Assembly (NCBI GenBank): GCA_021646405.1
Contig: SOER01000008.1
Span: 1-64,000 of the forward strand
Length of the DNA stretch: 64,000 nucleotides
Reading direction: 5' to 3'
Source: Candidatus Loosdrechtia aerotolerans
GTDB taxonomy: Bacteria > Planctomycetota > Brocadiia > Brocadiales > Brocadiaceae
Part shown: positions 1-64,000 of the stretch, piece by piece
Position numbering within the stretch: the first letter of the stretch is position 1
How the letters are laid out: every line of letters starts with the position of its first letter
Position numbers and translations under genes: made by a program
Notes under the pieces: generated by a model
The model's input: only the letters and a program-made list of their open reading frames with translations
Told to the model about the DNA's origin: nothing
Database searches by the model: none

Positions 1-164
1 TGTTATAAAAATTTTACCATAGAAATTTATTTCAAAAAGTCAAGCAAAAAATTACCTCCATACAAAAAATTTTGTTGAGTATTTGCTTCGCAAATACTTA
101 ACCGGACAATGCTGATAAAAACCAAACAAAAATGAACCAGGATTAATTACACCATCACGGACAA

Positions 165-370
165 AATCAGAAGGTTCAGGGTTTAGGGTTCCCGGTTTAA
201 GGTTTGGTAGGGGAAAAGCGAGGCTGACACCATGAACTTTATAACCTCCGGACAGTCCTTTTCCTAACACTTTGAACCCTGAACCGGGAACCTGAATAAT
301 TACAAAAATTTTCCTTTCTCCATCCGTGTTCATCTATGTTCATCCGTGGTTAATATCGTTTTTTGGCTTT
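165..370. repeat. ~200-bp dispersed repeat, copy A
   Basis: This stretch is nearly identical to 53346-53530, in the same orientation. Both contain a GGTTCAGGGTTCCCGG-type start, an internal GGAAAAGCGAGGCTGACACC block and an end reading CCATCCGTGGTTAAT. The outer parts are complementary to each other (GGTTCAGGGTTCCCGG near the start, CCGGGAACC near the end), so it could fold. Positions 1-164 upstream are AT-rich and hold no gene that I can support. Confidence 0.75.
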
Positions 371-452
371 TGAAATAGTATTTAAATTTGCGAAGCATCA
401 TTGTGTAGTTTATATACAGGGGAACGTTTAAATAAAAAGGAGGAAAGATCAC

Positions 453-1481
453 ATGGAAGGCTTAAAGCTGTTTGCAAAGTTTCGTCGTTCGCAGGGGCTG
501 TTCGTCCTGCTGGCATTGTTTTCCTTCGTTCCGGGGATCCCGTCTCTGTTTGCAGACGGACCAAAAAGGACAATGGAAGGATCTGAAGCTGTAGTTGGGG
601 GCCCGGCATCAGAAAGAGGAATGGCACCGGGTTGGTCCAGTGGACATAAACATGCAGAGGTCTCTTCTGAAATTTGTTTAGATCATGAAGACTGGGAAAA
701 GATACAGCGCGCCGTCCACGAGACGGTAGAGCACCACCTTATCGGAAGAAAATTTATACAGGTTTACGGTCCGCTCGGGGCCGGTGCACAGAGCGTACCA
801 CTCGACACCTATGACCTCCCTTCCTGGGCAAATATCGATATGCTCGGTGAGGCAAATTCTGCCGTCCATCCTTTAAAGAGGGATATTATTCCCATACCAC
901 TCATTTATAAGGATTTCTGGCTCTTCTACCGTGACATTGCGGCTGCGAAGAAGTGCAACATTCCCCTTGACTTAAGCGTTGTTACCGGGGCTGCCGCTGC
1001 CGTCTCGAAGAAGGAAGACGATCTCATTTTCAACGGCTCCCCGGAAATGGGTATGCCGGGGCTGCTCAATGCAGAGGGCAGAAATGTTATGGAAATAAGT
1101 GACTGGTCAATCATAGGTAATGGTTTTCAGGATGTTGTGGATGCGGTTGAAAGGCTTATTAATATCGGGTTTAGCGGTCCGTTTGCCCTTGTAGTAAGTC
1201 CGAGATTATACGCCTACCTCCATCGTGTATATGAGCGAACCGGACAGCTGGAGATAAAAGGGGTAAAAGAACTGGTAAAGGGGGGAGTATATCAGAGCAG
1301 TGTTTTAAAAAGGGACGTTGCTATTGTCGTTGCGATGGGGAGGATGAACCTGGACCTGGCGGTAGGTGCCAATTACAAAGTCGAATATTGGGGCTCGGAA
1401 AACCTGAACCATCGTTTCAGGGTTGTAGGAAGTTCGGTGCCGAGGATCAAACGTCCGCAAGCAATTTGTGTCCTGGAGTAA
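453..1481 (+). CDS. Encapsulin shell protein (HK97 fold) with N-terminal signal peptide
   Basis: This is a family-1 encapsulin: the subunit of an icosahedral protein nanocompartment that encloses a redox enzyme. Residues 1-34 look like a Sec signal peptide, with a basic start, the hydrophobic core LFVLLALF and a probable cut at LFA|DG. Residues 35-68 form a Gly/Ser/Ala-rich linker. Residues about 70-342 (about 272 aa, the usual shell length) match the encapsulin pattern, including HEDWEKIQRAV, GRKFIQVYGPLG and the terminal VPRIKRPQAICVLE. There is no CXXCH haem motif in the linker. The start is supported by GGAGG 9 nt upstream. The gene is followed after 3 nt by the NIR-HAO fusion, the cargo type reported for anammox encapsulins. 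Most encapsulins are cytosolic, so the export signal is unusual. My inference is delivery to the anammoxosome lumen. Identity is confident; location is inferred. Confidence 0.93.
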   Translation: MEGLKLFAKFRRSQGLFVLLALFSFVPGIPSLFADGPKRTMEGSEAVVGGPASERGMAPGWSSGHKHAEVSSEICLDHEDWEKIQRAVHETVEHHLIGRKFIQVYGPLGAGAQSVPLDTYDLPSWANIDMLGEANSAVHPLKRDIIPIPLIYKDFWLFYRDIAAAKKCNIPLDLSVVTGAAAAVSKKEDDLIFNGSPEMGMPGLLNAEGRNVMEISDWSIIGNGFQDVVDAVERLINIGFSGPFALVVSPRLYAYLHRVYERTGQLEIKGVKELVKGGVYQSSVLKRDVAIVVAMGRMNLDLAVGANYKVEYWGSENLNHRFRVVGSSVPRIKRPQAICVLE

Positions 1482-1484
1482 GCA

Positions 1485-4103
1485 ATGGTATCTCAATCAA
1501 TCTGCCCGCAGCAGCACCATTTGGGTAACCGCAAGTTTCAACTCATAAAAAATTTTGTATCCGGAATAGATATGGCAATTATCAGGGCATCCCTGAAAAT
1601 GAGGTTAGTGATGGTATCGGGAATTGTATTCTTTTGTCTTTTTGCACTATCCTCCAACGGATATACCGGAATTCCTTACCATCCGGAAGAAGACGGTGTC
1701 GTTTATCTGGAAATGGAGGCACGTCCGGTATCTCTTGAGATCAGGCACGGCGTGTTTTTCGATGCCTGGGGATACTGCATGAAAGGGGAGGTACCCGCCG
1801 TACCGGGCCCTGTCATAAAGGTAAAGGAAGGAACCAGGGTAAAGATCCGTCTTACCAATATATTACCGGTCTCTACCTCCATCCACCCCCACGGGGTAAA
1901 GTATACCGCTGCACACGACGGCGCCCATGTTGCAGGAAACCCTGCCAGTATTGTTGCATCCGGATATTCAGGGGTTTTTGAATGGAATACCTCGGATACA
2001 GCAGGAACGTGGTTTTACCATCCCCATGTGTTTGAAATGGGAGGTGAAGAAGGGGTATCCAGAGGATTATGTGGCGTACTTATTGTAGAACCAGAGGAGG
2101 CCGACTCTCATCCACCCGATAAAGAGTTTGTAATCTTCATGCATACGTTTTACAGTAAGGGAAAGGAATACAGGACATTTAACGGTAAGTCCGGCGACAG
2201 AGAGTTTGTGAGTGGTGATACTTCGGCTTTTCCCGGTCTTGTCCTGAGGGCAAACGTGGGGGAAAGGGTAAGGTTCCACCTCGTTAATTCAGATACAGAG
2301 GCGCATACCTTTCATATCCATGGTCACCGGTGGAAGGACAGGGGTAGCGGAGAACTTACTGACAGTATATCGGTAGCCCCGCTTACCTCATATGTACTGG
2401 ATTTTATTGCCGGAGAAGGTGTCGGGCCCGGCAACTGGACCTTTCACTGTAACCCCGGTGAACGCGTTATAAATGGTATGTCCGGAGTCCTTGTGGTAGA
2501 AAAAGAACGGGAGAAGGGTGTTGTGGAAACATCTCCGCCTATCCTTGGGATTCCTCCCGCTTCGTTTACCTATCCTGACCCGTCACTGAAAAAGATGTAT
2601 GAAGATTATGTGGGCCTGGTGCAGGGTGACGGTCCCTTTGGAGAATTTTATCAACCCATTCCGTTTTATTTGTATTTTAATCCGGCCAGGCACTATATCC
2701 CGCCCGACAGCCCTGCCTATGAAAAACTCCTGAAAAAATATAAACCCGATCAGTGCGTGGAGTGCCACGAAGAGGCAACACCCGGTATTGTCGAACAGTG
2801 GAAGATGTCCACCCATGCCAGTCCCAAAAAGAACCCGAAAACCGCCGGAGAAACAAGAGAGATAGAGGAACTCATTGGAAAGGAAATCCATAACTGGAAA
2901 CCGGGGACAAAGGGTGGTGTCTACTGTTCCTACTGCCACGGTGACGATCACAGGAATCTCTTTATGCCTACAGTGGACAACTCGTGCGGTATCTGTCATC
3001 CGAAACAGGCGATGGAGTTTGCAAAGGGCAGGGATTACGGCAAACCCAATCATCCTCAAAGCTGGGAAGGGGGGTTGTCTACGCCGTGGTATGTCGAGAA
3101 TTACCGGCGTGGTGAAGGCCCGGCGATGGTAGGATGTGATCAGTGTCATCAAAATATGTCATCATGCGATGACTGCCATGGCCGCCATCTCTTTTCTGTT
3201 GCGGAGGCACGCCGTCCGGAGGTATGTTCGGGCTGCCACATGGGGCCCGATCATCCCGACTGGGAGAGTTATATCCATTCTAAATGGGGAATCATGTATG
3301 AGATCTCCGGTGATACGTGGAACTGGGAAAAGAAACTCTCTGAGGTCATCCCGGGGAAGGATTATCCCGCACCTACCTGCCAGTACTGTCATATGTACGT
3401 GGGGAACGGTCGCTGGGAGATGAATGTAGAGACCAAAGGCATATGGCGTATGGGGGTTATTCCTCCCAAAGAGGTAGAATTCAAATCCAGCCTGAAAAAC
3501 TTTCCCTATGGTATAACAATACCACCGATGGATAAGAAGCTGGAGATCTACTCTCCGGAAAGCCTTGCAAGGCGCAGCTACTGGATAGAGCTCTGTACAA
3601 AGTGCCATAGTAACCGGTTTTCAGGCATGTGGCTGGATTCCCTGAATGAATACATGTTCACTTCATGGAAGCGGATTGACGAGGCACAGCTCATCCTGGA
3701 GGAACTGTTTGCCAATGATATGGTAAAACCCTCTCCGGAAGATAGACCGCCTTTTCCGTTAAGCGATTTAATAGTAAAAATCCTTGGTTCGGAGGGCCTG
3801 GGTCCGGAGGTGTACAATCTCTTTCAGAAAACCAACGGGCACCTGCCCATAATAGGTCCCATACTGGGAGCATATACGGTATTCAGTGAGAAGGACGGCA
3901 ACCCGGGCGGGATAGAGAGGATGTATGGTGAAATGTGGTTTTGGTATCACCTGCAGGGGTACAAAGGAACGGCCCATGCCCAGCAGGATATAAGCTGGTG
4001 GTGGGGTACATCGCAGGCCATGGGAAGCCTGACACGTATACAGGATCAGGCGGTACTCTTAAAACGTTTAAAGGCTCTTGAGGATGCCATCGGAAAAGAC
4101 TAG
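1485..4103 (+). CDS. NIR-HAO fusion: cupredoxin nitrite reductase-like plus octaheme HAO-like, probable encapsulin cargo
   Basis: Exported fusion enzyme of 872 aa. A hydrophobic segment near residues 41-57 is the export signal. Translation may start at Met1 (GGAG just upstream, overlapping the encapsulin stop) or at Met30. Residues about 65-345 are two cupredoxin domains of the multicopper oxidase/NirK superfamily, with H134-P-H136, H179-P-H181, HTFHIHGH at 274-281 and HC at 321-322. Residues about 400-860 carry exactly eight CXXCH haem-c motifs, from C424 to H708 (the fourth at 551-555), which is the octaheme hydroxylamine oxidoreductase layout. Y723, after haem 8, is in the region where HAO carries its haem-crosslinking Tyr, but I cannot align it. 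Family knowledge suggests nitrogen-oxide or hydroxylamine redox chemistry; the direction is not settled. No separate Gly/Pro-rich C-terminal cargo-loading peptide is obvious. Part of the type 1 copper site appears to be missing. Confidence 0.92.
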   Translation: MVSQSICPQQHHLGNRKFQLIKNFVSGIDMAIIRASLKMRLVMVSGIVFFCLFALSSNGYTGIPYHPEEDGVVYLEMEARPVSLEIRHGVFFDAWGYCMKGEVPAVPGPVIKVKEGTRVKIRLTNILPVSTSIHPHGVKYTAAHDGAHVAGNPASIVASGYSGVFEWNTSDTAGTWFYHPHVFEMGGEEGVSRGLCGVLIVEPEEADSHPPDKEFVIFMHTFYSKGKEYRTFNGKSGDREFVSGDTSAFPGLVLRANVGERVRFHLVNSDTEAHTFHIHGHRWKDRGSGELTDSISVAPLTSYVLDFIAGEGVGPGNWTFHCNPGERVINGMSGVLVVEKEREKGVVETSPPILGIPPASFTYPDPSLKKMYEDYVGLVQGDGPFGEFYQPIPFYLYFNPARHYIPPDSPAYEKLLKKYKPDQCVECHEEATPGIVEQWKMSTHASPKKNPKTAGETREIEELIGKEIHNWKPGTKGGVYCSYCHGDDHRNLFMPTVDNSCGICHPKQAMEFAKGRDYGKPNHPQSWEGGLSTPWYVENYRRGEGPAMVGCDQCHQNMSSCDDCHGRHLFSVAEARRPEVCSGCHMGPDHPDWESYIHSKWGIMYEISGDTWNWEKKLSEVIPGKDYPAPTCQYCHMYVGNGRWEMNVETKGIWRMGVIPPKEVEFKSSLKNFPYGITIPPMDKKLEIYSPESLARRSYWIELCTKCHSNRFSGMWLDSLNEYMFTSWKRIDEAQLILEELFANDMVKPSPEDRPPFPLSDLIVKILGSEGLGPEVYNLFQKTNGHLPIIGPILGAYTVFSEKDGNPGGIERMYGEMWFWYHLQGYKGTAHAQQDISWWWGTSQAMGSLTRIQDQAVLLKRLKALEDAIGKD

Positions 4104-4175
4104 AAAAAATATAACCAGAAAATCCTCACACAAAGCCACAAAGTCACAACGATAGATATATGGTATACCCCGAAA

Positions 4176-4262
4176 GTCCTTTCTCTGAGGAGAACTAAAA
4201 GTCCTCTCCCGGGGAGAACTAAAAGTCCCTGCTCGGGAGAGGATTTAGGGGTGGGTAAAAAA
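4176..4262. repeat. CCCCTC-type short palindromic repeat cluster
   Basis: Repeated AAAGTCC(T/C)CTC...GGGGAGAACT units end in GGATTTAGGGGTGGGTAA. Related blocks occur at 7575-7635, 19045-19085, 23318-23410 and 30603-30650. It is a dispersed non-coding repeat with no gene content. Confidence 0.6.
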
Positions 4263-4353
4263 ACCTCTTAAAATTCACCAGAATTGTTCATGTAACCCAG
4301 CCTGTTTGGGAACATTATTCCGGACGAAACTCTGCTTTGAGGATGAAAAAAGA

Positions 4354-4418
4354 AATTGGGAAGTTGAGAAGATAGGAAGTTCTGAATATCATAATCTCCC
4401 AACTTCCTAACTTTACAT
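4354..4418. repeat. GAAGTTGAGAAG hairpin repeat
   Basis: An imperfect inverted repeat: GGGAAGTTGAGAAGATAGG on the left, and CTCCCAACTTCC on the right. Related copies lie at 9388-9460 and 20158-20222. The copies share the central GAATATCATAA-like loop. It is intergenic and has no coding potential. Confidence 0.65.
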
Positions 4419-4481
4419 CTTTTCTTTATCCTCCCACAGAATGAAAGGATATAGTATACCAGCCACTCTATCGATATTCGA

Positions 4482-4530
4482 TCTCGTTCCAACGCTCTGC
4501 GTTAGAACGCACTATGAGACGCTCTGCGCC
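4482..4530. repeat. REP copy flanking the RAYT gene (left)
   Basis: This reads TCTCGTTCCAACGCTCTGCG and continues to GACGCTCTGCG. It is the near reverse complement of 5882-5931. The transposase gene between them is a REP-associated tyrosine transposase, and RAYT genes are typically bordered by inverted copies of the REP sequence they act on. Confidence 0.7.
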
Positions 4531-4534
4531 ACAC

Positions 4535-5362
4535 CTACCATATTATGGAATCTAACTCCGGGATTGAATTATCATTGTTCATAAAATTCCTTGCGCTTGA
4601 ATAAATCCAACTGGCAGGATCATCTACATAGCCTCTTCTTACCGGATTGTAATGAATATACTCTATCTTCTGACACATCATCGCTTCAGATTGTATTTGC
4701 TGTGGATGGAATCCTTCTTGCCATAATTGGTATGTTCTGTCACGTTTAAAACCCTTCTTTTCTCCACGAAGCTGATTGAGAAGCCATATGTTTTTCTCTA
4801 ATAGAGCAGAGTCAATGATCCTTCTTGCTGTGTAAGACTTAAATCGTCCAATATTTTTACTAAGTTCATGGTATAGGAATTTTCATTTTATGTAAGCGGG
4901 TTTACGGGGAGGTGTTGTTATAAGGTTAATGATGTTACTATGATGCAACAGTGATTCTTTATGTTGAATTGTTTTTCATCCCGAAGGGATGCCATGATTA
5001 TAGCAAAAGACCTCAGAAGAATTGTAAACCCCGAAGGGGTGACATACTTGTAAATAAAAAATGAAAATAACAGCTAACCCGGAATGGATGTACCAAAACC
5101 TTGTAGTGAGCTTATCGAACTAACAGCTTCATAATGTCACCCCTTCGGGGTTAAGTACTTCTGATGCGGCTATCATATGGAGATGGTTTTCAAGGATGAC
5201 GTACGCATAGAGTTTGAATAATCCATCATTTCTGAGAAAACGAAGGCTTTCTATTGCTATTTCAAACATGTAGGGTGAGGTAAAGATCGGGATCCAATTT
5301 GCAATAGTACAGGTTAAAAAGTAAGGGCTATGATCATGAAAATGTTTATATCGGCTTCTCAT
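4535..5362 (-). pseudogene. REP-associated tyrosine transposase (RAYT), split by an insertion
   Basis: The N-terminal half is read from 5362 down to about 5152. It contains SPYFLTCTIANWIPIFTSP and the HUH motif within ENHLHMIAASE. The C-terminal half is read from about 4864 to a TAG at 4535 and contains LSKNIGRFKSYTARR, YQLWQEGFHPQQI, YIHYNPVRRGYVDDP and YSSARNF. Removing 4865-5155 restores one frame across the junction (AASEVLSKNIGRFKS) and gives about 177 aa, the normal RAYT length. The insertion separates the HUH metal-binding motif from the downstream Tyr in FKSYTAR, so the protein cannot work. The gene is flanked by inverted REP copies (4482-4530 and 5882-5931). I see no other lesion in either half, so the break may be fairly recent. 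Confidence 0.85.
4865..5151. mobile_element. ~290-bp non-autonomous palindromic element, copy 1 (inserted in RAYT)
   Basis: It begins TTCATGGTATAGGAATTTTC and ends in ...CCCCTTCGGGGT. It is bordered by TAAG on both sides (4861-4864 and 5152-5155). Inside are two REP-like hairpins, one around CATCCCGAAGGGATG and one formed by AACCCCGAAGGGGTGACAT pairing with its complement near the right end. Because it sits inside a recognisable gene, the uninterrupted site can be rebuilt. It contains a single TAAG, so the insertion produced or used this tetranucleotide. There is no ORF of its own. Other copies: 41097-41360 and 49784-50057 (left-truncated), plus left-end fragments at 7833-7915 and near 10240. 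Confidence 0.8.
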
Positions 5363-5489
5363 GTTTCAGATACCTGATATAAGTACCTGACCGTAAGTTT
5401 TTGCACAATATTTTATGGTGTAAGAAATACAGGTCTTCTCAGTTTTGTGTGGGTAAATCTTCATACTTCTGGTAAAAACGCCGTTACTA

Positions 5490-5700
5490 TTTTCAAACAA
5501 AGCCCGAAGGGCTTATATACGAAAGCCCAGGGCAACGCGCCCTGGGTATACAGGTAAATACCTTTTTTAGCTCTGAAAGAGCGGTATAGATGGGATTCAT
5601 GGAGTTTTATGTCACCCTTTCAGGGTGAATTCTCTTGTTTTTTCATTATCCCAGGGTAAAAATTTACCCTGGGCTATCAGAGAAAAGCCCTTTGGGCTTT
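5490..5700. repeat. Multi-hairpin element, copy A
   Basis: A run of separate palindromes: GCCCGAAGGGC, CCCAGGGC...GCCCTGGG, AGCTCTGAAAGAGC, CACCCTTTCAGGGTG, CCAGGGTAAA...TTTACCCTGG and AAAGCCCTTTGGGCTTT. A nearly identical copy lies in inverse orientation at 57648-57859, and an end fragment at 40943-40990. It is non-coding. The conserved order of hairpins shows that it moves or is copied as one unit. Positions 5363-5489 on its left and 5701-5881 on its right hold nothing I can call. Confidence 0.75.
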
Positions 5701-5881
5701 AAAAAGGATTTGGTTTTATAGGTCTTCATAAATACTCCTTTCTCTTGTCAAAGTAGTATACCTACTCGCGACAATTTTAATGAAAAACGTTACCTATATC
5801 CTACATTCCGCACGTAAAAGTCATAAGTTGTTCAAACTCCTTATTAATAAAAATGTACAAAAATTTGTGGTCAGGTACTTA

Positions 5882-5931
5882 GGACGCAGAGCGTCTGGTG
5901 GTTCATTCCAACGCGGAGCATTGGAACGAGA
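5882..5931. repeat. REP copy flanking the RAYT gene (right)
   Basis: This reads GGACGCAGAGCGTCTGGTGG and continues to CATTGGAACGAGA. It is the inverse partner of 4482-4530. A further partial TCTCGTTCCAACG copy occurs near 7480. The sequence from 5932 to 6078 shows no gene. Confidence 0.65.
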
Positions 5932-6078
5932 AAAATAAAGGTGGGGGGCTGCTAATGCTTTTTCAGGATATCGTTCACCAGCTTGAAGTTTTTTACTACC
6001 CCTACTTCTGATGCAAGCGATACATGCCATAACTATAAGATAGAAAAAGAAATTGAATCAAATAAGAAGTTTTAAATA

Positions 6079-6372
6079 ATGAGAGCAATTTCAAGAATAT
6101 TTTCATTTTTTCTGGACTATTCTTATCTCTTTTTATCCTTTACTGTCTGTTTGTGTGTGATGTATAATATTTCTATCACTATGACCAAGAAGCAAAGAGA
6201 AAACACGGCTAAGTATTTGTATGATATAAGCAAGGGGATAGCCCTACTTGCTATCATTGGTAATTTTGTAAGTAAAAAATGGGATATGTCTGTTATTGTT
6301 TTTGGTGGTATTGCTACTGTTGCGTTTTTCACCTGGGCTTATATTCTTGATGGAGATAACAAAAATGAGTGA
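6079..6372 (+). CDS. Small three-helix membrane protein (DUF6722-like)
   Basis: A 97-aa protein with hydrophobic segments at about residues 10-30, 53-66 and 72-90. A polar stretch between helices 1 and 2 reads TKKQRENTAKYLYDISKG, and the C-terminus is acidic. That polar motif followed by two helices resembles small DUF6722-type membrane proteins, but I hold this only loosely and no function is known. Its last 8 nt overlap the start of a second tiny membrane ORF (6365), so the two are probably translated together. The upstream ribosome binding site is weak (AAGAAG). It is AT-rich compared with neighbouring genes, which may indicate transfer. Confidence 0.6.
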   Translation: MRAISRIFSFFLDYSYLFLSFTVCLCVMYNISITMTKKQRENTAKYLYDISKGIALLAIIGNFVSKKWDMSVIVFGGIATVAFFTWAYILDGDNKNE

Positions 6373-6472
6373 ATTAGCCATAATTTTTATGATCCTTTCA
6401 ATAATAGGAATTTCTGGTATTGCCTGGACTCTTTACAGTCAGAAACGAAAGCAGAAACATGTTAAACATTAA
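6365..6472 (+). CDS. 35-aa single-pass membrane peptide
   Basis: The ATG at 6365 overlaps the end of the preceding gene, and the frame runs to TAA at 6472. The product begins MSELAIIFMILSIIGISGIA, one hydrophobic helix, and ends in a strongly basic tail (SQKRKQKHVKH). The overlap with 6079-6372 suggests translational coupling and a joint membrane role. There is no homology I can name. It is short enough to be missed by standard gene calling. Confidence 0.5.
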   Translation: MSELAIIFMILSIIGISGIAWTLYSQKRKQKHVKH

Positions 6473-6502
6473 TAGCCACTACCGTTAAACTTCTAACAGA
6501 AA

Positions 6503-7153
6503 TTATACAGGACGGACATAAATATCCCGTGCAATTGCAGTGTCAAGTGCAATTTGAGTCTCACCCATCTGGATAACATAGGTTGGCTGCCTTTGGCAGA
6601 GCTGAATTGTAACACCTGGTAATAAACCGATAGAAGAGAGCTTATCTAACCGTTGAAGATGTTTTGTTGCCAGGTAGAATATCTTCGCTTTTTCTCCGGA
6701 CCTTAACTCTGTTAATGGCATTACAACAGGCCTTATCTTTGCACTTGCTTTTTCACAACAGTCACTCGGTGGAATAGCCTTCCCGTGAGGGCAACTGAGG
6801 GGATGACCTAACAATGTGCATATGCTGGTTATAACCTCTTTATCAAGAAAATACTTAAATTTACACGCACCAGCGTTCATGGTATCCCCTTTCACCGGAA
6901 AAATATCGTTCAACAATCTCTCTGCGAGCCGGTGCCTTCTGACAATCAATCGGGCGTCTGCTTCACCTTTTCTGGTAAGTATTACTTTTGAATTATGTAT
7001 CGTAATATAACCCTCTTGAATAAGTGTCTTTATTTGACGCTCTGCTTCCGGAAGGTTTATTCCCTTGAGCAATACATCTTCTTCAACAGAGTCATTTTCA
7101 TCTTCCATTGTCCATATGAGCTCCAGAACTTTTTCTAAACTCGTTTCATTCAT
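6503..7153 (-). CDS. DtxR/MntR-family metal-dependent regulator with FeoA domain
   Basis: A winged-helix repressor of the DtxR/IdeR/MntR family that senses Fe2+ or Mn2+. From the start MNETSLEKVLELIW, residues about 1-70 form the helix-turn-helix region (GYITIHNSKVILTRKGEADA). Residues 71-140 are the dimerisation/metal domain, with RHRLAERLL, the ligand-rich MNAGACKF and a Cys/His cluster HPLSCPHGKAIPPSDCCEK. Residues 147-216 are an SH3-like FeoA domain (MPLTELRSGEKAKIFYLATK ... ALDTAIARDIYV). The frame extends 14 residues further upstream to 7195, but MNET at 7153 has a purine-rich GAAGGGAAA upstream and fits the family better. The gene is preceded by a promoter overlapping an inverted-repeat operator (7339-7393), which suggests autoregulation. 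The same kind of box lies at 8184 and 9733. Confidence 0.88.
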   Translation of the reverse strand: MNETSLEKVLELIWTMEDENDSVEEDVLLKGINLPEAERQIKTLIQEGYITIHNSKVILTRKGEADARLIVRRHRLAERLLNDIFPVKGDTMNAGACKFKYFLDKEVITSICTLLGHPLSCPHGKAIPPSDCCEKASAKIRPVVMPLTELRSGEKAKIFYLATKHLQRLDKLSSIGLLPGVTIQLCQRQPTYVIQMGETQIALDTAIARDIYVRPV

Positions 7154-7338
7154 AACTAAGATTTCCCTTCTTTGATAAATCCAAAACATATCCAAACATG
7201 CGGCGCAGCAACCACATGTCTTTTTTCTCTCATACTACTGCAACTTCCCAACACTTTGAACCCTGAACCTTGAACCTGGGTCTTGAATAATTACAGTTAT
7301 TTAATCCAGCCTCTGTTTCGAAAAGAAAAAACACTACT

Positions 7339-7393
7339 TGAGACTAAAACTGAGTCTCACTATGGATTGTAAAGTATTTATCTCTTTAATCAA
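7339..7393 (-). promoter_or_regulatory. Promoter and operator ahead of the DtxR/FeoA regulator
   Basis: On the minus strand, TTGATT (7393-7388) and TACAAT (7371-7366) are 16 nt apart. They are followed by the perfect 7-bp inverted repeat TGAGACT-N7-AGTCTCA at 7339-7359, placed at the expected transcription start. The same layout, a promoter followed by a TGAG...CTCA box over the start site, occurs at 8152-8200, 9695-9749 and 45615-45664. The 5' leader would be about 200 nt. Confidence 0.6.
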
Positions 7394-7637
7394 AACATTT
7401 CTCAATAACTCCGGATGACGGGAAAAATAATTGTCGTTAGACAGGAAAAATAGTTGACGCCGGACACCTTTTGTTATCTCGTTCCAACGTGGACAGGCTG
7501 AGTCAAATGGATTCTTTTGTCTTAAAAGTGGGGAACATTACTTATAAATTACCCATTTTATCTTAAATATATTGCTAAATCCCTCTTGGGAGAGTAATAA
7601 GAAAATCTCCTCTCAGGAGGGGATTTAGGGGCATATG

Positions 7638-7832
7638 CATCAAGCTAAGGAATAATGCGATACTCTTTTCTGATCCTCACACAAAGCCACAAAGGCACAA
7701 AGATACCAGGATATATGGTATGTCCCTATTTTGTGTTCCTGACATCCTATCCTTCATCCTTCATCATTCTTTATTCTTTTTATTCTTAATGTCTCTGTGT
7801 CTTTGTTTGAGGAAAAGTACCTTCGCTTGATG
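7638..7832. repeat. ~190-bp dispersed repeat with inverted ends, copy 1
   Basis: The ends are ATCAAGCTAAGGAA and CCTTCGCTTGAT. The interior carries CACAAAGCCACAAAGGCACA, then a TCCTTCATCATTC block and GTCTCTGTGTCTTTG. The interior of the copy at 45781-45942 is inverted relative to the same flanks. A third copy is at 57889-58075. Fragments of the 290-bp element family follow at 7833-7915. The remainder of 7394-8151 has no supportable gene. Confidence 0.7.
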
Positions 7833-8151
7833 GTATAGGAATTTTCATTTTATGTAAGCGGGTTTGCGGGGAGGTGTAATTATAAGGGTAATGAGGGCAA
7901 TATATTACTATAATGTTTCTTTCTGTTCATGGGAAGAAGGAGAAAAGGTATATGAAGACAGAAGAGGTGAAGGGGGGAAGAGCCATTCGGCCCTCCCCAA
8001 AAGGAGTACAAATACCGTTGTTTCGTATAAGATGCTCTCTTAACACCATGAAAAGACGGGATTCTTCATAGTTATTTCTTTAATCAAAAATATTCCTCAA
8101 TTTATAACTACTATCATATCAGATACATAGGACATATTTTATAATTTTCTG

Positions 8152-8200
8152 TTGACCTGAGGTGTTTTTTTGTTTATGTTGATTGAGAATGAGTCTCAGT
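8152..8200 (+). promoter_or_regulatory. Promoter with Fur/DtxR-like operator ahead of DUF2325 gene
   Basis: TTGACC (8152-8157) and TATGTT (8175-8180) are 17 nt apart. They are followed by TGAGAATGAGTCTCA (8184-8198), an inverted repeat with 5-bp arms that closely resembles Fur-type iron boxes and would cover the start site. The downstream gene has a strong AAAGGAGG ribosome site. This is a likely iron-repressed promoter. The nearby DtxR/FeoA protein is the natural candidate regulator, although a Fur protein elsewhere is possible. Confidence 0.7.
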
Positions 8201-8241
8201 AAAATAATAAACCTGGTAAAATTATAAAGGAGGTAAGTCAT

Positions 8242-8556
8242 ATGTCGGTACTTATAGTAGGAGGCGATCATTTAGGAAGTATCCCAAAGGAACTCGATAA
8301 AATAGGCGTTAATGACGTCCGGCACATTACCGGAAGGAGCGGGCAGAAGGTCCATGACGGTATTCCGGAAACCATGGACTTTGTTATCGTACTCTACGAC
8401 TTCGTCAATCATAACCTTGCACACAAGATAAAAAAAATTGCTGAAGGGAGAGGCATCCCCATCGTGTATGCAAAAAGATCATGGTCATCCGTTTACCAAA
8501 AGATGAAGGAAAGCCAGAAGCAGTTACGAAACATTGGATTACAAGCCCTGGCATAA
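8242..8556 (+). CDS. DUF2325 domain protein, probably iron regulated
   Basis: A 104-aa protein that is essentially one DUF2325 domain. It starts MSVLIVGGDHLGSIPKEL, a Rossmann-like beta strand and glycine turn. It contains DVRHITGRSG and VIVLYDFVNHNLAHKIKK, and ends with IPIVYAKRSW. The biochemical function of the family is not established. The start follows AAAGGAGGTAAGTCAT. It is monocistronic, with a consensus promoter overlapped by an iron-box-like operator (8184-8198). The position next to a DtxR/FeoA regulator links it to metal homeostasis by context only. Confidence 0.85.
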   Translation: MSVLIVGGDHLGSIPKELDKIGVNDVRHITGRSGQKVHDGIPETMDFVIVLYDFVNHNLAHKIKKIAEGRGIPIVYAKRSWSSVYQKMKESQKQLRNIGLQALA

Positions 8557-8798
8557 CGGTTCACGGTAATAGAGTGCATTATGGTAAATCAGCCCTTTTT
8601 TGTTTTCTGGAAAAAGTTTTTGAGAGGTAACGGAGCTGTTTGTAAAAAATTTACTACAAAAGAGGAGGGATAGCCTGAGATGGCCGGGAGTTTAGTGTTA
8701 AAAGTGGCATGGATAAAACGGCCTTTTTATCATAAATGAATGCCTGTTTATCTATGCCATCCTGATTCTGTTTATAACCCGAGATAAAAAGCATAGAA

Positions 8799-9001
8799 TT
8801 TAGCCTCTCGATTACTTCAAGACTAAATTCCAAATATCAAATTTCAAGTACCGACTAAATTCCAAATTTCAATATCCAAAATCTAGCCTAACGATTACTT
8901 CATGAATACTCTTGATTTCCTATCGTTTAGCTTCCCGATTACTCCCGATTTTGTTTTTCATGTTCTCATTAAAGAAATCGTGAGGTAATCGAGAGGCTAA
9001 A
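8799..9001. mobile_element. 203-bp MITE-like element with 17-bp perfect inverted ends
   Basis: The left end TTTAGCCTCTCGATTAC (8799-8815) is the exact reverse complement of 8985-9001. The interior holds degenerate repeats of the AAATTCCAAATATCAAAT type and no ORF. Length and ends fit a miniature inverted-repeat element. I could not define a target duplication. The interval 8557-8798 before it holds no gene that I can support. Confidence 0.55.
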
Positions 9002-9071
9002 ATAAGTAAACATAAGGTAACGGGGAAATTAATCCTGTTTGAGGTGTCTTTTGTGGTGTTTGTAATTAAGG

Positions 9072-9155
9072 AGGGATTAATAACCGACCGGCTAAAGTAC
9101 AGTCATTAATCCCCGGGACCGGAGCTCGGAGGTTTTTTCACCTCTTCGCCAGGCC
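9072..9155 (+). ncRNA. Unrecognised structured RNA motif, copy 1
   Basis: An inverted repeat GGATTAAT...ATTAATCC encloses the core GACCGGCTAAAGTACAG. It is followed by CCCGGGACCGGAGCTCGGAGG and a pyrimidine-rich 3' part ending CGCCAGGCC. The core GACCGGC-N-GTAC, the GGGAC after the stem and the closing GG(C)C match copies 2 and 3 (9760-9847 and 10322-10418). I see no T-run after this copy. The role is unknown. Confidence 0.45.
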
Positions 9156-9387
9156 TTATCCGTGGATTATAAATGCTTCATGAAGCAAAGTCAACACAGA
9201 AAAACCTTCCCTTTTAAAAGAAAAAACATTAACATTTCATTCATACCTCGACATACAAATCTCAAAAGTTACCAAAGGCAACCATGTATAGCCGCATATG
9301 TAGCCGCAGGTCTTCAGCCTGCGCACACTCACGCTCGAACACCAGGAAAATAACTACATGAAGCCGCAAGGGAGCAGAAGATGTGAA

Positions 9388-9460
9388 GTGAGGAAGTTGA
9401 GAAGTTGAGAGATTGTGATATTCATAACTTCCCATCTTCTCAACTTCCCAACTTCTTTCT
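9388..9460. repeat. GAAGTTGAGAAG hairpin repeat
   Basis: This is a second copy of the hairpin repeat at 4354-4418. Arms such as GGAAGTTGAGAAG and CTTCTCAACTTCC surround a GATATTCATAA loop. It is non-coding. Confidence 0.65.
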
Positions 9461-9694
9461 CTTGTAGTGTCCTGGTGTGAGGATACAAAAAGGAAAACCG
9501 GTAATTATCCAAACAGATATCAAACGTATTGCTGGATTTCTATACAAGACATTCCTTAAATTCAAGAAGTATTTATATTTTACCAACAGAAAAAACAAAT
9601 ATTTTCCGGGGATATCGAAGGTGATTAATATCCAATAAAACAGGAGTTATGAATATGGTACCAACAAACAGCAAAATAGTTTTTCATTTTTTTG

Positions 9695-9749
9695 TTGCAA
9701 TCAATTCTGATTTTGATATATTACCCTCGCTGTTGAGAATGAGTTTCAA
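9695..9749 (+). promoter_or_regulatory. Promoter with iron-box-like operator ahead of RNA copy 2
   Basis: TTGCAA (9695-9700) and TATATT (9717-9722) are 16 nt apart. The box TTGAGAATGAGTTTCAA (9733-9749) follows at the predicted start site, in the same arrangement as at 8152-8200. The first transcribed structure would be the hairpin at 9760. This suggests a short transcript under the same metal control as the DUF2325 gene. Confidence 0.55.
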
Positions 9750-9759
9750 TAACAAATAT

Positions 9760-9847
9760 GATTAACAATAGACCGGCTTATATGTACAGTTGTTAATCAA
9801 GGGACACGGGTGGAGGAGAGGAAGCCTCTTTTGTTGGGCTTTTTTTA
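9760..9847 (+). ncRNA. Unrecognised structured RNA motif, copy 2, with terminator-like end
   Basis: The perfect 9-bp stem GATTAACAA/TTGTTAATC encloses AGACCGGCTTATATGTACAG. After the stem come AAGGGACACGGG, a GAGGAGAGG...CCTCTTTT hairpin, TTGGGC and a run of seven T, which looks like an intrinsic terminator. With the promoter at 9695-9722 the transcript would be about 115 nt, the size of a small regulatory RNA. The downstream sequence 9848-10230 has another hairpin (GGGTAAACAG/CTGTTTGCCC, about 9870-9933) and no supportable gene. Confidence 0.5.
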
Positions 9848-10321
9848 TAGAACCGGATCCGGATCGGGTAAACAGGGAAAAATAAATCTGCGGTAATACA
9901 CTGTTTGCCCGGATGCTTGCCTTACAGCAGGGATCGCAGGGCAAAACATTTTGAACCCTGTGAAAGAGAAGTACCTGTTGTAAAGGCATCGATCCGGAAG
10001 AACTACAAAAAGCCAGCCTCATTTCTTCTCCTTGCTGAAACGTACACCGTCCTGAGCGATAAAAGTCAAATATAGTTACAGGTATAACTACCTGGGTTCA
10101 AGGTTCAGGGTTCCCGGTTTAAAGAATTTCAAATTAAGTATTCCTCCCCCTTGCCTGTCCTGAGAGAAATCGAAGGAGGGGAATTTCAGGCAGAGAATCA
10201 AGGGTGGGGGATATTAAGTTGCCGAAGACCTCATGTAATCGTATGGGAATTTTTCATTTTATGTAAGTAAGTAGGGGCAGGTTTCAAACCTGCCCTTGCC
10301 CCGGTATCATCAAACAGTGAA

Positions 10322-10418
10322 GGGGGATTGCCGGCAGACCGGCAGAAGGAATGTACCGCCGGTGATCCCCGGGACAGGTGAGGAGGGTGTCGCACAATCC
10401 TCCTTGCCGGGCCTTTTT
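10322..10418 (+). ncRNA. Unrecognised structured RNA motif, copy 3, with terminator
   Basis: A 13-bp stem formed by GGGGATTGCCGGC and GCCGGTGATCCCC encloses AGACCGGCAGAAGGAATGTACC. It is followed by GGGACAGGTG, the hairpin AGGAGG...CCTCCT, GCCGGGCC and a T-run, a classic intrinsic terminator. Both parts are more GC-rich than in copies 1 and 2, but the core ACCGGC...TGTAC and the GGGAC position are kept, so pairing is conserved while sequence changes. It lies about 290 nt upstream of a prepilin gene. The palindrome GGGCAGGTTTCAAACCTGCCC lies just before it (10274-10296). Confidence 0.5.
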
Positions 10419-10475
10419 TAACAGGCATGCCCTGAAAACGCATGCCCGGTGCAGTGAAAGGAGGTGATTGAAAAG

Positions 10476-10562
10476 ATGCAAAAAGACGTAGAATTCCTGA
10501 TACAGGCGGTTTTCTGCCGGTCACGCCATCTTTTATGGAGAACAAACAGTTTTGATCTTTAA
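10476..10562 (+). CDS. Possible 28-aa leader peptide
   Basis: The ATG at 10476 follows the strong site AAAGGAGGTGATTGAAAAG. The frame reads MQKDVEFLIQAVFCRSRH and continues to TAA at 10562. A second AAAAGGAGGTGG follows at once, opening a second short frame that ends with TAA at 10698-10700, just before the prepilin ATG at 10705. These may be leader ORFs between the terminator of RNA copy 3 and the prepilin. Only the ribosome sites support them. Confidence 0.3.
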   Translation: MQKDVEFLIQAVFCRSRHLLWRTNSFDL

Positions 10563-10704
10563 AAGGAGGTGGTAACCGGCATTGAACATCTGAAACAGGA
10601 AAAGGTGTACAATCGTATGAATCCGGGAATGAGTGCTGGGTGGAATGACCCGCACCCGGACCTGAACAGTAAGGTATCTTTTGGAAAAGGAGTCAAATAA
10701 AGAA

Positions 10705-12090
10705 ATGAAGAAGGTACTAAAGCAAGTAAGAGATAAGTTGAAAAAGGGGCGTAAGGCCGTCTCCGGGTTTACGCTTATCGAGATGTTAGCGGCAATCGGC
10801 GTGGCCGGTATCCTTGGAGGCATCGTCACCCCGGCAGCCATTAATTCCCTGGCAAAATCAAGGCAGGCCAAATGCGCTGAAAACCTCAGGCAGTTTGGTA
10901 CTGCACTGGTGCAGTATGTGAATGATACAGGGGTGTATCCCCCGTCAGCCGTAGATGTAACAGGTGACGCCGGTATGGAGGTACGCCAGAGATGGTTTAA
11001 CATCCTCTCACCGTACATGGGTGCAGATGAGCGTGCCCGCACTAATGCCCAGGGTGCTACAGGCACATCCAATAACCTTGGAGATTTAGACCAGTCTGTC
11101 TTTACCCGCGCCTTCATATGCCCGGAAGTAGAGGGTGAGTGGAAGATCGGGAGGAATAACTCCTATGGTTATAACCACCAGTACCTTGGAAATGCACGAT
11201 CAACGGATCCACTTGTTGATACAACAAGAACTGCGGGGAGAAAGAAGAATGGTAGGGTTAACTTCCCTGTAACAATGGCTGATTTGAAGGATCCAACAAG
11301 GACTATTGCCATTGCAGATACGGATGGTACAGGACACCTCGGTCCTTATCGCGACCCAACGACAATGATATCTGGTGAGAGTACAGGCGGTGCATTAACG
11401 TTCTCGGCTACTGGAAATGGTCAAGATAGTTGGTCTGCTGGCTCTATAATAGCGAATAGGCTATCAACCCTTGGTAACGAAGGATATCAGATCGACCCGA
11501 CATTCCTCCCATGCCGCAACCTTACAGATCCCACAAATGATACTACCTTCGATGCACCGGATGATATCTGCGGTGCGGCAGGTGGTAGCAGCCGTCATTG
11601 CCAGGCAGCCCGGGGCGTTGTAAGTAACCGGCATGATGGCGGTGCAAATGTATGCTTTGCCGACGGACACGTAGAGTACTTTACCCGAGAGGCTGTATAT
11701 ATACATCCAACAACCGGCAGGCCTTCCAACAGATTATGGAATGGCTACGGAAGGGATAATGATGAAGATGGAAACGGGATTGTAGCACTGAATGACCCGA
11801 TCTATGACAGTAACGAATGGATCTGCGACCTGAATGGGAACGGGATTGCAGATGCAGGAGAGGCAAATACTGTTATCGGATCCGATATAGATGGCCCTCT
11901 AGGAGGATGGATGGGGGAGGATAACAGCGGCTTCCTGCTTGGCAGCAATGAACTCAATTCTGCTACTGAGATAGTAAATGCACGTGGTGGTATGGCAGAA
12001 GAGGCATTGGTACTTGATAAAGACGGTCCGACAATACCGAAACGGGTTCCTTTCCCGCTCATCGCTACCGTACTGGCCCAAAGCGAATAG
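10705..12090 (+). CDS. GspG/DUF1559-like prepilin with H-X9-DG motif
   Basis: Type II secretion/type IV pilin-like protein. A basic leader is followed by the prepilin peptidase site and helix GFTLIEMLAAIGVAGILGG, with the expected Glu at +5 of the mature protein. The classic planctomycete signature H-X9-DG is present as HDGGANVCFADGH. The C-terminal third carries acidic repeats such as DEDGNGIVALND and DLNGNGIADAGE, likely calcium binding and similar to those in the GspK-like protein at 32077. The frame could start at TTG 10681, but ATG 10705 is preceded by AAAAGGAG. The glycosyltransferase genes that follow suggest that it, or its system, is glycosylated. The likely role is structural subunit of a pseudopilus or surface fibre. 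Confidence 0.85.
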   Translation: MKKVLKQVRDKLKKGRKAVSGFTLIEMLAAIGVAGILGGIVTPAAINSLAKSRQAKCAENLRQFGTALVQYVNDTGVYPPSAVDVTGDAGMEVRQRWFNILSPYMGADERARTNAQGATGTSNNLGDLDQSVFTRAFICPEVEGEWKIGRNNSYGYNHQYLGNARSTDPLVDTTRTAGRKKNGRVNFPVTMADLKDPTRTIAIADTDGTGHLGPYRDPTTMISGESTGGALTFSATGNGQDSWSAGSIIANRLSTLGNEGYQIDPTFLPCRNLTDPTNDTTFDAPDDICGAAGGSSRHCQAARGVVSNRHDGGANVCFADGHVEYFTREAVYIHPTTGRPSNRLWNGYGRDNDEDGNGIVALNDPIYDSNEWICDLNGNGIADAGEANTVIGSDIDGPLGGWMGEDNSGFLLGSNELNSATEIVNARGGMAEEALVLDKDGPTIPKRVPFPLIATVLAQSE

Positions 12091-12168
12091 TTGTTTTCCT
12101 CAAGGTATCTCCGCCTGCGCCCGCAACGGGCGCGGGCAGTATACCACATGAAGTTCTTTTTTCCTGAT

Positions 12169-12213
12169 TTTCCTGTCTTCCTCAGATACATTACATCTGA
12201 GGAAGACAGGAAA
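12169..12213. terminator. Strong 19-bp hairpin after the prepilin gene
   Basis: TTTCCTGTCTTCCTCAGAT and its exact reverse complement are separated by 7 nt. There is no T-run on the + strand, so it is a hairpin that may stop or stabilise transcripts rather than a textbook intrinsic terminator. It is followed by AAATCCGAAATACGAAT-type repeats up to the next gene (12220-12400). Confidence 0.5.
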
Positions 12214-12437
12214 GACAGGAGTAACTGAAAGAAAATCCGAAATACGAATATCGAAACACGAAACAAATCCAAAATCTTAATTTTCGAATGTTCGAAACAT
12301 GGGTTTTTGTCATTGAGATTTTGTATTTTCGATTTTGTTTCGGATTTCGGATTTAGAAATTCGTATTTTTTATTTTATGTCTGTGCCATCTGTGGTTTCT
12401 CTTTTTTGAAATTTGTTTATTTGGAGCTGGAGGTTTT

Positions 12438-14252
12438 GTGGATTTTTTGTTCTCATCCGAAAAGATGGGTTTGAAGCTTGGAATCGCCTTATGCTGCGCA
12501 GCGGTACTTTACGGTGTGGCGCTTTCACCGGACATCCTGGGCTTTTACCATGACGACGGGGTGTATGCCGTAACGGCAAAGGCACTTGCCGAGGGAAAGG
12601 GATACCGGATCATCAGCCTGCCGGGATCCCCAGTGCAGATGACCTATCCCGTCCTCTACCCGGCAGTGCTTTCCGTCGTCTGGCGGATGTTCCCCCATTT
12701 CCCTGAGAATATTGTGGCCTTAAAAATTCCTTCCATCATCTTTAGCGTGCTCTTCCTTCTTGTTACCTATTTTTATCTGGTTCGAAGGAACTACGCCTCG
12801 CCGCGTATGGCGCTGGCGATTGTGATTATGACTGCCTTTAACCCGTGGATGGTCTGGGCTGCAACGATGGCGATGTCGGAGGCACTGTATTGTCTGGTCT
12901 CTGTTTTGGCCCTCTGGATGGTTGAGATGTTTGTATCGGGTACGCGGGATTACAGGCGTTTCAAATACCTTCCCCTTGCCGGGATGGCTATAGCTGTTTC
13001 GCTCATGACCCGGTCTATCGGCTTCAGCATCCTGCTCTCCACGTTCATCTATCTCTTCCTCGATACGAGAAGAGGTCCGAAAGACAGGAGACAGAAAGAG
13101 GGCGCCATTAATCACCAATCCACACTTGAGGTTTCACAATCTGCAAGAGAAGATCCGCAATCCAGCGTCCGTTACCTTCGATCACCTGACCGCAGGACAA
13201 GAGAAACCTCATTGTTCAGGAAGGGGTTTGTCTTGGCGACACAGTTGGAACTTACCGTCCTTGTATTCCTTTCACCCTGGCTGGTTTGGACGTTTCTCCA
13301 GTATGTCAGTGGTACGCATCTGGAGACATATCCTTACCGTCCAGTCTTCTACGGGAGTTACAGCGAGTTTATCTTGTGGCAGTGGCGGGATTATGGATTC
13401 CTCTTCTTTTTCGAGGCATGTCTGTACAATCTCTATCAATGTATTTTTGGAGTTATACCGAATCTCCTGTTGCCGGGTGTTGATATTAAAAATGTCTATC
13501 CATTAAATTTTATCAGTGATTATCTCTTTTTTGGAGGAACAGCGATTTTAGGCCTCTGTGTATCGGCCCTGGCCATTATTTCCATGTCGATGGATTTTTA
13601 TAAGGGGAGGTTTTCGCTTATTACGGTTTACGTCCTCCTCGTCCTGATCGTAGTCCTTTTCTGGCCTGTTATACCCGACCGTTTTTTGGTACCTGTACTG
13701 CCGTTTGTACTTTTGTTATTCCTCAAGGGCCTTTCTCTTTTTTCCGGGAAACTTTCCGGAACGGTGTTTTTACGGCGACAACTACACAGGGTGGCAGGGT
13801 CTGTGCTTATCGCAGTGGTCTTTTTAAACAGTGGTTTGGCATTGGCCTGTGATAGTCAAAAAATATTCCGTGCAAAAACATCAGAGGAGTGGGAGCAGAA
13901 GGAACGGCTCTTCCATTGGATTAAGGAGAATACACATGACGGCGATGTGCTGGCTATTTCTGTAAGTCCCGCTCTGTACTTATATACCAATCGAAAGGCG
14001 ATTCCTTCTATCATCGGTATCGATGCCAATGATTCTTCCGCCGTTGAACTTTCAGACAATGTTGTCATGGAAAATTTCAAAAACTTACTTGATTATACGG
14101 AGGTAGGGGACTTGTACCTGGTAAAAATAAATCATTCCGGTCTCCCTGCTTACGAAAGAATGATTGACCGATTGGCGATAAAATATCATGAACAGATTTC
14201 CCTTGTGTATACAGGCAAAGATATGAAGTATGCCATATACAAAATGGAGTAG
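12438..14252 (+). CDS. GT39/ArnT-like polytopic glycosyltransferase (GT-C fold)
   Basis: An integral membrane protein of 604 aa with about 10-12 predicted helices. After the first helix comes YHDDGVYAVTAKALAEGKG (D39-D40). This is the acidic metal/lipid-phosphate-sugar motif of GT-C enzymes such as ArnT and protein mannosyltransferases, and it is followed by TYPVLYPAVLSVVW. A hydrophilic cytoplasmic loop occupies about residues 205-258. The last 120 residues form a soluble domain. It probably transfers sugar from a polyprenyl-phosphate donor to an extracytoplasmic acceptor. It begins with GTG after GGAGG. The gene sits between the prepilin and further glycan genes, and the GT2 gene at 18075 could make its lipid-linked donor. 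The acceptor is not known. Confidence 0.82.
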   Translation: MDFLFSSEKMGLKLGIALCCAAVLYGVALSPDILGFYHDDGVYAVTAKALAEGKGYRIISLPGSPVQMTYPVLYPAVLSVVWRMFPHFPENIVALKIPSIIFSVLFLLVTYFYLVRRNYASPRMALAIVIMTAFNPWMVWAATMAMSEALYCLVSVLALWMVEMFVSGTRDYRRFKYLPLAGMAIAVSLMTRSIGFSILLSTFIYLFLDTRRGPKDRRQKEGAINHQSTLEVSQSAREDPQSSVRYLRSPDRRTRETSLFRKGFVLATQLELTVLVFLSPWLVWTFLQYVSGTHLETYPYRPVFYGSYSEFILWQWRDYGFLFFFEACLYNLYQCIFGVIPNLLLPGVDIKNVYPLNFISDYLFFGGTAILGLCVSALAIISMSMDFYKGRFSLITVYVLLVLIVVLFWPVIPDRFLVPVLPFVLLLFLKGLSLFSGKLSGTVFLRRQLHRVAGSVLIAVVFLNSGLALACDSQKIFRAKTSEEWEQKERLFHWIKENTHDGDVLAISVSPALYLYTNRKAIPSIIGIDANDSSAVELSDNVVMENFKNLLDYTEVGDLYLVKINHSGLPAYERMIDRLAIKYHEQISLVYTGKDMKYAIYKME

Positions 14253-14307
14253 ATACTATGACTTGCACTATTTTTTACCTGTATTTATACGAGTTCATCT
14301 GTGGTTT

Positions 14308-16299
14308 ATGGAAAACAAAATGAATATCGTTGTTGTGACACCATATTTTATCCCGCATCGGGGAGGCATCGGCACCATCGTTCATGAGGTTGGTAAAAGA
14401 CTGGTACGGATGGGGCATGAGGTAACGGTTATCTGCCCTGATTACGGTGGTGAGTATCTGGAAGAGCTGGATGGTATAAAGGTCGTACGTGTACTGGGGA
14501 GCGATATATTGAGCAGGGCAGGGATAAACTTCCCGCTCATAAGCGCCAGTATGAGGCGATGGCTCAAACATTTCATTTCCGGGGCGGATATTGTCCATAT
14601 CCACGGTTTTCTCTTTCTATCATCTTTGTACGCCATATCAGCGGCAAAAAGGTACAGGAAACCAATTGTGCTTACGGAGCACGTTGGGCATGTGAGATTG
14701 GGTAATGCCTTATTTAACATGATGGAGGTTGTGGCGATTCATTCAATCGGCAAATCGATCCTCCATGATTCCGAGGTAGTGATTACATATAACAGCAGGG
14801 TGATGGAAGAGGTGGTAAATATGGGTGTTGAACCATGGCGGATCAGATTTGTAAAGAACAGCGTTGACACGGATTTTTTTAAACCCGTATCAGGACAACA
14901 TAAAAATAAGATAAGACAAGAGCTTGGCCTGCCTGTAGACAAAATTATTGCAATTTTTGTAGGCAGGTTCGTGGAAAAAAAGGGAGTTATCCCCCTCCTG
15001 AATTGCAAAAGGAAAAACTATCACCTGCTAATGATAGGAGATGGAATAAAGATACCCGATACGGTTTTACGTGATGGAAATATCACGTTCAAAAGACCGA
15101 TGCCGCAGCAAGAGTTAATAAAATATTACCACGCATCCGACATATTTGTTCTGCCGTCTCTTTATGAAGGATTTCCGTTAACTGTACATGAAGCAATGGC
15201 GTGTGGCCTACCTATGGTACTTGGTAATGACTCTGCATATAAAGATTACCTCGATCCTTCCAGATATGAAGCTGTGGAGCAGAACCCCGATTCTATTGAA
15301 AAAGGGATACAGAATTTTGTTATGAGTAAAAGCAGACGCTTAGAGTGTGGAAATTATGGACGTCAAAAGGTGAAGGAAGACACACAATGGGATGAAACGG
15401 CAAGCATGCATTTGGGTATTTATAGAGAGGTAATCGCAAGGTATGAGGTTAAAAAGGTCTGGACGGTGCCTGCTTTCGACCTTGCTACCCTTAACAAACT
15501 TCCATCGCTTGAGAAAGTTCTTTTAGAGACCAGAGGAAATAAGGTTTTAGACGCAGGATGTGGAAGCGGATTTCTCGGAAATTATCTTTTTGGCATACGG
15601 AAACGGGTATTTTGCGACAGATCTCTGAATAATCTTATTGCTGCGCGTACAAGGGCTTATTTTGCAAATATTGATAAAAACATATGGTATGTCTGTTGTG
15701 ACCTGTCTCATCTTCCGTTTAAGGATTCTGCGTTTAAAGTTACCCTTTGCAGTGAAGTACTTGAACATTTGCCTTCAGTTGATACTGCCGTTTCAGAACT
15801 TTCCAGATGCACGTCTAAGAACGGAGATATTGTGGTAACCGTCCCCCAATGGCCTCACAGAAAAAAGGGACTGGTTGAACTATTGAATATAAAAACGGTA
15901 CATGACAGAGCAGGGCTTGAGTATCATTACCATAAAGGTTTTACTGCCGGCACATTGAATAAAATGTTTTCAAACGAGGGGTTTTTTTGCAGGGATATAC
16001 AGGGTTTTTCTAACATAAGGCAAAGGTTTATCATTGACATCATTTCTCTATTACACCTGTTGTATCAGAGAATCCGTTTTGGAAAAATTGAATGGGAATG
16101 GTCAACAATGCTTGACCTTGAAAAAAGTTTTGTTTTTAGTATTTACCGCCGTTTGTTTTTTCTTTTTAAGATTTTGTGTGGAAAAAAACTGCCGGGAAGA
16201 TTAGATGAGTGCGGAGGTATTACAATAAGATATAGTTACACAGGGGGTGAAAATGATAAAGGCACAGATAAGAACCCTTGTAACGATATAACTGGCTGA
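14308..16299 (+). CDS. GT4 glycosyltransferase fused to SAM-dependent methyltransferase
   Basis: A two-domain protein. Residues about 5-375 form a GT-B fold glycosyltransferase of family 4. MNIVVVTPYFIPHRGGIGT is the acceptor-side start, ADIVHIHGF is present, and PSLYEGFPLTVHEAMACG holds the nucleotide-sugar E-X7-E motif. Residues about 400-560 form a class I methyltransferase, with VLDAGCGSGFLG as motif I and CSEVLEHLPSVD. The tail is hydrophobic and basic (SIYRRLFFLFKIL). The frame extends back to 14230, overlapping the previous gene, but the GT domain starts at 14308 or 14320. The fusion implies sugar addition coupled to methyl capping in glycan synthesis, a plausible chain-length control. 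It is followed 13 nt later by a second methyltransferase. Confidence 0.85.
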   Translation: MENKMNIVVVTPYFIPHRGGIGTIVHEVGKRLVRMGHEVTVICPDYGGEYLEELDGIKVVRVLGSDILSRAGINFPLISASMRRWLKHFISGADIVHIHGFLFLSSLYAISAAKRYRKPIVLTEHVGHVRLGNALFNMMEVVAIHSIGKSILHDSEVVITYNSRVMEEVVNMGVEPWRIRFVKNSVDTDFFKPVSGQHKNKIRQELGLPVDKIIAIFVGRFVEKKGVIPLLNCKRKNYHLLMIGDGIKIPDTVLRDGNITFKRPMPQQELIKYYHASDIFVLPSLYEGFPLTVHEAMACGLPMVLGNDSAYKDYLDPSRYEAVEQNPDSIEKGIQNFVMSKSRRLECGNYGRQKVKEDTQWDETASMHLGIYREVIARYEVKKVWTVPAFDLATLNKLPSLEKVLLETRGNKVLDAGCGSGFLGNYLFGIRKRVFCDRSLNNLIAARTRAYFANIDKNIWYVCCDLSHLPFKDSAFKVTLCSEVLEHLPSVDTAVSELSRCTSKNGDIVVTVPQWPHRKKGLVELLNIKTVHDRAGLEYHYHKGFTAGTLNKMFSNEGFFCRDIQGFSNIRQRFIIDIISLLHLLYQRIRFGKIEWEWSTMLDLEKSFVFSIYRRLFFLFKILCGKKLPGRLDECGGITIRYSYTGGENDKGTDKNPCNDITG

Positions 16300-16312
16300 T
16301 GGTTGTTCGCTG

Positions 16313-17029
16313 ATGAAGACAGAAAACGATAATTTTTATAATAATCTCTGGTCTGATAGATGGGGGGATATGCAAAAATATGGACCCATTCACCGGCACC
16401 ATAAACGGTTTTTGGAGAAACTCGTGTTAAATACCAGTTACAACTCAATATTGGATGTAGGGTGCGGAAATGGTGAAAATTTAATATATCTGCAACGATA
16501 TTTCCCTCACGCAAGGCTAACTGGCATAGACATTTCACACAAGGCATTTGAGACACGAGAAGATGTGTTACCTGATATACGGTTTAGAGAGTTAGATATT
16601 ACAACAGGTTTTATTCAGGAACACTACGATTTAATTATCTGCTTCGATGTACTGGAACACATCGAAAATGATCTCATGGCATTAAAGAATATGCACAGAA
16701 TGGCAAACAAACACCTTATAGTATCTACGTTGGAAGGAACAATGAGGGATTTTGAAAAAGAAATAGGACATCTCCGTAATTACCAAAAAGGCGAGCTGGA
16801 AGATAAACTGAACAGGAGTGGATTTAAAATACTGAAAAAAATAAATTGGGGGTTTCCATTTTATTCACCTGTTTACCGCAGCATGCTGAATTGTGATTCA
16901 TTCAATAAACAGACGTATGGGCAATATTCAAAATTCAAGATTTTCTTGTGTAATATCTTGTATTACTTGTTTTATTTAAGTGTCCCTTTAAAAGGGGATA
17001 TTGTATTTGTACTTGCAGAGAAGGTATGA
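16313..17029 (+). CDS. SAM-dependent methyltransferase
   Basis: A 238-aa class I methyltransferase. The glycine-rich motif I is ILDVGCGNGENLIYL, the acidic end of strand 2 is LTGIDIS, and motif IV is YDLIICFDVLEHIEND. The N-terminus (NFYNNLWSDRWGDMQKYGP) resembles methyltransferases of polysaccharide clusters. The C-terminal ~30 residues are hydrophobic (KIFLCNILYYLFYLSVPL), suggesting membrane association. It sits 13 nt after the GT4-methyltransferase fusion and is probably co-transcribed. The substrate is probably a sugar of the same glycan; this is inferred from context only. Confidence 0.82.
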   Translation: MKTENDNFYNNLWSDRWGDMQKYGPIHRHHKRFLEKLVLNTSYNSILDVGCGNGENLIYLQRYFPHARLTGIDISHKAFETREDVLPDIRFRELDITTGFIQEHYDLIICFDVLEHIENDLMALKNMHRMANKHLIVSTLEGTMRDFEKEIGHLRNYQKGELEDKLNRSGFKILKKINWGFPFYSPVYRSMLNCDSFNKQTYGQYSKFKIFLCNILYYLFYLSVPLKGDIVFVLAEKV

Positions 17030-17122
17030 AGTATTTTTGGTAATGAAATAGCCGGTAAACTCAGGAAAACAATAAGTAGCGTAAACGATATTTGTGAAAC
17101 TGTTTGGAAAGCCAGTTTCCTG

Positions 17123-17175
17123 CTTGTTCCCAAACTCTGTTTGGGAACAAGCTGAGGAGGGAGTTTGGGAACAAG
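17123..17175. repeat. Short TTGTTCCCAAACTCTG palindrome
   Basis: CTTGTTCCCAAACTCTGTTT reads into its own reverse complement, then a spacer GCTGAGGAGG and another half copy. It is a reduced copy of the ~115-bp nested palindrome family (full copies at 21711, 25149, 30713, 31760 and 47037). It ends just before the start of the next gene. Confidence 0.8.
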
Positions 17176-17185
17176 AGGAAAAGTG

Positions 17186-17791
17186 ATGAAAAGTGAGATT
17201 ATTCAGAGTAGGTTGAGGAACGAAACCCGGCCTGCGTATAAGATAACTTTAAAGAAAGGGAATGCAGTGATACACGATTATTTTTATCAGGTAAGACAGT
17301 TGTGGATTGGAATCGTACTGGCACTTCTGACGCTCTTCTACGGGTTTGGCATGGGGGCGGCATTCGGGGTCGTCGAGGACGGATTAAAGGGGTCCATTAA
17401 GGCTTCCGCACAGGAGGTATACGGCTCGGTATACAAGAATGACAGAGCAGAAATGACAAAGGTCACCGATAAATCATGGTCGTATTTCAAACGGGCACAT
17501 CTTCATGCCAACGGTATGGGTGCCGCAGCCCTTATGATGACCATGGTGTTATCACTGCTGAAACCGTTCAGGGTCGTGAGGACCGTAACGGCAATAGGGC
17601 TCGGTGCCGGTGCACTGGGGTATTCGATATTCTGGCTGCTGGCAGGGATGATGGCACCCGGCCTCGGAGGTACAGGGGCCGCCAAGGCATCACTGGTATG
17701 GCTGGCCGCTCCCTCCGGAGGGATATTTGTTGCCGGGACGGTTTCTGTGATTGTCGTGTTTGTGTGGAGTGTCTTGGTGCATAAGCACTAA
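17186..17791 (+). CDS. Membrane protein with HxH-containing helix, unknown function
   Basis: A 201-aa protein starting MKSEIIQSRLRNE, with GAGGAAAAG upstream. An earlier ATG at 17165 lies in the palindromic repeat and is unlikely. Hydrophobic helices lie at about residues 38-60, 108-128, 135-160 and 172-196. A soluble loop of about 45 residues precedes AHLHANGMGAAALMM, whose paired His residues at the start of helix 2 could bind a metal or haem. The layout of one helix, a loop, then HxHA at the second helix is also seen in the protein at 49083-49625. I do not recognise the family. It sits between glycan genes and is not clearly part of an operon. Confidence 0.7.
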   Translation: MKSEIIQSRLRNETRPAYKITLKKGNAVIHDYFYQVRQLWIGIVLALLTLFYGFGMGAAFGVVEDGLKGSIKASAQEVYGSVYKNDRAEMTKVTDKSWSYFKRAHLHANGMGAAALMMTMVLSLLKPFRVVRTVTAIGLGAGALGYSIFWLLAGMMAPGLGGTGAAKASLVWLAAPSGGIFVAGTVSVIVVFVWSVLVHKH

Positions 17792-18074
17792 ATTGTTTTT
17801 GGTAGCTTAAAAGTTATTCTCTGCACTTTTTGTCAAATATTTCATGGTGAAATCCGAAATCCGAAATAAGAAATCCGAAACAAATTCCAAAATACAAAAT
17901 CCACCTCCCCCTGCCCCTTCAGAGGGGGAGAATACCGGGTTTTGAGCATCTGAAAATTTTGAAATTTAGAATTTGTTTCGTATTTCGTAATTCGTGCTTC
18001 GTATTTCTTATGTAATGTTTGTTTGGCTCTGGTTAATCCAGGTCAGGTGTTTTCAGTTGAGGAGTAAAGAAGTC

Positions 18075-18878
18075 ATGATTATGTCTCAGAACGATATACG
18101 GCCTGCCGTGGATCAGGCCTGCGAACCGTTACGAAACAGCAGGTTGAACCACTGGCAGGAGAAGAAACAACAGGCTATGGATGTATCGAAAATAAAATTG
18201 TCCGTCGTCATCCCCGTCTTTAACGAGGTTCATACCATCGCTGAGGTGGTACACAAGGTACTTGCCGCTCCTTTTCAGAAGGAAGTAATTATTGTAGATG
18301 ACGGTTCGACGGACGGGACGGCAGACGTCCTGAAACGCATTGCACAGCTCAGACGGGAAGTAATGGTAATCTACAGCGAAAAGAACTGCGGTAAGGGCGC
18401 TGCGGTCAGGGACGGGTTCAGGTGCGCAACGGGGGATATCGTAGTGATCCAGGACGCCGATCAGGAGTATGACCCGAGGGAATACCCTCTCCTGATAAAA
18501 CCGATTGCCGAGGGCAGGGCCGACGTTGTCTACGGTTCAAGGTTCAGGGGCGAGACGCAGCGGGTGCTTTTCTTCTGGCATTATGTCGGAAACAAGTTCC
18601 TTACCACATTATCGAACATGTTTACCAATCTGAACCTTTCTGACATGGAAACAGGCTATAAGGTCTTCCGGCGTGAGGTTGTAGAGTGCCTTGACCTGAA
18701 ATCAAACCGTTTCGGTATAGAGCCTGAGTTAACGGCAAAGGTGGCACGAAAGGGGTTCAGGGTCTATGAGGTCCCCGTCTCGTATTACGGGAGAACGTAT
18801 GCAGAGGGGAAGAAGATTGGATGGAAGGATGGGCTGACGGCGATCTTTACCGTTTTGAGATACGGGTTGTGGGATTAA
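18075..18878 (+). CDS. GT2 glycosyltransferase, DPM1/GtrB-like
   Basis: A 267-aa GT-A fold transferase. [17 protein letters not shown] is the N-terminal strand, [11 protein letters not shown] the nucleotide-sugar motif, [16 protein letters not shown] the next conserved block, and [10 protein letters not shown] the DXD-type metal site. The end, [20 protein letters not shown], matches dolichyl/polyprenyl-phosphate hexose synthases. There are no C-terminal membrane helices. It would make a polyprenyl-phosphate sugar for a GT-C enzyme such as 12438-14252. Start: GAGGAG lies 10 nt before ATG 18075. The frame is open back to 17994 through AT-rich repeat sequence, which I exclude. Confidence 0.88.
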
Positions 18879-18960
18879 GCATAGAACTGACGGGGTATTT
18901 GTAATTATTCAGGGTTCCCGGTTCAGGGTTCAGGGTTAAAAACCAGGTATGGCATTTGGC

Positions 18961-19139
18961 TTGTTCCCAAACTCTGTTTTCCTCTTGTTCCCAAACAGAC
19001 AGACTGGGTCAAATGAACAATTTTAGTAAATTTTGAGGTGTTTCTTACCCACCCCTAAATCCCCTCCCGAGAGGGGACTTTCCTCTTGTTCCCAAAACAG
19101 AGTTTGGGAACAAGATGGGGAGGGAGTTTGGGAACAAGT
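18961..19139. repeat. Partial TTGTTCCCAAACTCTG palindromes and CCCTGAA repeats
   Basis: Fragments of the nested palindrome family at 18961-19000 and 19085-19139 surround a CCCCTCCCGAGAGGGGA block (19052-19070). The interval 18879-18960 holds GGTTCAGGGTT repeats. No gene lies between 18879 and 19254. Confidence 0.75.
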
Positions 19140-19254
19140 AACCGGGAACCCTGAACCTTTAACCTTAGCAGTTACGGATATTTTCATAAGGTTTTTCGTT
19201 TGGTTTCGTTTGGTTTATTTGGCTGGTCTGGTATTAAGAAATAAAGGAAATAGT

Positions 19255-20115
19255 ATGATAGCGAATAACTACGTCGTTGAGATCAATAACCTGACAAAGG
19301 TGTACCGGAAGATGTTTTCTACCCGGGAGATTAAGGCGGTGGATGACCTGAGTTTTTCTATACGGCGGGGCGAGGTGTGCGGGTTTCTTGGACCTAACGG
19401 TGCGGGAAAGACAACCACGATTATGCTGCTTATGGGATTCCTGAAACCCACCTCCGGAACGATACGCCTGCTGGGTCAGAAACCGGCCCATGTCGGGGTG
19501 AAGGAACGGATCGGTTTCCTGCCGGAGGAATCGTATTTCTATAAATTTTTTAACGCCGATGAGATCCTGGATTATTACGGCAGCCTGTTTAAGATGGATC
19601 CGAAGGTGAGGAAGAGGCGGATCGACGAGCTGATAGAGATGGTTGGTTTACAGAAGGCGCGAAAAAGACGCATCAGGGAATATTCGAAGGGGATGCAGCG
19701 GCGGATCGGTATTGCCCAGGCCCTGATTAACGATCCTGAGTTTATCATACTCGATGAACCTACCAGCGGACTGGATCCTATAGGAACGCAGGAGGTAAAG
19801 GACCTTATTATCAACCTCAGGCAGGCAGGCAAGACTATTCTCATGTCATCACATCTGCTGGCAGACGTGCAGGGTGTTTGCGACAGGATCCTCCTGCTCC
19901 ACCAGGGAAAGCTGATCGTAGAGGGTCCGACCCGGCAGATATTGTCGAAAAAGGGGCATACCAGGATCGAGGTTCAGGACGATTCGGGGGGCACGGCGAA
20001 GCGCATTCGCAAGTTTGCAGAGCAGAACGGTATGAAGGTAACGTCTGTAGGGGCGTCCAATATCACCCTCGAAGAGTTCTTTATGGAGAGTATCAAAAAG
20101 GCAGGGGAGAAATAA
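19255..20115 (+). CDS. ABC transporter ATP-binding protein (NatA/CcmA type)
   Basis: A 286-aa ATPase. The Walker A is GPNGAGKTTT, the signature YSKGMQRRIGIAQAL is typical of ABC-2 exporters, and the Walker B is FIILDEPTSGLDP, followed by the H-loop SSHLLADVQ. The C-terminal 70 residues form an accessory domain ending LEEFFMESIKKAGEK. Start: AAAGGAAATAGT lies before ATG 19255. The longer frame upstream runs through repeats and is not coding. It pairs with the ABC-2 permease at 20333 and possibly also with the orphan permease at 30954, in a block devoted to secretion. The substrate is unknown. Confidence 0.9.
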   Translation: MIANNYVVEINNLTKVYRKMFSTREIKAVDDLSFSIRRGEVCGFLGPNGAGKTTTIMLLMGFLKPTSGTIRLLGQKPAHVGVKERIGFLPEESYFYKFFNADEILDYYGSLFKMDPKVRKRRIDELIEMVGLQKARKRRIREYSKGMQRRIGIAQALINDPEFIILDEPTSGLDPIGTQEVKDLIINLRQAGKTILMSSHLLADVQGVCDRILLLHQGKLIVEGPTRQILSKKGHTRIEVQDDSGGTAKRIRKFAEQNGMKVTSVGASNITLEEFFMESIKKAGEK

Positions 20116-20157
20116 TAAATTGTAAATACTCACACAAAGACACCTCAGGAGAAAGAA

Positions 20158-20222
20158 ATTGGGAAGTTGAGAAGATGGGAAGTTGTGAATATCATAATTT
20201 CTCAACTTCTCAACATCTTAAC
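20158..20222. repeat. GAAGTTGAGAAG hairpin repeat
   Basis: GGGAAGTTGAGAAGATGGG with the complementary TCTCAACTTCTCAACATC. This is the third copy of the family seen at 4354-4418 and 9388-9460. Confidence 0.65.
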
Positions 20223-20332
20223 CTCACATCTTCTGCTCCTTTTGAGGCTTTGTGTGATCACTTCTCTTGTTTGTACAAGAACCGGAGTAATGTTGTTTTC
20301 CGTACAGGTCTTTATAAAGAGGATCGGGTTGT

Positions 20333-21676
20333 ATGATTATGATAAGAAAGATAATGACGATTGCTTATGGAACGATTGCCGAGTTCACCAGGAACAGGAT
20401 ATTCCTGTTTCTGATGATTTTCGGACTTTTTGTCGGGATGGTATCCTCCCTCCTGCCCGCCATGTCACCGGAGGATAAGATTAAACTTATGTTCAGGGTA
20501 ACATTTACCATGATAGGGCTGTTCAGTACCCTGATGATTATCTATTTTATAACGACGTCCATGTACCGGGATATAGAGGAGAAGACGATCTATACCATCT
20601 TTTCCAGACCCGCCAGCCGTTTTGTCTACATTTGCGGGAGGGCAGCAGGGTTTGTTTCGATAGCGTTTCTTATGGTATTTATCCTCTCGGGCATTACCCT
20701 GGCCTATTTCACGGTTGTTCACTATAAGGGTCTGGCGGATGCCAATATCTTCAAGCCGGTAAAGTATATCAAAGGCCGGGGGATGGCAATCGAGGGAGAA
20801 GTCACCCACCTTGAGCTTGTTTCAACGGGTGTTAACCTTATCGGAGACGGGAGCAGCGCTGTATGGACATTTCGCGGACTCAGCAAGGTGCCTTTTAAAG
20901 ACGACACAGTGCAGATTAGTTTAAAGGTGGGCGGAATAAACGCAGCGACGAATGCTGGTTCTGCCTTTGTCGGTGTAGACGTCCTTGATAAAGATGATAA
21001 ACCGCTCCTGGAAACACAGTATGCCTATGTGGGGAACATGAACCCGGGAATGTGTGTGACGGTGGATAAAAACATCGTGGAACATAATAAGGAATTAAAG
21101 GTGAAGGTGTCACCTTCGGGAAAGAATTTCTATATAGCGCCGCAGAAAAACGATGTGGCATTTCTCCTGCTGGATCACTGCAGTTTCTACAGCAACTACT
21201 TCCGGGCCTTTGGATTTGTCTTTTTCCTCGTCTCCCTGCTTTCCGTCATAACGTTATCGGCTGCGGCCTTTTTCGGACAGAAAATGGCCCTCGTGCTCGC
21301 ATTCTTTGCCTATATCACAGGAAATACCCTTCCCTATCTCAAGAGCTTCGGGAATCTGATCGGGATGAAGAGTATAACCGAGATGCAGTCCTTTGTTCCG
21401 GGGCACGGACACCTCCACCAGGCAGAGACGTATACAAAACTGCCTGCGTACCTCACCGATGGTATCCATATTACCATCCTGAAGAAGTGCGTTCTTTACT
21501 TCAGCAGTATTTTTCCCGATTTTAAAGTATTTGATCCGACAATGTATTTTCTGAAAGGCACCTATATAGATAACGGGATCATTGTGCAGGTGGTTGCTTA
21601 TATGATGATCTACGCCCTTATATTCCTGTCGCTTGCCTGGCTCTGTTTCTGGAAGAGGGAATTGGTGAGCAGGTGA
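20333..21676 (+). CDS. ABC-2 type permease with large external domain
   Basis: A 447-aa membrane protein. Helices lie at about residues 20-42, 58-80 and 103-128. A soluble extracytoplasmic domain of about 155 residues follows (135-285), then three or four helices to the C-terminus. The cytoplasmic motif DIEEKTIYTIFSRPASR is the coupling element typical of ABC-2/NatB-like permeases and also appears in altered form in the permease at 30954 (EDIRSRAILVVFAKPVS). It is preceded by the ATPase gene at 19255 and probably forms the exporter with it. The substrate is not evident. Confidence 0.85.
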   Translation: MIMIRKIMTIAYGTIAEFTRNRIFLFLMIFGLFVGMVSSLLPAMSPEDKIKLMFRVTFTMIGLFSTLMIIYFITTSMYRDIEEKTIYTIFSRPASRFVYICGRAAGFVSIAFLMVFILSGITLAYFTVVHYKGLADANIFKPVKYIKGRGMAIEGEVTHLELVSTGVNLIGDGSSAVWTFRGLSKVPFKDDTVQISLKVGGINAATNAGSAFVGVDVLDKDDKPLLETQYAYVGNMNPGMCVTVDKNIVEHNKELKVKVSPSGKNFYIAPQKNDVAFLLLDHCSFYSNYFRAFGFVFFLVSLLSVITLSAAAFFGQKMALVLAFFAYITGNTLPYLKSFGNLIGMKSITEMQSFVPGHGHLHQAETYTKLPAYLTDGIHITILKKCVLYFSSIFPDFKVFDPTMYFLKGTYIDNGIIVQVVAYMMIYALIFLSLAWLCFWKRELVSR

Positions 21677-21710
21677 AGTTGAAGGTTAAAGGTTGAAGGT
21701 TCAGGGTTGG

Positions 21711-21846
21711 CTTGTTCCCAAACTCTGTTTGGGAACACAATGGGTATCGAAACTCTGTTTCGATGATGAAACACGAAACAGAGTTTCGTGTGAAATGGTG
21801 TTCCCAAACAGAGTTTGGGAACAAGATGAGGAGGGAGTTTGGGAAC
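21711..21846. repeat. ~115-bp nested palindrome, full copy
   Basis: An outer palindrome CTTGTTCCCAAACTCTGTTT...AAACAGAGTTTGGGAACAAG encloses an inner palindrome CGAAACTCTGTTTCG...CGAAACAGAGTTTCG, so the whole element can fold into a long cruciform. The element is followed by a half copy. The short frames it contains are by-products of the palindrome. Confidence 0.85.
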
Positions 21847-21863
21847 AGGCCAATAATGCTTTT

Positions 21864-21931
21864 AACCCTGAACCCTGAACCCTGAACCCTGAACCCTGAA
21901 CCCTGAACCCTAAACCTTGAACCTTAAACCT
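21864..21931. repeat. CCCTGAA heptamer tandem repeat
   Basis: About seven consecutive AACCCTG units, then degenerate AACCCTAAACCTTG units. Single units are scattered in most intergenic regions here, often as GGTTCAGGGTT. The unit resembles telomere repeats, but the location is internal. Confidence 0.8.
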
Positions 21932-21978
21932 AAGTCTATTTTATTCATTTTCACATTCACAACAATAAGGAGGTAATA

Positions 21979-22038
21979 ATGGATTTTGATTTCCTGCAAT
22001 TTTGTATTTGGTTTTGCGGTTCGTTCTTAATGATATAG
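21979..22038 (+). CDS. Possible 19-aa hydrophobic leader peptide
   Basis: ATG 21979 follows AATAAGGAGGTAATA, a near-perfect ribosome site. The product is MDFDFLQFCIWFCGSFLMI, and the stop is at 22036-22038. It lies 46 nt before the HEAT-repeat gene. The sequence partly resembles AT-rich dispersed repeats, so it may be fortuitous. Confidence 0.3.
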   Translation: MDFDFLQFCIWFCGSFLMI

Positions 22039-22084
22039 GAAAGGTATCGTTGTTATTTAATGAATAGAGGGGGGACCGATTTAT

Positions 22085-23200
22085 ATGGGAAGGTACGTTG
22101 TATGTCTTGGATATGTATTATATGCAGGTATAGTATTTGCCGAAGCCGGTGCAGGGTGCGATGTATATAAGGCATCCTCCGGAACGGTACACCAGGTAAA
22201 ACAGAATGATAAAAACGTGGTATGGGAAACGCATGGCAGGTACCGTACAAAAACTGCCGGTGCTGTTGATCAGTATGTAGCCAGAGTAAAGGACACGAAA
22301 GGGCATGACCATACGTTGTTGCATGACGTACTCAATACTGCGCTTGAGGATGACGATATGGAGGTGCGGGCTGCCGTGGTATCCTCACTCGGTGTCCTGG
22401 GGGACCGGACCGTTGTACCGGAACTCCTTCCCGCGCTTCACGATAAAGAGATGTGGGTACGGCTTGCGGCCGCCTCTGCGATTGGTGAGATCCATGACGA
22501 AGCTGTTATTCCCGAACTCCTCAGGCTGCTTGGAGATGACGATGCCCGCGTCCGTGAATCGGCGGCGCTTGCCCTTGGTATGATGGATTACCGGGGAGAG
22601 ATTCCGGGTCTTGAGGAGGCCGTCGAAGAAAAAGAGGTCGACCAGCGCATGGTTCATCATCTGCTGAATGATGTGAATACTATAAGCGAGAAGGATATAG
22701 CGGATTATGAAAGGAAATTACGCGACAGATCGGATATCTATGCACGGATTGTGGGTGTGCTTGCCTTCGGGAAGGTGGGGAAGATCAATGAACAGGCCGT
22801 GGTAAAGCTGCGGAAAAGCCTCGGGGATGAGGAGCCTGTTGTACGTGCCCTTGCCGTTGTTGTTCTCGGAAAACTGGGGGATACGGAAAGTCTCGGTGTA
22901 ATTGAGGGATTGGCGGATGATGACGACCCGGTTGTTCGCAGTGTAGCGGCCCTGTTTATCGGTAAGTTTGGAAACGAAAAAACCTTGCCGGTTCTGGGAA
23001 AACTGATCAGGGATGAAGAGCACCAGGTCCGCGCATCCGCTGCACTGGCAATAGGGAGACTTGGCAGGGCGGAAGGTATCGCCTCGCTTGAAGACCTGTT
23101 GCTGAACAGCGGGCATGACGAACTTGCCGTCCGGTTGATGAGCGTGGCTGCACTCTGGAAATTAACAAAGGATGGGAATGAATATGAAAAAGGACGCTGA
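22085..23200 (+). CDS. Exported HEAT-repeat (PBS lyase-type) protein
   Basis: A 371-aa protein. The N-terminus, VVCLGYVLYAGIVFAEAGAG, looks like a signal peptide with a probable cut after FAEA. From about residue 75 to the end it is built of ~31-residue HEAT repeats, each with patterns such as DDDMEVRAAVVSSLGVLGD, DKEMWVRLAAASAIGEI, DDDARVRESAALALG and DEEHQVRASAALAIG. HEAT arrays bind proteins and have no catalysis of their own. A GGGGGGACC purine tract precedes the ATG. It opens the secretion cluster, and I infer a periplasmic scaffold for that machinery. Confidence 0.85.
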   Translation: MGRYVVCLGYVLYAGIVFAEAGAGCDVYKASSGTVHQVKQNDKNVVWETHGRYRTKTAGAVDQYVARVKDTKGHDHTLLHDVLNTALEDDDMEVRAAVVSSLGVLGDRTVVPELLPALHDKEMWVRLAAASAIGEIHDEAVIPELLRLLGDDDARVRESAALALGMMDYRGEIPGLEEAVEEKEVDQRMVHHLLNDVNTISEKDIADYERKLRDRSDIYARIVGVLAFGKVGKINEQAVVKLRKSLGDEEPVVRALAVVVLGKLGDTESLGVIEGLADDDDPVVRSVAALFIGKFGNEKTLPVLGKLIRDEEHQVRASAALAIGRLGRAEGIASLEDLLLNSGHDELAVRLMSVAALWKLTKDGNEYEKGR

Positions 23201-23317
23201 TAAACGCTGGTTTTATAAACTTTCTCTAAAAAACAGATGAACTACGGATAGACACGGATAAAAACAGACAAAATTCACAGCAGGTTCAGGTTTGTAACCT
23301 GAACCCGCTTGGGGAAC

Positions 23318-23410
23318 CCACCCCTGCCCCTCCCAGGAGGGGACTTTTATACTCCCCTCCTGGGAGAGGACTTTTATATTCCCCTCCTGGGAGGGGCAGG
23401 GGTGGGTAAA
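23318..23410. repeat. CCCCTCCTGGGAGGGG triplicated palindrome
   Basis: Three units of CCCCTCC(C/T)GGGAGGGG-ACTTTTATA are bordered by ACCCACCCCTGCC and GGCAGGGGTGGGTAA, themselves inverted. It belongs to the same family as 4176-4262 and 30603-30650. Confidence 0.75.
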
Positions 23411-23482
23411 AAGCCGTTGGGTTTTGTCTTTGAATACCAGCCGAATTCAATCGTATATGAATTTTCATCAGGATACTTAGCT

Positions 23483-24325
23483 ATGAAAAAGATAACAGTA
23501 ATACTGGGGGTTCTCATTATCGTATTTACCAGCTTTCATTTCCTGTTAAAAGGGATTGATATATACCGGGAATCGAGTGGCATTTCAGAAGGGTCTGCAT
23601 ACAATGCACTCTTACCCGGTGAATTCATCGGAACGGTAGCACTGGGGGGATTCAGGGCCGCTGCCGTCAATTTCCTCTGGATACGGGCCGTGGATGCATG
23701 GGAAAAAAAGGTATGGTATGAGGCGCTGACGTTGTACCGGCTCATTTCGAAGCTGCAGCCGAGACTTGCAAATATCTGGGTTATTAATGCATGGAACATG
23801 ATCTACAACATATCGGTAGACCTTGATCATAAAGAACAGCAGGAGTTATCGTGGGAATGGATAGCGGAAGGAATAGATTTTCTGAAAGAAGGGATAGACA
23901 GGAACCCGAAGAACCCGGAACTGCACTTTTATCTGGGATGGGTCTATTACGATAAGGGAAAGAACAGTTACTATCATGAACAGTTCCTCAGGCGGGGAGA
24001 GCATCCGGTGAAGACTGCCTGCTCTTATATCGGCAAGGCAGCCGAACTTGCCTCTCCGGAATATTATTTCTACAACTACTGGTATTCTTTCATGCTGAGG
24101 GAAAGGGCGGCGATAGAGGAATCGGAGGAGAACATCTCTGAAGCCTTAGCCCTGATTACCACTTCTATTTCAGCACTGAAACTTGCCGAAAAGAGCGTTC
24201 CGAAGCATACTGATTTTCAACAGTTTGAAGAAGGAATAAAGATGCGGCTGGAGGAGTTACATGAACGGAAGGCACATCTGGAAAAGACGTGCAAAACGAT
24301 GGTACATGATGACAAGAAAGGTTGA
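23483..24325 (+). CDS. Membrane-anchored TPR-like protein
   Basis: A 280-aa protein beginning MKKITVILGVLIIVFTSF, an N-terminal membrane anchor or uncleaved signal. Longer frames to 23309 read through repeat DNA. Residues 55-240 are helical, with TPR-like spacing: FLWIRAVDAWEKKVWYEALT, ANIWVINAWNMIYN and NPKNPELHFYLGWVYYDKGK. The tail is charged and coiled-coil-like (RLEELHERKAHLEKT). No enzyme motif is seen. Its position between the HEAT protein and the PilZ-like/secretin genes suggests a part in assembly of the secretion system. Confidence 0.78.
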   Translation: MKKITVILGVLIIVFTSFHFLLKGIDIYRESSGISEGSAYNALLPGEFIGTVALGGFRAAAVNFLWIRAVDAWEKKVWYEALTLYRLISKLQPRLANIWVINAWNMIYNISVDLDHKEQQELSWEWIAEGIDFLKEGIDRNPKNPELHFYLGWVYYDKGKNSYYHEQFLRRGEHPVKTACSYIGKAAELASPEYYFYNYWYSFMLRERAAIEESEENISEALALITTSISALKLAEKSVPKHTDFQQFEEGIKMRLEELHERKAHLEKTCKTMVHDDKKG

Positions 24326-24380
24326 TGCGGGGGTAGGAACGGTTCAGATGGCGCGTATATTTGTGAGGTGACAGTTCATG

Positions 24381-24495
24381 CTTGTTCCCAAACTCTCTCT
24401 TCCTCTTGTTCCCAAACAGAGTTTGGGAACAAGAGGAAGAGGAAAAACAGATGCTTCGACAGGCTCAGCGCATGGTTTGGGAACAGGCCAGCAAC
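24381..24495. repeat. TTGTTCCCAAACTCTG palindrome, reduced copy
   Basis: Half and full palindrome arms are followed by the associated module ACAGATGCTTCGACAGGCTC...CATGGTTTGGGAACA. The module recurs in copies at 25149, 31760, 37701 and 49658. Confidence 0.8.
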
Positions 24496-24587
24496 AAGCG
24501 AACAAGTTACTGAAGCTTAGCTTGATGCATATGTCCTAAAGGTATGCGGCTCTTTGTTGTTTTATTTTGAATTTTTTGGATAGTATC

Positions 24588-25121
24588 ATGAATATTTTTT
24601 CAAAAAAACGCCGGGTAAAAAAAGAGGATAAGAACTTTTTTCTGAAAAAGGGGGAGGTTGTTGCTCCGGAACAGGGTACGGAAACGGATACCTCCTCCCG
24701 TAAAAAAAACATATATCCGGGTATAGAGCTTGAGGACTACTATCTCTACTATCTGCAGGACCCCCTCAAGGATACTGTGGCGGTAAGGGCAAGGGTCCTC
24801 TATATAACCAGGAGGGAGCTTTTATTTGAGGTGAGCGGGGATGAGGTTGTTTCGGAGGTACAGCATGATAATCAGGATTCCCCCGCAGAACAGAAACCGG
24901 CGGTCCCGGCAGTGAATCCGGTTTTTGTAACAGGGAACAACATCTCGCTGAAACTCCAGATACCGTTTCTCAACGATTTCGTGAGGGCAACCGGCAGGAT
25001 TTTGGGGGTCGAATATCATGCGCCGAACAATTCAACCCATGTCAGAGTTGCGTATACAAAGATATTAGGCAGCGATAACGAAATCCTGTTTAATACGATA
25101 CTGGATATGTTGATGGGGTAG
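24588..25121 (+). CDS. PilZ-like domain protein of unknown function
   Basis: A 177-aa protein starting MNIFSKKRRVKKEDKNFF, with a very basic N-terminus. A TTG start at 24567 is also possible. After a 45-residue polar region, PGIELEDYYLYYLQDPLKD opens a beta-rich domain: AVRARVLYITRRELLFEV, then ISLKLQIPFLNDFVRATGRI, then THVRVAYTKI. The strand pattern resembles PilZ domains, which bind c-di-GMP in pilus regulation, but the RXXXR and (D/N)XSXXG ligand motifs are not clear. It lies directly upstream of the secretin gene and is probably cytoplasmic, so a regulatory or adaptor role is plausible, not shown. Confidence 0.6.
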   Translation: MNIFSKKRRVKKEDKNFFLKKGEVVAPEQGTETDTSSRKKNIYPGIELEDYYLYYLQDPLKDTVAVRARVLYITRRELLFEVSGDEVVSEVQHDNQDSPAEQKPAVPAVNPVFVTGNNISLKLQIPFLNDFVRATGRILGVEYHAPNNSTHVRVAYTKILGSDNEILFNTILDMLMG

Positions 25122-25148
25122 TTGGGGTGGAGTTTGTAATTTATCCTT

Positions 25149-25345
25149 CTTGTTCTCAAACTCTGTTTGGGAACACAATGGGTATCGAAACTCTGTTTCG
25201 ATAATGAAACACGAAACAGAGTTTCGTTTGAAATGGTGTTCCCAAACAGAGTTTGGGAACAAGAGGAGGAGGGAGTTTGGGAACAAGAGGAAGAGGAAAA
25301 CAGATGCTTCGGCATACTCAGCACATGGTTTGGGAACAAGAAGGA
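25149..25345. repeat. ~115-bp nested palindrome, full copy with side module
   Basis: A complete outer and inner palindrome as at 21711 is followed by GAGGAGGGAGTTTGGGAACA and the ACAGATGCTTCGGC...CATGGTTTGGGAACA module. The rest of 25346-25569 holds a GCCTCCGCAAGGAGGC palindrome and no gene. Confidence 0.85.
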
Positions 25346-25569
25346 AAGCAGCGAACTATCGCCTCCGCAAGGAGGCTGTCCCCCTCCGGAGGCGGTGAAG
25401 GGGGAGGGAAAAGGAGACTGCCCTGCACCAGACCCCATGGTAACTTTGATGGTATAATATACCAGCCTTACAAGAGATTTCTACAACATGACAGAAACCT
25501 CTTGAATATCAGATAAATAACAACAAACAAATTTTCAGTAAAGGAGAATGGGTTTTACACCATAGTGGT

Positions 25570-27555
25570 ATGTACAGAAAGGCTAAAATACTTATTATTT
25601 CTCTGAGTGCCCTCATGTTTTTCATAAGCTGTGCACAACATCCGAAGAAAACCGGTATGGAAGGAATGGACGGTGAGGTCGAGACCGACAGAGGAATACG
25701 CGAGCTGAAGGAGTTGTACCAGAAGGGGTATTACGACAGGGTAATAAGAATTGCAGATAAACTCAAAAAAAGCAAGGACCCGGAGGTGCGGAAGAAAGCA
25801 AATTACTATCTGTATATTGCAAGACGCGCCCAGCTCGAGAGGGAGATGGCGCTTAAGGAGAAAGAAAGTAAACTGGATAAGCTGAAGATGCTGGTCGATG
25901 TGGAGGAACGGGCCCATTTGCCGGAAGAGAAACCCAAAAGACTGCGCGAAGAGATAGAAGGGACACCCGGCTTAGGTGAACCGATATCATCCGCTGATGA
26001 AATACCGCCGGAAATCAAGAAGAAATTAATGCAGAAGGTAGGGATCATTAACCTCGCTGATGCAGACCTTGATTTTCTCTTTTTTGAGATCTTTAAAAAC
26101 ACCGGTGTCAACATCATGGCCGATGCCTCTATTCTTAAGGGGAAAACGATAACGATACGGATCAGGGATGAAACGATCTATGACATCCTCAATTACCTTT
26201 CCGACCGCTATGAGCTTGAGCTGAGAACAAAAGGGAATACCGTGTATCTGGTATCTCGTGAAACACTGGAAAAGGGGGTCTCGAAGCATCTGGAGACACG
26301 GGTATACCGGCTTAATAAGGGATTGAACGAGTCAAGACTGGTGAAGGATTATGTTGCCCTTTCAGACCTGAGTTTTGTCCAGAGCCTCAGTTCGATAGGT
26401 GGCGGGGTTGGAGGAGGCGGCATGGGCGGTGGTATGGGTGGCGGCATAGGAATGGGGGGAATGGGTGGCGGCATAGGAATGGGGGGAATGGGAGGAGGCA
26501 TGGGAACGGGAATGATGGGTGCCGGGGGGACAGGCATGGGTGGAGGTAAAATAAGTGAGGTAAGCGGCGATTTAGGAAAAAAGTCTTCGGTTGAGGTTCT
26601 CCTTGAGAACATTGAGGATCTGGTAGACTGGCCGGAGGGAAGCAAAATGCTTCTCGACCGGAAGAAAAATCTCGTCTTTATCCGTACAACCCCCAGGGTT
26701 CATAAGGAGATAGCGACGCTTATTAAAGAATTGGATAAAGACCCGGTCCAGGTAGTTATTGAATCCCGGTTCCTTGAGATCTCGCATGTTGAGGATTTCG
26801 ACTTCGGTGTTAATTTTAATGTCAATGAAGATTCCGGAACATTCTTTAATATCCCCTTCAGCGCACCGCCGGTTACTACGGGAGGGTCTTCGATAGTCCT
26901 GAGCGGGGTGCTTGATCAGTTTGAATTTCAGGCAGCCCTGTTTCTCCTCGACCGTTCAGAGAATGTTACAACGATCTCTTCGCCTAAGGTTACCACCACC
27001 AATAACAGCCAGGCAACAATCGCTGTTGCGAGAAACGTCCCCTTTGTGGAGGAATATGAAGTGGTTACCGCAGGTGTGGAGGATGTCGATCCTTCGGCAG
27101 CCGGGAACGTAATCGTGAGTGAACCTGCCCTGAAGGCAAGTATTAACGATCAAAACTTTGAGGGCATTGCCCTTAATGTGACCCCCAGTGTGGGTGCCGA
27201 TGCAAAAACCATCAGCCTTGTTATCCAGCCGGTAGTGAGGAGTGTTGTTGACGAGGAGGTTATTCAGAACGCAGCAATTATACGGGATATTACCGTACCG
27301 GATATCGTGCGTCCGATTATTGAATCACGGATAGTAAATACCCAGCTCACCATCGAAGACGGAAATACGGTAGTGCTCGGAGGTCAGATTACCGCAAGGA
27401 AATCCCTTATCAAACAGCAGACCCCGTTCCTAGGTGATATCCCCGTTCTGGGTTACCTCTTCAAAAGGAAAACGAGAAACAACGAAAGGAGACACCTGCT
27501 GATCTTTGTAACGGTTCATATTTTAAGTCCGACCGGACAGGGGTATGTGAATTAG
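25570..27555 (+). CDS. Secretin, GspD/PilQ family, probable lipoprotein
   Basis: Outer-membrane channel of a type II secretion/type IV pilus-like system. The signal peptide ends in the lipobox-like FFISC21. Residues about 30-150 are helical and charged. DLDFLFFEIFKNTGVNIMADA onward is the N0/N1 domain, with a further N domain after the insert. Residues about 277-326 are an almost pure Gly/Met tract (GMGGGIGMGG repeated). The C-terminal secretin domain contains VTTTNNSQATIAVARNVPFV, GIALNVTPSVG, TVVLGGQI and FLGDIPVLGYLFKR, the family hallmarks. The PilM-like gene starts 2 nt after its stop. The length of 661 aa is normal. The Met/Gly insert is unusual for a secretin loop. Confidence 0.92.
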   Translation: MYRKAKILIISLSALMFFISCAQHPKKTGMEGMDGEVETDRGIRELKELYQKGYYDRVIRIADKLKKSKDPEVRKKANYYLYIARRAQLEREMALKEKESKLDKLKMLVDVEERAHLPEEKPKRLREEIEGTPGLGEPISSADEIPPEIKKKLMQKVGIINLADADLDFLFFEIFKNTGVNIMADASILKGKTITIRIRDETIYDILNYLSDRYELELRTKGNTVYLVSRETLEKGVSKHLETRVYRLNKGLNESRLVKDYVALSDLSFVQSLSSIGGGVGGGGMGGGMGGGIGMGGMGGGIGMGGMGGGMGTGMMGAGGTGMGGGKISEVSGDLGKKSSVEVLLENIEDLVDWPEGSKMLLDRKKNLVFIRTTPRVHKEIATLIKELDKDPVQVVIESRFLEISHVEDFDFGVNFNVNEDSGTFFNIPFSAPPVTTGGSSIVLSGVLDQFEFQAALFLLDRSENVTTISSPKVTTTNNSQATIAVARNVPFVEEYEVVTAGVEDVDPSAAGNVIVSEPALKASINDQNFEGIALNVTPSVGADAKTISLVIQPVVRSVVDEEVIQNAAIIRDITVPDIVRPIIESRIVNTQLTIEDGNTVVLGGQITARKSLIKQQTPFLGDIPVLGYLFKRKTRNNERRHLLIFVTVHILSPTGQGYVN

Positions 27556-27557
27556 GT

Positions 27558-29102
27558 ATGAGAAAGAGAATTGCAACAGGGATAGACATTGGGAATGACG
27601 CCATAAAGATTGTACAGATTGCACGGCAGGGAAGGTCTCTCGTGCTGTTGAAGTGGGTAACCATCCCGGTGCAGGAATACCACAAAGGGAGCAGGCTAAT
27701 CGAGCAGTCACCGGAGTACCTGTCCCGTACCGTCAGGTCAGCACTGAAAAAATCCGGGATCAACATGCAGAACCCTGCCGTTGCTTTCTCGTGCGGGGAT
27801 ATGCTCTTTAAATACTTTTTTGTTCCGAAAAGCGTGAAGGAGAGGATTGTACCGTTCTTTCGTTTAATCCTTTCCTCCCAGGCTGCCGGCGATATTGATT
27901 TCGGGTTTTTAAAGATAGAAGGTGTCTCCCGTCTGGAGAAGAATGACCTGGTGATGGTTGCTCTGGCAAGGAAGGAGACACTGGAATTTATCCACACCAT
28001 GAAAGAAAAGCTGGGTGTGGTGACTGATTATTCAGTTCCGAGACCCCTTGCGCTTTATAATCTCGTTACCTTTATAGAGGAAGGAACAGAGGGGGAGTGC
28101 TGTTTCTGTATCGATATCGGCAGCGAAGGGCTGGATATGGCAATTGTAGCGAAGACGCATATCGATAAGCCCGTAAACAGGCTTGCTTTTTTCAGAAGCG
28201 TTCGCAGGGAAATTCCGGAGGTTACCGATGACGAACGTATGCATCGGGCTATCCTTGACGAGATCCGGCAGACTATAGCAGCATGCCGGCGTGAATTGAA
28301 ACTCCCGGCACTCACAGTCTCAAGCTTTTGGGTATCGGGTGAACGATGCAGTGACCGGCTGCAGAGGTATCTCGGTGAACACCTTGAAAAAGACGTTCAG
28401 GCCCTTGATCCTGTAGCGGCAATTGATTTAAAAATTCCGGATAAAAAAAAATCCGGTATGGCTGCGTATGATTTCAGGAGTATGGCCACTGCTACCGGTC
28501 TTGCGCTCGGGATGATGAACCGGCTGCCTGTTTATATCAGACTTATACCGAAACAGGTGGAAATCAGGAAACGGGACAAAAAAAAACTGCGACAGCTTAA
28601 GGCTGCCATGTTCCTGGCGGTCGTTACGGCGTTTGCGATTTTATACTATGGTTACCATATGATGAACGTATACAGAAACAGCTCCGGTAAGGTAGGAAGC
28701 GCGATATCGGTTTATATGAGTAATGAAAGCAGGCTCCTTGGTATTGCAGAAGGACAGAAGAGTCTCGGCATGCAGCTCAGGAAATTAAAGGATATTTGTG
28801 AAAAAGATTTTTCCGAGGCCGCACTTGTTAGCCTTCTCGGTGTAAATATTCCAAATGATATCACACTGAAAAAAGTCGATATTATGTACGTTGGAGGGTT
28901 CCAGTCCCTTAACCAATCCAGATGGATCAGGATTGAAGGGGATGTTAAGGTCGCAGGGGAGAATGATCGTCCGCTGGAGATACTCAAGAGGTATGTAACA
29001 GATATCGAAAAAGTCGATGGTTTTCAGGGAGTCAGGTTTAAAGAAATAAAGGAACTCAGTAATCAGGCGGTTAATTTTCAGATAGAATGTGTAACGGATT
29101 AA
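27558..29102 (+). CDS. GspL-like protein (PilM-PilN fusion)
   Basis: Inner-membrane assembly component of 514 aa. Residues 1-330 are an actin-like ATPase fold of the PilM/GspL type. GIDIGNDAIKIVQI is phosphate loop 1, FCIDIGSEGLDMAIV is phosphate loop 2, and the conserved end is ATATGLALGMM. A single membrane helix follows at about 350-368 (FLAVVTAFAILYYGY). The periplasmic part of about 140 residues is coiled coil plus a ferredoxin-like fold (RWIRIEGDVKVAG), as in PilN and the GspL C-terminus. In pili PilM and PilN are two proteins; here they are one, as in GspL. It follows the secretin with a 2-nt gap and is followed by GspM-like and GspC-like genes. Confidence 0.88.
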   Translation: MRKRIATGIDIGNDAIKIVQIARQGRSLVLLKWVTIPVQEYHKGSRLIEQSPEYLSRTVRSALKKSGINMQNPAVAFSCGDMLFKYFFVPKSVKERIVPFFRLILSSQAAGDIDFGFLKIEGVSRLEKNDLVMVALARKETLEFIHTMKEKLGVVTDYSVPRPLALYNLVTFIEEGTEGECCFCIDIGSEGLDMAIVAKTHIDKPVNRLAFFRSVRREIPEVTDDERMHRAILDEIRQTIAACRRELKLPALTVSSFWVSGERCSDRLQRYLGEHLEKDVQALDPVAAIDLKIPDKKKSGMAAYDFRSMATATGLALGMMNRLPVYIRLIPKQVEIRKRDKKKLRQLKAAMFLAVVTAFAILYYGYHMMNVYRNSSGKVGSAISVYMSNESRLLGIAEGQKSLGMQLRKLKDICEKDFSEAALVSLLGVNIPNDITLKKVDIMYVGGFQSLNQSRWIRIEGDVKVAGENDRPLEILKRYVTDIEKVDGFQGVRFKEIKELSNQAVNFQIECVTD

Positions 29103-29118
29103 ACGCCACGGGGTTTTT

Positions 29119-29979
29119 ATGAAATTTCATCTGTACCGGATATACCACAGTTTAGGCATCAATAAAAGGGCCGTCATTTTCCTGATTGCCGGGATCATAC
29201 TTATCCTTTTTGCAAAGGCGTATGCACAACGGCATTTTATTATTCCTGCGGAACAATACCTGGCGAGGTTTAAGGCCTCAAACATGAACCTGAGGCGATA
29301 TGCAGTCCGCGGTGCCCCGACCTATGACGAGCTCATTACGCGGGCCCGCTATTTTGACGAATCCTACATCAAAGAGGCGGAGAAGATCCGGGATGCCGTT
29401 ACCTTCCCGGAGACAGAACGTGAATTCATGATACCGGATGATGAACGGTTTGCCCACATCAAATACAGACAATTTATTGATCAGTTTAAAAGTTTTCTTT
29501 CTGAAGAGTTACCGGGTGTTCATGTATATGGAAAATTTCTTGGGGTCGATCCTCTTCACACCCCGAAAAAAGAATTGAATCAGCATCTCAAACAGGTATG
29601 GCTGCTCAAGGTGTTCATACAACGAATGCAGGACTGTGGATTTGACAGCAGCCATATATCGGGGATTGTAATCGGGGAGCCCGGCTCGTCTGTCATGATT
29701 TCTCACCTTCATGTATTCAATACGATGGATGCTTCCAGGATTGATGTGCGGCTGAGTCTTACCCTGGATGAGCTGTTCAATGCCTTTCGTGCATTCAGAA
29801 ATAAGAAGGGCCATTTTCTGGTAGAGGATGCCCACATCCAGTTGCCTGAAGGAGGCCGTGTGAATAAGGATGGCAAGCTCGATGTGAGGGTCAATCTCGT
29901 GTACCTTAACCTTTCAGTCAGAGACTCTATAAACTATGCTCCCATAACCCCGTCATGGCGGTCGAATTCCGATGATTAA
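29119..29979 (+). CDS. GspM/PilO-like inner-membrane assembly protein
   Basis: A 286-aa protein with one N-terminal membrane helix (AVIFLIAGIILILFAKAYA, about residues 15-33). A coiled-coil-prone periplasmic stretch follows, then a mixed alpha/beta domain around HISGIVIGEPGSSVMISHL and RIDVRLSLTLDELFNAFR, fitting the PilO/GspM ferredoxin-like fold. Sequence identity to this family is normally low, so the call rests on topology and on its place between the GspL-like and GspC-like genes. It overlaps the next gene by 8 nt. It probably forms the inner-membrane platform with the PilM-PilN fusion. Confidence 0.75.
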   Translation: MKFHLYRIYHSLGINKRAVIFLIAGIILILFAKAYAQRHFIIPAEQYLARFKASNMNLRRYAVRGAPTYDELITRARYFDESYIKEAEKIRDAVTFPETEREFMIPDDERFAHIKYRQFIDQFKSFLSEELPGVHVYGKFLGVDPLHTPKKELNQHLKQVWLLKVFIQRMQDCGFDSSHISGIVIGEPGSSVMISHLHVFNTMDASRIDVRLSLTLDELFNAFRAFRNKKGHFLVEDAHIQLPEGGRVNKDGKLDVRVNLVYLNLSVRDSINYAPITPSWRSNSDD

Positions 29980-30601
29980 GAAGAACGATAGTCTTATACC
30001 TGTCCTGAAAAGATGGGTAGCAAAGCTGAATATAGAGAGGATACTCCTTATAGCATCGGTTACGGTATGCTTTCTGACGGTTTCTTCCCTGCGTGAGAAG
30101 TCTCTGCACAATCTCCCTGATTCGAAGAGAGAAAAAAGGGGAGAGGGTTATGTTGATAAAATAAAGGATTATCTGGGATTACCGGATGAGATCCGGATAG
30201 CCGAACAGAGGATTAGCGATATTACGTTAACGGACCCACAGACCATTTTTATGAAAAATATGACGTCAGATAAACGTGAAGGTGCCTCTGTAAGCATAAA
30301 CCGCAATCCGTTTTTTCCTGAAGGTGCCGGGCGAACATCTTCCGGAAAAAAGACAGATGAATCCATGATAGACAAAGAGGAACTGTTGTTCGTGGGGATC
30401 CTGAATCTTGACAGTAAAGAGAATAAACTCGGCATTGTGGTAAAAGGTTCCAAATCCAGGCAATATAAGACGCTCTTTGAAGGTGACGAATGGGACGGGA
30501 TAAAGATTATTTATGTCGATACAAATTTTGCCAGGGTCATGAACCGGAAGGGAATTATTCAGGACTACACTACATCGCCTGACAGGCATACGATTAAATA
30601 A
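29972..30601 (+). CDS. GspC/PilP-like periplasmic connector
   Basis: A 209-aa protein with one membrane helix (ERILLIASVTVCFLTVSS, residues about 22-40), a proline-poor linker and a C-terminal beta domain. The strands EELLFVGILNLDSKENKLGI, YKTLFEGDEWDGIKI and FARVMNRKGIIQDY correspond to the homology region of GspC or the PilP beta sandwich. That region contacts the secretin N0 domain. The gene overlaps the GspM-like gene by 8 nt (ATGATTAAG). The role is to link the inner-membrane platform to the secretin. Confidence 0.8.
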   Translation: MIKKNDSLIPVLKRWVAKLNIERILLIASVTVCFLTVSSLREKSLHNLPDSKREKRGEGYVDKIKDYLGLPDEIRIAEQRISDITLTDPQTIFMKNMTSDKREGASVSINRNPFFPEGAGRTSSGKKTDESMIDKEELLFVGILNLDSKENKLGIVVKGSKSRQYKTLFEGDEWDGIKIIYVDTNFARVMNRKGIIQDYTTSPDRHTIK

Positions 30602-30602
30602 A

Positions 30603-30873
30603 GAAGAAAAGTCCCCTCTCGGGAGGGGATTTAGGGGTGGGTAAGAAACAGCTCAAAATGTTCCCACAGCGGGTTCAGGGTTCATAGTTCGGGATTAAAA
30701 GCATTACTGACTTGTTCCCAAACTCTGTCACCATCTTGTTCCCAAACTCTGTTTGGGAACACCATTTCAAACGAAACTCTGTTTCGTGTTTCATCCTCGA
30801 AACAGAGTTTCGAGGGCCATTGTGTTCCCAAACAGAGTTTGGGAACAAGATGGTGACAGAGTTTGGGAACAAG
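30603..30873. repeat. CCCCTC palindrome block and full ~115-bp nested palindrome
   Basis: 30603-30650 is a CCCCTCTCGGGAGGGGATTT block. 30713-30873 is a full nested palindrome with arms CTTGTTCCCAAACTCTG and an inner CGAAACTCTGTTTCG, here in the orientation opposite to that at 21711. Both outer arms are doubled. The interval 30602-30953 has no gene. Confidence 0.85.
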
Positions 30874-30953
30874 CAGGCGGGGGCAGGCAAGCAGTAGAGG
30901 ATATGTTCGGTGTTATATGTTGAGTACTATCATACAAAAACGAGGAATACGCT

Positions 30954-31721
30954 ATGAGCAAAACAATGACCATTACTATTGGTATCTTTAAAGATTCAAT
31001 CCGTCAGCCCGTTTCATATTTTCTGATTATCTTTTTCTCGCTCCTGATACTGGTTACCAGGATTATCACAACATTCGGTTTCGGTTTCGAGACCAATATG
31101 ATCCGTGAGATGGGGATAAGCTCGATTACCCTTTGTGGTCTCCTGATCTCCATCCTGGCTTCACCCGGTATTATCTCTGAAGACATCCGGAGCAGGGCGA
31201 TTCTCGTTGTCTTTGCGAAACCGGTAAGCACACGCGATTTCATCCTGGGAAAGTACATCGGGGTTATGCTCACCATCTTGTGTGCATTCTTCTTTCTCAC
31301 CATTTCCTTTGGCCTGACGTTGTGGTGGAAAGGGGATGCCCTTCAGTATGGAAGTATAGTTAAATCCATTATCCTGTCCTATGGGCTGGTGGGCATTATT
31401 ACGGCTATATCCCTCACCCTTTCCATTTTTTTACCCATGGCGTTTAATGCCGTTATCTGTTTCTTTATCTATGCAGCCGGGCATCTCTCACCCTATATAT
31501 GCGGTAAGTTGATTGAACAGGACGGGATTTACCGGTTCCTGGGGAACGTCATATACATGATCCTTCCCAATCTGGAGGATTTCAACGTGAGTTCTGCCCT
31601 TGCCGTCGGCACCCCCATTGCCACCGGATATGTGGTGGTTACTTCTGTTTACGGTATCCTGTATATAGGAACGGTCCTCTTTATCGGCACCAGGATTCTT
31701 GAATGGAAGGAGATTTATTAG
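30954..31721 (+). CDS. ABC-2 type permease without adjacent ATPase
   Basis: A 255-aa membrane protein with about six helices (FLIIFFSLLILVTRIITTF, then SSITLCGLLISILAS and further). The cytoplasmic coupling stretch is EDIRSRAILVVFAKPVS, followed by FILGKYIGVMLTILCAFF, the ABC-2 permease pattern. It lacks the large external domain of the permease at 20333. No ATP-binding gene is next to it, so it may share the ATPase at 19255. It is bracketed by nested palindromes, which interrupt the GspC-GspK gene order. That suggests either rearrangement or a transporter dedicated to the secretion system. Confidence 0.85.
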   Translation: MSKTMTITIGIFKDSIRQPVSYFLIIFFSLLILVTRIITTFGFGFETNMIREMGISSITLCGLLISILASPGIISEDIRSRAILVVFAKPVSTRDFILGKYIGVMLTILCAFFFLTISFGLTLWWKGDALQYGSIVKSIILSYGLVGIITAISLTLSIFLPMAFNAVICFFIYAAGHLSPYICGKLIEQDGIYRFLGNVIYMILPNLEDFNVSSALAVGTPIATGYVVVTSVYGILYIGTVLFIGTRILEWKEIY

Positions 31722-31759
31722 GTGTGGGGTTCAGGGTTAAAAACCAGGTATGGCATTTG

Positions 31760-31978
31760 GCTTGTTCCCAAATCATGTGCTGAGCCTGCCGAAGCATCTG
31801 TTTTCCTCTTCCTCTTGTTCCCAAACTCTGTTTGGGAACACAATGGGCATCGAAATTCTGTTTCGAGGATGAAACACGAAACAGAGTTTCGTTTGAAATG
31901 GTGTTCCCAAACAGAGTTTGGGAACAAGATGAGGAGGGAGTTTGGGAACAAGAGGTAGGAGAGAGTTTGGGAACAAGT
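31760..31978. repeat. ~115-bp nested palindrome, full copy with side modules
   Basis: The side module CATGTGCTGAGCCTGCCGAA, then the full palindrome, then two half arms (GAGTTTGGGAACAAG), followed by GGGAACCCTGAACCCTGAA and a TTTATCCGTGTGCATC...CCGTGGTT block up to the next start. It fills most of 31722-32076. Confidence 0.85.
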
Positions 31979-32076
31979 AACCGGGAACCCTGAACCCTGA
32001 ACCTTCTGACTTTATCCGTGTGCATCTGTGTTTATCCGTGGTTCATAAGTATGTTTAATAAAAAAATGTATTATAT

Positions 32077-35000
32077 ATGAATATCAGAAGTGAAGAGGCT
32101 TTTGGGTTAACGGTAGCCATTATTGCCATTGTATTTGTACTGTTTCTGGCCGGATCGGGGCTCAACGTTCTGGACCATAAAATCACGGATAGCCGGATAG
32201 AAGAATTGTCGCGGTCTGCTGCCAAAACGGGCCTGGCTTCGGCAATTGACGGGATACAGACTGCCGCGGGAAGTGCAACGTGGAATGATCCGGTATGGGC
32301 GGCGTTTTTTCAGGATACCGATATAAACGGCGACGGTATTATAGCCAGGGACGGAGAGGTGGACGCTAACCGGGACGGAGAGTTTGAGATCAGTATCGTG
32401 AGTAAAGGTATAAGCCTTACCGGGCGTAACGGGATAGACGATGACGGCGACGGCATTATCGATGACCTCCCCGGCGTATCCGGGATCCCGGAAATTGCAC
32501 CAACTCAGGAGGATGTTAACGGCAACAGGCGGTACGATCCCCCCGACGGGATACTCGAGGATGCCTTCGGCATTGTCCTGAGAGATGGCTATGGTGATGT
32601 CATAAATGAGGATGTCGGCAGTGACGGTATTTCCAGCTATCCCTACAATGTTCCGCCCGGGCATCCCCTTTATGGTGTGTATGAAGCCGGTTACGATCCT
32701 GTGGATAATCCGGACCCTGGAGAGGATGATTATCATCCCCTATGGAATCCAACGGGGACCGAAGGGAACGGAAGGTTCGATGCCAGTGAGCCGTTCTCTG
32801 ATACCAATGGTAACGGTATACGGGACCCCGGTGAGCCGTTTACAGATGTGAATATGAACGGAATATTTGATGGTGAGACAGACTTCAACTACAACGGGAG
32901 ACTCGATACCGTGGAGTACGGTCTGCAAAAATGGCTGAGGCATTGGAAACGCATCCCCATGGGGACCTCTCTTCCGGGGTTTGGGGGGAAAACAAAGGAC
33001 TATTTCGGAAATCTGTATGTGCGGGTGCTGGATGCCGGCAGTAAAATAAACCTGAACGGTCCTGATGTACTCACCGCACTGCTGATAAATAACCTGTTAA
33101 AGGCCGTTGAACTTGTCCCGAAGGCATTTGATACCCCTCTTACACCGGTTGATGAGAGCCTGCCTGAATATGACGACCTTGCAACTTCGTATATTGACGA
33201 ACGGGGTGACGGCAGGGACAGCGACGGTGACAGTATTACAGACGACGGCACCCTTCTTGGCTTCAATTCCCGGGGGATGGAATACGACTGCGATCTCCAT
33301 GCCACGATCATAAACGATCCTCTGGTGAACCAGAAGAACAATGTCGGAACGACCACGGCGATGGCAGATGATGCCGATGCCGTGCTTATTATCAAATACA
33401 GGAATTCACTGCCGGGCAGACGTTTCCAGTCGGTAGATCAACTGCTGGAGGTAACCCGTCCCGGTTCATCAGTCCCGCCTGCTTGTGCGGCTCCCGATCA
33501 CCGGCCATTACTGGCACGAAAGGCGGGTCGTATATTCGACAGGGAAAATGTAAACCGGGACCCTGTGCAGACAGGGGATCAGGCGGTTTATATAGATAAT
33601 ATGGATGAATTTGAACGGTTAAAGGATTTTGTTACGGTGGAGGGCCGGAAGGATACCACCGCCGTAAAACCCGATCCGCTCAATCCGGTGAACCTCCTGG
33701 CAGAGCCTGTGTATCCGGTTAATCTCAATGCAGCAAGCAAGGAGGTGCTCCACACGGTACTTGCTACCGGGATTACCGTTGTTGATACAGCGGCGTTCAG
33801 TGCGGCAGGGAAGCTTGCAGACGAAATGATTGCACACCGGCTACAAAACCCTTTTAAGGGCTGGAACGAATTCGAGGTGTTTATGGACAATACCATCGGT
33901 ACCGATACGGCAAATACGGTAAAATTTTTACTCCCGGAAGGCATAGTCCTCTTCAGGGAGAAGAAGGGTCTCATTGCCCAGCTCGTACCAAATACCCGGC
34001 TGCAGGGCTTTAACCCGGACAAAATATTCATCCGCTCACTTGATAAGACCCATATTGGCGTACCCACGACCGGGCTGAGCCCCGGCTACTCCGGGTACTT
34101 TGAAATAGATTCCCTCGGCATTATAACAAGCACAGCAGCAAGTGGTATAGATGACGAAATCATCTCCCTCCTGTATACAGGCACGACGGGGAGTACAACA
34201 ACCTCCGGAGAATTAGGACGGAAAGATATCCGTGCCTTCGTTAAGGCCTTGGATATCCTCAGGCATACCACGCAGACGGACTTTGAACACTCCGGAACAT
34301 CTACCGCATCAAAATCACGGTATGCGAAATCCTTGTATGAAGCGGCCTCATATCCCGAGAATATAAGGGATGCAGGGTTGGGGATGGGTCCTTCTACCAG
34401 TTCCGATATACCTTTTGTCCCTACAGCGATAGGGGTTGATGAGGCTACAGGAGATGTATATGTAGGCGGCAATAATACCATTCAGGTGTGGAGGTACAAT
34501 AAGAATACTGTACCGGCACTCTCCCCGGTGGGTACTGCAACATTATCAGGTACCTCTATCACTTTTTTATTAGTAGACAGACCCCTTCCTTCGGCAGGCA
34601 TCGGGCGGTTGTATGCCGGGGTTTCAAACAGCGACACCATCAGGGTATTTGACATCATGAGCACCGCAACTTCCGGCAGTGTAGACCTGCAGCCGAGGGT
34701 GGATATCGAAGGCATTCCCGGGGTGTTTCCGAAGAAAGTTGCCCTTGACCCGGGACGTAAGGTAATAACCGCCCTGTCCGAAAATGACACCAGTATACTT
34801 GAGTGGCGTTACCCGCCGGCAGATGTTCATGCGGTTCCGGAGATCGATAATTTAAATACCACTTCAACAGATGAGAGCATGGATTCGTATGATGATGATA
34901 ACGACGGTCTTCCTGATGATCCGGGAACGTCCACAAGGGGCCGACCGGAGACCCTGATCGATCACGCTGACAGCGATGATGACGGTGCAGTGGATGATTC

Positions 35001-37656
35001 TGCCAGGCCAAAGCCGACACAGCCAAAACACCCGGCTTCCCTTTCAAAGACACCGTATACTATTGATACGGGATTTTCCAGCCCTCCGGTAGATATTGCC
35101 TTTGACAGCGGACTGGGACAGTTTTTCGTTGCAGGTGAAAACACCGTGGCGGGCTACAGAGATGGTGTTTCTTCACATATCCTTGAAGTGAAGATATCCT
35201 CGACGTTGTCTCCATCTTTTTCTGCCAGGGCGATGGCCGTCGACAGCGACAGCGGTTCCCTTTATATCCTGGGAGACGATTCCGGTGATACACTGATCAG
35301 GCTTTCCACCTCGGGGATACCAACTGCATTTTACAAATCAGACGAACTGCCCTTTGGTGGTGCCCTGTCAAATGCATCATTCATGGTTATGGACGAAGAG
35401 GACGATGTGATCTTTGTCCTGAATGAAGGTGCGGTGGGTACGGTAACTGCGGTCAATGCAGGGAATGAACGGCTGCGTATTATGCCGGTGTCTGAGATAG
35501 GGATGGGGAATATAAGCGATGCGAAGGCCCTCGGGATCGATTCCCGGAGGAACAGAGTATACATTGCTGAGGGCAGCAGCCAGAAACTGAAGATGTTTGA
35601 ATACCGGGTGGGCAGCCCGGCAACGAAGAGGCAGACATGGGCAGACGGGTATATTATGCTTGCCCATAACAGCACCCCCCGCGGTACGACTACCCAGATG
35701 CTGTACCGTTCGGATTTTCAGGGTGATACGAACCTTATGGGCATCGATACGGCAAACCAGTTTGGAACCGGGACGCCGGTACTGACAGGCACCGGTACAC
35801 CGCTTCTTATAGTAAACGGCGATACAGAGGTAGTAAACAGGAGTGATAGTGTTTTTGTTGCTGATAAAGGGACCGTAACCGTCAGGCTTGCACCGGATGG
35901 TATTCTTACACAAACGCTCTCTGACCCGGGGATAGTAAGCGGAGGCATCGTATCGTACGAACCGGAGGTGCTGTTTGGTAATGGAACCATTACTGCCGAT
36001 GTGGACGGAAGGGGCATCAGATACGGTGCCGTTGAATTCTGGATAAAATTCCCCCGGGTTACCAGTCCGTGGGCGGTACCTGAAGCAAATATCACAAACG
36101 GTAAGGATGACGACGGTGACGGGACTATTGATGATACCGGATCGGACCCTGCAGCAAACCCTGAAACAGATATCACAAACGGTAAGGATGACGACGGAGA
36201 CGGGTATGTGGATGACACGATTGGTATCGGTAATGACAATAAACCCGGAGAGATAGTCCTCTGGAGATTGTTTTATGAGGTCCCTGTGGAAAATGACATA
36301 TTTGTCACGAAAAATAATGGTGTGTCTTCCCGGGAAGATCAACTGGAAATGATTATGGGCACATCCGAAGAGATTGATTCGTTTTCTTTTGACGATCCAA
36401 ACGGTACGTATACCGTTTTTTCTAAACTTTCACTCAAGGATTTTCAGGATACAAATAATGACAATCTTATAGATACTGCCATGCTGGAGCTGGAGAGGCT
36501 TTCGTTTCCCGGTACGGTAACAGTATCAGGATTATATGTTCTGGGTGGAGGATTTAACAATGAACCGGTATATCCCGGCGCCGAAACCTATACGGCAGGA
36601 ACCGCTACCGTTACCCTGGAACCGGGGGTATGGAGAAACATTGCCTGCATTTGGTGGATAAATACGAATGGATCAAACAGAGAGGAAATAAAACAGAACC
36701 TGTGGATAGACAGTACGCTCATCAGTTGTAATTCTGTGGATCTGGGTACGGATACGTCTTATTTACCGGGGACGGTGTCTGCAAGGCTCAGCGATTTAAA
36801 TTCCGGTACTGCAGCACCTGTTTTTCACCTGGGTACAAAGATATTTGAGGTAGGAACCGAAACATCATTTCTGGCTACGATTGATGACCTTGTTATCTAT
36901 AACGGGACATCGAGTGTTGCCGGGAGCCCGAAAAGATTTGTCTCTTCTTTCGGAACCTCAGCGTTTGAAAGGGGTGAATCGTATCAGGATTACAACGGCA
37001 ATTTTCAAAGGGATGCCTCTGGTCACGCGTTTGCGGATAAGAATCATAACGGTATATTCGATGTGGGTGAATCGTTCAATATGGGGAGTGCAACGTTTTA
37101 CGACAGCAGCGGTGAGTTTTATTCGTTCTACGGAGAACGGTTTATTGATGCGGGGACTGGTACTGCAAATGAGTATGATCCCGGTGAACAGTATGTCGAT
37201 TATAACCGGAACGGGATATGGGATGCGGGGGAATTTTATCTGGATGTGAATCTGGATGGAAATTACAATCCGGGAGTACCGGTTGCCGGTGCTGACGCCA
37301 ACCGTGACCTCCGGCTTGATGATAGTGGTTATATCGTTCGTAATTTTCAGGAGGTCTTGCCCCGGGGGACGAGAATTGGCACGATTGGATGGACGGAATA
37401 TGTACCGGAGGGGGGCGATGTATCGTTTGAACTGGTGTTGAGGGCACTGGACGGCAAGGTCCTCTGGCGATGGTTTGGAGGTGACGGAACAAGCACAAGT
37501 ATCCGGATAGACCTTGACGTGACGGAGGACGCTGTACTGGAATACCGGGCGAATCTTTTTACCGTAGGTACCCAAACAGAATCGCCGGTGATTGATGATG
37601 TAACCGTAACAGTGATCAGAAAGAAACCGGAGATGATTTCTTATGAAGAAAAGTAG
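32077..37656 (+). CDS. Giant GspK-like minor pseudopilin with propeller, lectin-like and Ca-binding modules
   Basis: An 1859-aa protein whose N-terminal ~630 residues follow GspK, the pseudopilus-tip subunit. The prepilin-like helix AFGLTVAIIAIVFVLFLAG lacks Glu at +5, as is normal for GspK. The helix-hairpin-helix type stretches are RRFQSVDQLLEVT (about 448), PVNLNAASKEVLHTVL (about 547) and NPFKGWNEFEVF (about 591). Acidic repeats such as NGIDDDGDGIIDD and SDTNGNGIRDPGEPFTDVN lie at 120-290 and suggest Ca2+ binding. Residues about 785-1210 are propeller-like (GDVYVGGNNTIQVWRY, RRNRVYIAEGSSQKLKMF). About 1300-1640 is LamG/concanavalin-like (GAVEFWIKF, VWRNIACIWWI). About 1640-1760 has more NGIFDVGESF-type repeats. 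Usual GspK is about 330 aa. The extension was probably gained by domain fusion and implies binding to a surface or substrate. Confidence 0.82.
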   Translation: MNIRSEEAFGLTVAIIAIVFVLFLAGSGLNVLDHKITDSRIEELSRSAAKTGLASAIDGIQTAAGSATWNDPVWAAFFQDTDINGDGIIARDGEVDANRDGEFEISIVSKGISLTGRNGIDDDGDGIIDDLPGVSGIPEIAPTQEDVNGNRRYDPPDGILEDAFGIVLRDGYGDVINEDVGSDGISSYPYNVPPGHPLYGVYEAGYDPVDNPDPGEDDYHPLWNPTGTEGNGRFDASEPFSDTNGNGIRDPGEPFTDVNMNGIFDGETDFNYNGRLDTVEYGLQKWLRHWKRIPMGTSLPGFGGKTKDYFGNLYVRVLDAGSKINLNGPDVLTALLINNLLKAVELVPKAFDTPLTPVDESLPEYDDLATSYIDERGDGRDSDGDSITDDGTLLGFNSRGMEYDCDLHATIINDPLVNQKNNVGTTTAMADDADAVLIIKYRNSLPGRRFQSVDQLLEVTRPGSSVPPACAAPDHRPLLARKAGRIFDRENVNRDPVQTGDQAVYIDNMDEFERLKDFVTVEGRKDTTAVKPDPLNPVNLLAEPVYPVNLNAASKEVLHTVLATGITVVDTAAFSAAGKLADEMIAHRLQNPFKGWNEFEVFMDNTIGTDTANTVKFLLPEGIVLFREKKGLIAQLVPNTRLQGFNPDKIFIRSLDKTHIGVPTTGLSPGYSGYFEIDSLGIITSTAASGIDDEIISLLYTGTTGSTTTSGELGRKDIRAFVKALDILRHTTQTDFEHSGTSTASKSRYAKSLYEAASYPENIRDAGLGMGPSTSSDIPFVPTAIGVDEATGDVYVGGNNTIQVWRYNKNTVPALSPVGTATLSGTSITFLLVDRPLPSAGIGRLYAGVSNSDTIRVFDIMSTATSGSVDLQPRVDIEGIPGVFPKKVALDPGRKVITALSENDTSILEWRYPPADVHAVPEIDNLNTTSTDESMDSYDDDNDGLPDDPGTSTRGRPETLIDHADSDDDGAVDDSARPKPTQPKHPASLSKTPYTIDTGFSSPPVDIAFDSGLGQFFVAGENTVAGYRDGVSSHILEVKISSTLSPSFSARAMAVDSDSGSLYILGDDSGDTLIRLSTSGIPTAFYKSDELPFGGALSNASFMVMDEEDDVIFVLNEGAVGTVTAVNAGNERLRIMPVSEIGMGNISDAKALGIDSRRNRVYIAEGSSQKLKMFEYRVGSPATKRQTWADGYIMLAHNSTPRGTTTQMLYRSDFQGDTNLMGIDTANQFGTGTPVLTGTGTPLLIVNGDTEVVNRSDSVFVADKGTVTVRLAPDGILTQTLSDPGIVSGGIVSYEPEVLFGNGTITADVDGRGIRYGAVEFWIKFPRVTSPWAVPEANITNGKDDDGDGTIDDTGSDPAANPETDITNGKDDDGDGYVDDTIGIGNDNKPGEIVLWRLFYEVPVENDIFVTKNNGVSSREDQLEMIMGTSEEIDSFSFDDPNGTYTVFSKLSLKDFQDTNNDNLIDTAMLELERLSFPGTVTVSGLYVLGGGFNNEPVYPGAETYTAGTATVTLEPGVWRNIACIWWINTNGSNREEIKQNLWIDSTLISCNSVDLGTDTSYLPGTVSARLSDLNSGTAAPVFHLGTKIFEVGTETSFLATIDDLVIYNGTSSVAGSPKRFVSSFGTSAFERGESYQDYNGNFQRDASGHAFADKNHNGIFDVGESFNMGSATFYDSSGEFYSFYGERFIDAGTGTANEYDPGEQYVDYNRNGIWDAGEFYLDVNLDGNYNPGVPVAGADANRDLRLDDSGYIVRNFQEVLPRGTRIGTIGWTEYVPEGGDVSFELVLRALDGKVLWRWFGGDGTSTSIRIDLDVTEDAVLEYRANLFTVGTQTESPVIDDVTVTVIRKKPEMISYEEK

Positions 37657-37700
37657 CAGCGGTTTATGGGATATCCTGACGGGTTTTTTTCTGGTGTTCT

Positions 37701-37816
37701 CCTCTTGTTCCCAAACCATGTGCTGAGTCTGCCTCTTCCTCTTGTTCCCAAACAGATGCTTCGGCAGACTCAGCACATGGTTTGTGAACAAGATGGGGAG
37801 AGAGTTTGGGAACAAG
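37701..37816. repeat. TTGTTCCCAAACTCTG palindrome, modules without inner arm
   Basis: CCATGTGCTGAGTCTGCC and its complement GGCAGACTCAGCACATGG form the main palindrome, bordered by CTTGTTCCCAAAC arms. It is followed by CCCTGAA repeats and a CCGTGTGCATCCGTGTTCAT block up to 37976. Confidence 0.8.
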
Positions 37817-37976
37817 TAACCCTGAACCGGGAACCCTGAACCCTGAACCTTCTGGCTTTATCCGTGTGCATCCGTGTTCATCCGTGGTTAATATGTTTTT
37901 TAGAAAAGGTTTATGAAATCTGCGTTTATCTGCGCAAATCTGCGTCCCACTATTTTTTACATAAATGGCAGGTGAT

Positions 37977-39260
37977 ATGGTTAGACCGGATATCGGCGGC
38001 TTTTCGCTCCTTGAGGCTATTATTGGGATTGCCGTTATTGCTATTGTTGCAGGCAGTATTGCAACAAAATATCCTTTTGATATGAAAATTATGGAAAAGG
38101 AGGCAACTACGGTTGAGGTCTCCCTGATAGCCCGGTCGATAAAAGACGCTATTATAATAGGTGCAAGGGAGAACTATAATCCGCATGATAACTCATTTTC
38201 TTTTATTTATGAGGGGGTCGCCGTACTCATAAAGCTTCCGTCTCTGGGGAATACAGCGCACTTTCCCGGGGATGCCGATGACGTCCTGAGGAGCGGGGAG
38301 AATCCCGGTGTTACCCTTGGCCTCTACCCCGCCGGACTTTTTTACCGGGGGGAGGTGATGAAGGTGTACCGGTTCAATACGGGACTCGTTGAATTGAAAT
38401 CATTAACCGACGAGGACGGGAATCCGGTTTTTGATTCCTTTACCGGTCCGCCGCTGGAGGAAGATGGCAATCTCGACGGGGTATTTGCTTCTGATGAGGA
38501 TGTGAACAGGAACGGTTTTTTTGATACCTTTGAAGACGTAGGGATTGATGGTCTGAGGGATGAGCTGGAACCGGGGTTTGATCCGGTCCATAACCCGGAC
38601 CCCCATCATGATAATTTCGATCCGGTGAACAACCCGTTTGGAACGGAGAGAAACGGGTGGTTCGATGCCAGAGAGCCGTTCTCGGATACCAACGGGAACG
38701 GTATACGGGATTCCGATGAATCGTTTACAGATGGGGATATGGACGGGATATTTGACGGTGAGACGGATTTCAACAAGAACGGGTACCTGGATGTTCCGGG
38801 CAGAAAATCCGGTCCGGGTGGTCTGCCTGCCCCAATAAAAACCTATCTTCAGGACCCCTCCTTACGGAGTATCGATTATGGGTATACCGTTCGGGTAACC
38901 CATCAGAATGCAATCGGGCAGGACGGTTATTCTGAAGATAGTATTTTTACCTTTGAAATTGCCGTGTATAAGGGCTTTTCTGCCGTCAGACCAGCGCTCC
39001 GGTCTGCCCGCCAGGAGGTCCTGGATTCCGCATCGCTGCCGGAGGCGGATACGGGAAACATGAATGACGATGACGATGATGATGTTAAGGACGACAAGAT
39101 CGTTACCGATGCGAATCATAAAATCGACAGGGCTCTCACAAATGGTGCCGCTTTACCCGAGAATGTCCTTGACGGCAGTGATGATGATAATGACGGATAT
39201 GTTGACGACGGTCTTGTTAAGCCGGATTTTGTAGGGCGGTTCCAGATTGTATTTTCATAA
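37977..39260 (+). CDS. Type II secretion pseudopilin (GspI/GspH-like) with acidic Ca-binding repeats
   Basis: A 427-aa protein. The leader MVRPDIG is followed by GFSLLEAIIGIAVIAIVAG, a prepilin peptidase site with Glu at +5 and a hydrophobic helix. ATG 37977 has AGGTG just ahead; an in-frame ATG lies at 37965. Residues about 145-270 contain a string of acidic motifs (DVNRNGFFDTFEDVG, SDTNGNGIRDSDESFTDGD, DGIFDGETDFNKNGYLD) that match the GspK-like protein even at the DNA level. The C-terminal part has DDDDDDVKDDK and DDDNDGYVDDG. It is probably a minor pseudopilin of the tip complex. I cannot choose between H and I. Confidence 0.82.
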   Translation: MVRPDIGGFSLLEAIIGIAVIAIVAGSIATKYPFDMKIMEKEATTVEVSLIARSIKDAIIIGARENYNPHDNSFSFIYEGVAVLIKLPSLGNTAHFPGDADDVLRSGENPGVTLGLYPAGLFYRGEVMKVYRFNTGLVELKSLTDEDGNPVFDSFTGPPLEEDGNLDGVFASDEDVNRNGFFDTFEDVGIDGLRDELEPGFDPVHNPDPHHDNFDPVNNPFGTERNGWFDAREPFSDTNGNGIRDSDESFTDGDMDGIFDGETDFNKNGYLDVPGRKSGPGGLPAPIKTYLQDPSLRSIDYGYTVRVTHQNAIGQDGYSEDSIFTFEIAVYKGFSAVRPALRSARQEVLDSASLPEADTGNMNDDDDDDVKDDKIVTDANHKIDRALTNGAALPENVLDGSDDDNDGYVDDGLVKPDFVGRFQIVFS

Positions 39261-39266
39261 ATAAAG

Positions 39267-40943
39267 ATGAAAAACGCTTACGGTATCACATTAATAGAGA
39301 TGTTAATAACCATTGTCATCATGGCAGGTATTACCCTGGGGCTGCTCTTCTTTTTAAGGACGGGAATGAACTATACCGCCCTTTTACAGGAACGTGCGGG
39401 CATTTACCAGGAGTCCGGTCGCATTATGGATACAATACGCGCTGACCTTTCAACAATCACGGCTGTGACAGATATGGAATACTATAATAATTTGAACAGC
39501 GATGTCTATTTCAACAGCCTTCGTCTGCCCGGTACCGGCACGGTTGAAAGGGAGGATATGATAATACCGGCCGATGATCCTTCAACTTTTTCTCTGAGAG
39601 AGGACTTCTATCCGCCGCAGGATAATGCCTCCACCCCCTTCCAGGAATCGCTCCTCAATTATGAGAACCTTCCGTTCGGCATAACGTATGACTATGTATT
39701 TGGCATAACGAACAGCGGGAATGCAGATGCGATATATTTCCGGGGAAGCGTTAAGGACGGCGATAAAAGGGTGCCGGCAAATATTTGCTACCGGTTATTC
39801 AAAAAAAGGATCTCCCCGGTCGACGAGGATACCGGTGTTGACGGAAAGGCAGATGAAGACGAGGATGGGTTCCATCCCGTGGCGAATCCTGATCCTGCGT
39901 ATGATAACTTTGACCCGGTCCTGAATGCCATTGCCGCCGAGGGGAATGATCGTTTTGATCTTGACCCCGACGGGACAGGTCCCGGATTGCCCGAAACGGA
40001 CCGGGATGGAAACGGGCTCATTGACAGGGCATATACCTTTGAATTGCAGAGGATCGTGACAACCATAGAAGATGAGGAGGGGGATTTTGGTGCAGACGGA
40101 ATCATGAACAGCCAGGAGCCGGGGTACGACCCGGTAACGAATCCTGATCCGAACGGGGATAATTTCGATGCCCTTACCAACCCGAAAGGGACCGAGGGAA
40201 ACGGGCAGATAGATAAAATACCGGTAACGAGGACAGAGGTTCTCTCCCGGTTGGTAACAGCGTTTAACATCCTCTATTATGACAGGGGTACAGGGCAATA
40301 CCGGGAACCGGCATCTACTATCAGGAGATTTTCTTACCCTCCTGATGTTGGTCTTGTTGGAAGATTCAATACCGATACACCACCCTGGCTCTCCCTTCAG
40401 GGTATGTCAACAGAGATTTTTCCTGAAGAGGGCGGGGTGACATACAGTACCGTGTCAGCAGGAGATTCTATATTTCTCCGGAGCAGGGAGATTGTATTTG
40501 ATGTGTATCAGATTTCAAACGTGGATACCGCATTGAAAAGGATACGGTTTAACGGGATCCCTCCCGTTGGGGTAGATGCCGCCGTTCAGTTCATTCCTGC
40601 CGGTATATTTGATACGGACGGTATGCTTTCGTGTCCGGCGGTAAAGGACGGTTTTATGAATCTTGCGATAGGTGATCAGGTTTTTGTACAGCAGTGGAAT
40701 GCGGGTGCCACGGATTTTGCCGTGAAACCCGGTCTCTATACGGTCATCGATAAACGTGGAGGGAAGCTACTCCTTGATTTAAAGGGTCAGGAGCCTGTAT
40801 TCGGTACAAGCACTGTCTTTTTCCGGTCCGCCTTTTTCCCCCCGGGGATCAGGGTTGAACTCAGGTGGTGGGCAGATCAGATATCCCAAAACCGCGGGGA
40901 ACCGTCGTACGTATCGTTGTCTCAAACAATCGTATTACCATAG
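39267..40943 (+). CDS. Type II secretion pseudopilin, GspJ-like
   Basis: A 558-aa protein 6 nt downstream of the preceding pseudopilin. It begins MKNAYG|ITLIEMLITIVIMAG, a short leader with Glu at +5. A helical region, QERAGIYQESGRIMDTIRAD, is typical of GspJ. Residues about 190-315 contain DEDTGVDGKADEDEDGF, NPDPAYDNFDPVLNAI and EPGYDPVTNPDPNGDNF, the same acidic module family as the two preceding proteins. The rest is beta-rich. GspJ is usually about 200 aa, so this is enlarged. It is predicted to form the tip trimer with the GspK- and GspI-like proteins. Confidence 0.82.
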   Translation: MKNAYGITLIEMLITIVIMAGITLGLLFFLRTGMNYTALLQERAGIYQESGRIMDTIRADLSTITAVTDMEYYNNLNSDVYFNSLRLPGTGTVEREDMIIPADDPSTFSLREDFYPPQDNASTPFQESLLNYENLPFGITYDYVFGITNSGNADAIYFRGSVKDGDKRVPANICYRLFKKRISPVDEDTGVDGKADEDEDGFHPVANPDPAYDNFDPVLNAIAAEGNDRFDLDPDGTGPGLPETDRDGNGLIDRAYTFELQRIVTTIEDEEGDFGADGIMNSQEPGYDPVTNPDPNGDNFDALTNPKGTEGNGQIDKIPVTRTEVLSRLVTAFNILYYDRGTGQYREPASTIRRFSYPPDVGLVGRFNTDTPPWLSLQGMSTEIFPEEGGVTYSTVSAGDSIFLRSREIVFDVYQISNVDTALKRIRFNGIPPVGVDAAVQFIPAGIFDTDGMLSCPAVKDGFMNLAIGDQVFVQQWNAGATDFAVKPGLYTVIDKRGGKLLLDLKGQEPVFGTSTVFFRSAFFPPGIRVELRWWADQISQNRGEPSYVSLSQTIVLP

Positions 40944-41096
40944 CCCAAAGGGCTTTTTCTCTGATAGCACAGAGTAAATATTTTCCTTTGAGATAACGAA
41001 AAGCAGCAAAGTAGGGTATATGCCAAAAGTCGGATGTCCGGGGTGTACAACTCTACCATGGAGTGTGTTGAGTAAAAGCCCGCCGAAGGCGGTAAG

Positions 41097-41360
41097 TTCA
41101 TGGTATAGGAATTTTCATTTTATGTAAGCGGGTTTGCGGGTAGGTGTTGTTATAAGGTTAATGATGTTACTATGATGCAACAGTGATTCTTCATGTTTAA
41201 TTGTTTTTAATCCCGAAGGGATGCCATGATTATAGCAAAAGACCTCAGAAGAATTGTAAACTCCGAAGGGGTGACATACTTGTAAATAAAAAATGAAAAT
41301 AACAGCTAACCCGGAACGGTGGTGCCAAAACACAGCTTCATAATGTCACCCCTTCGGAGT
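41097..41360. mobile_element. ~265-bp non-autonomous palindromic element, copy 2
   Basis: It starts TTCATGGTATAGGAATTTTC and ends CCCCTTCGGAGT, with TAAG at 41093-41096 and 41361-41364, the same boundaries as the copy inside the RAYT gene. A ~25-bp internal piece is missing relative to copy 1. Upstream, 40943-40990 is an end fragment of the multi-hairpin element and 41000-41092 has no gene. The downstream GspE gene has its ribosome site GGAGTAAAAAATT just outside the element. Confidence 0.8.
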
Positions 41361-41420
41361 TAAGTACATGCAGATGGAGTAAGGGGGAGGGAAAAGGAGA
41401 TTTATCTGGAGTAAAAAATT

Positions 41421-43058
41421 ATGTCACATAATGAACCTGACGAATTTTTGCAGTTTATGAGAAGTGGTGAATCATTGGGCGGGGATGAGGGGGTTATCAG
41501 TCCCGGCCATGCTGTTTATTGTGCAGCGGGGAAAATCCTTGATTTGCAGACGGGGCTTCCCTTTGTTGAGATAGCGAATATGGATCTGTCTCCCGAGATC
41601 ATCCGGTGTGTTCCGGAAGACATCGTGAAAAGACACCGCCTTATCCCTATCAACAATGAGAACGGAACGGTTACCCTTGCCTTATCGGATATGCCGGATT
41701 CGGTGATACTCGATGATATCAGGTTTTTTATCGGCCGGAATGTAAAACTCGTTGTGACAGAGAAGGACAGTATAGAGGAATTCATACAGAAATATTATTC
41801 AAATAGTGTCCTTTCTGCGGTAAAAAGACCGCAGCAGCCGTCGTCAATACCAGGAGACCGCATTGCCGTATACGATGACGATATAATTGTAGAGATTGTA
41901 AATACGATTATTTCTGATGCCATATCCATGAAGGCGAGTGATGTACATATCGAACCGCTCGAAACACGGCTTAGGGTACGATACCGGATCGATGGTTTTT
42001 GTTACGATGTCAACTCTTTTGAAAAAAGATTAATGCCCCCCATCACAGCACGTATTAAAGTAATGGCAGATATCGATGTTGCCGAGAAGAGGCTGCCGCA
42101 GGATGGAAGAATCAAATTACAGCGGCCAGGGATGGATGTCAGTATACGGGTTTCTACATTGCCGGTTGTACACGGGGAGAGTATTGTGCTCCGTATTCTG
42201 GATAAATCAAATGTCCGTAAAGGTTTGAAAACACTCGGACTGCTTGAGGAGGATTATACCCTGCTGAAGTCCATTGTATCGGTACCGGACGGGATGATGA
42301 TTATTTCGGGGCCGACGGGGAGCGGAAAAACAACAACATTGTATGCCATACTGCACGAGCTTAGCAAACCACATATAAAGATAGTAACCATTGAGGACCC
42401 TGTGGAGTATACCCTTGAGGGGGTGAATCAGATTCAGGTCAGTGAAGGGCTTGGCCGTAAGTATAGCCGTATTCTGAAACATATTTTACGGCACGACCCC
42501 AATGTTATCATGGTAGGAGAGATGCGTGATCTGGAATCGGTAGAAATCGCCATGCGTTCTGCACTCACCGGTCATAAAGTCCTCAGTACCCTTCACACCA
42601 ACGATGCCCCGTCCGTTGTTACCCGGTTAATAAACATGGGACTCCCGCCCTTTATGATTACGGCTTCTGTTCAGGCGGTAATCTACCAGCGCTTGGTCAG
42701 GACGTTATGTCAGGCTTGTAAGGTGCCTTTTGTGCCTGCACGGGCAGAAATCCTGAAATGGGTAAACAGGGGACAGGGGGAAGGATTGGATGAGAGTGGT
42801 ATAGTCACAGAGGGAATGCCCTGGTTTCACCCCGGTGGCTGCCGGGAATGCAACTTCAGCGGTTACAAAGGAAGGACTGCCCTCTTTGAGATCATGTTCC
42901 TGAACGATGAGATACGGCGGTTGACGATGGATACGGCATCGTCAACGGCAATCAGGAAAATAGCGTTAAAGCATGGTATGCGTGATATAAGAACAGACGG
43001 TATTCTAAAGGTTATGAAAGGGATAACATCAATAAGTGAGGTATTGAGGGTCACATGA
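41421..43058 (+). CDS. GspE/PilB-type secretion ATPase (first of two)
   Basis: A 545-aa hexameric ATPase driving pseudopilus assembly. Residues 1-130 form the N-terminal GspE/PilB domain (DIVKRHRLIPINNENGTVTL). Residues 155-275 form the N2 domain (SDVHIEPLETRLRVRYRIDG). The Walker A is GPTGSGKTTT at about 297. The Asp box is IVTIEDPVEY, the Walker B HDPNVIMVGEMRD, and the His box LSTLHTNDAPS. The two Cys pairs CQAC...CREC form the zinc site. The length is typical. The last 4 nt overlap the start of a second ATPase gene (ATGA), implying coupled synthesis. Confidence 0.93.
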   Translation: MSHNEPDEFLQFMRSGESLGGDEGVISPGHAVYCAAGKILDLQTGLPFVEIANMDLSPEIIRCVPEDIVKRHRLIPINNENGTVTLALSDMPDSVILDDIRFFIGRNVKLVVTEKDSIEEFIQKYYSNSVLSAVKRPQQPSSIPGDRIAVYDDDIIVEIVNTIISDAISMKASDVHIEPLETRLRVRYRIDGFCYDVNSFEKRLMPPITARIKVMADIDVAEKRLPQDGRIKLQRPGMDVSIRVSTLPVVHGESIVLRILDKSNVRKGLKTLGLLEEDYTLLKSIVSVPDGMMIISGPTGSGKTTTLYAILHELSKPHIKIVTIEDPVEYTLEGVNQIQVSEGLGRKYSRILKHILRHDPNVIMVGEMRDLESVEIAMRSALTGHKVLSTLHTNDAPSVVTRLINMGLPPFMITASVQAVIYQRLVRTLCQACKVPFVPARAEILKWVNRGQGEGLDESGIVTEGMPWFHPGGCRECNFSGYKGRTALFEIMFLNDEIRRLTMDTASSTAIRKIALKHGMRDIRTDGILKVMKGITSISEVLRVT

Positions 43059-44320
43059 CAGAAAATAGTCCGTTCAGGATCAGTAAAGAGTTATTTTATG
43101 ATCTGGAAAAAGGGTTCAGGGAAAATACGGCTCAGAAGGATTTACAGGTATTTGCCGCACAGCCGGAAATAATCCGGGGCCTTAATTTCATCCTTATAGA
43201 AGCTATCAGACTGAAATCGAGCGATATCCACCTTGAGGCTTGTCAGGACCATTATGTAATCCGGTTCCGGATCGATGGTTTACTTCATGAGGTACCCCCG
43301 ATACCTTTCCAGTTTGGGATTGGCCTTATAAGCAGAATTAAGGTGTTGTCACGGTTAAGCATATCGGAAAGGGCACTGCCGCAGGATGGCCGGTTTACTA
43401 TCAATATTGATCAAAGGGTTATCGAGCTGAGGGTATCCATTATACCGATGATTTTCGGAGAAGGGGTTGTTATCAGGATACTTGACAAGTCGGCCGTCAA
43501 ATTGCAGATACCAAGTCTTGGCGTCGATGACAGGGGGTTAAAGATTTTAAGGGAAAATATACAGAAATCGAGCGGGATCATCCTTGTTACCGGCCCTACA
43601 GGTTCCGGAAAGACAACGACCCTCTATGCAATCCTGAACGAATTAAACCAGGCGGACAAAAAGATTGTCACAACAGAGGACCCTGTAGAATACGAAATCA
43701 ACAGCATCATGCAGGTTGAGATCAAACCGGAGATAGATTTAACCTTTGCGGTATCCCTGAGGAGCATATTACGGCAGGACCCCGATATTATCCTCGTTGG
43801 TGAAATCCGGGACACGGAAACGGCAAAGATAGCCATCGAGGCATCGTTAACGGGACATCTCGTTCTCAGCACGGTTCATACGAGAAATACGGTAGGTACC
43901 CTGTCGCGGCTTGTTGATATGGGGGTAGAACCTTACCTGCTGGCCGATACGGTTAATCTCATCGTGGCACAAAGGCTGGTAAGGGTAATATGTAAGCACT
44001 GCAGGGAACCGTATGCCCCCGGTGAAGAAGAGCTTCTCTCACTGAATGCCGCATTTTTGAACCAACCGGTTTTTTACCGGGGGAAAGGATGCCATCACTG
44101 CAACTTTACCAGGTACCGGGGCAGGACGGGACTTTTTGAGATTATGAACCTTACCGGTGAGGAGAGAAATCTCATTAGTGCTATGGAGATCAACGAACCC
44201 TTGTATGAGACGGTACGAAAAAACGGTTTAGTGAGCCTGAGGGAGTACGGTATACAGAAGATCGTAGAGGGCATTACAACATATCACGAAGTTATGGAGA
44301 ACACCTATGTCATACTTTGA
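43055..44320 (+). CDS. Second GspE/PilB-type ATPase, shorter
   Basis: A 421-aa paralogue of the preceding ATPase without its N-terminal 130-residue domain. SSDIHLEACQDHYVIRFRID is the N2 domain. The Walker A is GPTGSGKTTT at about 180. VTTEDPVEYEI is the Asp box, QDPDIILVGEIRD the Walker B, and LSTVHTRNTVG the His box. The zinc Cys pairs are CKHC...CHHC. Without the domain that docks to GspL/PilM, it may assemble with the first ATPase in mixed form or act separately, for example in retraction. PilT-type retraction ATPases lack the Cys-rich zinc motif, so it is closer to PilB/GspE. It overlaps both neighbours (4 and 14 nt). Confidence 0.9.
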   Translation: MTENSPFRISKELFYDLEKGFRENTAQKDLQVFAAQPEIIRGLNFILIEAIRLKSSDIHLEACQDHYVIRFRIDGLLHEVPPIPFQFGIGLISRIKVLSRLSISERALPQDGRFTINIDQRVIELRVSIIPMIFGEGVVIRILDKSAVKLQIPSLGVDDRGLKILRENIQKSSGIILVTGPTGSGKTTTLYAILNELNQADKKIVTTEDPVEYEINSIMQVEIKPEIDLTFAVSLRSILRQDPDIILVGEIRDTETAKIAIEASLTGHLVLSTVHTRNTVGTLSRLVDMGVEPYLLADTVNLIVAQRLVRVICKHCREPYAPGEEELLSLNAAFLNQPVFYRGKGCHHCNFTRYRGRTGLFEIMNLTGEERNLISAMEINEPLYETVRKNGLVSLREYGIQKIVEGITTYHEVMENTYVIL

Positions 44321-45590
44321 AATAAAGGTCATAAACGCTCAGGGAGAATTTGTGCTGCGGCGCGTCAGGGCAAGAAATGCCGAGGATGCTTTAAACAGGG
44401 CGAAAACAGGCGGTTTTTTCCCTGTGGGCTTATTATCCCCGGACGCTGACCGGGAAGGTACTGACCAGGAACCCTCTGCTGAAAATACGAGACGGGAAAG
44501 GTATAAAAAACGAATAAGTCTCTATTCACTCCTTACCCATTTCCAGGGGATAAAGAAAAAGGACATTGCAGAACTTACCCGTAAACTCCGTATCTTTATT
44601 CAGGCGGGAATGCCTCTGTATCAATCACTTTCCATATTACATGCGCAGACAAAAAAGAAGCGTCTGGCAGGACTCGTGAAGAGTATCGCAGATGATGTTG
44701 AGGCAGGGAAAAGCTTTGCCGAATCACTTGAAAAATATCCGAAGTATTTTCATACCCTCTATACCGGTCTTATTCGTGCCGGTGAGAACAGCGGAAATCT
44801 TATTGAGGTCCTCACCCGCCTTGAGCACTATCTGAATGCCGTTTTGAAGAGAAAGTCAAAACTTATCTCTGCTGCCATCTATCCCAGTATCGTTGTCCTT
44901 ATGACGTTCGGGATTATATCACTGTTAAATGTCTTTATTATCCCTAAATTTGAAAAATCATACCGGTCACTCCAGATGGAATTGCCAAAGATAACAACCA
45001 CCGTGCTTTCTGCAAGTACCTGGATCAGTACCCATTGGTATACACTCTTCCTCATTCCCCTGGCGATTATTGTCCTGATAAAGGTACTGCGGTTTACAAA
45101 ATTCGGGAGGTACTGGCTCGATTATCTCCTGCTCATGGTTCCTCTGGTAGGCAACATTGTTCAGAAGGCAAATTTGTCGTTATTCTACAGGACCGCTGCA
45201 ACACTCCTCCAGAGCGGCGTCATGATCCTGGATACCTTAAAGATGGCGGGTTCTGTGATAAAGAATGTCGTCGTTAACCGGGAGATCGGACTTATCACGA
45301 AGGGGGTTTATGAAGGAAAGACCATGAACGAAATGATGAAGCAAAGCCGGTTGTTTGACCCCTTTGCGGTCCATATGGTTGAAGTAGGCGAAATGTCCGG
45401 TACGTTCGGAGAAATGCTTGAGGAGACATCGGACGTATACGATGAAGAACTCGATATATTATATAAACGGCTGGAGAGCATGCTGGAACCCCTGATTATC
45501 ATAATCCTTGCTGCTATCGTGGGCACCGTTATTATTGCCCTTTACATGCCAATGGTAAAATTAACCCAGACGATTGGTAATATAAGATAA
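44307..45590 (+). CDS. GspF/PilC inner-membrane platform protein
   Basis: A 427-aa polytopic protein. MSYFEIKVINAQGEFVLRR is the usual GspF start. Two GspF domains follow: FIQAGMPLYQSLSIL...GLIRAGENSGNLIEVL, and LFYRTAATLLQSGVMILDT...MVEVGEMSGTFGEML. There are three membrane helices, at about residues 190-215, 235-258 and 395-418 (LIIIILAAIVGTVIIALYMPM). It anchors the ATPase and pseudopilus. The start overlaps the second ATPase by 14 nt. It closes the core operon; no prepilin peptidase gene follows. Confidence 0.93.
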   Translation: MSYFEIKVINAQGEFVLRRVRARNAEDALNRAKTGGFFPVGLLSPDADREGTDQEPSAENTRRERYKKRISLYSLLTHFQGIKKKDIAELTRKLRIFIQAGMPLYQSLSILHAQTKKKRLAGLVKSIADDVEAGKSFAESLEKYPKYFHTLYTGLIRAGENSGNLIEVLTRLEHYLNAVLKRKSKLISAAIYPSIVVLMTFGIISLLNVFIIPKFEKSYRSLQMELPKITTTVLSASTWISTHWYTLFLIPLAIIVLIKVLRFTKFGRYWLDYLLLMVPLVGNIVQKANLSLFYRTAATLLQSGVMILDTLKMAGSVIKNVVVNREIGLITKGVYEGKTMNEMMKQSRLFDPFAVHMVEVGEMSGTFGEMLEETSDVYDEELDILYKRLESMLEPLIIIILAAIVGTVIIALYMPMVKLTQTIGNIR

Positions 45591-45614
45591 AATGCAAAAT
45601 AAGAGAGAATAGTT

Positions 45615-45664
45615 TTGACATTTCACCATTCTTTTTTTATATTAAAGATATTGAGTCTCATTAG
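45615..45664 (+). promoter_or_regulatory. Consensus promoter with TGAGTCTCA operator
   Basis: TTGACA (45615-45620) and TATATT (45638-45643) are 17 nt apart, an excellent sigma-70-type promoter. AGATATTGAGTCTCA follows at the start site and matches 11 of 15 positions of the box at 8184-8198. Directly downstream, 45665-45780 has no ORF but can form hairpins (TGACAGCTCTGTCA and the 13-bp GGTGGAGGGAGAA/TTCTCCCTTCACC). The product may therefore be an RNA, or the original gene may have been displaced by the repeat at 45781. Confidence 0.55.
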
Positions 45665-45780
45665 CGCTTGTTTTGGGATAAAGAAGATTGGTATTCATTG
45701 AGTTTTGAGAAATACGATCTTTGACAGCTCTGTCAGGTGGAGGGAGAAAAGACAAAAAATCCTTCTCCCTTCACCCCATA

Positions 45781-45942
45781 TGCATCAAGCTAAGGAATCT
45801 TCATCACACAAAGACACGGAGACACAGAGAATAAAGAATGATGAAGGATAGAATGCAGGAATGGGGACATACCATATATCCTGGTGCCCTGGTGGCTTTG
45901 TGTGAGAATCAGAAAAAAGTACCGCATTGTTCCTTCGCTTGA
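45781..45942. repeat. ~165-bp dispersed repeat with inverted ends, copy 2 (interior inverted)
   Basis: The flanks are ATCAAGCTAAGGAA and TTCCTTCGCTTGAT as in copy 1 (7638-7832), but the interior is its reverse complement: ACACGGAGACACAGAG comes first and GTGGCTTTGTGTGAG last. The following 45943-46240 contains GATTCTTCGCT/CTGAGTGGAGCGAAAGG-type repeats and no gene. Confidence 0.7.
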
Positions 45943-46300
45943 TTGTATAGGAATTTTCATTTATTCAGTAGAAGGTGCTCTCTTAACACCATGAAAAGAC
46001 GAGATTCTTCGCTGCCGGGATTCTTCACTCCGCTTCGTGGAGTTTACACTGAATGAAGTGAATGTGTTCAGAATGACAAATTCCCTGCTGACATCCCATC
46101 TGGAGTGGAATGAAGGATTTCAGGATGGCACTCTGTATTCTGTCACCCTGAGTGGAGCGAAAGGTCTCATCCTTGATGAAAGAGATTCATTCCTGCACTC
46201 AAGGAGATTATTGTAATTGCCGGATGACATTGAATCAGGAAAAAGGGATAAAACAAAGTATTTGTAAACGGAGAATATTTCTGTTACTATTTTAACCATT

Positions 46301-46786
46301 ATGAAACCAGAACGAAAAAAATTATCTGTGCCTGGATATAGTACGATTATAGTGCTTATGATTTTTTCTCTTGCCCTGACAGCAGGGTGTGCTACGAGCA
46401 GCATAGGGATGAGAAGCATGTCTGCTGTCTCACGGTATTTTGACCATGATGTTGACACCGTATGGGATGCAGTAAAGGAGGCACTGGGGGGAGTGGGCAT
46501 CAAATCGGAAGACCGGGAAGAGGGGTTTATCAGTACCCAATGGGTTAAGGGATGGTCGAAGAAGAAAAGCTCGGGGCTGGTCCTGGAAGGAAACTGGCAG
46601 GAACGCAGCCGTTTACTGATCACGGTGACCGATGTACAGGGTAAAACATATGTGTCCGTAGGTGCACAAATAGAAGAAAAACCGCCGGGAGGCAGTGCTG
46701 CATATCGATGGGTCCGTACACCGTCAGACGGTACCCTTGAACGGTATTTCCTGGAGAGGTTGGAAAATATACTCAATAATCAGTAG
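46301..46786 (+). CDS. Lipoprotein, BamC-like fold possible
   Basis: A 161-aa lipoprotein. A basic start is followed by VLMIFSLALTAGC, a good lipobox (LTAGC). The mature part, from DVDTVWDAVKEALGGVGIKS through EEGFISTQWVKG to RSRLLITVTDVQGKTYVSVG, has the helix-plus-sheet pattern of BamC/TATA-box-like helix-grip lipoproteins. The C-terminus LERYFLERLENILNN is helical. The function is unknown. It is monocistronic and lies 700 nt after the secretion operon, with no clear promoter of its own nearby. Confidence 0.75.
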   Translation: MKPERKKLSVPGYSTIIVLMIFSLALTAGCATSSIGMRSMSAVSRYFDHDVDTVWDAVKEALGGVGIKSEDREEGFISTQWVKGWSKKKSSGLVLEGNWQERSRLLITVTDVQGKTYVSVGAQIEEKPPGGSAAYRWVRTPSDGTLERYFLERLENILNNQ

Positions 46787-47036
46787 TTATAATAATTGTG
46801 ACACCTTAGTTTTCTGAAAAATAATTCCGTAGGGATGAAATATCAGGAGCAAAAACGAGACATGAGAAGAAAGCTCCAGAGGTGCGATAGAGTATTTAAA
46901 GGTTTTAGGGCTCAGGGTTAAAAGTGTTCGCCTAAGATTATGAAAAGAGCAGGGCGATTAGCCTTGCCCTATATATGCATCAAGCTAAGCCTCAGTAACT
47001 TGCTCACTTGTTGCTTTCCTGTATGCCTGCCCCACC

Positions 47037-47252
47037 TTCTTGTTCCCAAACTCTGTTTGGGAACACAATGGGCGTCGAAACTCTGTTTCGAGGATGAAAC
47101 ACGAAACAGAGTTTCGTTTGAAATGGTGTTCCCAAACAGAGTTTGGGAACAAGAGGAGGAGAGAGTTTGGGAACAAAATGAATCTGAAAAGCTCCGTTAG
47201 GAGCGGCAGAGAAGGCACGGAATTCATATGCCGCTCCTCCGGAGCTTGATGC
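47037..47252. repeat. Full ~115-bp nested palindrome, then AGCTCC hairpin repeat
   Basis: 47037-47177 is a complete nested palindrome plus a half arm. 47188-47252 is AAAGCTCCGTTAGGAGCGGC...GCCGCTCCTCCGGAGCTT, a hairpin family also present three times at 61730-61930. The rest of 46787-47338 shows no gene. Confidence 0.85.
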
Positions 47253-47338
47253 TTCATTTTTGTTCCGGATATTTTACTAAATTATTATTCAATATTTATG
47301 TATATTTTTAAGAAAATTTTTTTAATACCAGGGAATTT

Positions 47339-49117
47339 ATGATTAGAAAACGGTTTTTTTGTATCTTCTTCATACTGTCTTTATCATTCATCTCTCTCCT
47401 GTTTCATCATCGGTCAGCAGATGCATATACAGAATCAGAGCCATCTGACAACTTTCAAATACAGGAATTCCTTACTGAAAAGCAGGCGCTTGCCCTTGTG
47501 TTTCCGGAGTGTAACGAGATTATTACCGATGAATTTTTCATGACCCCGGAAGAGAAACGCAGCCTGGAAAAATCTCTTTCAAGGAGGCTTTATGAGAATG
47601 GATTCAGGGTTTATATAGGAAAACAGGATGGTGTTATTCAGGGGTATGCAATTATTACCGAAGAGATTGGTAAATTCCATCCTTTTACCTTTATTGTAGG
47701 GGTAAAACCGAATGGAAAGATTAGTGAGATCGCCGTCCTTGTCTATCGCGAGAGCCGCGGCGGGGACGTTGCCAAAAAACGTTTCCTCTATCAGTTTATC
47801 GGTAAATCAATCAAGCATCCGATCAGGCTCAACAGGGATATTATTAACATTACAGGAGCCACCATGTCTGTGAACTGTATGTGTGCAGGTGTAAGAAAGG
47901 TGCTTGCCGTTATCAACGAGTACTATCTCAGTGGTAAAAGGGATCCGAACCGTGTTGCAATAGCAGGTCCCGGTAGAATGGCACAAAAGGAAGAGAGGCC
48001 AATTCCCGGGGAAAAGCTGGGGGAAACATCTGATGCAAAAACCGGCCGGAACCAAAAACAGGGAGGGGTATCATATGGCAAAAAGGATGATTCCTCACCT
48101 GAAGTAAAGCTCTTCAAACAGACCCGCATGATTATGGGTACCTTTGCAGAGGTATCGGTATATTCCGGCGATGAGGAAACAGCCGGCAGGGCTGTTGATG
48201 CCGCCTTAAATGAAATGGAACGGCTGGACCGTATCATGAGTAATTACAAAGAAGACAGTGAGCTTTCCCTGATAAACAAAAAGGCCGCGCAGTCGCCTGT
48301 CCCTTGTAACGGGGACCTCCTTGATGTGATTGAAAAATCACACTATTATAGTGAATTGAGCGGAGGCGCTTTCGATATTACCGTTTCCCCCGTCGTTGCC
48401 CTGTGGGGATTTTTCCGGGAAAAAGGGAATATCCCGTCCGACAGGGAAATAGAAGACCTCTTACCTGCTATTTCATATAAGAATCTTGTAATAGAGAAGA
48501 GCGCCGGTCAGGGAAAACCGGGTTCGATATTTTTTAAGAATGACAAAACGCAAATCGATCTCGGTGCTATTGGAAAAGGGTTTGCGGTAGATAAGGCGCT
48601 GGAGGTTATAAAACAGTACGGTATCGATAACGCTTGTATTAATCTTGGCGGAAACATCTATACCCTTGGTTCGCCGGCAGGGAGAAGTATCTGGAAGGTT
48701 GGTGTACAACACCCGCGGAAGAGCGGCGAGATCCTGGGGTATCTGAGGCTCAGGGATGAAGCTACTGCAACCTCCGGAGATTACGAGCGGTTTTTTGAGA
48801 TAAATGGTAAACGGTACTCTCATATTATTGATCCGAGAACGGGAAGACCGGTAAACGGTGTAATCGCATCGACGGTTGTTGCCCCTACCGGTACAGATGT
48901 TGACGCATTATCTACCAGTATTTTTGTCCTGGGTCCGAAAGAAGGTATCGCCCTGATTAAAAACATTCCCGGTACCGATGCTTTAATTGCATATGAGGGG
49001 AATGGCGGGAAAATCATGATCTATATGACAAAGGGTTTCAAAGAAAAGTTCAGAAGGGTCAAAAACAAAGGAGAAGATGATAATGTCAGGTGGTATGTGG
49101 TTGCTTCCGGTAAGTAA
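47339..49117 (+). CDS. FAD:protein FMN transferase (ApbE) fused to FMN-binding acceptor domain
   Basis: An exported 592-aa protein with the signal peptide FCIFFILSLSFISLLFHHRSADA. Residues about 40-195 are an FMN-binding domain of the NqrC/RnfG/NosR kind, with the flavinylation motif DIINITGATMS (likely acceptor T175). Residues about 205-250 form a linker. Residues about 258-580 are ApbE: MIMGTFAEVSVYS, LDRIMSNYKEDSELSLIN, GGAFDITVSPVVALWGFF, DLGAIGKGFAVDKAL, GDYERFFEINGKRYSHIIDP and the Mg-binding DALSTSIFVLG. ApbE moves FMN from FAD onto Thr, so this protein can probably flavinylate itself or its kin outside the cytoplasm. It overlaps the next membrane-protein gene, a likely electron-transfer partner. 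Confidence 0.9.
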   Translation: MIRKRFFCIFFILSLSFISLLFHHRSADAYTESEPSDNFQIQEFLTEKQALALVFPECNEIITDEFFMTPEEKRSLEKSLSRRLYENGFRVYIGKQDGVIQGYAIITEEIGKFHPFTFIVGVKPNGKISEIAVLVYRESRGGDVAKKRFLYQFIGKSIKHPIRLNRDIINITGATMSVNCMCAGVRKVLAVINEYYLSGKRDPNRVAIAGPGRMAQKEERPIPGEKLGETSDAKTGRNQKQGGVSYGKKDDSSPEVKLFKQTRMIMGTFAEVSVYSGDEETAGRAVDAALNEMERLDRIMSNYKEDSELSLINKKAAQSPVPCNGDLLDVIEKSHYYSELSGGAFDITVSPVVALWGFFREKGNIPSDREIEDLLPAISYKNLVIEKSAGQGKPGSIFFKNDKTQIDLGAIGKGFAVDKALEVIKQYGIDNACINLGGNIYTLGSPAGRSIWKVGVQHPRKSGEILGYLRLRDEATATSGDYERFFEINGKRYSHIIDPRTGRPVNGVIASTVVAPTGTDVDALSTSIFVLGPKEGIALIKNIPGTDALIAYEGNGGKIMIYMTKGFKEKFRRVKNKGEDDNVRWYVVASGK

Positions 49118-49625
49118 TAAGCTCTTTTTTACTTTTTTCCTGTCTTTTATGGCTATAGCTATCGGAATCGGGTTTTTGAATTATTATGAGAGGACCGGTT
49201 TTTCTCCTCAAAAAACAGCCCGGTACTACAAGGGTGACGAAGAAGATGTGGATATGTCTCTCCCGGCAGAAGAGTATCAGGCCCGGCTTATGGAAGAAGG
49301 GATGTTTTTCCCGAAGTCGTACCGTGAGCTATTAGAGGTGACGCACACCCATGCTTTTTCAATGCCTCTTATCGTGTTTGTCTTATCCCGTATTCTTGCA
49401 ATGACACGTGCACATGAAGGAATAAAGATTACGGTCTACAGCGCTTCCTTTGCGGCTGTTCTCATGAATTTGGGGGCGTCGTGGCTTATCAGGTATGCAT
49501 GTCATCACTTCGTAGCAATCCTCTTCGTTTCCAATATTACCCTCATCCTGACCTTCGGGGTATATATCTTCATTCCCCTGTATGAAATGTGGTTTAAAAG
49601 AGATCATACGCGTATGGTCGGATGA
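49083..49625 (+). CDS. Membrane protein with HTHA motif, partner of the ApbE fusion
   Basis: A 180-aa protein. ATG 49083 is favoured because AAAGGAG lies at a good distance, though ATG 49077 is in frame; either way it overlaps the ApbE gene. The helices are FFTFFLSFMAIAIGIGFL, then a soluble loop of about 60 residues, EVTHTHAFSMPLIVFVLSRIL, a third starting VYSASFAAVLMNLG, and FVAILFVSNITLILTFGVYIF. The pairs THTH and CHH sit at helix ends and could bind haem or metal. The family is not recognised. Gene overlap suggests that it passes electrons to the flavinylated partner. The topology resembles 17186-17791. Confidence 0.72.
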   Translation: MSGGMWLLPVSNKLFFTFFLSFMAIAIGIGFLNYYERTGFSPQKTARYYKGDEEDVDMSLPAEEYQARLMEEGMFFPKSYRELLEVTHTHAFSMPLIVFVLSRILAMTRAHEGIKITVYSASFAAVLMNLGASWLIRYACHHFVAILFVSNITLILTFGVYIFIPLYEMWFKRDHTRMVG

Positions 49626-49657
49626 AGAAAACCGATACTCCCTTGTTTTCCTCTTCC

Positions 49658-50057
49658 TCTTGTTCCCAAACCATGTGCTGAATCTGCCGAAGCATCTGTT
49701 TGGGAACACCATTTCAAACGAAACTCTGTTTCGTGTTTCATCCTCGAAACAGAGTTTCGATGCCCATTGTATTCCCAAACAGAAAGGTTAATGATGTTAC
49801 TATGATGCAACAGTGATTCTTTCTGTTGAATTGTTTTTAATCCCGAAGGGATGCCATGATTATAGCAAAAGACCTCAGAAGAATTGTAAACCCCGAAGGG
49901 GTGATATACTTGTAAATGAAAATAACAGCTAACCCGGAACGGTGGTGCCAAAACCTTGTAGTGAGCTTGTCGAGCTAACAGCTTCATAATATCACCCCTT
50001 CGGGGTTATTAGTCTGTGGTTTATTCTTTTGCTATAATCATTTCACCCCTTCGGGGT
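49658..50057. mobile_element. Nested palindrome remnant joined to truncated non-autonomous element, copy 3
   Basis: 49658-49783 carries a palindrome arm, the CATGTGCTGAATCTGCCGAA module and the inner CGAAACTCTGTTTCG palindrome. At about 49784 the sequence changes abruptly to AAGGTTAATGATGTTACTAT, an internal point of the element described at 4865, and continues to its right end (CCCCTTCGGGGT, then TAAG at 50058-50061). The right hairpin arm is doubled (49989 and 50038). The left ~60 bp are missing, so one repeat was cut by the other or by recombination. Confidence 0.75.
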
Positions 50058-50189
50058 TAAGTACATGCATATGGGGTAAGGGAGAGGGAAAAGGAGAGAC
50101 CACTCCTCTGCGGCGGGTTCAAGTAGAGATGCAATATCTTGCTTTTTTCCTTTTGGAATTTGTGATTTATTTGGTGCTTTAGCATAAAC

Positions 50190-52313
50190 TTATGGTGGAG
50201 TAACAGGTGTGTCTAATATTTCACGTATCCTTGTTAACATAACGTCTGTCGAAAGAGGCTTTGGGATAAAATGAAGTTTTTCTTCCAGGACCATGGTGTT
50301 GGTAATAACGTCTTGAGAATAACCACTCATAAAAAGAGTCTTTATATCCGATTTCATTTTCTTGATTTCATCGTACAACTCCTTACCGTTCTTTTTCGGC
50401 ATCATCACATCCAGAATAAGGAGGTGTATATCGTGTTGATTGTTTAAAAATTTGTGCAAGGCGTCTTCTCCATCTATTGCATCAATAACCCTGTACCCCG
50501 AATCGTTTAAAATCGCTTTAATAATCTCCCTTACGTCGGTTTCATCTTCCACGAGTAATATCGTTTCTGTTCCGGCCTTTGGGATGGATACATTCGTAAA
50601 AATTCCTTCTTTCTCTTTCTCTTTGTGCCGGATGAGTGGTAAATAGATCTTGAACGTTGTTCCTTCACCTGGCGCACTCTTTACCTGTATATATCCTCCG
50701 TGCTGCTTGATAATTCCATATACAACCGCAAGTCCTAGACCGGTGCCTTTTTTCTTCGTGGTAAAAAAAGGCTCAAAAATCATTTTTTTTGTCTCTTCGT
50801 CCATGCCCGTACCTGTATCAGAGACAATCATACAGACATACTTCCCTGCCTTACCGTAACCATATTCTCTTATAAATGTTTGATCTAACTCCACAATTTC
50901 TGTGCAAATCGTTAAAATTCCTCCATCGGGCATGGCATCCCGTGCATTTGTTACAAGATTTACCAGGACCTGCTCTATCTGGCCGTAGTCTGCCATCACA
51001 GTACAATGTTTATCGATAAATACGATTTTCAGTTGAATACGCTCACGAGGGATTAATCTCAGCAGGGTATTTTCAATCCATTGGATAATGGTATTCAAAT
51101 TGATTGGTTTTGGATTGCTTATTTGTTTCCTGCTCAGCGTAAGGAGATTTTGGGTTAGTTTTGCAGCCCTGTCCGCTGATTCCAGTATCTTTTGTACATA
51201 ATTTCTTAACGGATGATTTTTTTTCATCTTATTTTGTAACATTTCTGCATATCCTATGATTGCCGAGAGGATGTTATTAAAATCATGCGCAATACTCCCG
51301 GCAAATTTTCCGATATACTCCATTCGCTGGATATGATAGAGCTGTTCCCTCACTTTTATCTTCTCCTCTTCTGTATGTTTGCGCCTTGTAACATCCGTTG
51401 ACGTATCACAAATTGCATACATCGCTCCGGTTGAGTCGAAGAGCGGGAATTTAACCGAAAGGTATGTATGCGGTTCGTCGTTGTGAAGCAATACTTCATC
51501 AAATTCAGCAGCTGTTTTGGACTCAAGTACCTTTCTATCGTTAATGCTGAAGCTATCAGCTATTTCCCTGGGAAACAGGTCATAATCCGTTTTACCCTGT
51601 ATCTCTTCCTTTTTTTTATGGAGCATCCTTTCAAACTGCTTATTCACGAAGATGTACCGTCCGAGAATGTCCTTGATATAAACAAGCGCCGGGGCATTAT
51701 CAAGGAAAGATTGTAACCTCTTTTCGTTTTCGTGCAATGACTCTTCAACTTGTTTACGACGGATAGCTGTTCCGACCCTGGCAGCAACTGATGAAATGAG
51801 ATTGACTAACCGTTTATCCTCCTGTTGTTGTCCCTGCATAAAGAAAATACATACGGCAACAACCACATTATTCGCTGTAACAGGGATGCCTACTGCCGTT
51901 TTCAGGTTAGAATCTACTGTAAGGGATGCACGATGGGGGGAGTCTTTATCCGCAATGGCATCCTGCCTCCATTCCGGTTCTTTCGTAGACCATACACGTC
52001 CTGGTAGTCCACTACCCAAAGGAAAGATGATCTTCTTACTTTCCTCTTTAATCTTCTCCAATTCTGTGGTATTTTTATGCCAGGCTGCGCTGTACTCAAG
52101 ATACTTGCCATCGGGGGATGGTATCCATGCCTCGCCGTAGATCCAGCCGGCAGACTGGCATACCGTGCGGAGTACAAAATCAAGTGCAGAATGGAAATCC
52201 TCTGCTTCTGTAATTGCCATGGTTATTGCCTGTAGTAGTCTGGCCTCCTCTCCGGCATATTTCTGTTCTGTTATATCCTGTAATGTTCCAATCATAAGAA
52301 CTGCCCTTTCCAT
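50190..52313 (-). CDS. Truncated hybrid histidine kinase (GAF-PAS-HisKA-HATPase-REC)
   Basis: The 707-aa downstream part of a broken kinase. The start MERAVLMIGTLQDITEQK is only the tail of a PAS domain. A GAF domain follows (about 25-190; HSALDFVLRTVCQSAGWIYG), then a PAS domain (about 200-315; NAPALVYIKDILGRYIFV), HisKA with H343 in GSIAHDFNNILSAIIGY, and HATPase with NLVTNARDAMP, DTGTGMDEETKK and GTGLGLAVVYGI. The C-terminal receiver has phospho-Asp in LLILDVMMPKKNG and Lys in HFIPKPLS. The kinase core looks intact. It would start inside the old PAS domain, and the receiver that once preceded it is now the separate frame 52390-52827. Whether it is expressed is uncertain. Confidence 0.85.
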   Translation of the reverse strand: MERAVLMIGTLQDITEQKYAGEEARLLQAITMAITEAEDFHSALDFVLRTVCQSAGWIYGEAWIPSPDGKYLEYSAAWHKNTTELEKIKEESKKIIFPLGSGLPGRVWSTKEPEWRQDAIADKDSPHRASLTVDSNLKTAVGIPVTANNVVVAVCIFFMQGQQQEDKRLVNLISSVAARVGTAIRRKQVEESLHENEKRLQSFLDNAPALVYIKDILGRYIFVNKQFERMLHKKKEEIQGKTDYDLFPREIADSFSINDRKVLESKTAAEFDEVLLHNDEPHTYLSVKFPLFDSTGAMYAICDTSTDVTRRKHTEEEKIKVREQLYHIQRMEYIGKFAGSIAHDFNNILSAIIGYAEMLQNKMKKNHPLRNYVQKILESADRAAKLTQNLLTLSRKQISNPKPINLNTIIQWIENTLLRLIPRERIQLKIVFIDKHCTVMADYGQIEQVLVNLVTNARDAMPDGGILTICTEIVELDQTFIREYGYGKAGKYVCMIVSDTGTGMDEETKKMIFEPFFTTKKKGTGLGLAVVYGIIKQHGGYIQVKSAPGEGTTFKIYLPLIRHKEKEKEGIFTNVSIPKAGTETILLVEDETDVREIIKAILNDSGYRVIDAIDGEDALHKFLNNQHDIHLLILDVMMPKKNGKELYDEIKKMKSDIKTLFMSGYSQDVITNTMVLEEKLHFIPKPLSTDVMLTRIREILDTPVTPP

Positions 52314-52389
52314 ACTGTCAAAGGTAACGTTACCTTTTGCATGAATAATATATACCGTTTTATAATTTCCGAAGAATGGGTAATGAATA

Positions 52390-52827
52390 TCATAGAGCCC
52401 TGCTGTTCCTCCATGCCTCTCCCGCGTATTTGTACCTTCTTCGTTTTTTTGCTTCTTTCAGCTCTCGCTCAATAACAGGTACAAGCCGTTTCATGTTTCT
52501 CTTTATAATATAATCATGTGCACCGGCATTCGTACATGCTGTAGCCGTGTCTTTACTCACCGTATCCGATACGATAATAAAAGGCAGGTCAAGTCCGCTT
52601 AATTGCAATTCTGTAAGTGCACCAACGCCACTGAAAGACGACAGGGAATAATTGGCAAGAACAATATCCCACGCGTGCTTTTCAAGCATTATCTTCATTG
52701 CCGAAGCGGTTTCGACTCTTTCATATACCGGATCATAACCTCCGTTTCTTAGTTCCCGAAGCAATCGTTCCACGGCCTCCGTAGAATTCTCGACAATTAA
52801 CACACGAAGAGGTTTACCATTCATCAT
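52390..52827 (-). CDS. Degenerate receiver domain, former N-terminus of the kinase at 50190
   Basis: A 145-aa REC domain: KPLRVLIVENSTEAVERLL, GGYDPVYERVETASAMKIM and AHDYIIKRNMKRLVPVIERE. The phosphorylation Asp is replaced by Asn (N59 in IVLANYSLSS; the paralogues have ISDHS), and the acidic pocket reads EN instead of ED, so phosphorylation is unlikely. After RRYKYAGEAW the frame ends, and the +1 frame immediately continues with PAS-tail sequence (GLYDIHYPFFGNYKTVYI...) into the next ORF. Compared with 58162-60987 about 90 residues of PAS are missing. Best read as a fragment of a decaying gene. Confidence 0.75.
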   Translation of the reverse strand: MMNGKPLRVLIVENSTEAVERLLRELRNGGYDPVYERVETASAMKIMLEKHAWDIVLANYSLSSFSGVGALTELQLSGLDLPFIIVSDTVSKDTATACTNAGAHDYIIKRNMKRLVPVIERELKEAKKRRRYKYAGEAWRNSRAL

Positions 52828-53345
52828 TTTCTATGCCTTGTTAAAATGTAATATGAAAAAAACGAGTATTGATTTTTGTACCACTTACGATATATCTGAC
52901 ATTCAGGAGGTTTCCTGTCATGTTCTTTCTATGGTACAGATTTTGTATTTGAGATATTTTATATATTGAGTATGTGATTTAGAAAAACATGTGCCAATGT
53001 GTTTAAAATAATGAAAATAATAAAATTTTGATTTTTGACGGGATCAAACAGGGTTTTTGAAAGGAAAAAGGGGTAATAGGGGAGGGTTGCTTTTGACCAT
53101 TCACATCAAACAGGGGTGGATTACCCGTGCGGTTAATCGTAACTCCTGTAAAGATGAATAGTAAAATAGAAAGAGAGTTGCAAGATATGTGACATGACAC
53201 AATGCGTGATGCCACATATTTGTGCCGTTACACATCAAGGAGTTTCTTAAATTAAAATAGGACGCAGATTTGTGCAGACTTTGTCGTGAGCACAGTCGAA
53301 CGATCTACGCAGATTCTATAAGCCTTAACCACGGATGAACACGGA

Positions 53346-53530
53346 TAAAATTAGAAGGTTCAGGGTTCCCGGTTTAAGGTTCAGTAGGGGAAAAGCGAGG
53401 CTGACACCATGGGTCTTTATAACCTCCAGACAGTCCTTTTCCTAATACTTTGAACCCTGAACCGGGAACCTGAATAATTACAAAAATTTTCCTTTCTCCA
53501 TCCGTGGTTAATCTGGTTTTTTGTCATTTG
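53346..53530. repeat. ~200-bp dispersed repeat, copy B
   Basis: A direct repeat of 165-370 (GGAAAAGCGAGGCTGACACC block, TTTGAACCCTGAACCGGGAA, CCATCCGTGGTTAAT). Within 52828-53345 I see AT-rich sequence, an AACCACGGATGAACACGGAT block and no gene. 53531-53621 has AATACGAAT-type repeats and the GCGGCCAAAGGCCGC palindrome. Confidence 0.75.
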
Positions 53531-53621
53531 AAATTGTTTCGTATTTCGATATTCGTATTTCGAATTTGGTTGCGGCCAAAGGCCGCGCCAGGTTCATCCG
53601 CGATTCACTTTACCCTATATT

Positions 53622-55586
53622 TCATGCGTCCAGGATCTCCCGTATCTTCCGTAAAATTTCTGTTGGTGAAACGGGTTTTGAAATGAACGGCAATCCTTCC
53701 CTGATAATTACTTCATTCACGCCATCTTTTAAATAACCACTCATAAAAAGGACCTTTACCTCCGGCCGTATCCGCTTTATTTCATCGTATGCGTCTTTAC
53801 CATTTTTTTTTGCCATCATTACATCGAGCACAAGGAGGTGTACAGAATCCTTGTTTCTCATAAATGTATTTACCGCATCTTCTCCGTTCGCAGCATCAGC
53901 AACCGTATAGCCCGATTTGCTGAGTACGGTTTTAATAATTTTTCTGATTTCTGCATTATCCTCTGCGAGCAATATTGTTTCTGTGCCGGTGATACGGGGC
54001 GGTAGCTCTTCGGATTTTTGTTCTTCAATTGCCGGTTCAACCATTGGTAAATAAAGTTTAACTGTCGTACCTCCGCCGGGTTTGCTGTCAACATCAATAT
54101 AGCCATCATGGTGTTTAACGATACCATATACGATTGAGAGTCCGAGCCCTGTACCCTTTCCACGTTTTTTTGTAGTAAAAAATGGTTCAAAAATCCTCTT
54201 TTTTGTTTCTTCATCCATACCGGTACCGGTATCTGAAACAGAGATACAGGTATACCTGCCAACTTCACCATATCCGTGGGATTTTATGAAGGTATCATGT
54301 AACTCCGCAATTTCCGTACGTATCGTTAGCGTTCCCCCATGAGGCATGGCATCCCGTGCATTTGTTGCAAGGTTCATTATGACCTGTTCTATCTGACTGC
54401 TGTCAGCCATTACAACGGGGTTTTTATCTGAGAGGGTAATCCTGAGTTTTATATTCTTACAAATAAGGTTTGAGAGTAAACTTCCTGTACATTTTACAAG
54501 GGTATTTGCCTGTACCGGTTTTGGGTCGTTTATTTCTTTTCTGCTGAAGATAAGAAGATTCCGGGTTAAGTGAATAGCATTCTCTGCTACGGTATGTATC
54601 CTTTGAATGTAGTCTTTTAATGAAGCATCATCGGAACCGGTATTTTTCTCCATCGCATACTGGAGCAATTCCACATATCCGATTATTACCGAAAGGGTGG
54701 TATTAAAATCATGAGCAATGCTTCCTGTCAGTGTACCAATGGATTCTAATTTCTGAAAATGGTACAGTTGTTCCTGGAGTTTTACCTTTTCTTCTTCTGC
54801 ACATTTCTGTTCAGTAATGTCCTGAGAGATCCCGTTCATCTGAATTGCTTTACCGGCAGTATTAAAAATAACCTCGGCCTCTTCATGGATAAAACGTACC
54901 GAGCCATTTGGCAGAATGATGCGAAAGTCAATACGGTAAGGCTTTTTTCCGTATAATGATTCATGAATAGAATTTTTGACATGGTTTCTATCCCGGGGAT
55001 GAACAACGTTCAGTACCATTTCGTGTGTTGGTTTGAACGTCCCCGGGACAAGACCGAAGATACGATAAATCTCATCTGACCAGTATAACTCGTTCTTGAC
55101 AACATTCCATTCCCAGTTTCCCATGTGGGCAATTCTCTGTGCATTGGTAAGGCTTGCCTGGCTCCTTCGCAATGCCTCCTCTGCCTGTTTGCGTTTTTTC
55201 CGTTCTTCGGCCTCTTTTAATTCACGATCAATGGCCGGGATGAGCCTTGATACATTATCTTTCATGATATAATCATGTGCACCGGCCTTCATAGCCGCTA
55301 CTGCGGCCTCTTCGCCAATGACGCCCGATACAACAATAAACGGCAGATCGAGTCCGCTCAGATGCAGTTGTGTGAGTGCACCAAATGAGCTGAAAAGCGG
55401 CATGGAGTGATCGGAGATGATGATATCCCACTCGTACCTTTCAAGCATTATCTTCATGGCGGAGGCTGTCTCTACTCGTTCGTATATTGGATCATAGCCG
55501 CCTCTTTTCAATTCGCGTATTAACAATTCTGTATCATCATACGAATCTTCAACAATTAATATACGGAGCGGTTTACTCATATACAT
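53622..55586 (-). CDS. Hybrid histidine kinase, REC-PAS-HisKA-HATPase-REC
   Basis: A 654-aa cytoplasmic phosphorelay protein. The N-terminal receiver (LRILIVEDSYDDTELLIREL; Asp in IIISDHSMP) is followed by a helical linker. Next comes a PAS domain with PAC tail (YWSDEIYRIFGLVPGTF ... NGISQDITEQK, about 160-275) and HisKA with H292 in GSIAHDFNTTLSVIIGY. The HATPase has NLATNARDAMP, DTGTGMDEETKKR and GKGTGLGLSIVYGI. The C-terminal receiver has Asp in LLVLDVMMAKKNG. No membrane segment or DNA-binding domain is present, so the signal is internal or delivered by the first receiver. It is closely related to 58162-60987 and to the broken 50190-52827 gene, which points to tandem duplication. Confidence 0.9.
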   Translation of the reverse strand: MYMSKPLRILIVEDSYDDTELLIRELKRGGYDPIYERVETASAMKIMLERYEWDIIISDHSMPLFSSFGALTQLHLSGLDLPFIVVSGVIGEEAAVAAMKAGAHDYIMKDNVSRLIPAIDRELKEAEERKKRKQAEEALRRSQASLTNAQRIAHMGNWEWNVVKNELYWSDEIYRIFGLVPGTFKPTHEMVLNVVHPRDRNHVKNSIHESLYGKKPYRIDFRIILPNGSVRFIHEEAEVIFNTAGKAIQMNGISQDITEQKCAEEEKVKLQEQLYHFQKLESIGTLTGSIAHDFNTTLSVIIGYVELLQYAMEKNTGSDDASLKDYIQRIHTVAENAIHLTRNLLIFSRKEINDPKPVQANTLVKCTGSLLSNLICKNIKLRITLSDKNPVVMADSSQIEQVIMNLATNARDAMPHGGTLTIRTEIAELHDTFIKSHGYGEVGRYTCISVSDTGTGMDEETKKRIFEPFFTTKKRGKGTGLGLSIVYGIVKHHDGYIDVDSKPGGGTTVKLYLPMVEPAIEEQKSEELPPRITGTETILLAEDNAEIRKIIKTVLSKSGYTVADAANGEDAVNTFMRNKDSVHLLVLDVMMAKKNGKDAYDEIKRIRPEVKVLFMSGYLKDGVNEVIIREGLPFISKPVSPTEILRKIREILDA

Positions 55587-55675
55587 TACCTTCCTGTTTT
55601 ACAAATGAATACAGATCAACCCTTTCCTCACTATGCTATTACTTATACGCACCCGAAAGGGATGCGGCAACCATT

Positions 55676-55812
55676 CGCAGGAATTCCAAATATCAAATCC
55701 CAAATATAAATAAATTCCAAATTCCAATCTCCAAACCATACTGTTTGATACTTGGAATTTGTTTGTTATTTGGATATTGTTATTTGGAATTTATTTATAT
55801 TTGGTGCTGTGG
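55676..55812. repeat. AAATTCCAAATATCAAAT palindromic repeat
   Basis: GGAATTCCAAATATCAAATC with CCAATCTCCAAACC on one side, and the complementary TTTGATACTTGGAATTTG and TATTTGGAATTTATTT on the other. The family recurs near 8820-8900, 12230-12360 and 17850-17890. It is non-coding. Confidence 0.6.
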
Positions 55813-55851
55813 GAAATGGATAAGTATACAACTACAGACATGCGTGATATC

Positions 55852-57552
55852 TTAAATCGTAAAGTAGAACACAGCACCTTTATCTACGGCACTTTCCGCC
55901 CAGATTTTGCCGCCATGCCGGTGAATAATACGCTGTACGGTAGCCAGTCCGATACCGGTACCCTCGAATTCAGTAGCTTTACAGAGTCGCTGGAATGGGG
56001 TAAATAGCTTATTGGCGTATGTCATATCAAAACCAACGCCGTTGTCACGTATAAAATATGCCCGCTCCTTGTTATACTGAATACTGCCGAATTCAATCTT
56101 TGCCTGCGGGCAGTTTCTTGTAAATTTCCAGGCATTATTTATAAGATTCTCCATGGCTATTTGTAACAAGTTCGGATCTCCGTAAACAGTTACCCCATCA
56201 GGAATGATAAATTCGGCGCACCGTTCCGGTTGTTTCTCTTTTACTTCATTGGCAATTGCCTTTACCAGTGCGCTCAGGTCAACTGATTTTGGACTCATCG
56301 TGCTCCGTGTTACGCGGGATAAATTTAAGAGATCCTCTATGAGGTGTCCCATACGCTGACTTGCCGCCTGTATTCGCTGGATATAATTCTTCCCCTGTTC
56401 TTCTACGGTATGAGCGCAATCTTCCATAAGCGCTCTGCTGAATCCATCGATACTTCTGAGCGGTGCACGGAGATCATGCGACACAGAATAGCTGAATGCC
56501 TCCAATTCTTTATTTGTAACAGTAAGCTGGGTGGTAAGGTGTTCAAGCTGATCCCGCTGTCTCCGCAGTTCATTCTCAATGTGCTTGCGTTCAGTAATAT
56601 CCTCCTTAATGGCAACGAAGTGGGTAATAGAACCATCGGGGGCCTTTATGGGGGAGACAGAGGCCAGTTCCCAGTAAAATTCTCCGTTTTTTTTCTTATT
56701 AATAAATTCTCCCTTCCATGTATTACCGGAAATAATCGTGGTCCACATCTTCTTGTATTTTTCAACGGGCGTCTTGCCGGATTGTAAAATGCGGGGGTTT
56801 TCCCCAACAATCTCATCCGGGGCATATCCCGTTAACTGAAAAAATTTGGGATTGGCATACTCAATCTTGCCTCCCGTACTGGTAATGATAATCGAACACG
56901 GACTGTGTTCAACGGCGTTCGACAGCTTACGGTATTTTTCCTCAGATTCCCTGAGTGCCTCTTTTGCCCGTTTTTGTTCTGAACTCTCGATAAGCTTGAG
57001 TTCACCATCACGTTTTATAAGGGTAAACTGATGATTCTGAACAATATCAAGCACCTCATGGATGTTGCATGTATCGAGTGAATAGGTGCAAACTGCCAGT
57101 ATTTGACGATTCCTGATGGTGGTATCAACCGCTTTTTCATAATCGAAGAAGTTCACCCAGTCTTTCTTTTCAAGCCAGGTGGTATTACCGGTTAGTCTCA
57201 TACCTCTGTAACCCCGCTCCATTGCCCAATTGAGTTTATGGATCCAGCCGTCAAGAACCCCCTGAAGATCGAAAACACCGTCTTTCAGATACCATTCATC
57301 ATGGGGAAGGATCTCTATTTGTCCATTTGTCAGATAGGATTCAAAATGAGGTACCGCCTTTCTCATTGCATCTTTTGCCCCCTCTACGGTAAGAGGTGCT
57401 GACGTGATCCACATACAAAATTCGTCGTTTTCCAATCCTGCCTGAAAATAGGGTACCAGGATATCCGTTAAATCTTCTGCAGTTTGATACAGTTGGCAAA
57501 AATGGGTGCCCCAGGGAAGGTTACCGACGTTCTCTATTCCTGATTTTCTCAT
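55852..57552 (-). CDS. MEDS-PAS histidine kinase
   Basis: A 566-aa kinase starting MRKSGIENVGNLPWGTHFCQ. Residues about 8-185 form a MEDS (DcmR-type sensory) domain, WGTHFCQLYQTAEDLTDILV ... GMRLTGNTTW. Next comes a PAS domain with PAC (AVEHSPCSIIITSTGGKIEY ... HFVAIKEDITERK), then HisKA with His at about 359 in YSVSHDLRAPLRSIDGF. The HATPase has LINNAWKFT, RDNGVGFDM and GTGIGLATVQRIIHRHGG, the phytochrome-kinase subtype also used by 61952-63886. The frame is open to 57624 with an earlier Met. There is no receiver of its own, so it probably signals to a separate one, such as 60992-61438. MEDS domains are linked to C1-compound and hydrocarbon sensing, but the ligand here is unknown. Confidence 0.88.
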   Translation of the reverse strand: MRKSGIENVGNLPWGTHFCQLYQTAEDLTDILVPYFQAGLENDEFCMWITSAPLTVEGAKDAMRKAVPHFESYLTNGQIEILPHDEWYLKDGVFDLQGVLDGWIHKLNWAMERGYRGMRLTGNTTWLEKKDWVNFFDYEKAVDTTIRNRQILAVCTYSLDTCNIHEVLDIVQNHQFTLIKRDGELKLIESSEQKRAKEALRESEEKYRKLSNAVEHSPCSIIITSTGGKIEYANPKFFQLTGYAPDEIVGENPRILQSGKTPVEKYKKMWTTIISGNTWKGEFINKKKNGEFYWELASVSPIKAPDGSITHFVAIKEDITERKHIENELRRQRDQLEHLTTQLTVTNKELEAFSYSVSHDLRAPLRSIDGFSRALMEDCAHTVEEQGKNYIQRIQAASQRMGHLIEDLLNLSRVTRSTMSPKSVDLSALVKAIANEVKEKQPERCAEFIIPDGVTVYGDPNLLQIAMENLINNAWKFTRNCPQAKIEFGSIQYNKERAYFIRDNGVGFDMTYANKLFTPFQRLCKATEFEGTGIGLATVQRIIHRHGGKIWAESAVDKGAVFYFTI

Positions 57553-57647
57553 ATCTTTATTACCCTGAAACATGTTTCTCAATACTATTGATAAAATATT
57601 ATGGAAATCTTTAAAAAAAGTCAAATAATAAGTTGCGTTGCAAGTTT

Positions 57648-57859
57648 AAAGCCCAAAGGGTTTTTCTCTGATAGCCCAGAGTAAATTTTTTACCCTGGGG
57701 TAATGAGAAAACAAGAGAATTAACCCTGAAAGGGTGGCATAAAATCACATGAATTCCATCTATACCGCTCTTTCAGAGCTAAAAAAGGCGTTTACCTGTA
57801 TACCCAGGGCGTATTGCCCTGGGCTTTCGTATACAAGCCCTTCGGGCTTTGTTTGAAAA
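57648..57859. repeat. Multi-hairpin element, copy B (inverse)
   Basis: The reverse complement of 5490-5700 with few differences: AAAGCCCAAAGGGTTTTTCT, CCCAGAGTAAA...TTTACCCTGGG, ACCCTGAAAGGGT, GCTCTTTCAGAGC, CCAGGGCGTATTGCCCTGG and AAGCCCTTCGGGCTT. Substitutions fall on both sides of several stems, as expected if the fold matters. Confidence 0.75.
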
Positions 57860-57888
57860 GATAAATTATAATTATTATGGAATTCCGT

Positions 57889-58075
57889 AAACTAAGAAAC
57901 AATGCGGTACTTTTTCTGATCATCACACAAAGCCACAAAGGCACAAAGATACCACGATATATGATATGTCCTCATTCTGTATTCCTAACATTCCATCCTT
58001 CATCCTTCATCCTTCTTTATTCTTTTTATTCTTAGTGTCTCCGTGTCTTTGTGTGATGAAGATTCCTTAGCTTGG
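57889..58075. repeat. ~190-bp dispersed repeat with inverted ends, copy 3
   Basis: CTAAGAAACAATGCGGTACT, CACAAAGCCACAAAGGCACA, TCCTTCATCCTTCATCC, GTCTCCGTGTCTTTGTG, ending GATTCCTTAGCTT. The same orientation as 7638-7832. The remaining 58076-58161 contains no gene. Confidence 0.7.
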
Positions 58076-58161
58076 TATATATGGGGTTAGGGGAGAATGA
58101 TGGAACATACGACAGACCCTTTGCCTGCCCGCCTGCCCGATGGCAGATGTAATGGTAAGAT

Positions 58162-60987
58162 TTACGTATTCAGTAATTCACTTACCTTTTTCAGAATGTC
58201 GGCCAATGAGAGATTCTTTGAGATAAAGTCTAATCTGTTTTCCACAGGTAATTTTGTATGAATAATATTTCTGGAATAACCGCTCATAAAGAAGGCCTTT
58301 ATATCTGGTTTTTCCTTTTTTATTTCATCGTATACATCCTTACCATTCTTCTTCGGCATCATGAGATCAAGGAGCAGGAGCGTGACAGTATCTTTGTTTT
58401 TCATGAATTTATCGACGGCATCCTCTCCGTCAACGGCATCGATAATCGTGTAGCCATGTTCTTCAAATACTGTTTTGAGATTTCTCCTGAAATCCTCCTC
58501 GTCCTCAGCCATTAATATTGTCCCTTTACTACCGGTGGCCGTTGGTGATTGTGATTCTGTTTGTCCGTTTCCTTCATTCGTCAGCCTGCCGGCAGGAAGA
58601 TATATATTGAAAGTAGTACCCTTTCCCGGCTCACTATCAACAGTGATACATCCCTTATGCTGTTTAATGATTCCGTATATGATTGCAAGGCCAAGTCCCG
58701 TACCTTTCCCGACCTCTTTTGTTGTAAAAAATGGCTCAAAGAGCCTTTGTTTCGTCTCTTTACTCATCCCCATCCCGGTATCGGAAACGGACATGAGGAC
58801 ATACGTTCCGCCTTTATCGAGACCACAGGCCCTTGCTGTTTTCGTATCGAAATCCACGGTGTTTGTGCGTATCGTTAAAACTCCTCCATTGGGCATGGCG
58901 TCCCGTGCATTTGTTGCAAGGTTCATCAGGACCTGTTCTATCTGATTGTTATTCGCTATTACCGTACAATCCTTATCGCTAAGAACGACATTAAAGGTAA
59001 TATCCTTATGGATAAGCCTGTGGAGAAGATCGGTGCTTCGTTTTATAGTCTCGTTGAGGTTTACCGGTTTTGGTTTGACGGTATGTTTCCTGCTGAAGGT
59101 AAGAAGCCCATCCGTTAAGTTTACGCCCTTTTCTGCTGCAGAAAGTATCCTCTGGATGAATTCCATTAAAGGGCCTTTTTTCTCTGCCTTCCTTCGTAAT
59201 TGCTCTCCGCATCCGATGATAGCGGAAAGGATATTGTTGAAATCATGGGCGATCGCCCCGGAAAACCTGCCAATGGATTCCAATCTCTGGGCGTGATAGA
59301 GCTGTTCCCGTAATTTTTCTTTTTCCTCCTCTACCTGTTTAATCCTGGTAATATCCTCTGCAATTTTCATAAAGTGGGTGATAGTGCCCTGTGAGTCTTT
59401 TACCGGTGATATGTGTGCAAACTCCCAGTAAAGTTCCCCGTTTTTTTTTCTGTTAATAAGTTCTCCATGCCATTCTCCGGTTAAGATTGCTGCATTCCAT
59501 AATTGGCCATATACCTCGGGTGGTGTCTTTTCCGATTTCAGGATGCGCGGATTCTTTCCCCTGACCTCTTCCAGGGTATAACCGGTTAATTCTGTAAATT
59601 TAGGATTAACATACTCAATGTTCGCATGAGCATCGGTGATTATTACAATACCCGGGTTCTGTTCAATAGCCAGTGATAATTTCCGAAGCTGTTCTTCCAT
59701 CTGCTTGCGCTGGATGAGGGAGCCTAACTGAGTGGCTATTGATGAAACAAGCTTGATTAACTGTTTATCTTCCCTGCGACATTCATGTTCAAAAAAAACC
59801 AATATCGCAATGACATTATTGTCTGCTATAACAGGTATACCCATAGCTGTTTTCAGGCCATACTCTTTTGCAAGGGATGAACGGGGAAAATTTTTATCTA
59901 CTGTGACATCTGGTATCCATTCCGGTTTTTTAAAATACCATATGCGACCGGGCAAACAAGTACCTGGCTGAAGGATAAAATCCTGGCTTCTCTTTTTAAA
60001 CTCCTCAAGTTTTTTATACTCGTTATCATACCAGGCTACCTCTAGTTTAATATGTTTATTATTAAGGAAGGGAATCCATACTTCCCCATAGACCCAGCTA
60101 GTAGCCTCACATACTTTTTGTAATACGGTCGTAAGGGCCGAATGAAAATCCCCTGTTTCAGCGATTGCCTTTGTTGTTGTTTGTAACAGCAGGGTTGCTT
60201 CCTCAGCCCGTTTCCGCTCCGTTATATCCTGAACTACGCCGTTCATCAAAACCGGCTTACCGGTACCGTCAAAGATAACCTCGGCTTCTTCATGAACGAT
60301 ACGTTCCGATCCATCGGGTAACAGTATCCGGTGATCAAAATTATAGCGTTTTCCTTCATAGAGGGTTTCATGGATGAATCTCTGTATAAGGTTTCTGTCA
60401 TCGGGATGTACAAAGCTCAGGAATTTCTCGGATGTTATAGGATATGACTGCGGGGTGAGACCAAAAATACGGTAGGCCTCGTCAGACCAGCGTGATGCGT
60501 TATTTACTATATCCCATTCCCAGTTTCCGATATGGGCGATCCGCTGCGCATTTGCAAGTCTTGCCTGGCTCTTTCGTAATGCCTCCTCTGCCTGTTTGTG
60601 TTTCCTTCGCTCCTCCGCCTCTTTTAACTCCCGTTCAATAGCGGGGACGAGCCGTGCAAGTTTGCTTTTCATAACATAATCATGTGCACCGGCCTTCATA
60701 GCCGCAACGGCGATCTCTTCTCCGATAATGGCCGATACAATGATAAATGGTATGTCAAGTCCGGTCTGTTGTAACTGTTTTAACGCATCAATTGAATTGA
60801 AGCGGGGCAGAGAATGGTCGGAGATGACGACATCCCATTCCTGCCTTTCAAGTGTCTCTTTCATTTCCAGTGCTGTTTCGACACGCTCATAAACAGGATC
60901 GTAGCCGCCGCGTTTCAATTCGAGCAGCAAGAGATCGGCATCGTCTACAGAATCCTCAACAATCAATACGTGCAACAGTTTACCCAT
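58162..60987 (-). CDS. Hybrid histidine kinase, REC-PAS-GAF-PAS-HisKA-HATPase-REC
   Basis: A 941-aa phosphorelay protein. Receiver 1 is LHVLIVEDSVDDADLLLLEL with Asp in VVISDHSLP. PAS 1 spans about 155-265 (SDEAYRIFGLTPQSYP ... GVVQDITERK). GAF spans about 270-430 (HSALTTVLQKVCEATSWVYG; GLKTAMGIPVIADNNVIAIL). PAS 2 spans about 440-560 (IEYVNPKFTELTGYTLEEV). HisKA has H581 in GAIAHDFNNILSAIIGC. HATPase has NLATNARDAMP, DTGMGMSKETKQR and GKGTGLGLAIIYGI. Receiver 2 has Asp in LLLLDLMMPKKNG. There is no membrane segment and no DNA-binding output. It lies 4 nt after the stand-alone receiver gene, so the two are co-transcribed. It is the intact model for the broken kinase at 50190-52827. Confidence 0.92.
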   Translation of the reverse strand: MGKLLHVLIVEDSVDDADLLLLELKRGGYDPVYERVETALEMKETLERQEWDVVISDHSLPRFNSIDALKQLQQTGLDIPFIIVSAIIGEEIAVAAMKAGAHDYVMKSKLARLVPAIERELKEAEERRKHKQAEEALRKSQARLANAQRIAHIGNWEWDIVNNASRWSDEAYRIFGLTPQSYPITSEKFLSFVHPDDRNLIQRFIHETLYEGKRYNFDHRILLPDGSERIVHEEAEVIFDGTGKPVLMNGVVQDITERKRAEEATLLLQTTTKAIAETGDFHSALTTVLQKVCEATSWVYGEVWIPFLNNKHIKLEVAWYDNEYKKLEEFKKRSQDFILQPGTCLPGRIWYFKKPEWIPDVTVDKNFPRSSLAKEYGLKTAMGIPVIADNNVIAILVFFEHECRREDKQLIKLVSSIATQLGSLIQRKQMEEQLRKLSLAIEQNPGIVIITDAHANIEYVNPKFTELTGYTLEEVRGKNPRILKSEKTPPEVYGQLWNAAILTGEWHGELINRKKNGELYWEFAHISPVKDSQGTITHFMKIAEDITRIKQVEEEKEKLREQLYHAQRLESIGRFSGAIAHDFNNILSAIIGCGEQLRRKAEKKGPLMEFIQRILSAAEKGVNLTDGLLTFSRKHTVKPKPVNLNETIKRSTDLLHRLIHKDITFNVVLSDKDCTVIANNNQIEQVLMNLATNARDAMPNGGVLTIRTNTVDFDTKTARACGLDKGGTYVLMSVSDTGMGMSKETKQRLFEPFFTTKEVGKGTGLGLAIIYGIIKQHKGCITVDSEPGKGTTFNIYLPAGRLTNEGNGQTESQSPTATGSKGTILMAEDEEDFRRNLKTVFEEHGYTIIDAVDGEDAVDKFMKNKDTVTLLLLDLMMPKKNGKDVYDEIKKEKPDIKAFFMSGYSRNIIHTKLPVENRLDFISKNLSLADILKKVSELLNT

Positions 60988-60991
60988 GTTA

Positions 60992-61438
60992 TTATCCTCC
61001 TGGTTTTGGGGATCTGTTCAGGAGAAGCCAATACATGCCGAGTTGCCGTATTGCTTCTGCAAACTGATTAAAATCAACGGGTTTTTGAACATAGCTGTTA
61101 GCACCAAACCGGTAGCTGTCAATGAGGTCCCGTTCCTCATTCGACGAGGTAAGGACGACAACGGGGAGGATCTTTGTCCTGTTGTCGGTACGCATACGCT
61201 GTAATACTTCCAGGCCGCTTACCTTAGGTAGCTTCAAATCCAGCAGGACAACCTCAGGCAGGATACTTACGTCACGGCCTGCGTAAGTCCCTGTGCCAAA
61301 AAGATAATCCAGGGCTTCAACCCCGTCACCTGCTATTACCACTTCATTCATGAGATTGTGCCTTTTTAATGCACGCAAAGTAAGTTCTACATCATCGGGA
61401 TTGTCTTCTACAAGTAAAATAATTCTGCTATCTACCAC
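60992..61438 (-). CDS. Stand-alone response regulator (CheY/Rcp1-like)
   Basis: A 148-aa single receiver domain. RIILLVEDNPDDVELTLRAL contains the acidic pocket (E11, D12), phospho-Asp D67 lies in EVVLLDLKLPKVSG, the Thr/Ser is in VVVLTSSNEERD, and Lys is in SYVQKPVDFNQF. The length and the insertion GTGTYAGRD are typical of Rcp1-type regulators that serve phytochrome-like kinases. The neighbouring kinases 61952-63886 and 55852-57552 have that kinase subtype. Transcribed just ahead of the hybrid kinase 58162-60987 (4-nt gap), it could shuttle phosphate between them. Confidence 0.9.
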   Translation of the reverse strand: MVDSRIILLVEDNPDDVELTLRALKRHNLMNEVVIAGDGVEALDYLFGTGTYAGRDVSILPEVVLLDLKLPKVSGLEVLQRMRTDNRTKILPVVVLTSSNEERDLIDSYRFGANSYVQKPVDFNQFAEAIRQLGMYWLLLNRSPKPGG

Positions 61439-61729
61439 ATGTAACTCCTTTAATTGAAAACACGTAAATGCTCAAGCTGTCAGGTTCACGGCTGGTTTAC
61501 CTTTTCTGATCCGTTGAACCCTGAACCTAAGCGGTTACAAAAATACACATAAGGAACAGTATGTAAAGAGAATGAAAATCTGCCTACTTGAAGAGGCAAA
61601 GTTAAATCAGGGCTTCAGCGACCAAATATCCCCCTCCCTTGACTCTCTACCTAACCTCCCTTCGCCTCCTCTCAGGACGACAGGCAAGGGGGAGGAATAC
61701 ATGGTCTGAAACTCCTTAACATCAATATC

Positions 61730-61930
61730 AAGCTCCGGAGGAGCGGCATATTAATAGAATGAGAATTTACCCCCATGGTAAGCTCCAGAGGAGCGACATG
61801 TTAATAGAATGGTTCATGGCTGATGGCTCATAGTTTTTGGTTATCAGCTATATCTTCTATGCCGCTCCTCCGGAGCTCAAGAGTGGTACTCATTGTTCTT
61901 CTATTAACATATCGCTCCTAACGGAGCTTT
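61730..61930. repeat. AGCTCCGGAGGAGCGGCAT hairpin repeats
   Basis: Several arms: AAGCTCCGGAGGAGCGGCAT, TAAGCTCCAGAGGAGCGACA, and the inverse ATGCCGCTCCTCCGGAGCTC and CGCTCCTAACGGAGCTTTTT, with ATTAATAGAATG spacers also inverted. A single pair of the same family is at 47188-47252. The last arm with its T-run could end transcripts on the + strand. The rest of 61439-61729 contains only CCCTGAA and CCTCCCTT-type repeats. Confidence 0.75.
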
Positions 61931-61951
61931 TTAAAGTTTTGCATGTACAGT

Positions 61952-63886
61952 TTATGATAAAGTAAAATAAAATGTTGCGCCCTTGCCTACGGTACTTTCA
62001 GCCCAAATATTTCCTCCATGCCGATGGATGATACGTTGAACCGTCGCAAGACCAATACCAGTACCCTCATATTCAAGTGCTGAATGCAGGCGCTGGAATG
62101 CGTTGAAGAGCTTATCGAAGTATGCCATATCAAAACCAACGCCATTATCGCGTATGAAAAATGTCGGCTTTCCGTTATACTGGGTAGAGCTAAACTCTAT
62201 TTTTGCCTGTGGACACTTTTTTGTGAACTTCCAGGCGTTATCAAACAGGTTATCAAGTACGATCTTGAGCAACTGTGGATCACCCTTGACGGCGAGTCCG
62301 TCGGTAATGGAGAACTCTGCCTTTCGTTCCGGTTGTTTTTCCCGGAGTTCGGTTACGATTGTCCTTGCCAGTGTACTCAAATTAACGGCCTTTTTATTCA
62401 TTTCAACCCGTGTTATACGGGACAGATCCAGCAAGTCATCAATAAGCTGTCCCATACGCTGGCTTGCCGAGCATATGCGTTCCAGGTAGTTTTTCCCCGT
62501 TGCATCCAGCTTATCAGCGTAATCATCCAGAATGGCCCTGCTAAAACCATCCATACTCCTTAAAGGTGAACGAAGGTCGTGCGATACCGAATAACAGAAC
62601 GCCTCCAGTTCCTTATTGGTAGCGGTAAGCTGGACCGTAACTTGTTCAAGATGATCGTGTTGTCTTCTTAATTCGCCCTCTATCCGCTTTCGTGCTGTAA
62701 CCTCTTGCTGGAGATTTTCATTTAGCTCTATGAGTGCTTTTTCCGTACGTCTGTGTTCGTAAATTTCCCTTCTCAATTCATCGGCCATGGTATTAAAGTT
62801 CAGTGCCAGGTCGCCTATCTCGTCCGTCCGGTTTATTTTTACCCGATGATCCAGTTCTCCGCCTGCCAGTCTTTGGGTTGCGTCGGTGAGGGTCCTGATA
62901 GGCCGTGATGTTGAAATAGCGAAGATGAGTCCTACCGAAGTAACGGTGACAATACCCATTACTCCCAGGATTAATGCGACCATACCCAATAACCGTAGGG
63001 GGGCAAAGGCCTCTGATTTTCCAATCTCTGATGAAAGGATCCAGCCGTATTCCGGTATATTCAGAGAGACGCCAACGACAGGCACTCCATTGTAATTGTT
63101 ATAGATGCCAACCGTATCTTTTCCACGCTGAATGATTGTACGTATCGGCTCGGTATCTACTATCTCTTTTAAAGGTGCGTTTTCAATGAACCGCGATTCG
63201 GTAAGCATAACCTTGTCCCTGTTCACGAGATATACCTCACCGGTCTTACCCATTCCTGTGCTATCGGTGGTAACATCATTCAGGAATGCAAGGTTATAGG
63301 CATTGATAATGATACCAATGAGCTCGCCTTGCCTTGAAACAACAGGCGCAGAGATCAGTATACAATTGGCGCCAATATGCGGAGAATAATGTGCCTCGCC
63401 AATAAAGGTATCAGCATACTTTCCCTTTATGCCATGCTGAAATACAGCAAGACTGGACATGTTTGTATCCATTAAGTTTTCATTTGTTGATGATATCACA
63501 TAACCATGCTTATCCAGGAGGATTATTTCATCAATATGCTCGTAGAGTTCCTTTTTATTTTTTGACAAGTATCGGTTTAAATGTTCTACGGTTCTTCGCC
63601 TCGGGGTTTTTTCCCGTGTGATTAATTCGAACCTTTTTCTGATGTATCCGTCGGAACTGAAGTTTTTGACCCGTGTAGCACCCGCCTCCATGAGAGATCT
63701 GATATGAAGTCTTTTTGATTCTGCAACTGCCTTCAGCTTTTCCAATATCTCACGCTCCAGGTTACTTCTCGCACTGAAATAGTAGAGTGTAGTAATAGTA
63801 ATAATAGGTATAAGCGAGATGCAGAACGCGAATATGAGCAACTTACCTTTAATAGACAGGAATGATTTTATTTTATGAGATTTCAT
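61952..63886 (-). CDS. Membrane sensor kinase, Cache-HAMP-HisKA-HATPase
   Basis: A 644-aa protein with two membrane helices: FAFCISLIPIITITTLYYF (about 18-38) and LGMVALILGVMGIVTVTSVGLIF (about 300-323). The periplasmic region between them (about 265 residues) is a double Cache type (DEIILLDKHGYVISSTNENL; GANCILISAPVVSRQGELIG; GEVYLVNRDKVMLTESRF) for small-ligand sensing. HAMP follows (SRPIRTLTDATQRLAGGELD), then a coiled coil and HisKA with H436 in YSVSHDLRSPLRSMDGF. The HATPase has LFDNAWKFT, RDNGVGFDM and GTGIGLATVQRIIHRHGG. There is no receiver of its own; the regulator at 60992 is the likely target. A palindrome lies just upstream (63915-63939). Confidence 0.92.
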   Translation of the reverse strand: MKSHKIKSFLSIKGKLLIFAFCISLIPIITITTLYYFSARSNLEREILEKLKAVAESKRLHIRSLMEAGATRVKNFSSDGYIRKRFELITREKTPRRRTVEHLNRYLSKNKKELYEHIDEIILLDKHGYVISSTNENLMDTNMSSLAVFQHGIKGKYADTFIGEAHYSPHIGANCILISAPVVSRQGELIGIIINAYNLAFLNDVTTDSTGMGKTGEVYLVNRDKVMLTESRFIENAPLKEIVDTEPIRTIIQRGKDTVGIYNNYNGVPVVGVSLNIPEYGWILSSEIGKSEAFAPLRLLGMVALILGVMGIVTVTSVGLIFAISTSRPIRTLTDATQRLAGGELDHRVKINRTDEIGDLALNFNTMADELRREIYEHRRTEKALIELNENLQQEVTARKRIEGELRRQHDHLEQVTVQLTATNKELEAFCYSVSHDLRSPLRSMDGFSRAILDDYADKLDATGKNYLERICSASQRMGQLIDDLLDLSRITRVEMNKKAVNLSTLARTIVTELREKQPERKAEFSITDGLAVKGDPQLLKIVLDNLFDNAWKFTKKCPQAKIEFSSTQYNGKPTFFIRDNGVGFDMAYFDKLFNAFQRLHSALEYEGTGIGLATVQRIIHRHGGNIWAESTVGKGATFYFTLS

Positions 63887-63914
63887 AGTTTTGCTTTTAT
63901 TTCATAAGTTCTGC

Positions 63915-63939
63915 TTTACTATAAATATATTATAGTAAA
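63915..63939. promoter_or_regulatory. Palindrome upstream of the Cache kinase
   Basis: TTTACTATAA and TTATAGTAAA form a perfect 10-bp inverted repeat with a 5-nt spacer, 29 nt upstream of the start codon on the minus strand. It overlaps a TATAAT-like stretch, so it may be an operator. Two direct TAGCTAAA copies follow at 63946 and 63964. There is no other evidence for a regulator. Confidence 0.45.
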
Positions 63940-64000
63940 ACCCTTAGCTAAAATAAAAACAATAGCTAAAGTAAAAAAAACAAACAAAATATAATGAAAA

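Follow-up and report, generated by a model that had tools for sequence, protein, structure and literature searches.

Does the encapsulin gene at the start of this contig encode a shell protein destined for export and, if so, where would the shell be built and around which cargo? The window—the whole 64,000-nt stretch analysed, which begins at base 1 of its contig—had been described in a first-pass annotation as carrying an encapsulin fitted with an export signal. The anatomy of the open reading frame (ORF), its Shine-Dalgarno site and homologous signals in other Brocadiales all argue for that reading (Table 1).

Table 1 Features of the encapsulin locus and its surroundings (window coordinates).
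Feature	Position	Strand	Remarks
Shine-Dalgarno AGGAGG	438..443	+	9 nt 5' of the ATG; similar GGAGG-like site in 16 relatives
Encapsulin ORF, 342 aa	453-1481	+	From ORF and translation
Sec-type signal peptide (predicted), residues 1-34	453..554	+	Basic n-region, hydrophobic core 16-26, predicted cut after A34
Mature N-terminal linker, residues 35-74	555..674	+	Lacks CXXCH; of low complexity and predicted to be disordered
Family 1 encapsulin (HK97-fold) shell domain, residues 75-342	675..1478	+	Pfam, NCBIfam, EncA and Foldseek matches
NiR/multicopper oxidase (MCO)-HAO fusion (NiR-HAO)	1485..4103	+	8 CXXCH, N-terminal signal; expected cargo
DtxR-type iron-dependent regulator fused to FeoA domain	6503..7195	-	Candidate regulator
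DUF2325 protein	8242..8556	+	Putative link to shell, by family only

The first 34 residues of the predicted protein (MEGLKLFAKFRRSQGLFVLLALFSFVPGIPSLFA, followed by D35-G36) hold four basic residues, with a net charge of +3 ahead of the core, and reach a peak 11-residue Kyte-Doolittle mean of 3.00, a value attained in 21 of 5000 shuffled versions of residues 1-40. By comparison, the shell domain does not exceed 2.28, and values near the starts of Planctomycetota encapsulins from outside the Brocadiales range from -0.05 to 1.24. The basic start, hydrophobic core and LFA|DG cut site that the annotation had listed are present, and the predicted cut is plausible, though, with Leu at -3, it falls a little short of the SFA, VFA or AFG sites seen in relatives. 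A Tat signal was rejected, the RR at residues 11-12 having no Tat consensus behind it and being missing in relatives, as was a lipoprotein signal, given that the window protein has no Cys at +1.

Comparison with relatives is better evidence for the signal than the shuffle statistic. Aligned under BLOSUM62, the window signal scored 22 to 66 against 11 of 12 relatives' signals and 1 against that of genome G417, with shuffled controls at a mean of -18 (sd 10). A GGAGG-like site and an ATG open the signal in the window gene and in 16 Brocadiales homologues; one homologue (G029) has no in-frame ATG at the signal and was disregarded in the comparison of N-terminal hydrophobicity. None of 13 encapsulins from other Planctomycetota had a hydrophobic N-terminus—they start at the shell—and among the Planctomycetota sampled the encapsulin signal is confined to Brocadiales. 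Judged by these alignments, the signal is homologous across Brocadiales encapsulins.

Behind the signal, the linker proposed earlier is found, albeit with about 40 residues (35 to ~74) instead of 34: shell matches begin at residue 75 or 76, the first shell helix begins at 78, and an AlphaFold2 model gives a pLDDT below 50 for residues 20-72 and confident values for most of the shell. It occupies the position at which relatives carry a diheme cytochrome c module. No CXXCH occurs in the whole encapsulin ORF, confirming that this form has no cytochrome. The shell domain is normal, as the annotation had it: complete and EncA-like by profile (Pfam Linocin_M18, 6.5e-59; the Family 1 equivalog NCBIfam NF041155, 240 bits with a cut-off of 100), by sequence (Myxococcus xanthus EncA, 2.6e-73) and by predicted structure, EncA chains being the top Foldseek matches of the model (E 3.4e-34; TM 0.88-0.91 by target length). 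A shell above the curated cut-off and a dedicated cargo gene next to it in a conserved pairing both fit Family 1. Sequence statistics and homology point to an N-terminal Sec-like signal of the kind found in cytochrome-fused anammox encapsulins (cEnc); with no CXXCH in the ORF, and hence no N-terminal diheme cytochrome c, we do not file the protein as one of them.

The NiR-HAO gene begins 3 nt after the shell gene, encodes an N-terminal hydrophobic signal of its own, and adjoins the shell gene in nearly all relatives. The C-terminal cargo-loading peptide that is usual, but not universal, in Family 1 was not found on NiR-HAO, the C-terminus of which can be aligned over its whole length with that of free HAO paralogues. 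Such peptides are reported to be often missing from anammox encapsulin cargo (PMC6934571), so this does not exclude Family 1 membership. With respect to the copper site, the HCH...H motif reads HCNPGERVINGM at residues 317-335 of the window cargo, and it also deviates in G015, G008, G010 and G055. As two His are replaced in the window cargo, its NiR half may not work as named, and several lineages may have a 'nitrite reductase' half without catalytic activity.

The setting is that of an anammox bacterium, as annotated, with the NiR-HAO gene next to the shell gene and hydrazine synthase alpha in the genome (HZS_alpha, 3.5e-28). All 11 Brocadiales genomes examined for this marker have it, counting that of the window, and 10 of them bear an encapsulin; the marker is not perfectly specific, since the more distant genome G102 gave a weak, half-length match. 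G001, a single-contig genome from the same genus, holds neither the shell nor the full NiR-HAO fusion, and the system is thus dispensable. A DtxR-FeoA fusion like that of the window also accompanies the encapsulin cluster in a Scalindua genome (L040, 10584-11270) and is a possible regulator of the cluster. Myo-inositol-1-phosphate synthase recurs by the cluster at L036 4435-5679 (Pfam-checked), L038 9112-10362 and L040 3707-4966 (both by resemblance). The DUF2325 family has been named as a possible secondary cargo in anammox encapsulin loci (PMC6934571). The window further encodes a prepilin-like protein (GFTLIEMLAAIGVAGILGG; 10681-12090), of a type common in Planctomycetota.

An encapsulin was found in 20 of the 62 Brocadiales genomes searched; two relatives came from a contig scan and the remainder from whole-genome searches. 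In 12 of the 20, the signal is separated from the shell by a CXXCH module, which has two motifs in eleven genomes and a single one in G026; six have signal and linker only (the window, G015, G033, G043, G055 and G417). In one genome (G021) the two forms stand in tandem, bringing cytochrome-less, signal-bearing shells to seven of the 20 genomes, and in one (G028) the gene is too broken for its form to be assigned. The haem module is restricted to f1, the window's own family; encapsulin-bearing genomes of f2 and f4 are all haem-less. In the tandem pair of G021, an intact haem-less shell gene precedes a cytochrome-fused one that is cut by the contig end (L036, 718-1719 and low end), while another contig of that genome (L054) holds a shell end and NiR-HAO; the haem-less shell is 97% identical to that shell end over 378 nt. 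In G022, a truncated shell copy immediately after a thioredoxin-like gene and ahead of the cytochrome-fused shell (L044, reverse strand, offsets 6852-8794) is probably the remnant of such a tandem arrangement.

Cytochrome-less anammox encapsulins were previously listed for Scalindua rubra, Scalindua SCAELEC01 167, Brocadia caroliniensis and RIF 50_42 (Tracey 2019, PMC6934571), of which the latter two were not identified among the relatives compared. The former two were recognised by the fit of gene details. G417 matches the published description of S. rubra (PMC6934571) in its 306-residue GTG ORF, an ATG 63 residues on and an MCO gene directly following it; G055 matches SCAELEC01 167 in its inositol-phosphate synthase, NiR-HAO, encapsulin and NirK with VPAGCAAV. 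Whereas signal and shell share one ORF in G055, the signal of G417 (MIIVRNEKILDVVKGTTIVFAFIVSCLVFIGGIGNYAFGNG...) follows a GGGAGG just upstream of the shell ORF in another frame, the end of which overlaps the beginning of the shell frame by about ten bases. In this presumed S. rubra (L104, reverse strand, 544-703), a frameshift, either real or a sequencing error, detaches the shell from its signal and linker. What was reported as a 'hypothetical protein' at Scalindua encapsulins (PMC6934571) very probably corresponds to such a signal with its linker.

When shell trees were rooted with signal-less encapsulins, Scalindua branched first (100/99) and G043 next (94/87 or 87/86, moderate support for this step), both haem-less and both outside all haem-bearing forms; clades were named after the trees had been seen. 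Neither the haem-bearing forms (AU p 0.0028) nor the haem-less forms (AU p 0.0040) were accepted as a single clade. With haem-less, signal-bearing shells branching first, export seems older than the haem domain. In the simplest reading, the signal was gained on the stem and the haem module later within f1, followed by loss or exchange of the N-terminus. The window shell grouped with G033 of f2 (91/88) and its cargo with G005/G012/G017 of f1 (100/99); in each case the alternative was rejected (AU p 0.00017 in both). Given these different nearest relatives, shell genes probably moved between anammox lineages. A viral or plasmid origin was discarded: viral contigs held no relative and plasmids only distant encapsulins.

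These observations suggest a route in which export serves the cargo. Since the attachment of c-type haems follows translocation, NiR-HAO has to be exported, and it would use its own signal to reach the far side. A shell already closed in the cytosol could not take up the exported enzyme, and we propose that exporting the unfolded subunit solves this problem, the shell going where its cargo matures. The encapsulin subunit would pass Sec unfolded and, once across the anammoxosome membrane, shed its 34-residue signal; the HK97-fold shell would then assemble there round the neighbouring octaheme enzyme, and the compartment may serve in the oxidation or detoxification of hydroxylamine or NO. We assign this reading a probability of roughly 0.75. 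There is precedent in encapsulins fitted with secretory signals, which form shells within the exocytic pathway of mammalian cells, and the N-terminus faces the interior in known encapsulin structures (PMC8229669), which would put the ~40-residue linker on the inner face beside the cargo, as the annotation had supposed. Loading is the weakest step, because the cargo has no extra C-terminal peptide and the published suggestion that the cytochrome domain recruits cargo (PMC8229669) cannot apply to a haem-less form. Export was probably already in place when other Brocadiaceae acquired a diheme module between their signal and shell. The wider scenario, in which ancestral export predated the cytochrome fusion, shells assemble in the organelle after Sec passage, and some species build mixed haem-bearing and haem-less shells from tandem genes, we hold tentatively, at slightly less than even odds.

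Several other readings of the N-terminus deserve weighing. Translation might instead begin at in-frame ATGs (M41 or M57) and yield an ordinary cytosolic encapsulin like those of other Planctomycetota, which start at the shell, the upstream part being untranslated. Yet the best Shine-Dalgarno sequence is the one in Table 1, no well-spaced one was found at later in-frame starts of this ORF, signal and Shine-Dalgarno are conserved in Brocadiales, and the cargo has to be exported to receive its haems, making a downstream start very improbable. Homologues starting below the signal had been named as the finding that would overturn the export claim; the readable Brocadiales starts all lie upstream, after a Shine-Dalgarno site, and the apparent exception, S. 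rubra, has its signal in the next frame. Almost as improbable is an uncut signal anchor that would hold the shell at the lumenal side of the anammoxosome or cell membrane: a core of such hydrophobicity could anchor and the window site has Leu at -3, but relatives have clean cut sites immediately ahead of D/N-G or of the point where the cytochrome begins, the short core is followed by Pro-Gly, and anchors lining the interior of a closed shell would presumably interfere with assembly. The destination could also be the periplasm instead of the anammoxosome; the sequence does not tell, and anammox Sec signals are not known to separate the two clearly. Published proteomics, however, reported encapsulin in isolated anammoxosomes (PMC6934571), and every genome with the haem-less form carries hydrazine synthase; we regard the periplasm as improbable, though a shade less so than the anchor.

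A further alternative concerns origin and is compatible with export: the haem-less form may be a recently broken cytochrome-fused shell, perhaps needing a haem-bearing partner. The near-identical shells of the G021 tandem and the position of G015 next to haem-bearing G008 in the shell tree speak for it, but Scalindua and G043 fall outside the haem-bearing set, the window holds no haem-bearing shell paralogue, and the diheme module has no clear relative elsewhere in the window genome (best E 0.066). On balance, such recent breakage seems unlikely, if less so than any of the readings above that rival anammoxosome export. A separate diheme cytochrome acting in trans was rejected as well, the best matches in the genome (E 0.066 and 0.23) being unconvincing.

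That the window form differs from the cytochrome-fused one stands; that export of anammox encapsulins would be new does not. For cytochrome-fused anammox encapsulins, a Sec-like signal and shell assembly within the anammoxosome had been proposed in 2021 (PMC8346489), and cytochrome-less forms had been listed in 2019 (PMC6934571). Within the open-licence literature searched, we found no description of a signal on the cytochrome-less form, of its probable ancestral status or of the tandem pair; new within that literature are cytochrome-less, signal-bearing shells that branch first, the reading of the Scalindua 'hypothetical protein'—for which an explanation is now offered—and the tandem pair. 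In the published account, export is linked to the maturing of the fused cytochrome, while haem-less, signal-bearing shells at the base suggest that export serves something else, the simplest purpose being to meet a cargo that matures only beyond the membrane. The locus is also a compact natural system for testing the assembly of HK97-fold shells after Sec translocation.

Compared with known systems, M. xanthus EncA and the encapsulins of other Planctomycetota are alike in shell fold and sequence (about 42-44% identity) but lack the N-terminal signal and are presumed cytosolic; EncA cargo bears loading peptides, whereas no extra C-terminal peptide was found on the window cargo. The cytochrome-less encapsulins of Tracey 2019 (PMC6934571) resemble the window form in having no cytochrome and a NiR-HAO or MCO cargo, although that text leaves a signal peptide unmentioned and the Scalindua gene order differs from the window's. 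With the freshwater cEnc, the window protein shares the shell domain, a homologous Sec-type signal as predicted from sequence, NiR-HAO as the next gene and an anammox host; where cEnc has its diheme CXXCH module, the window protein has the linker instead.
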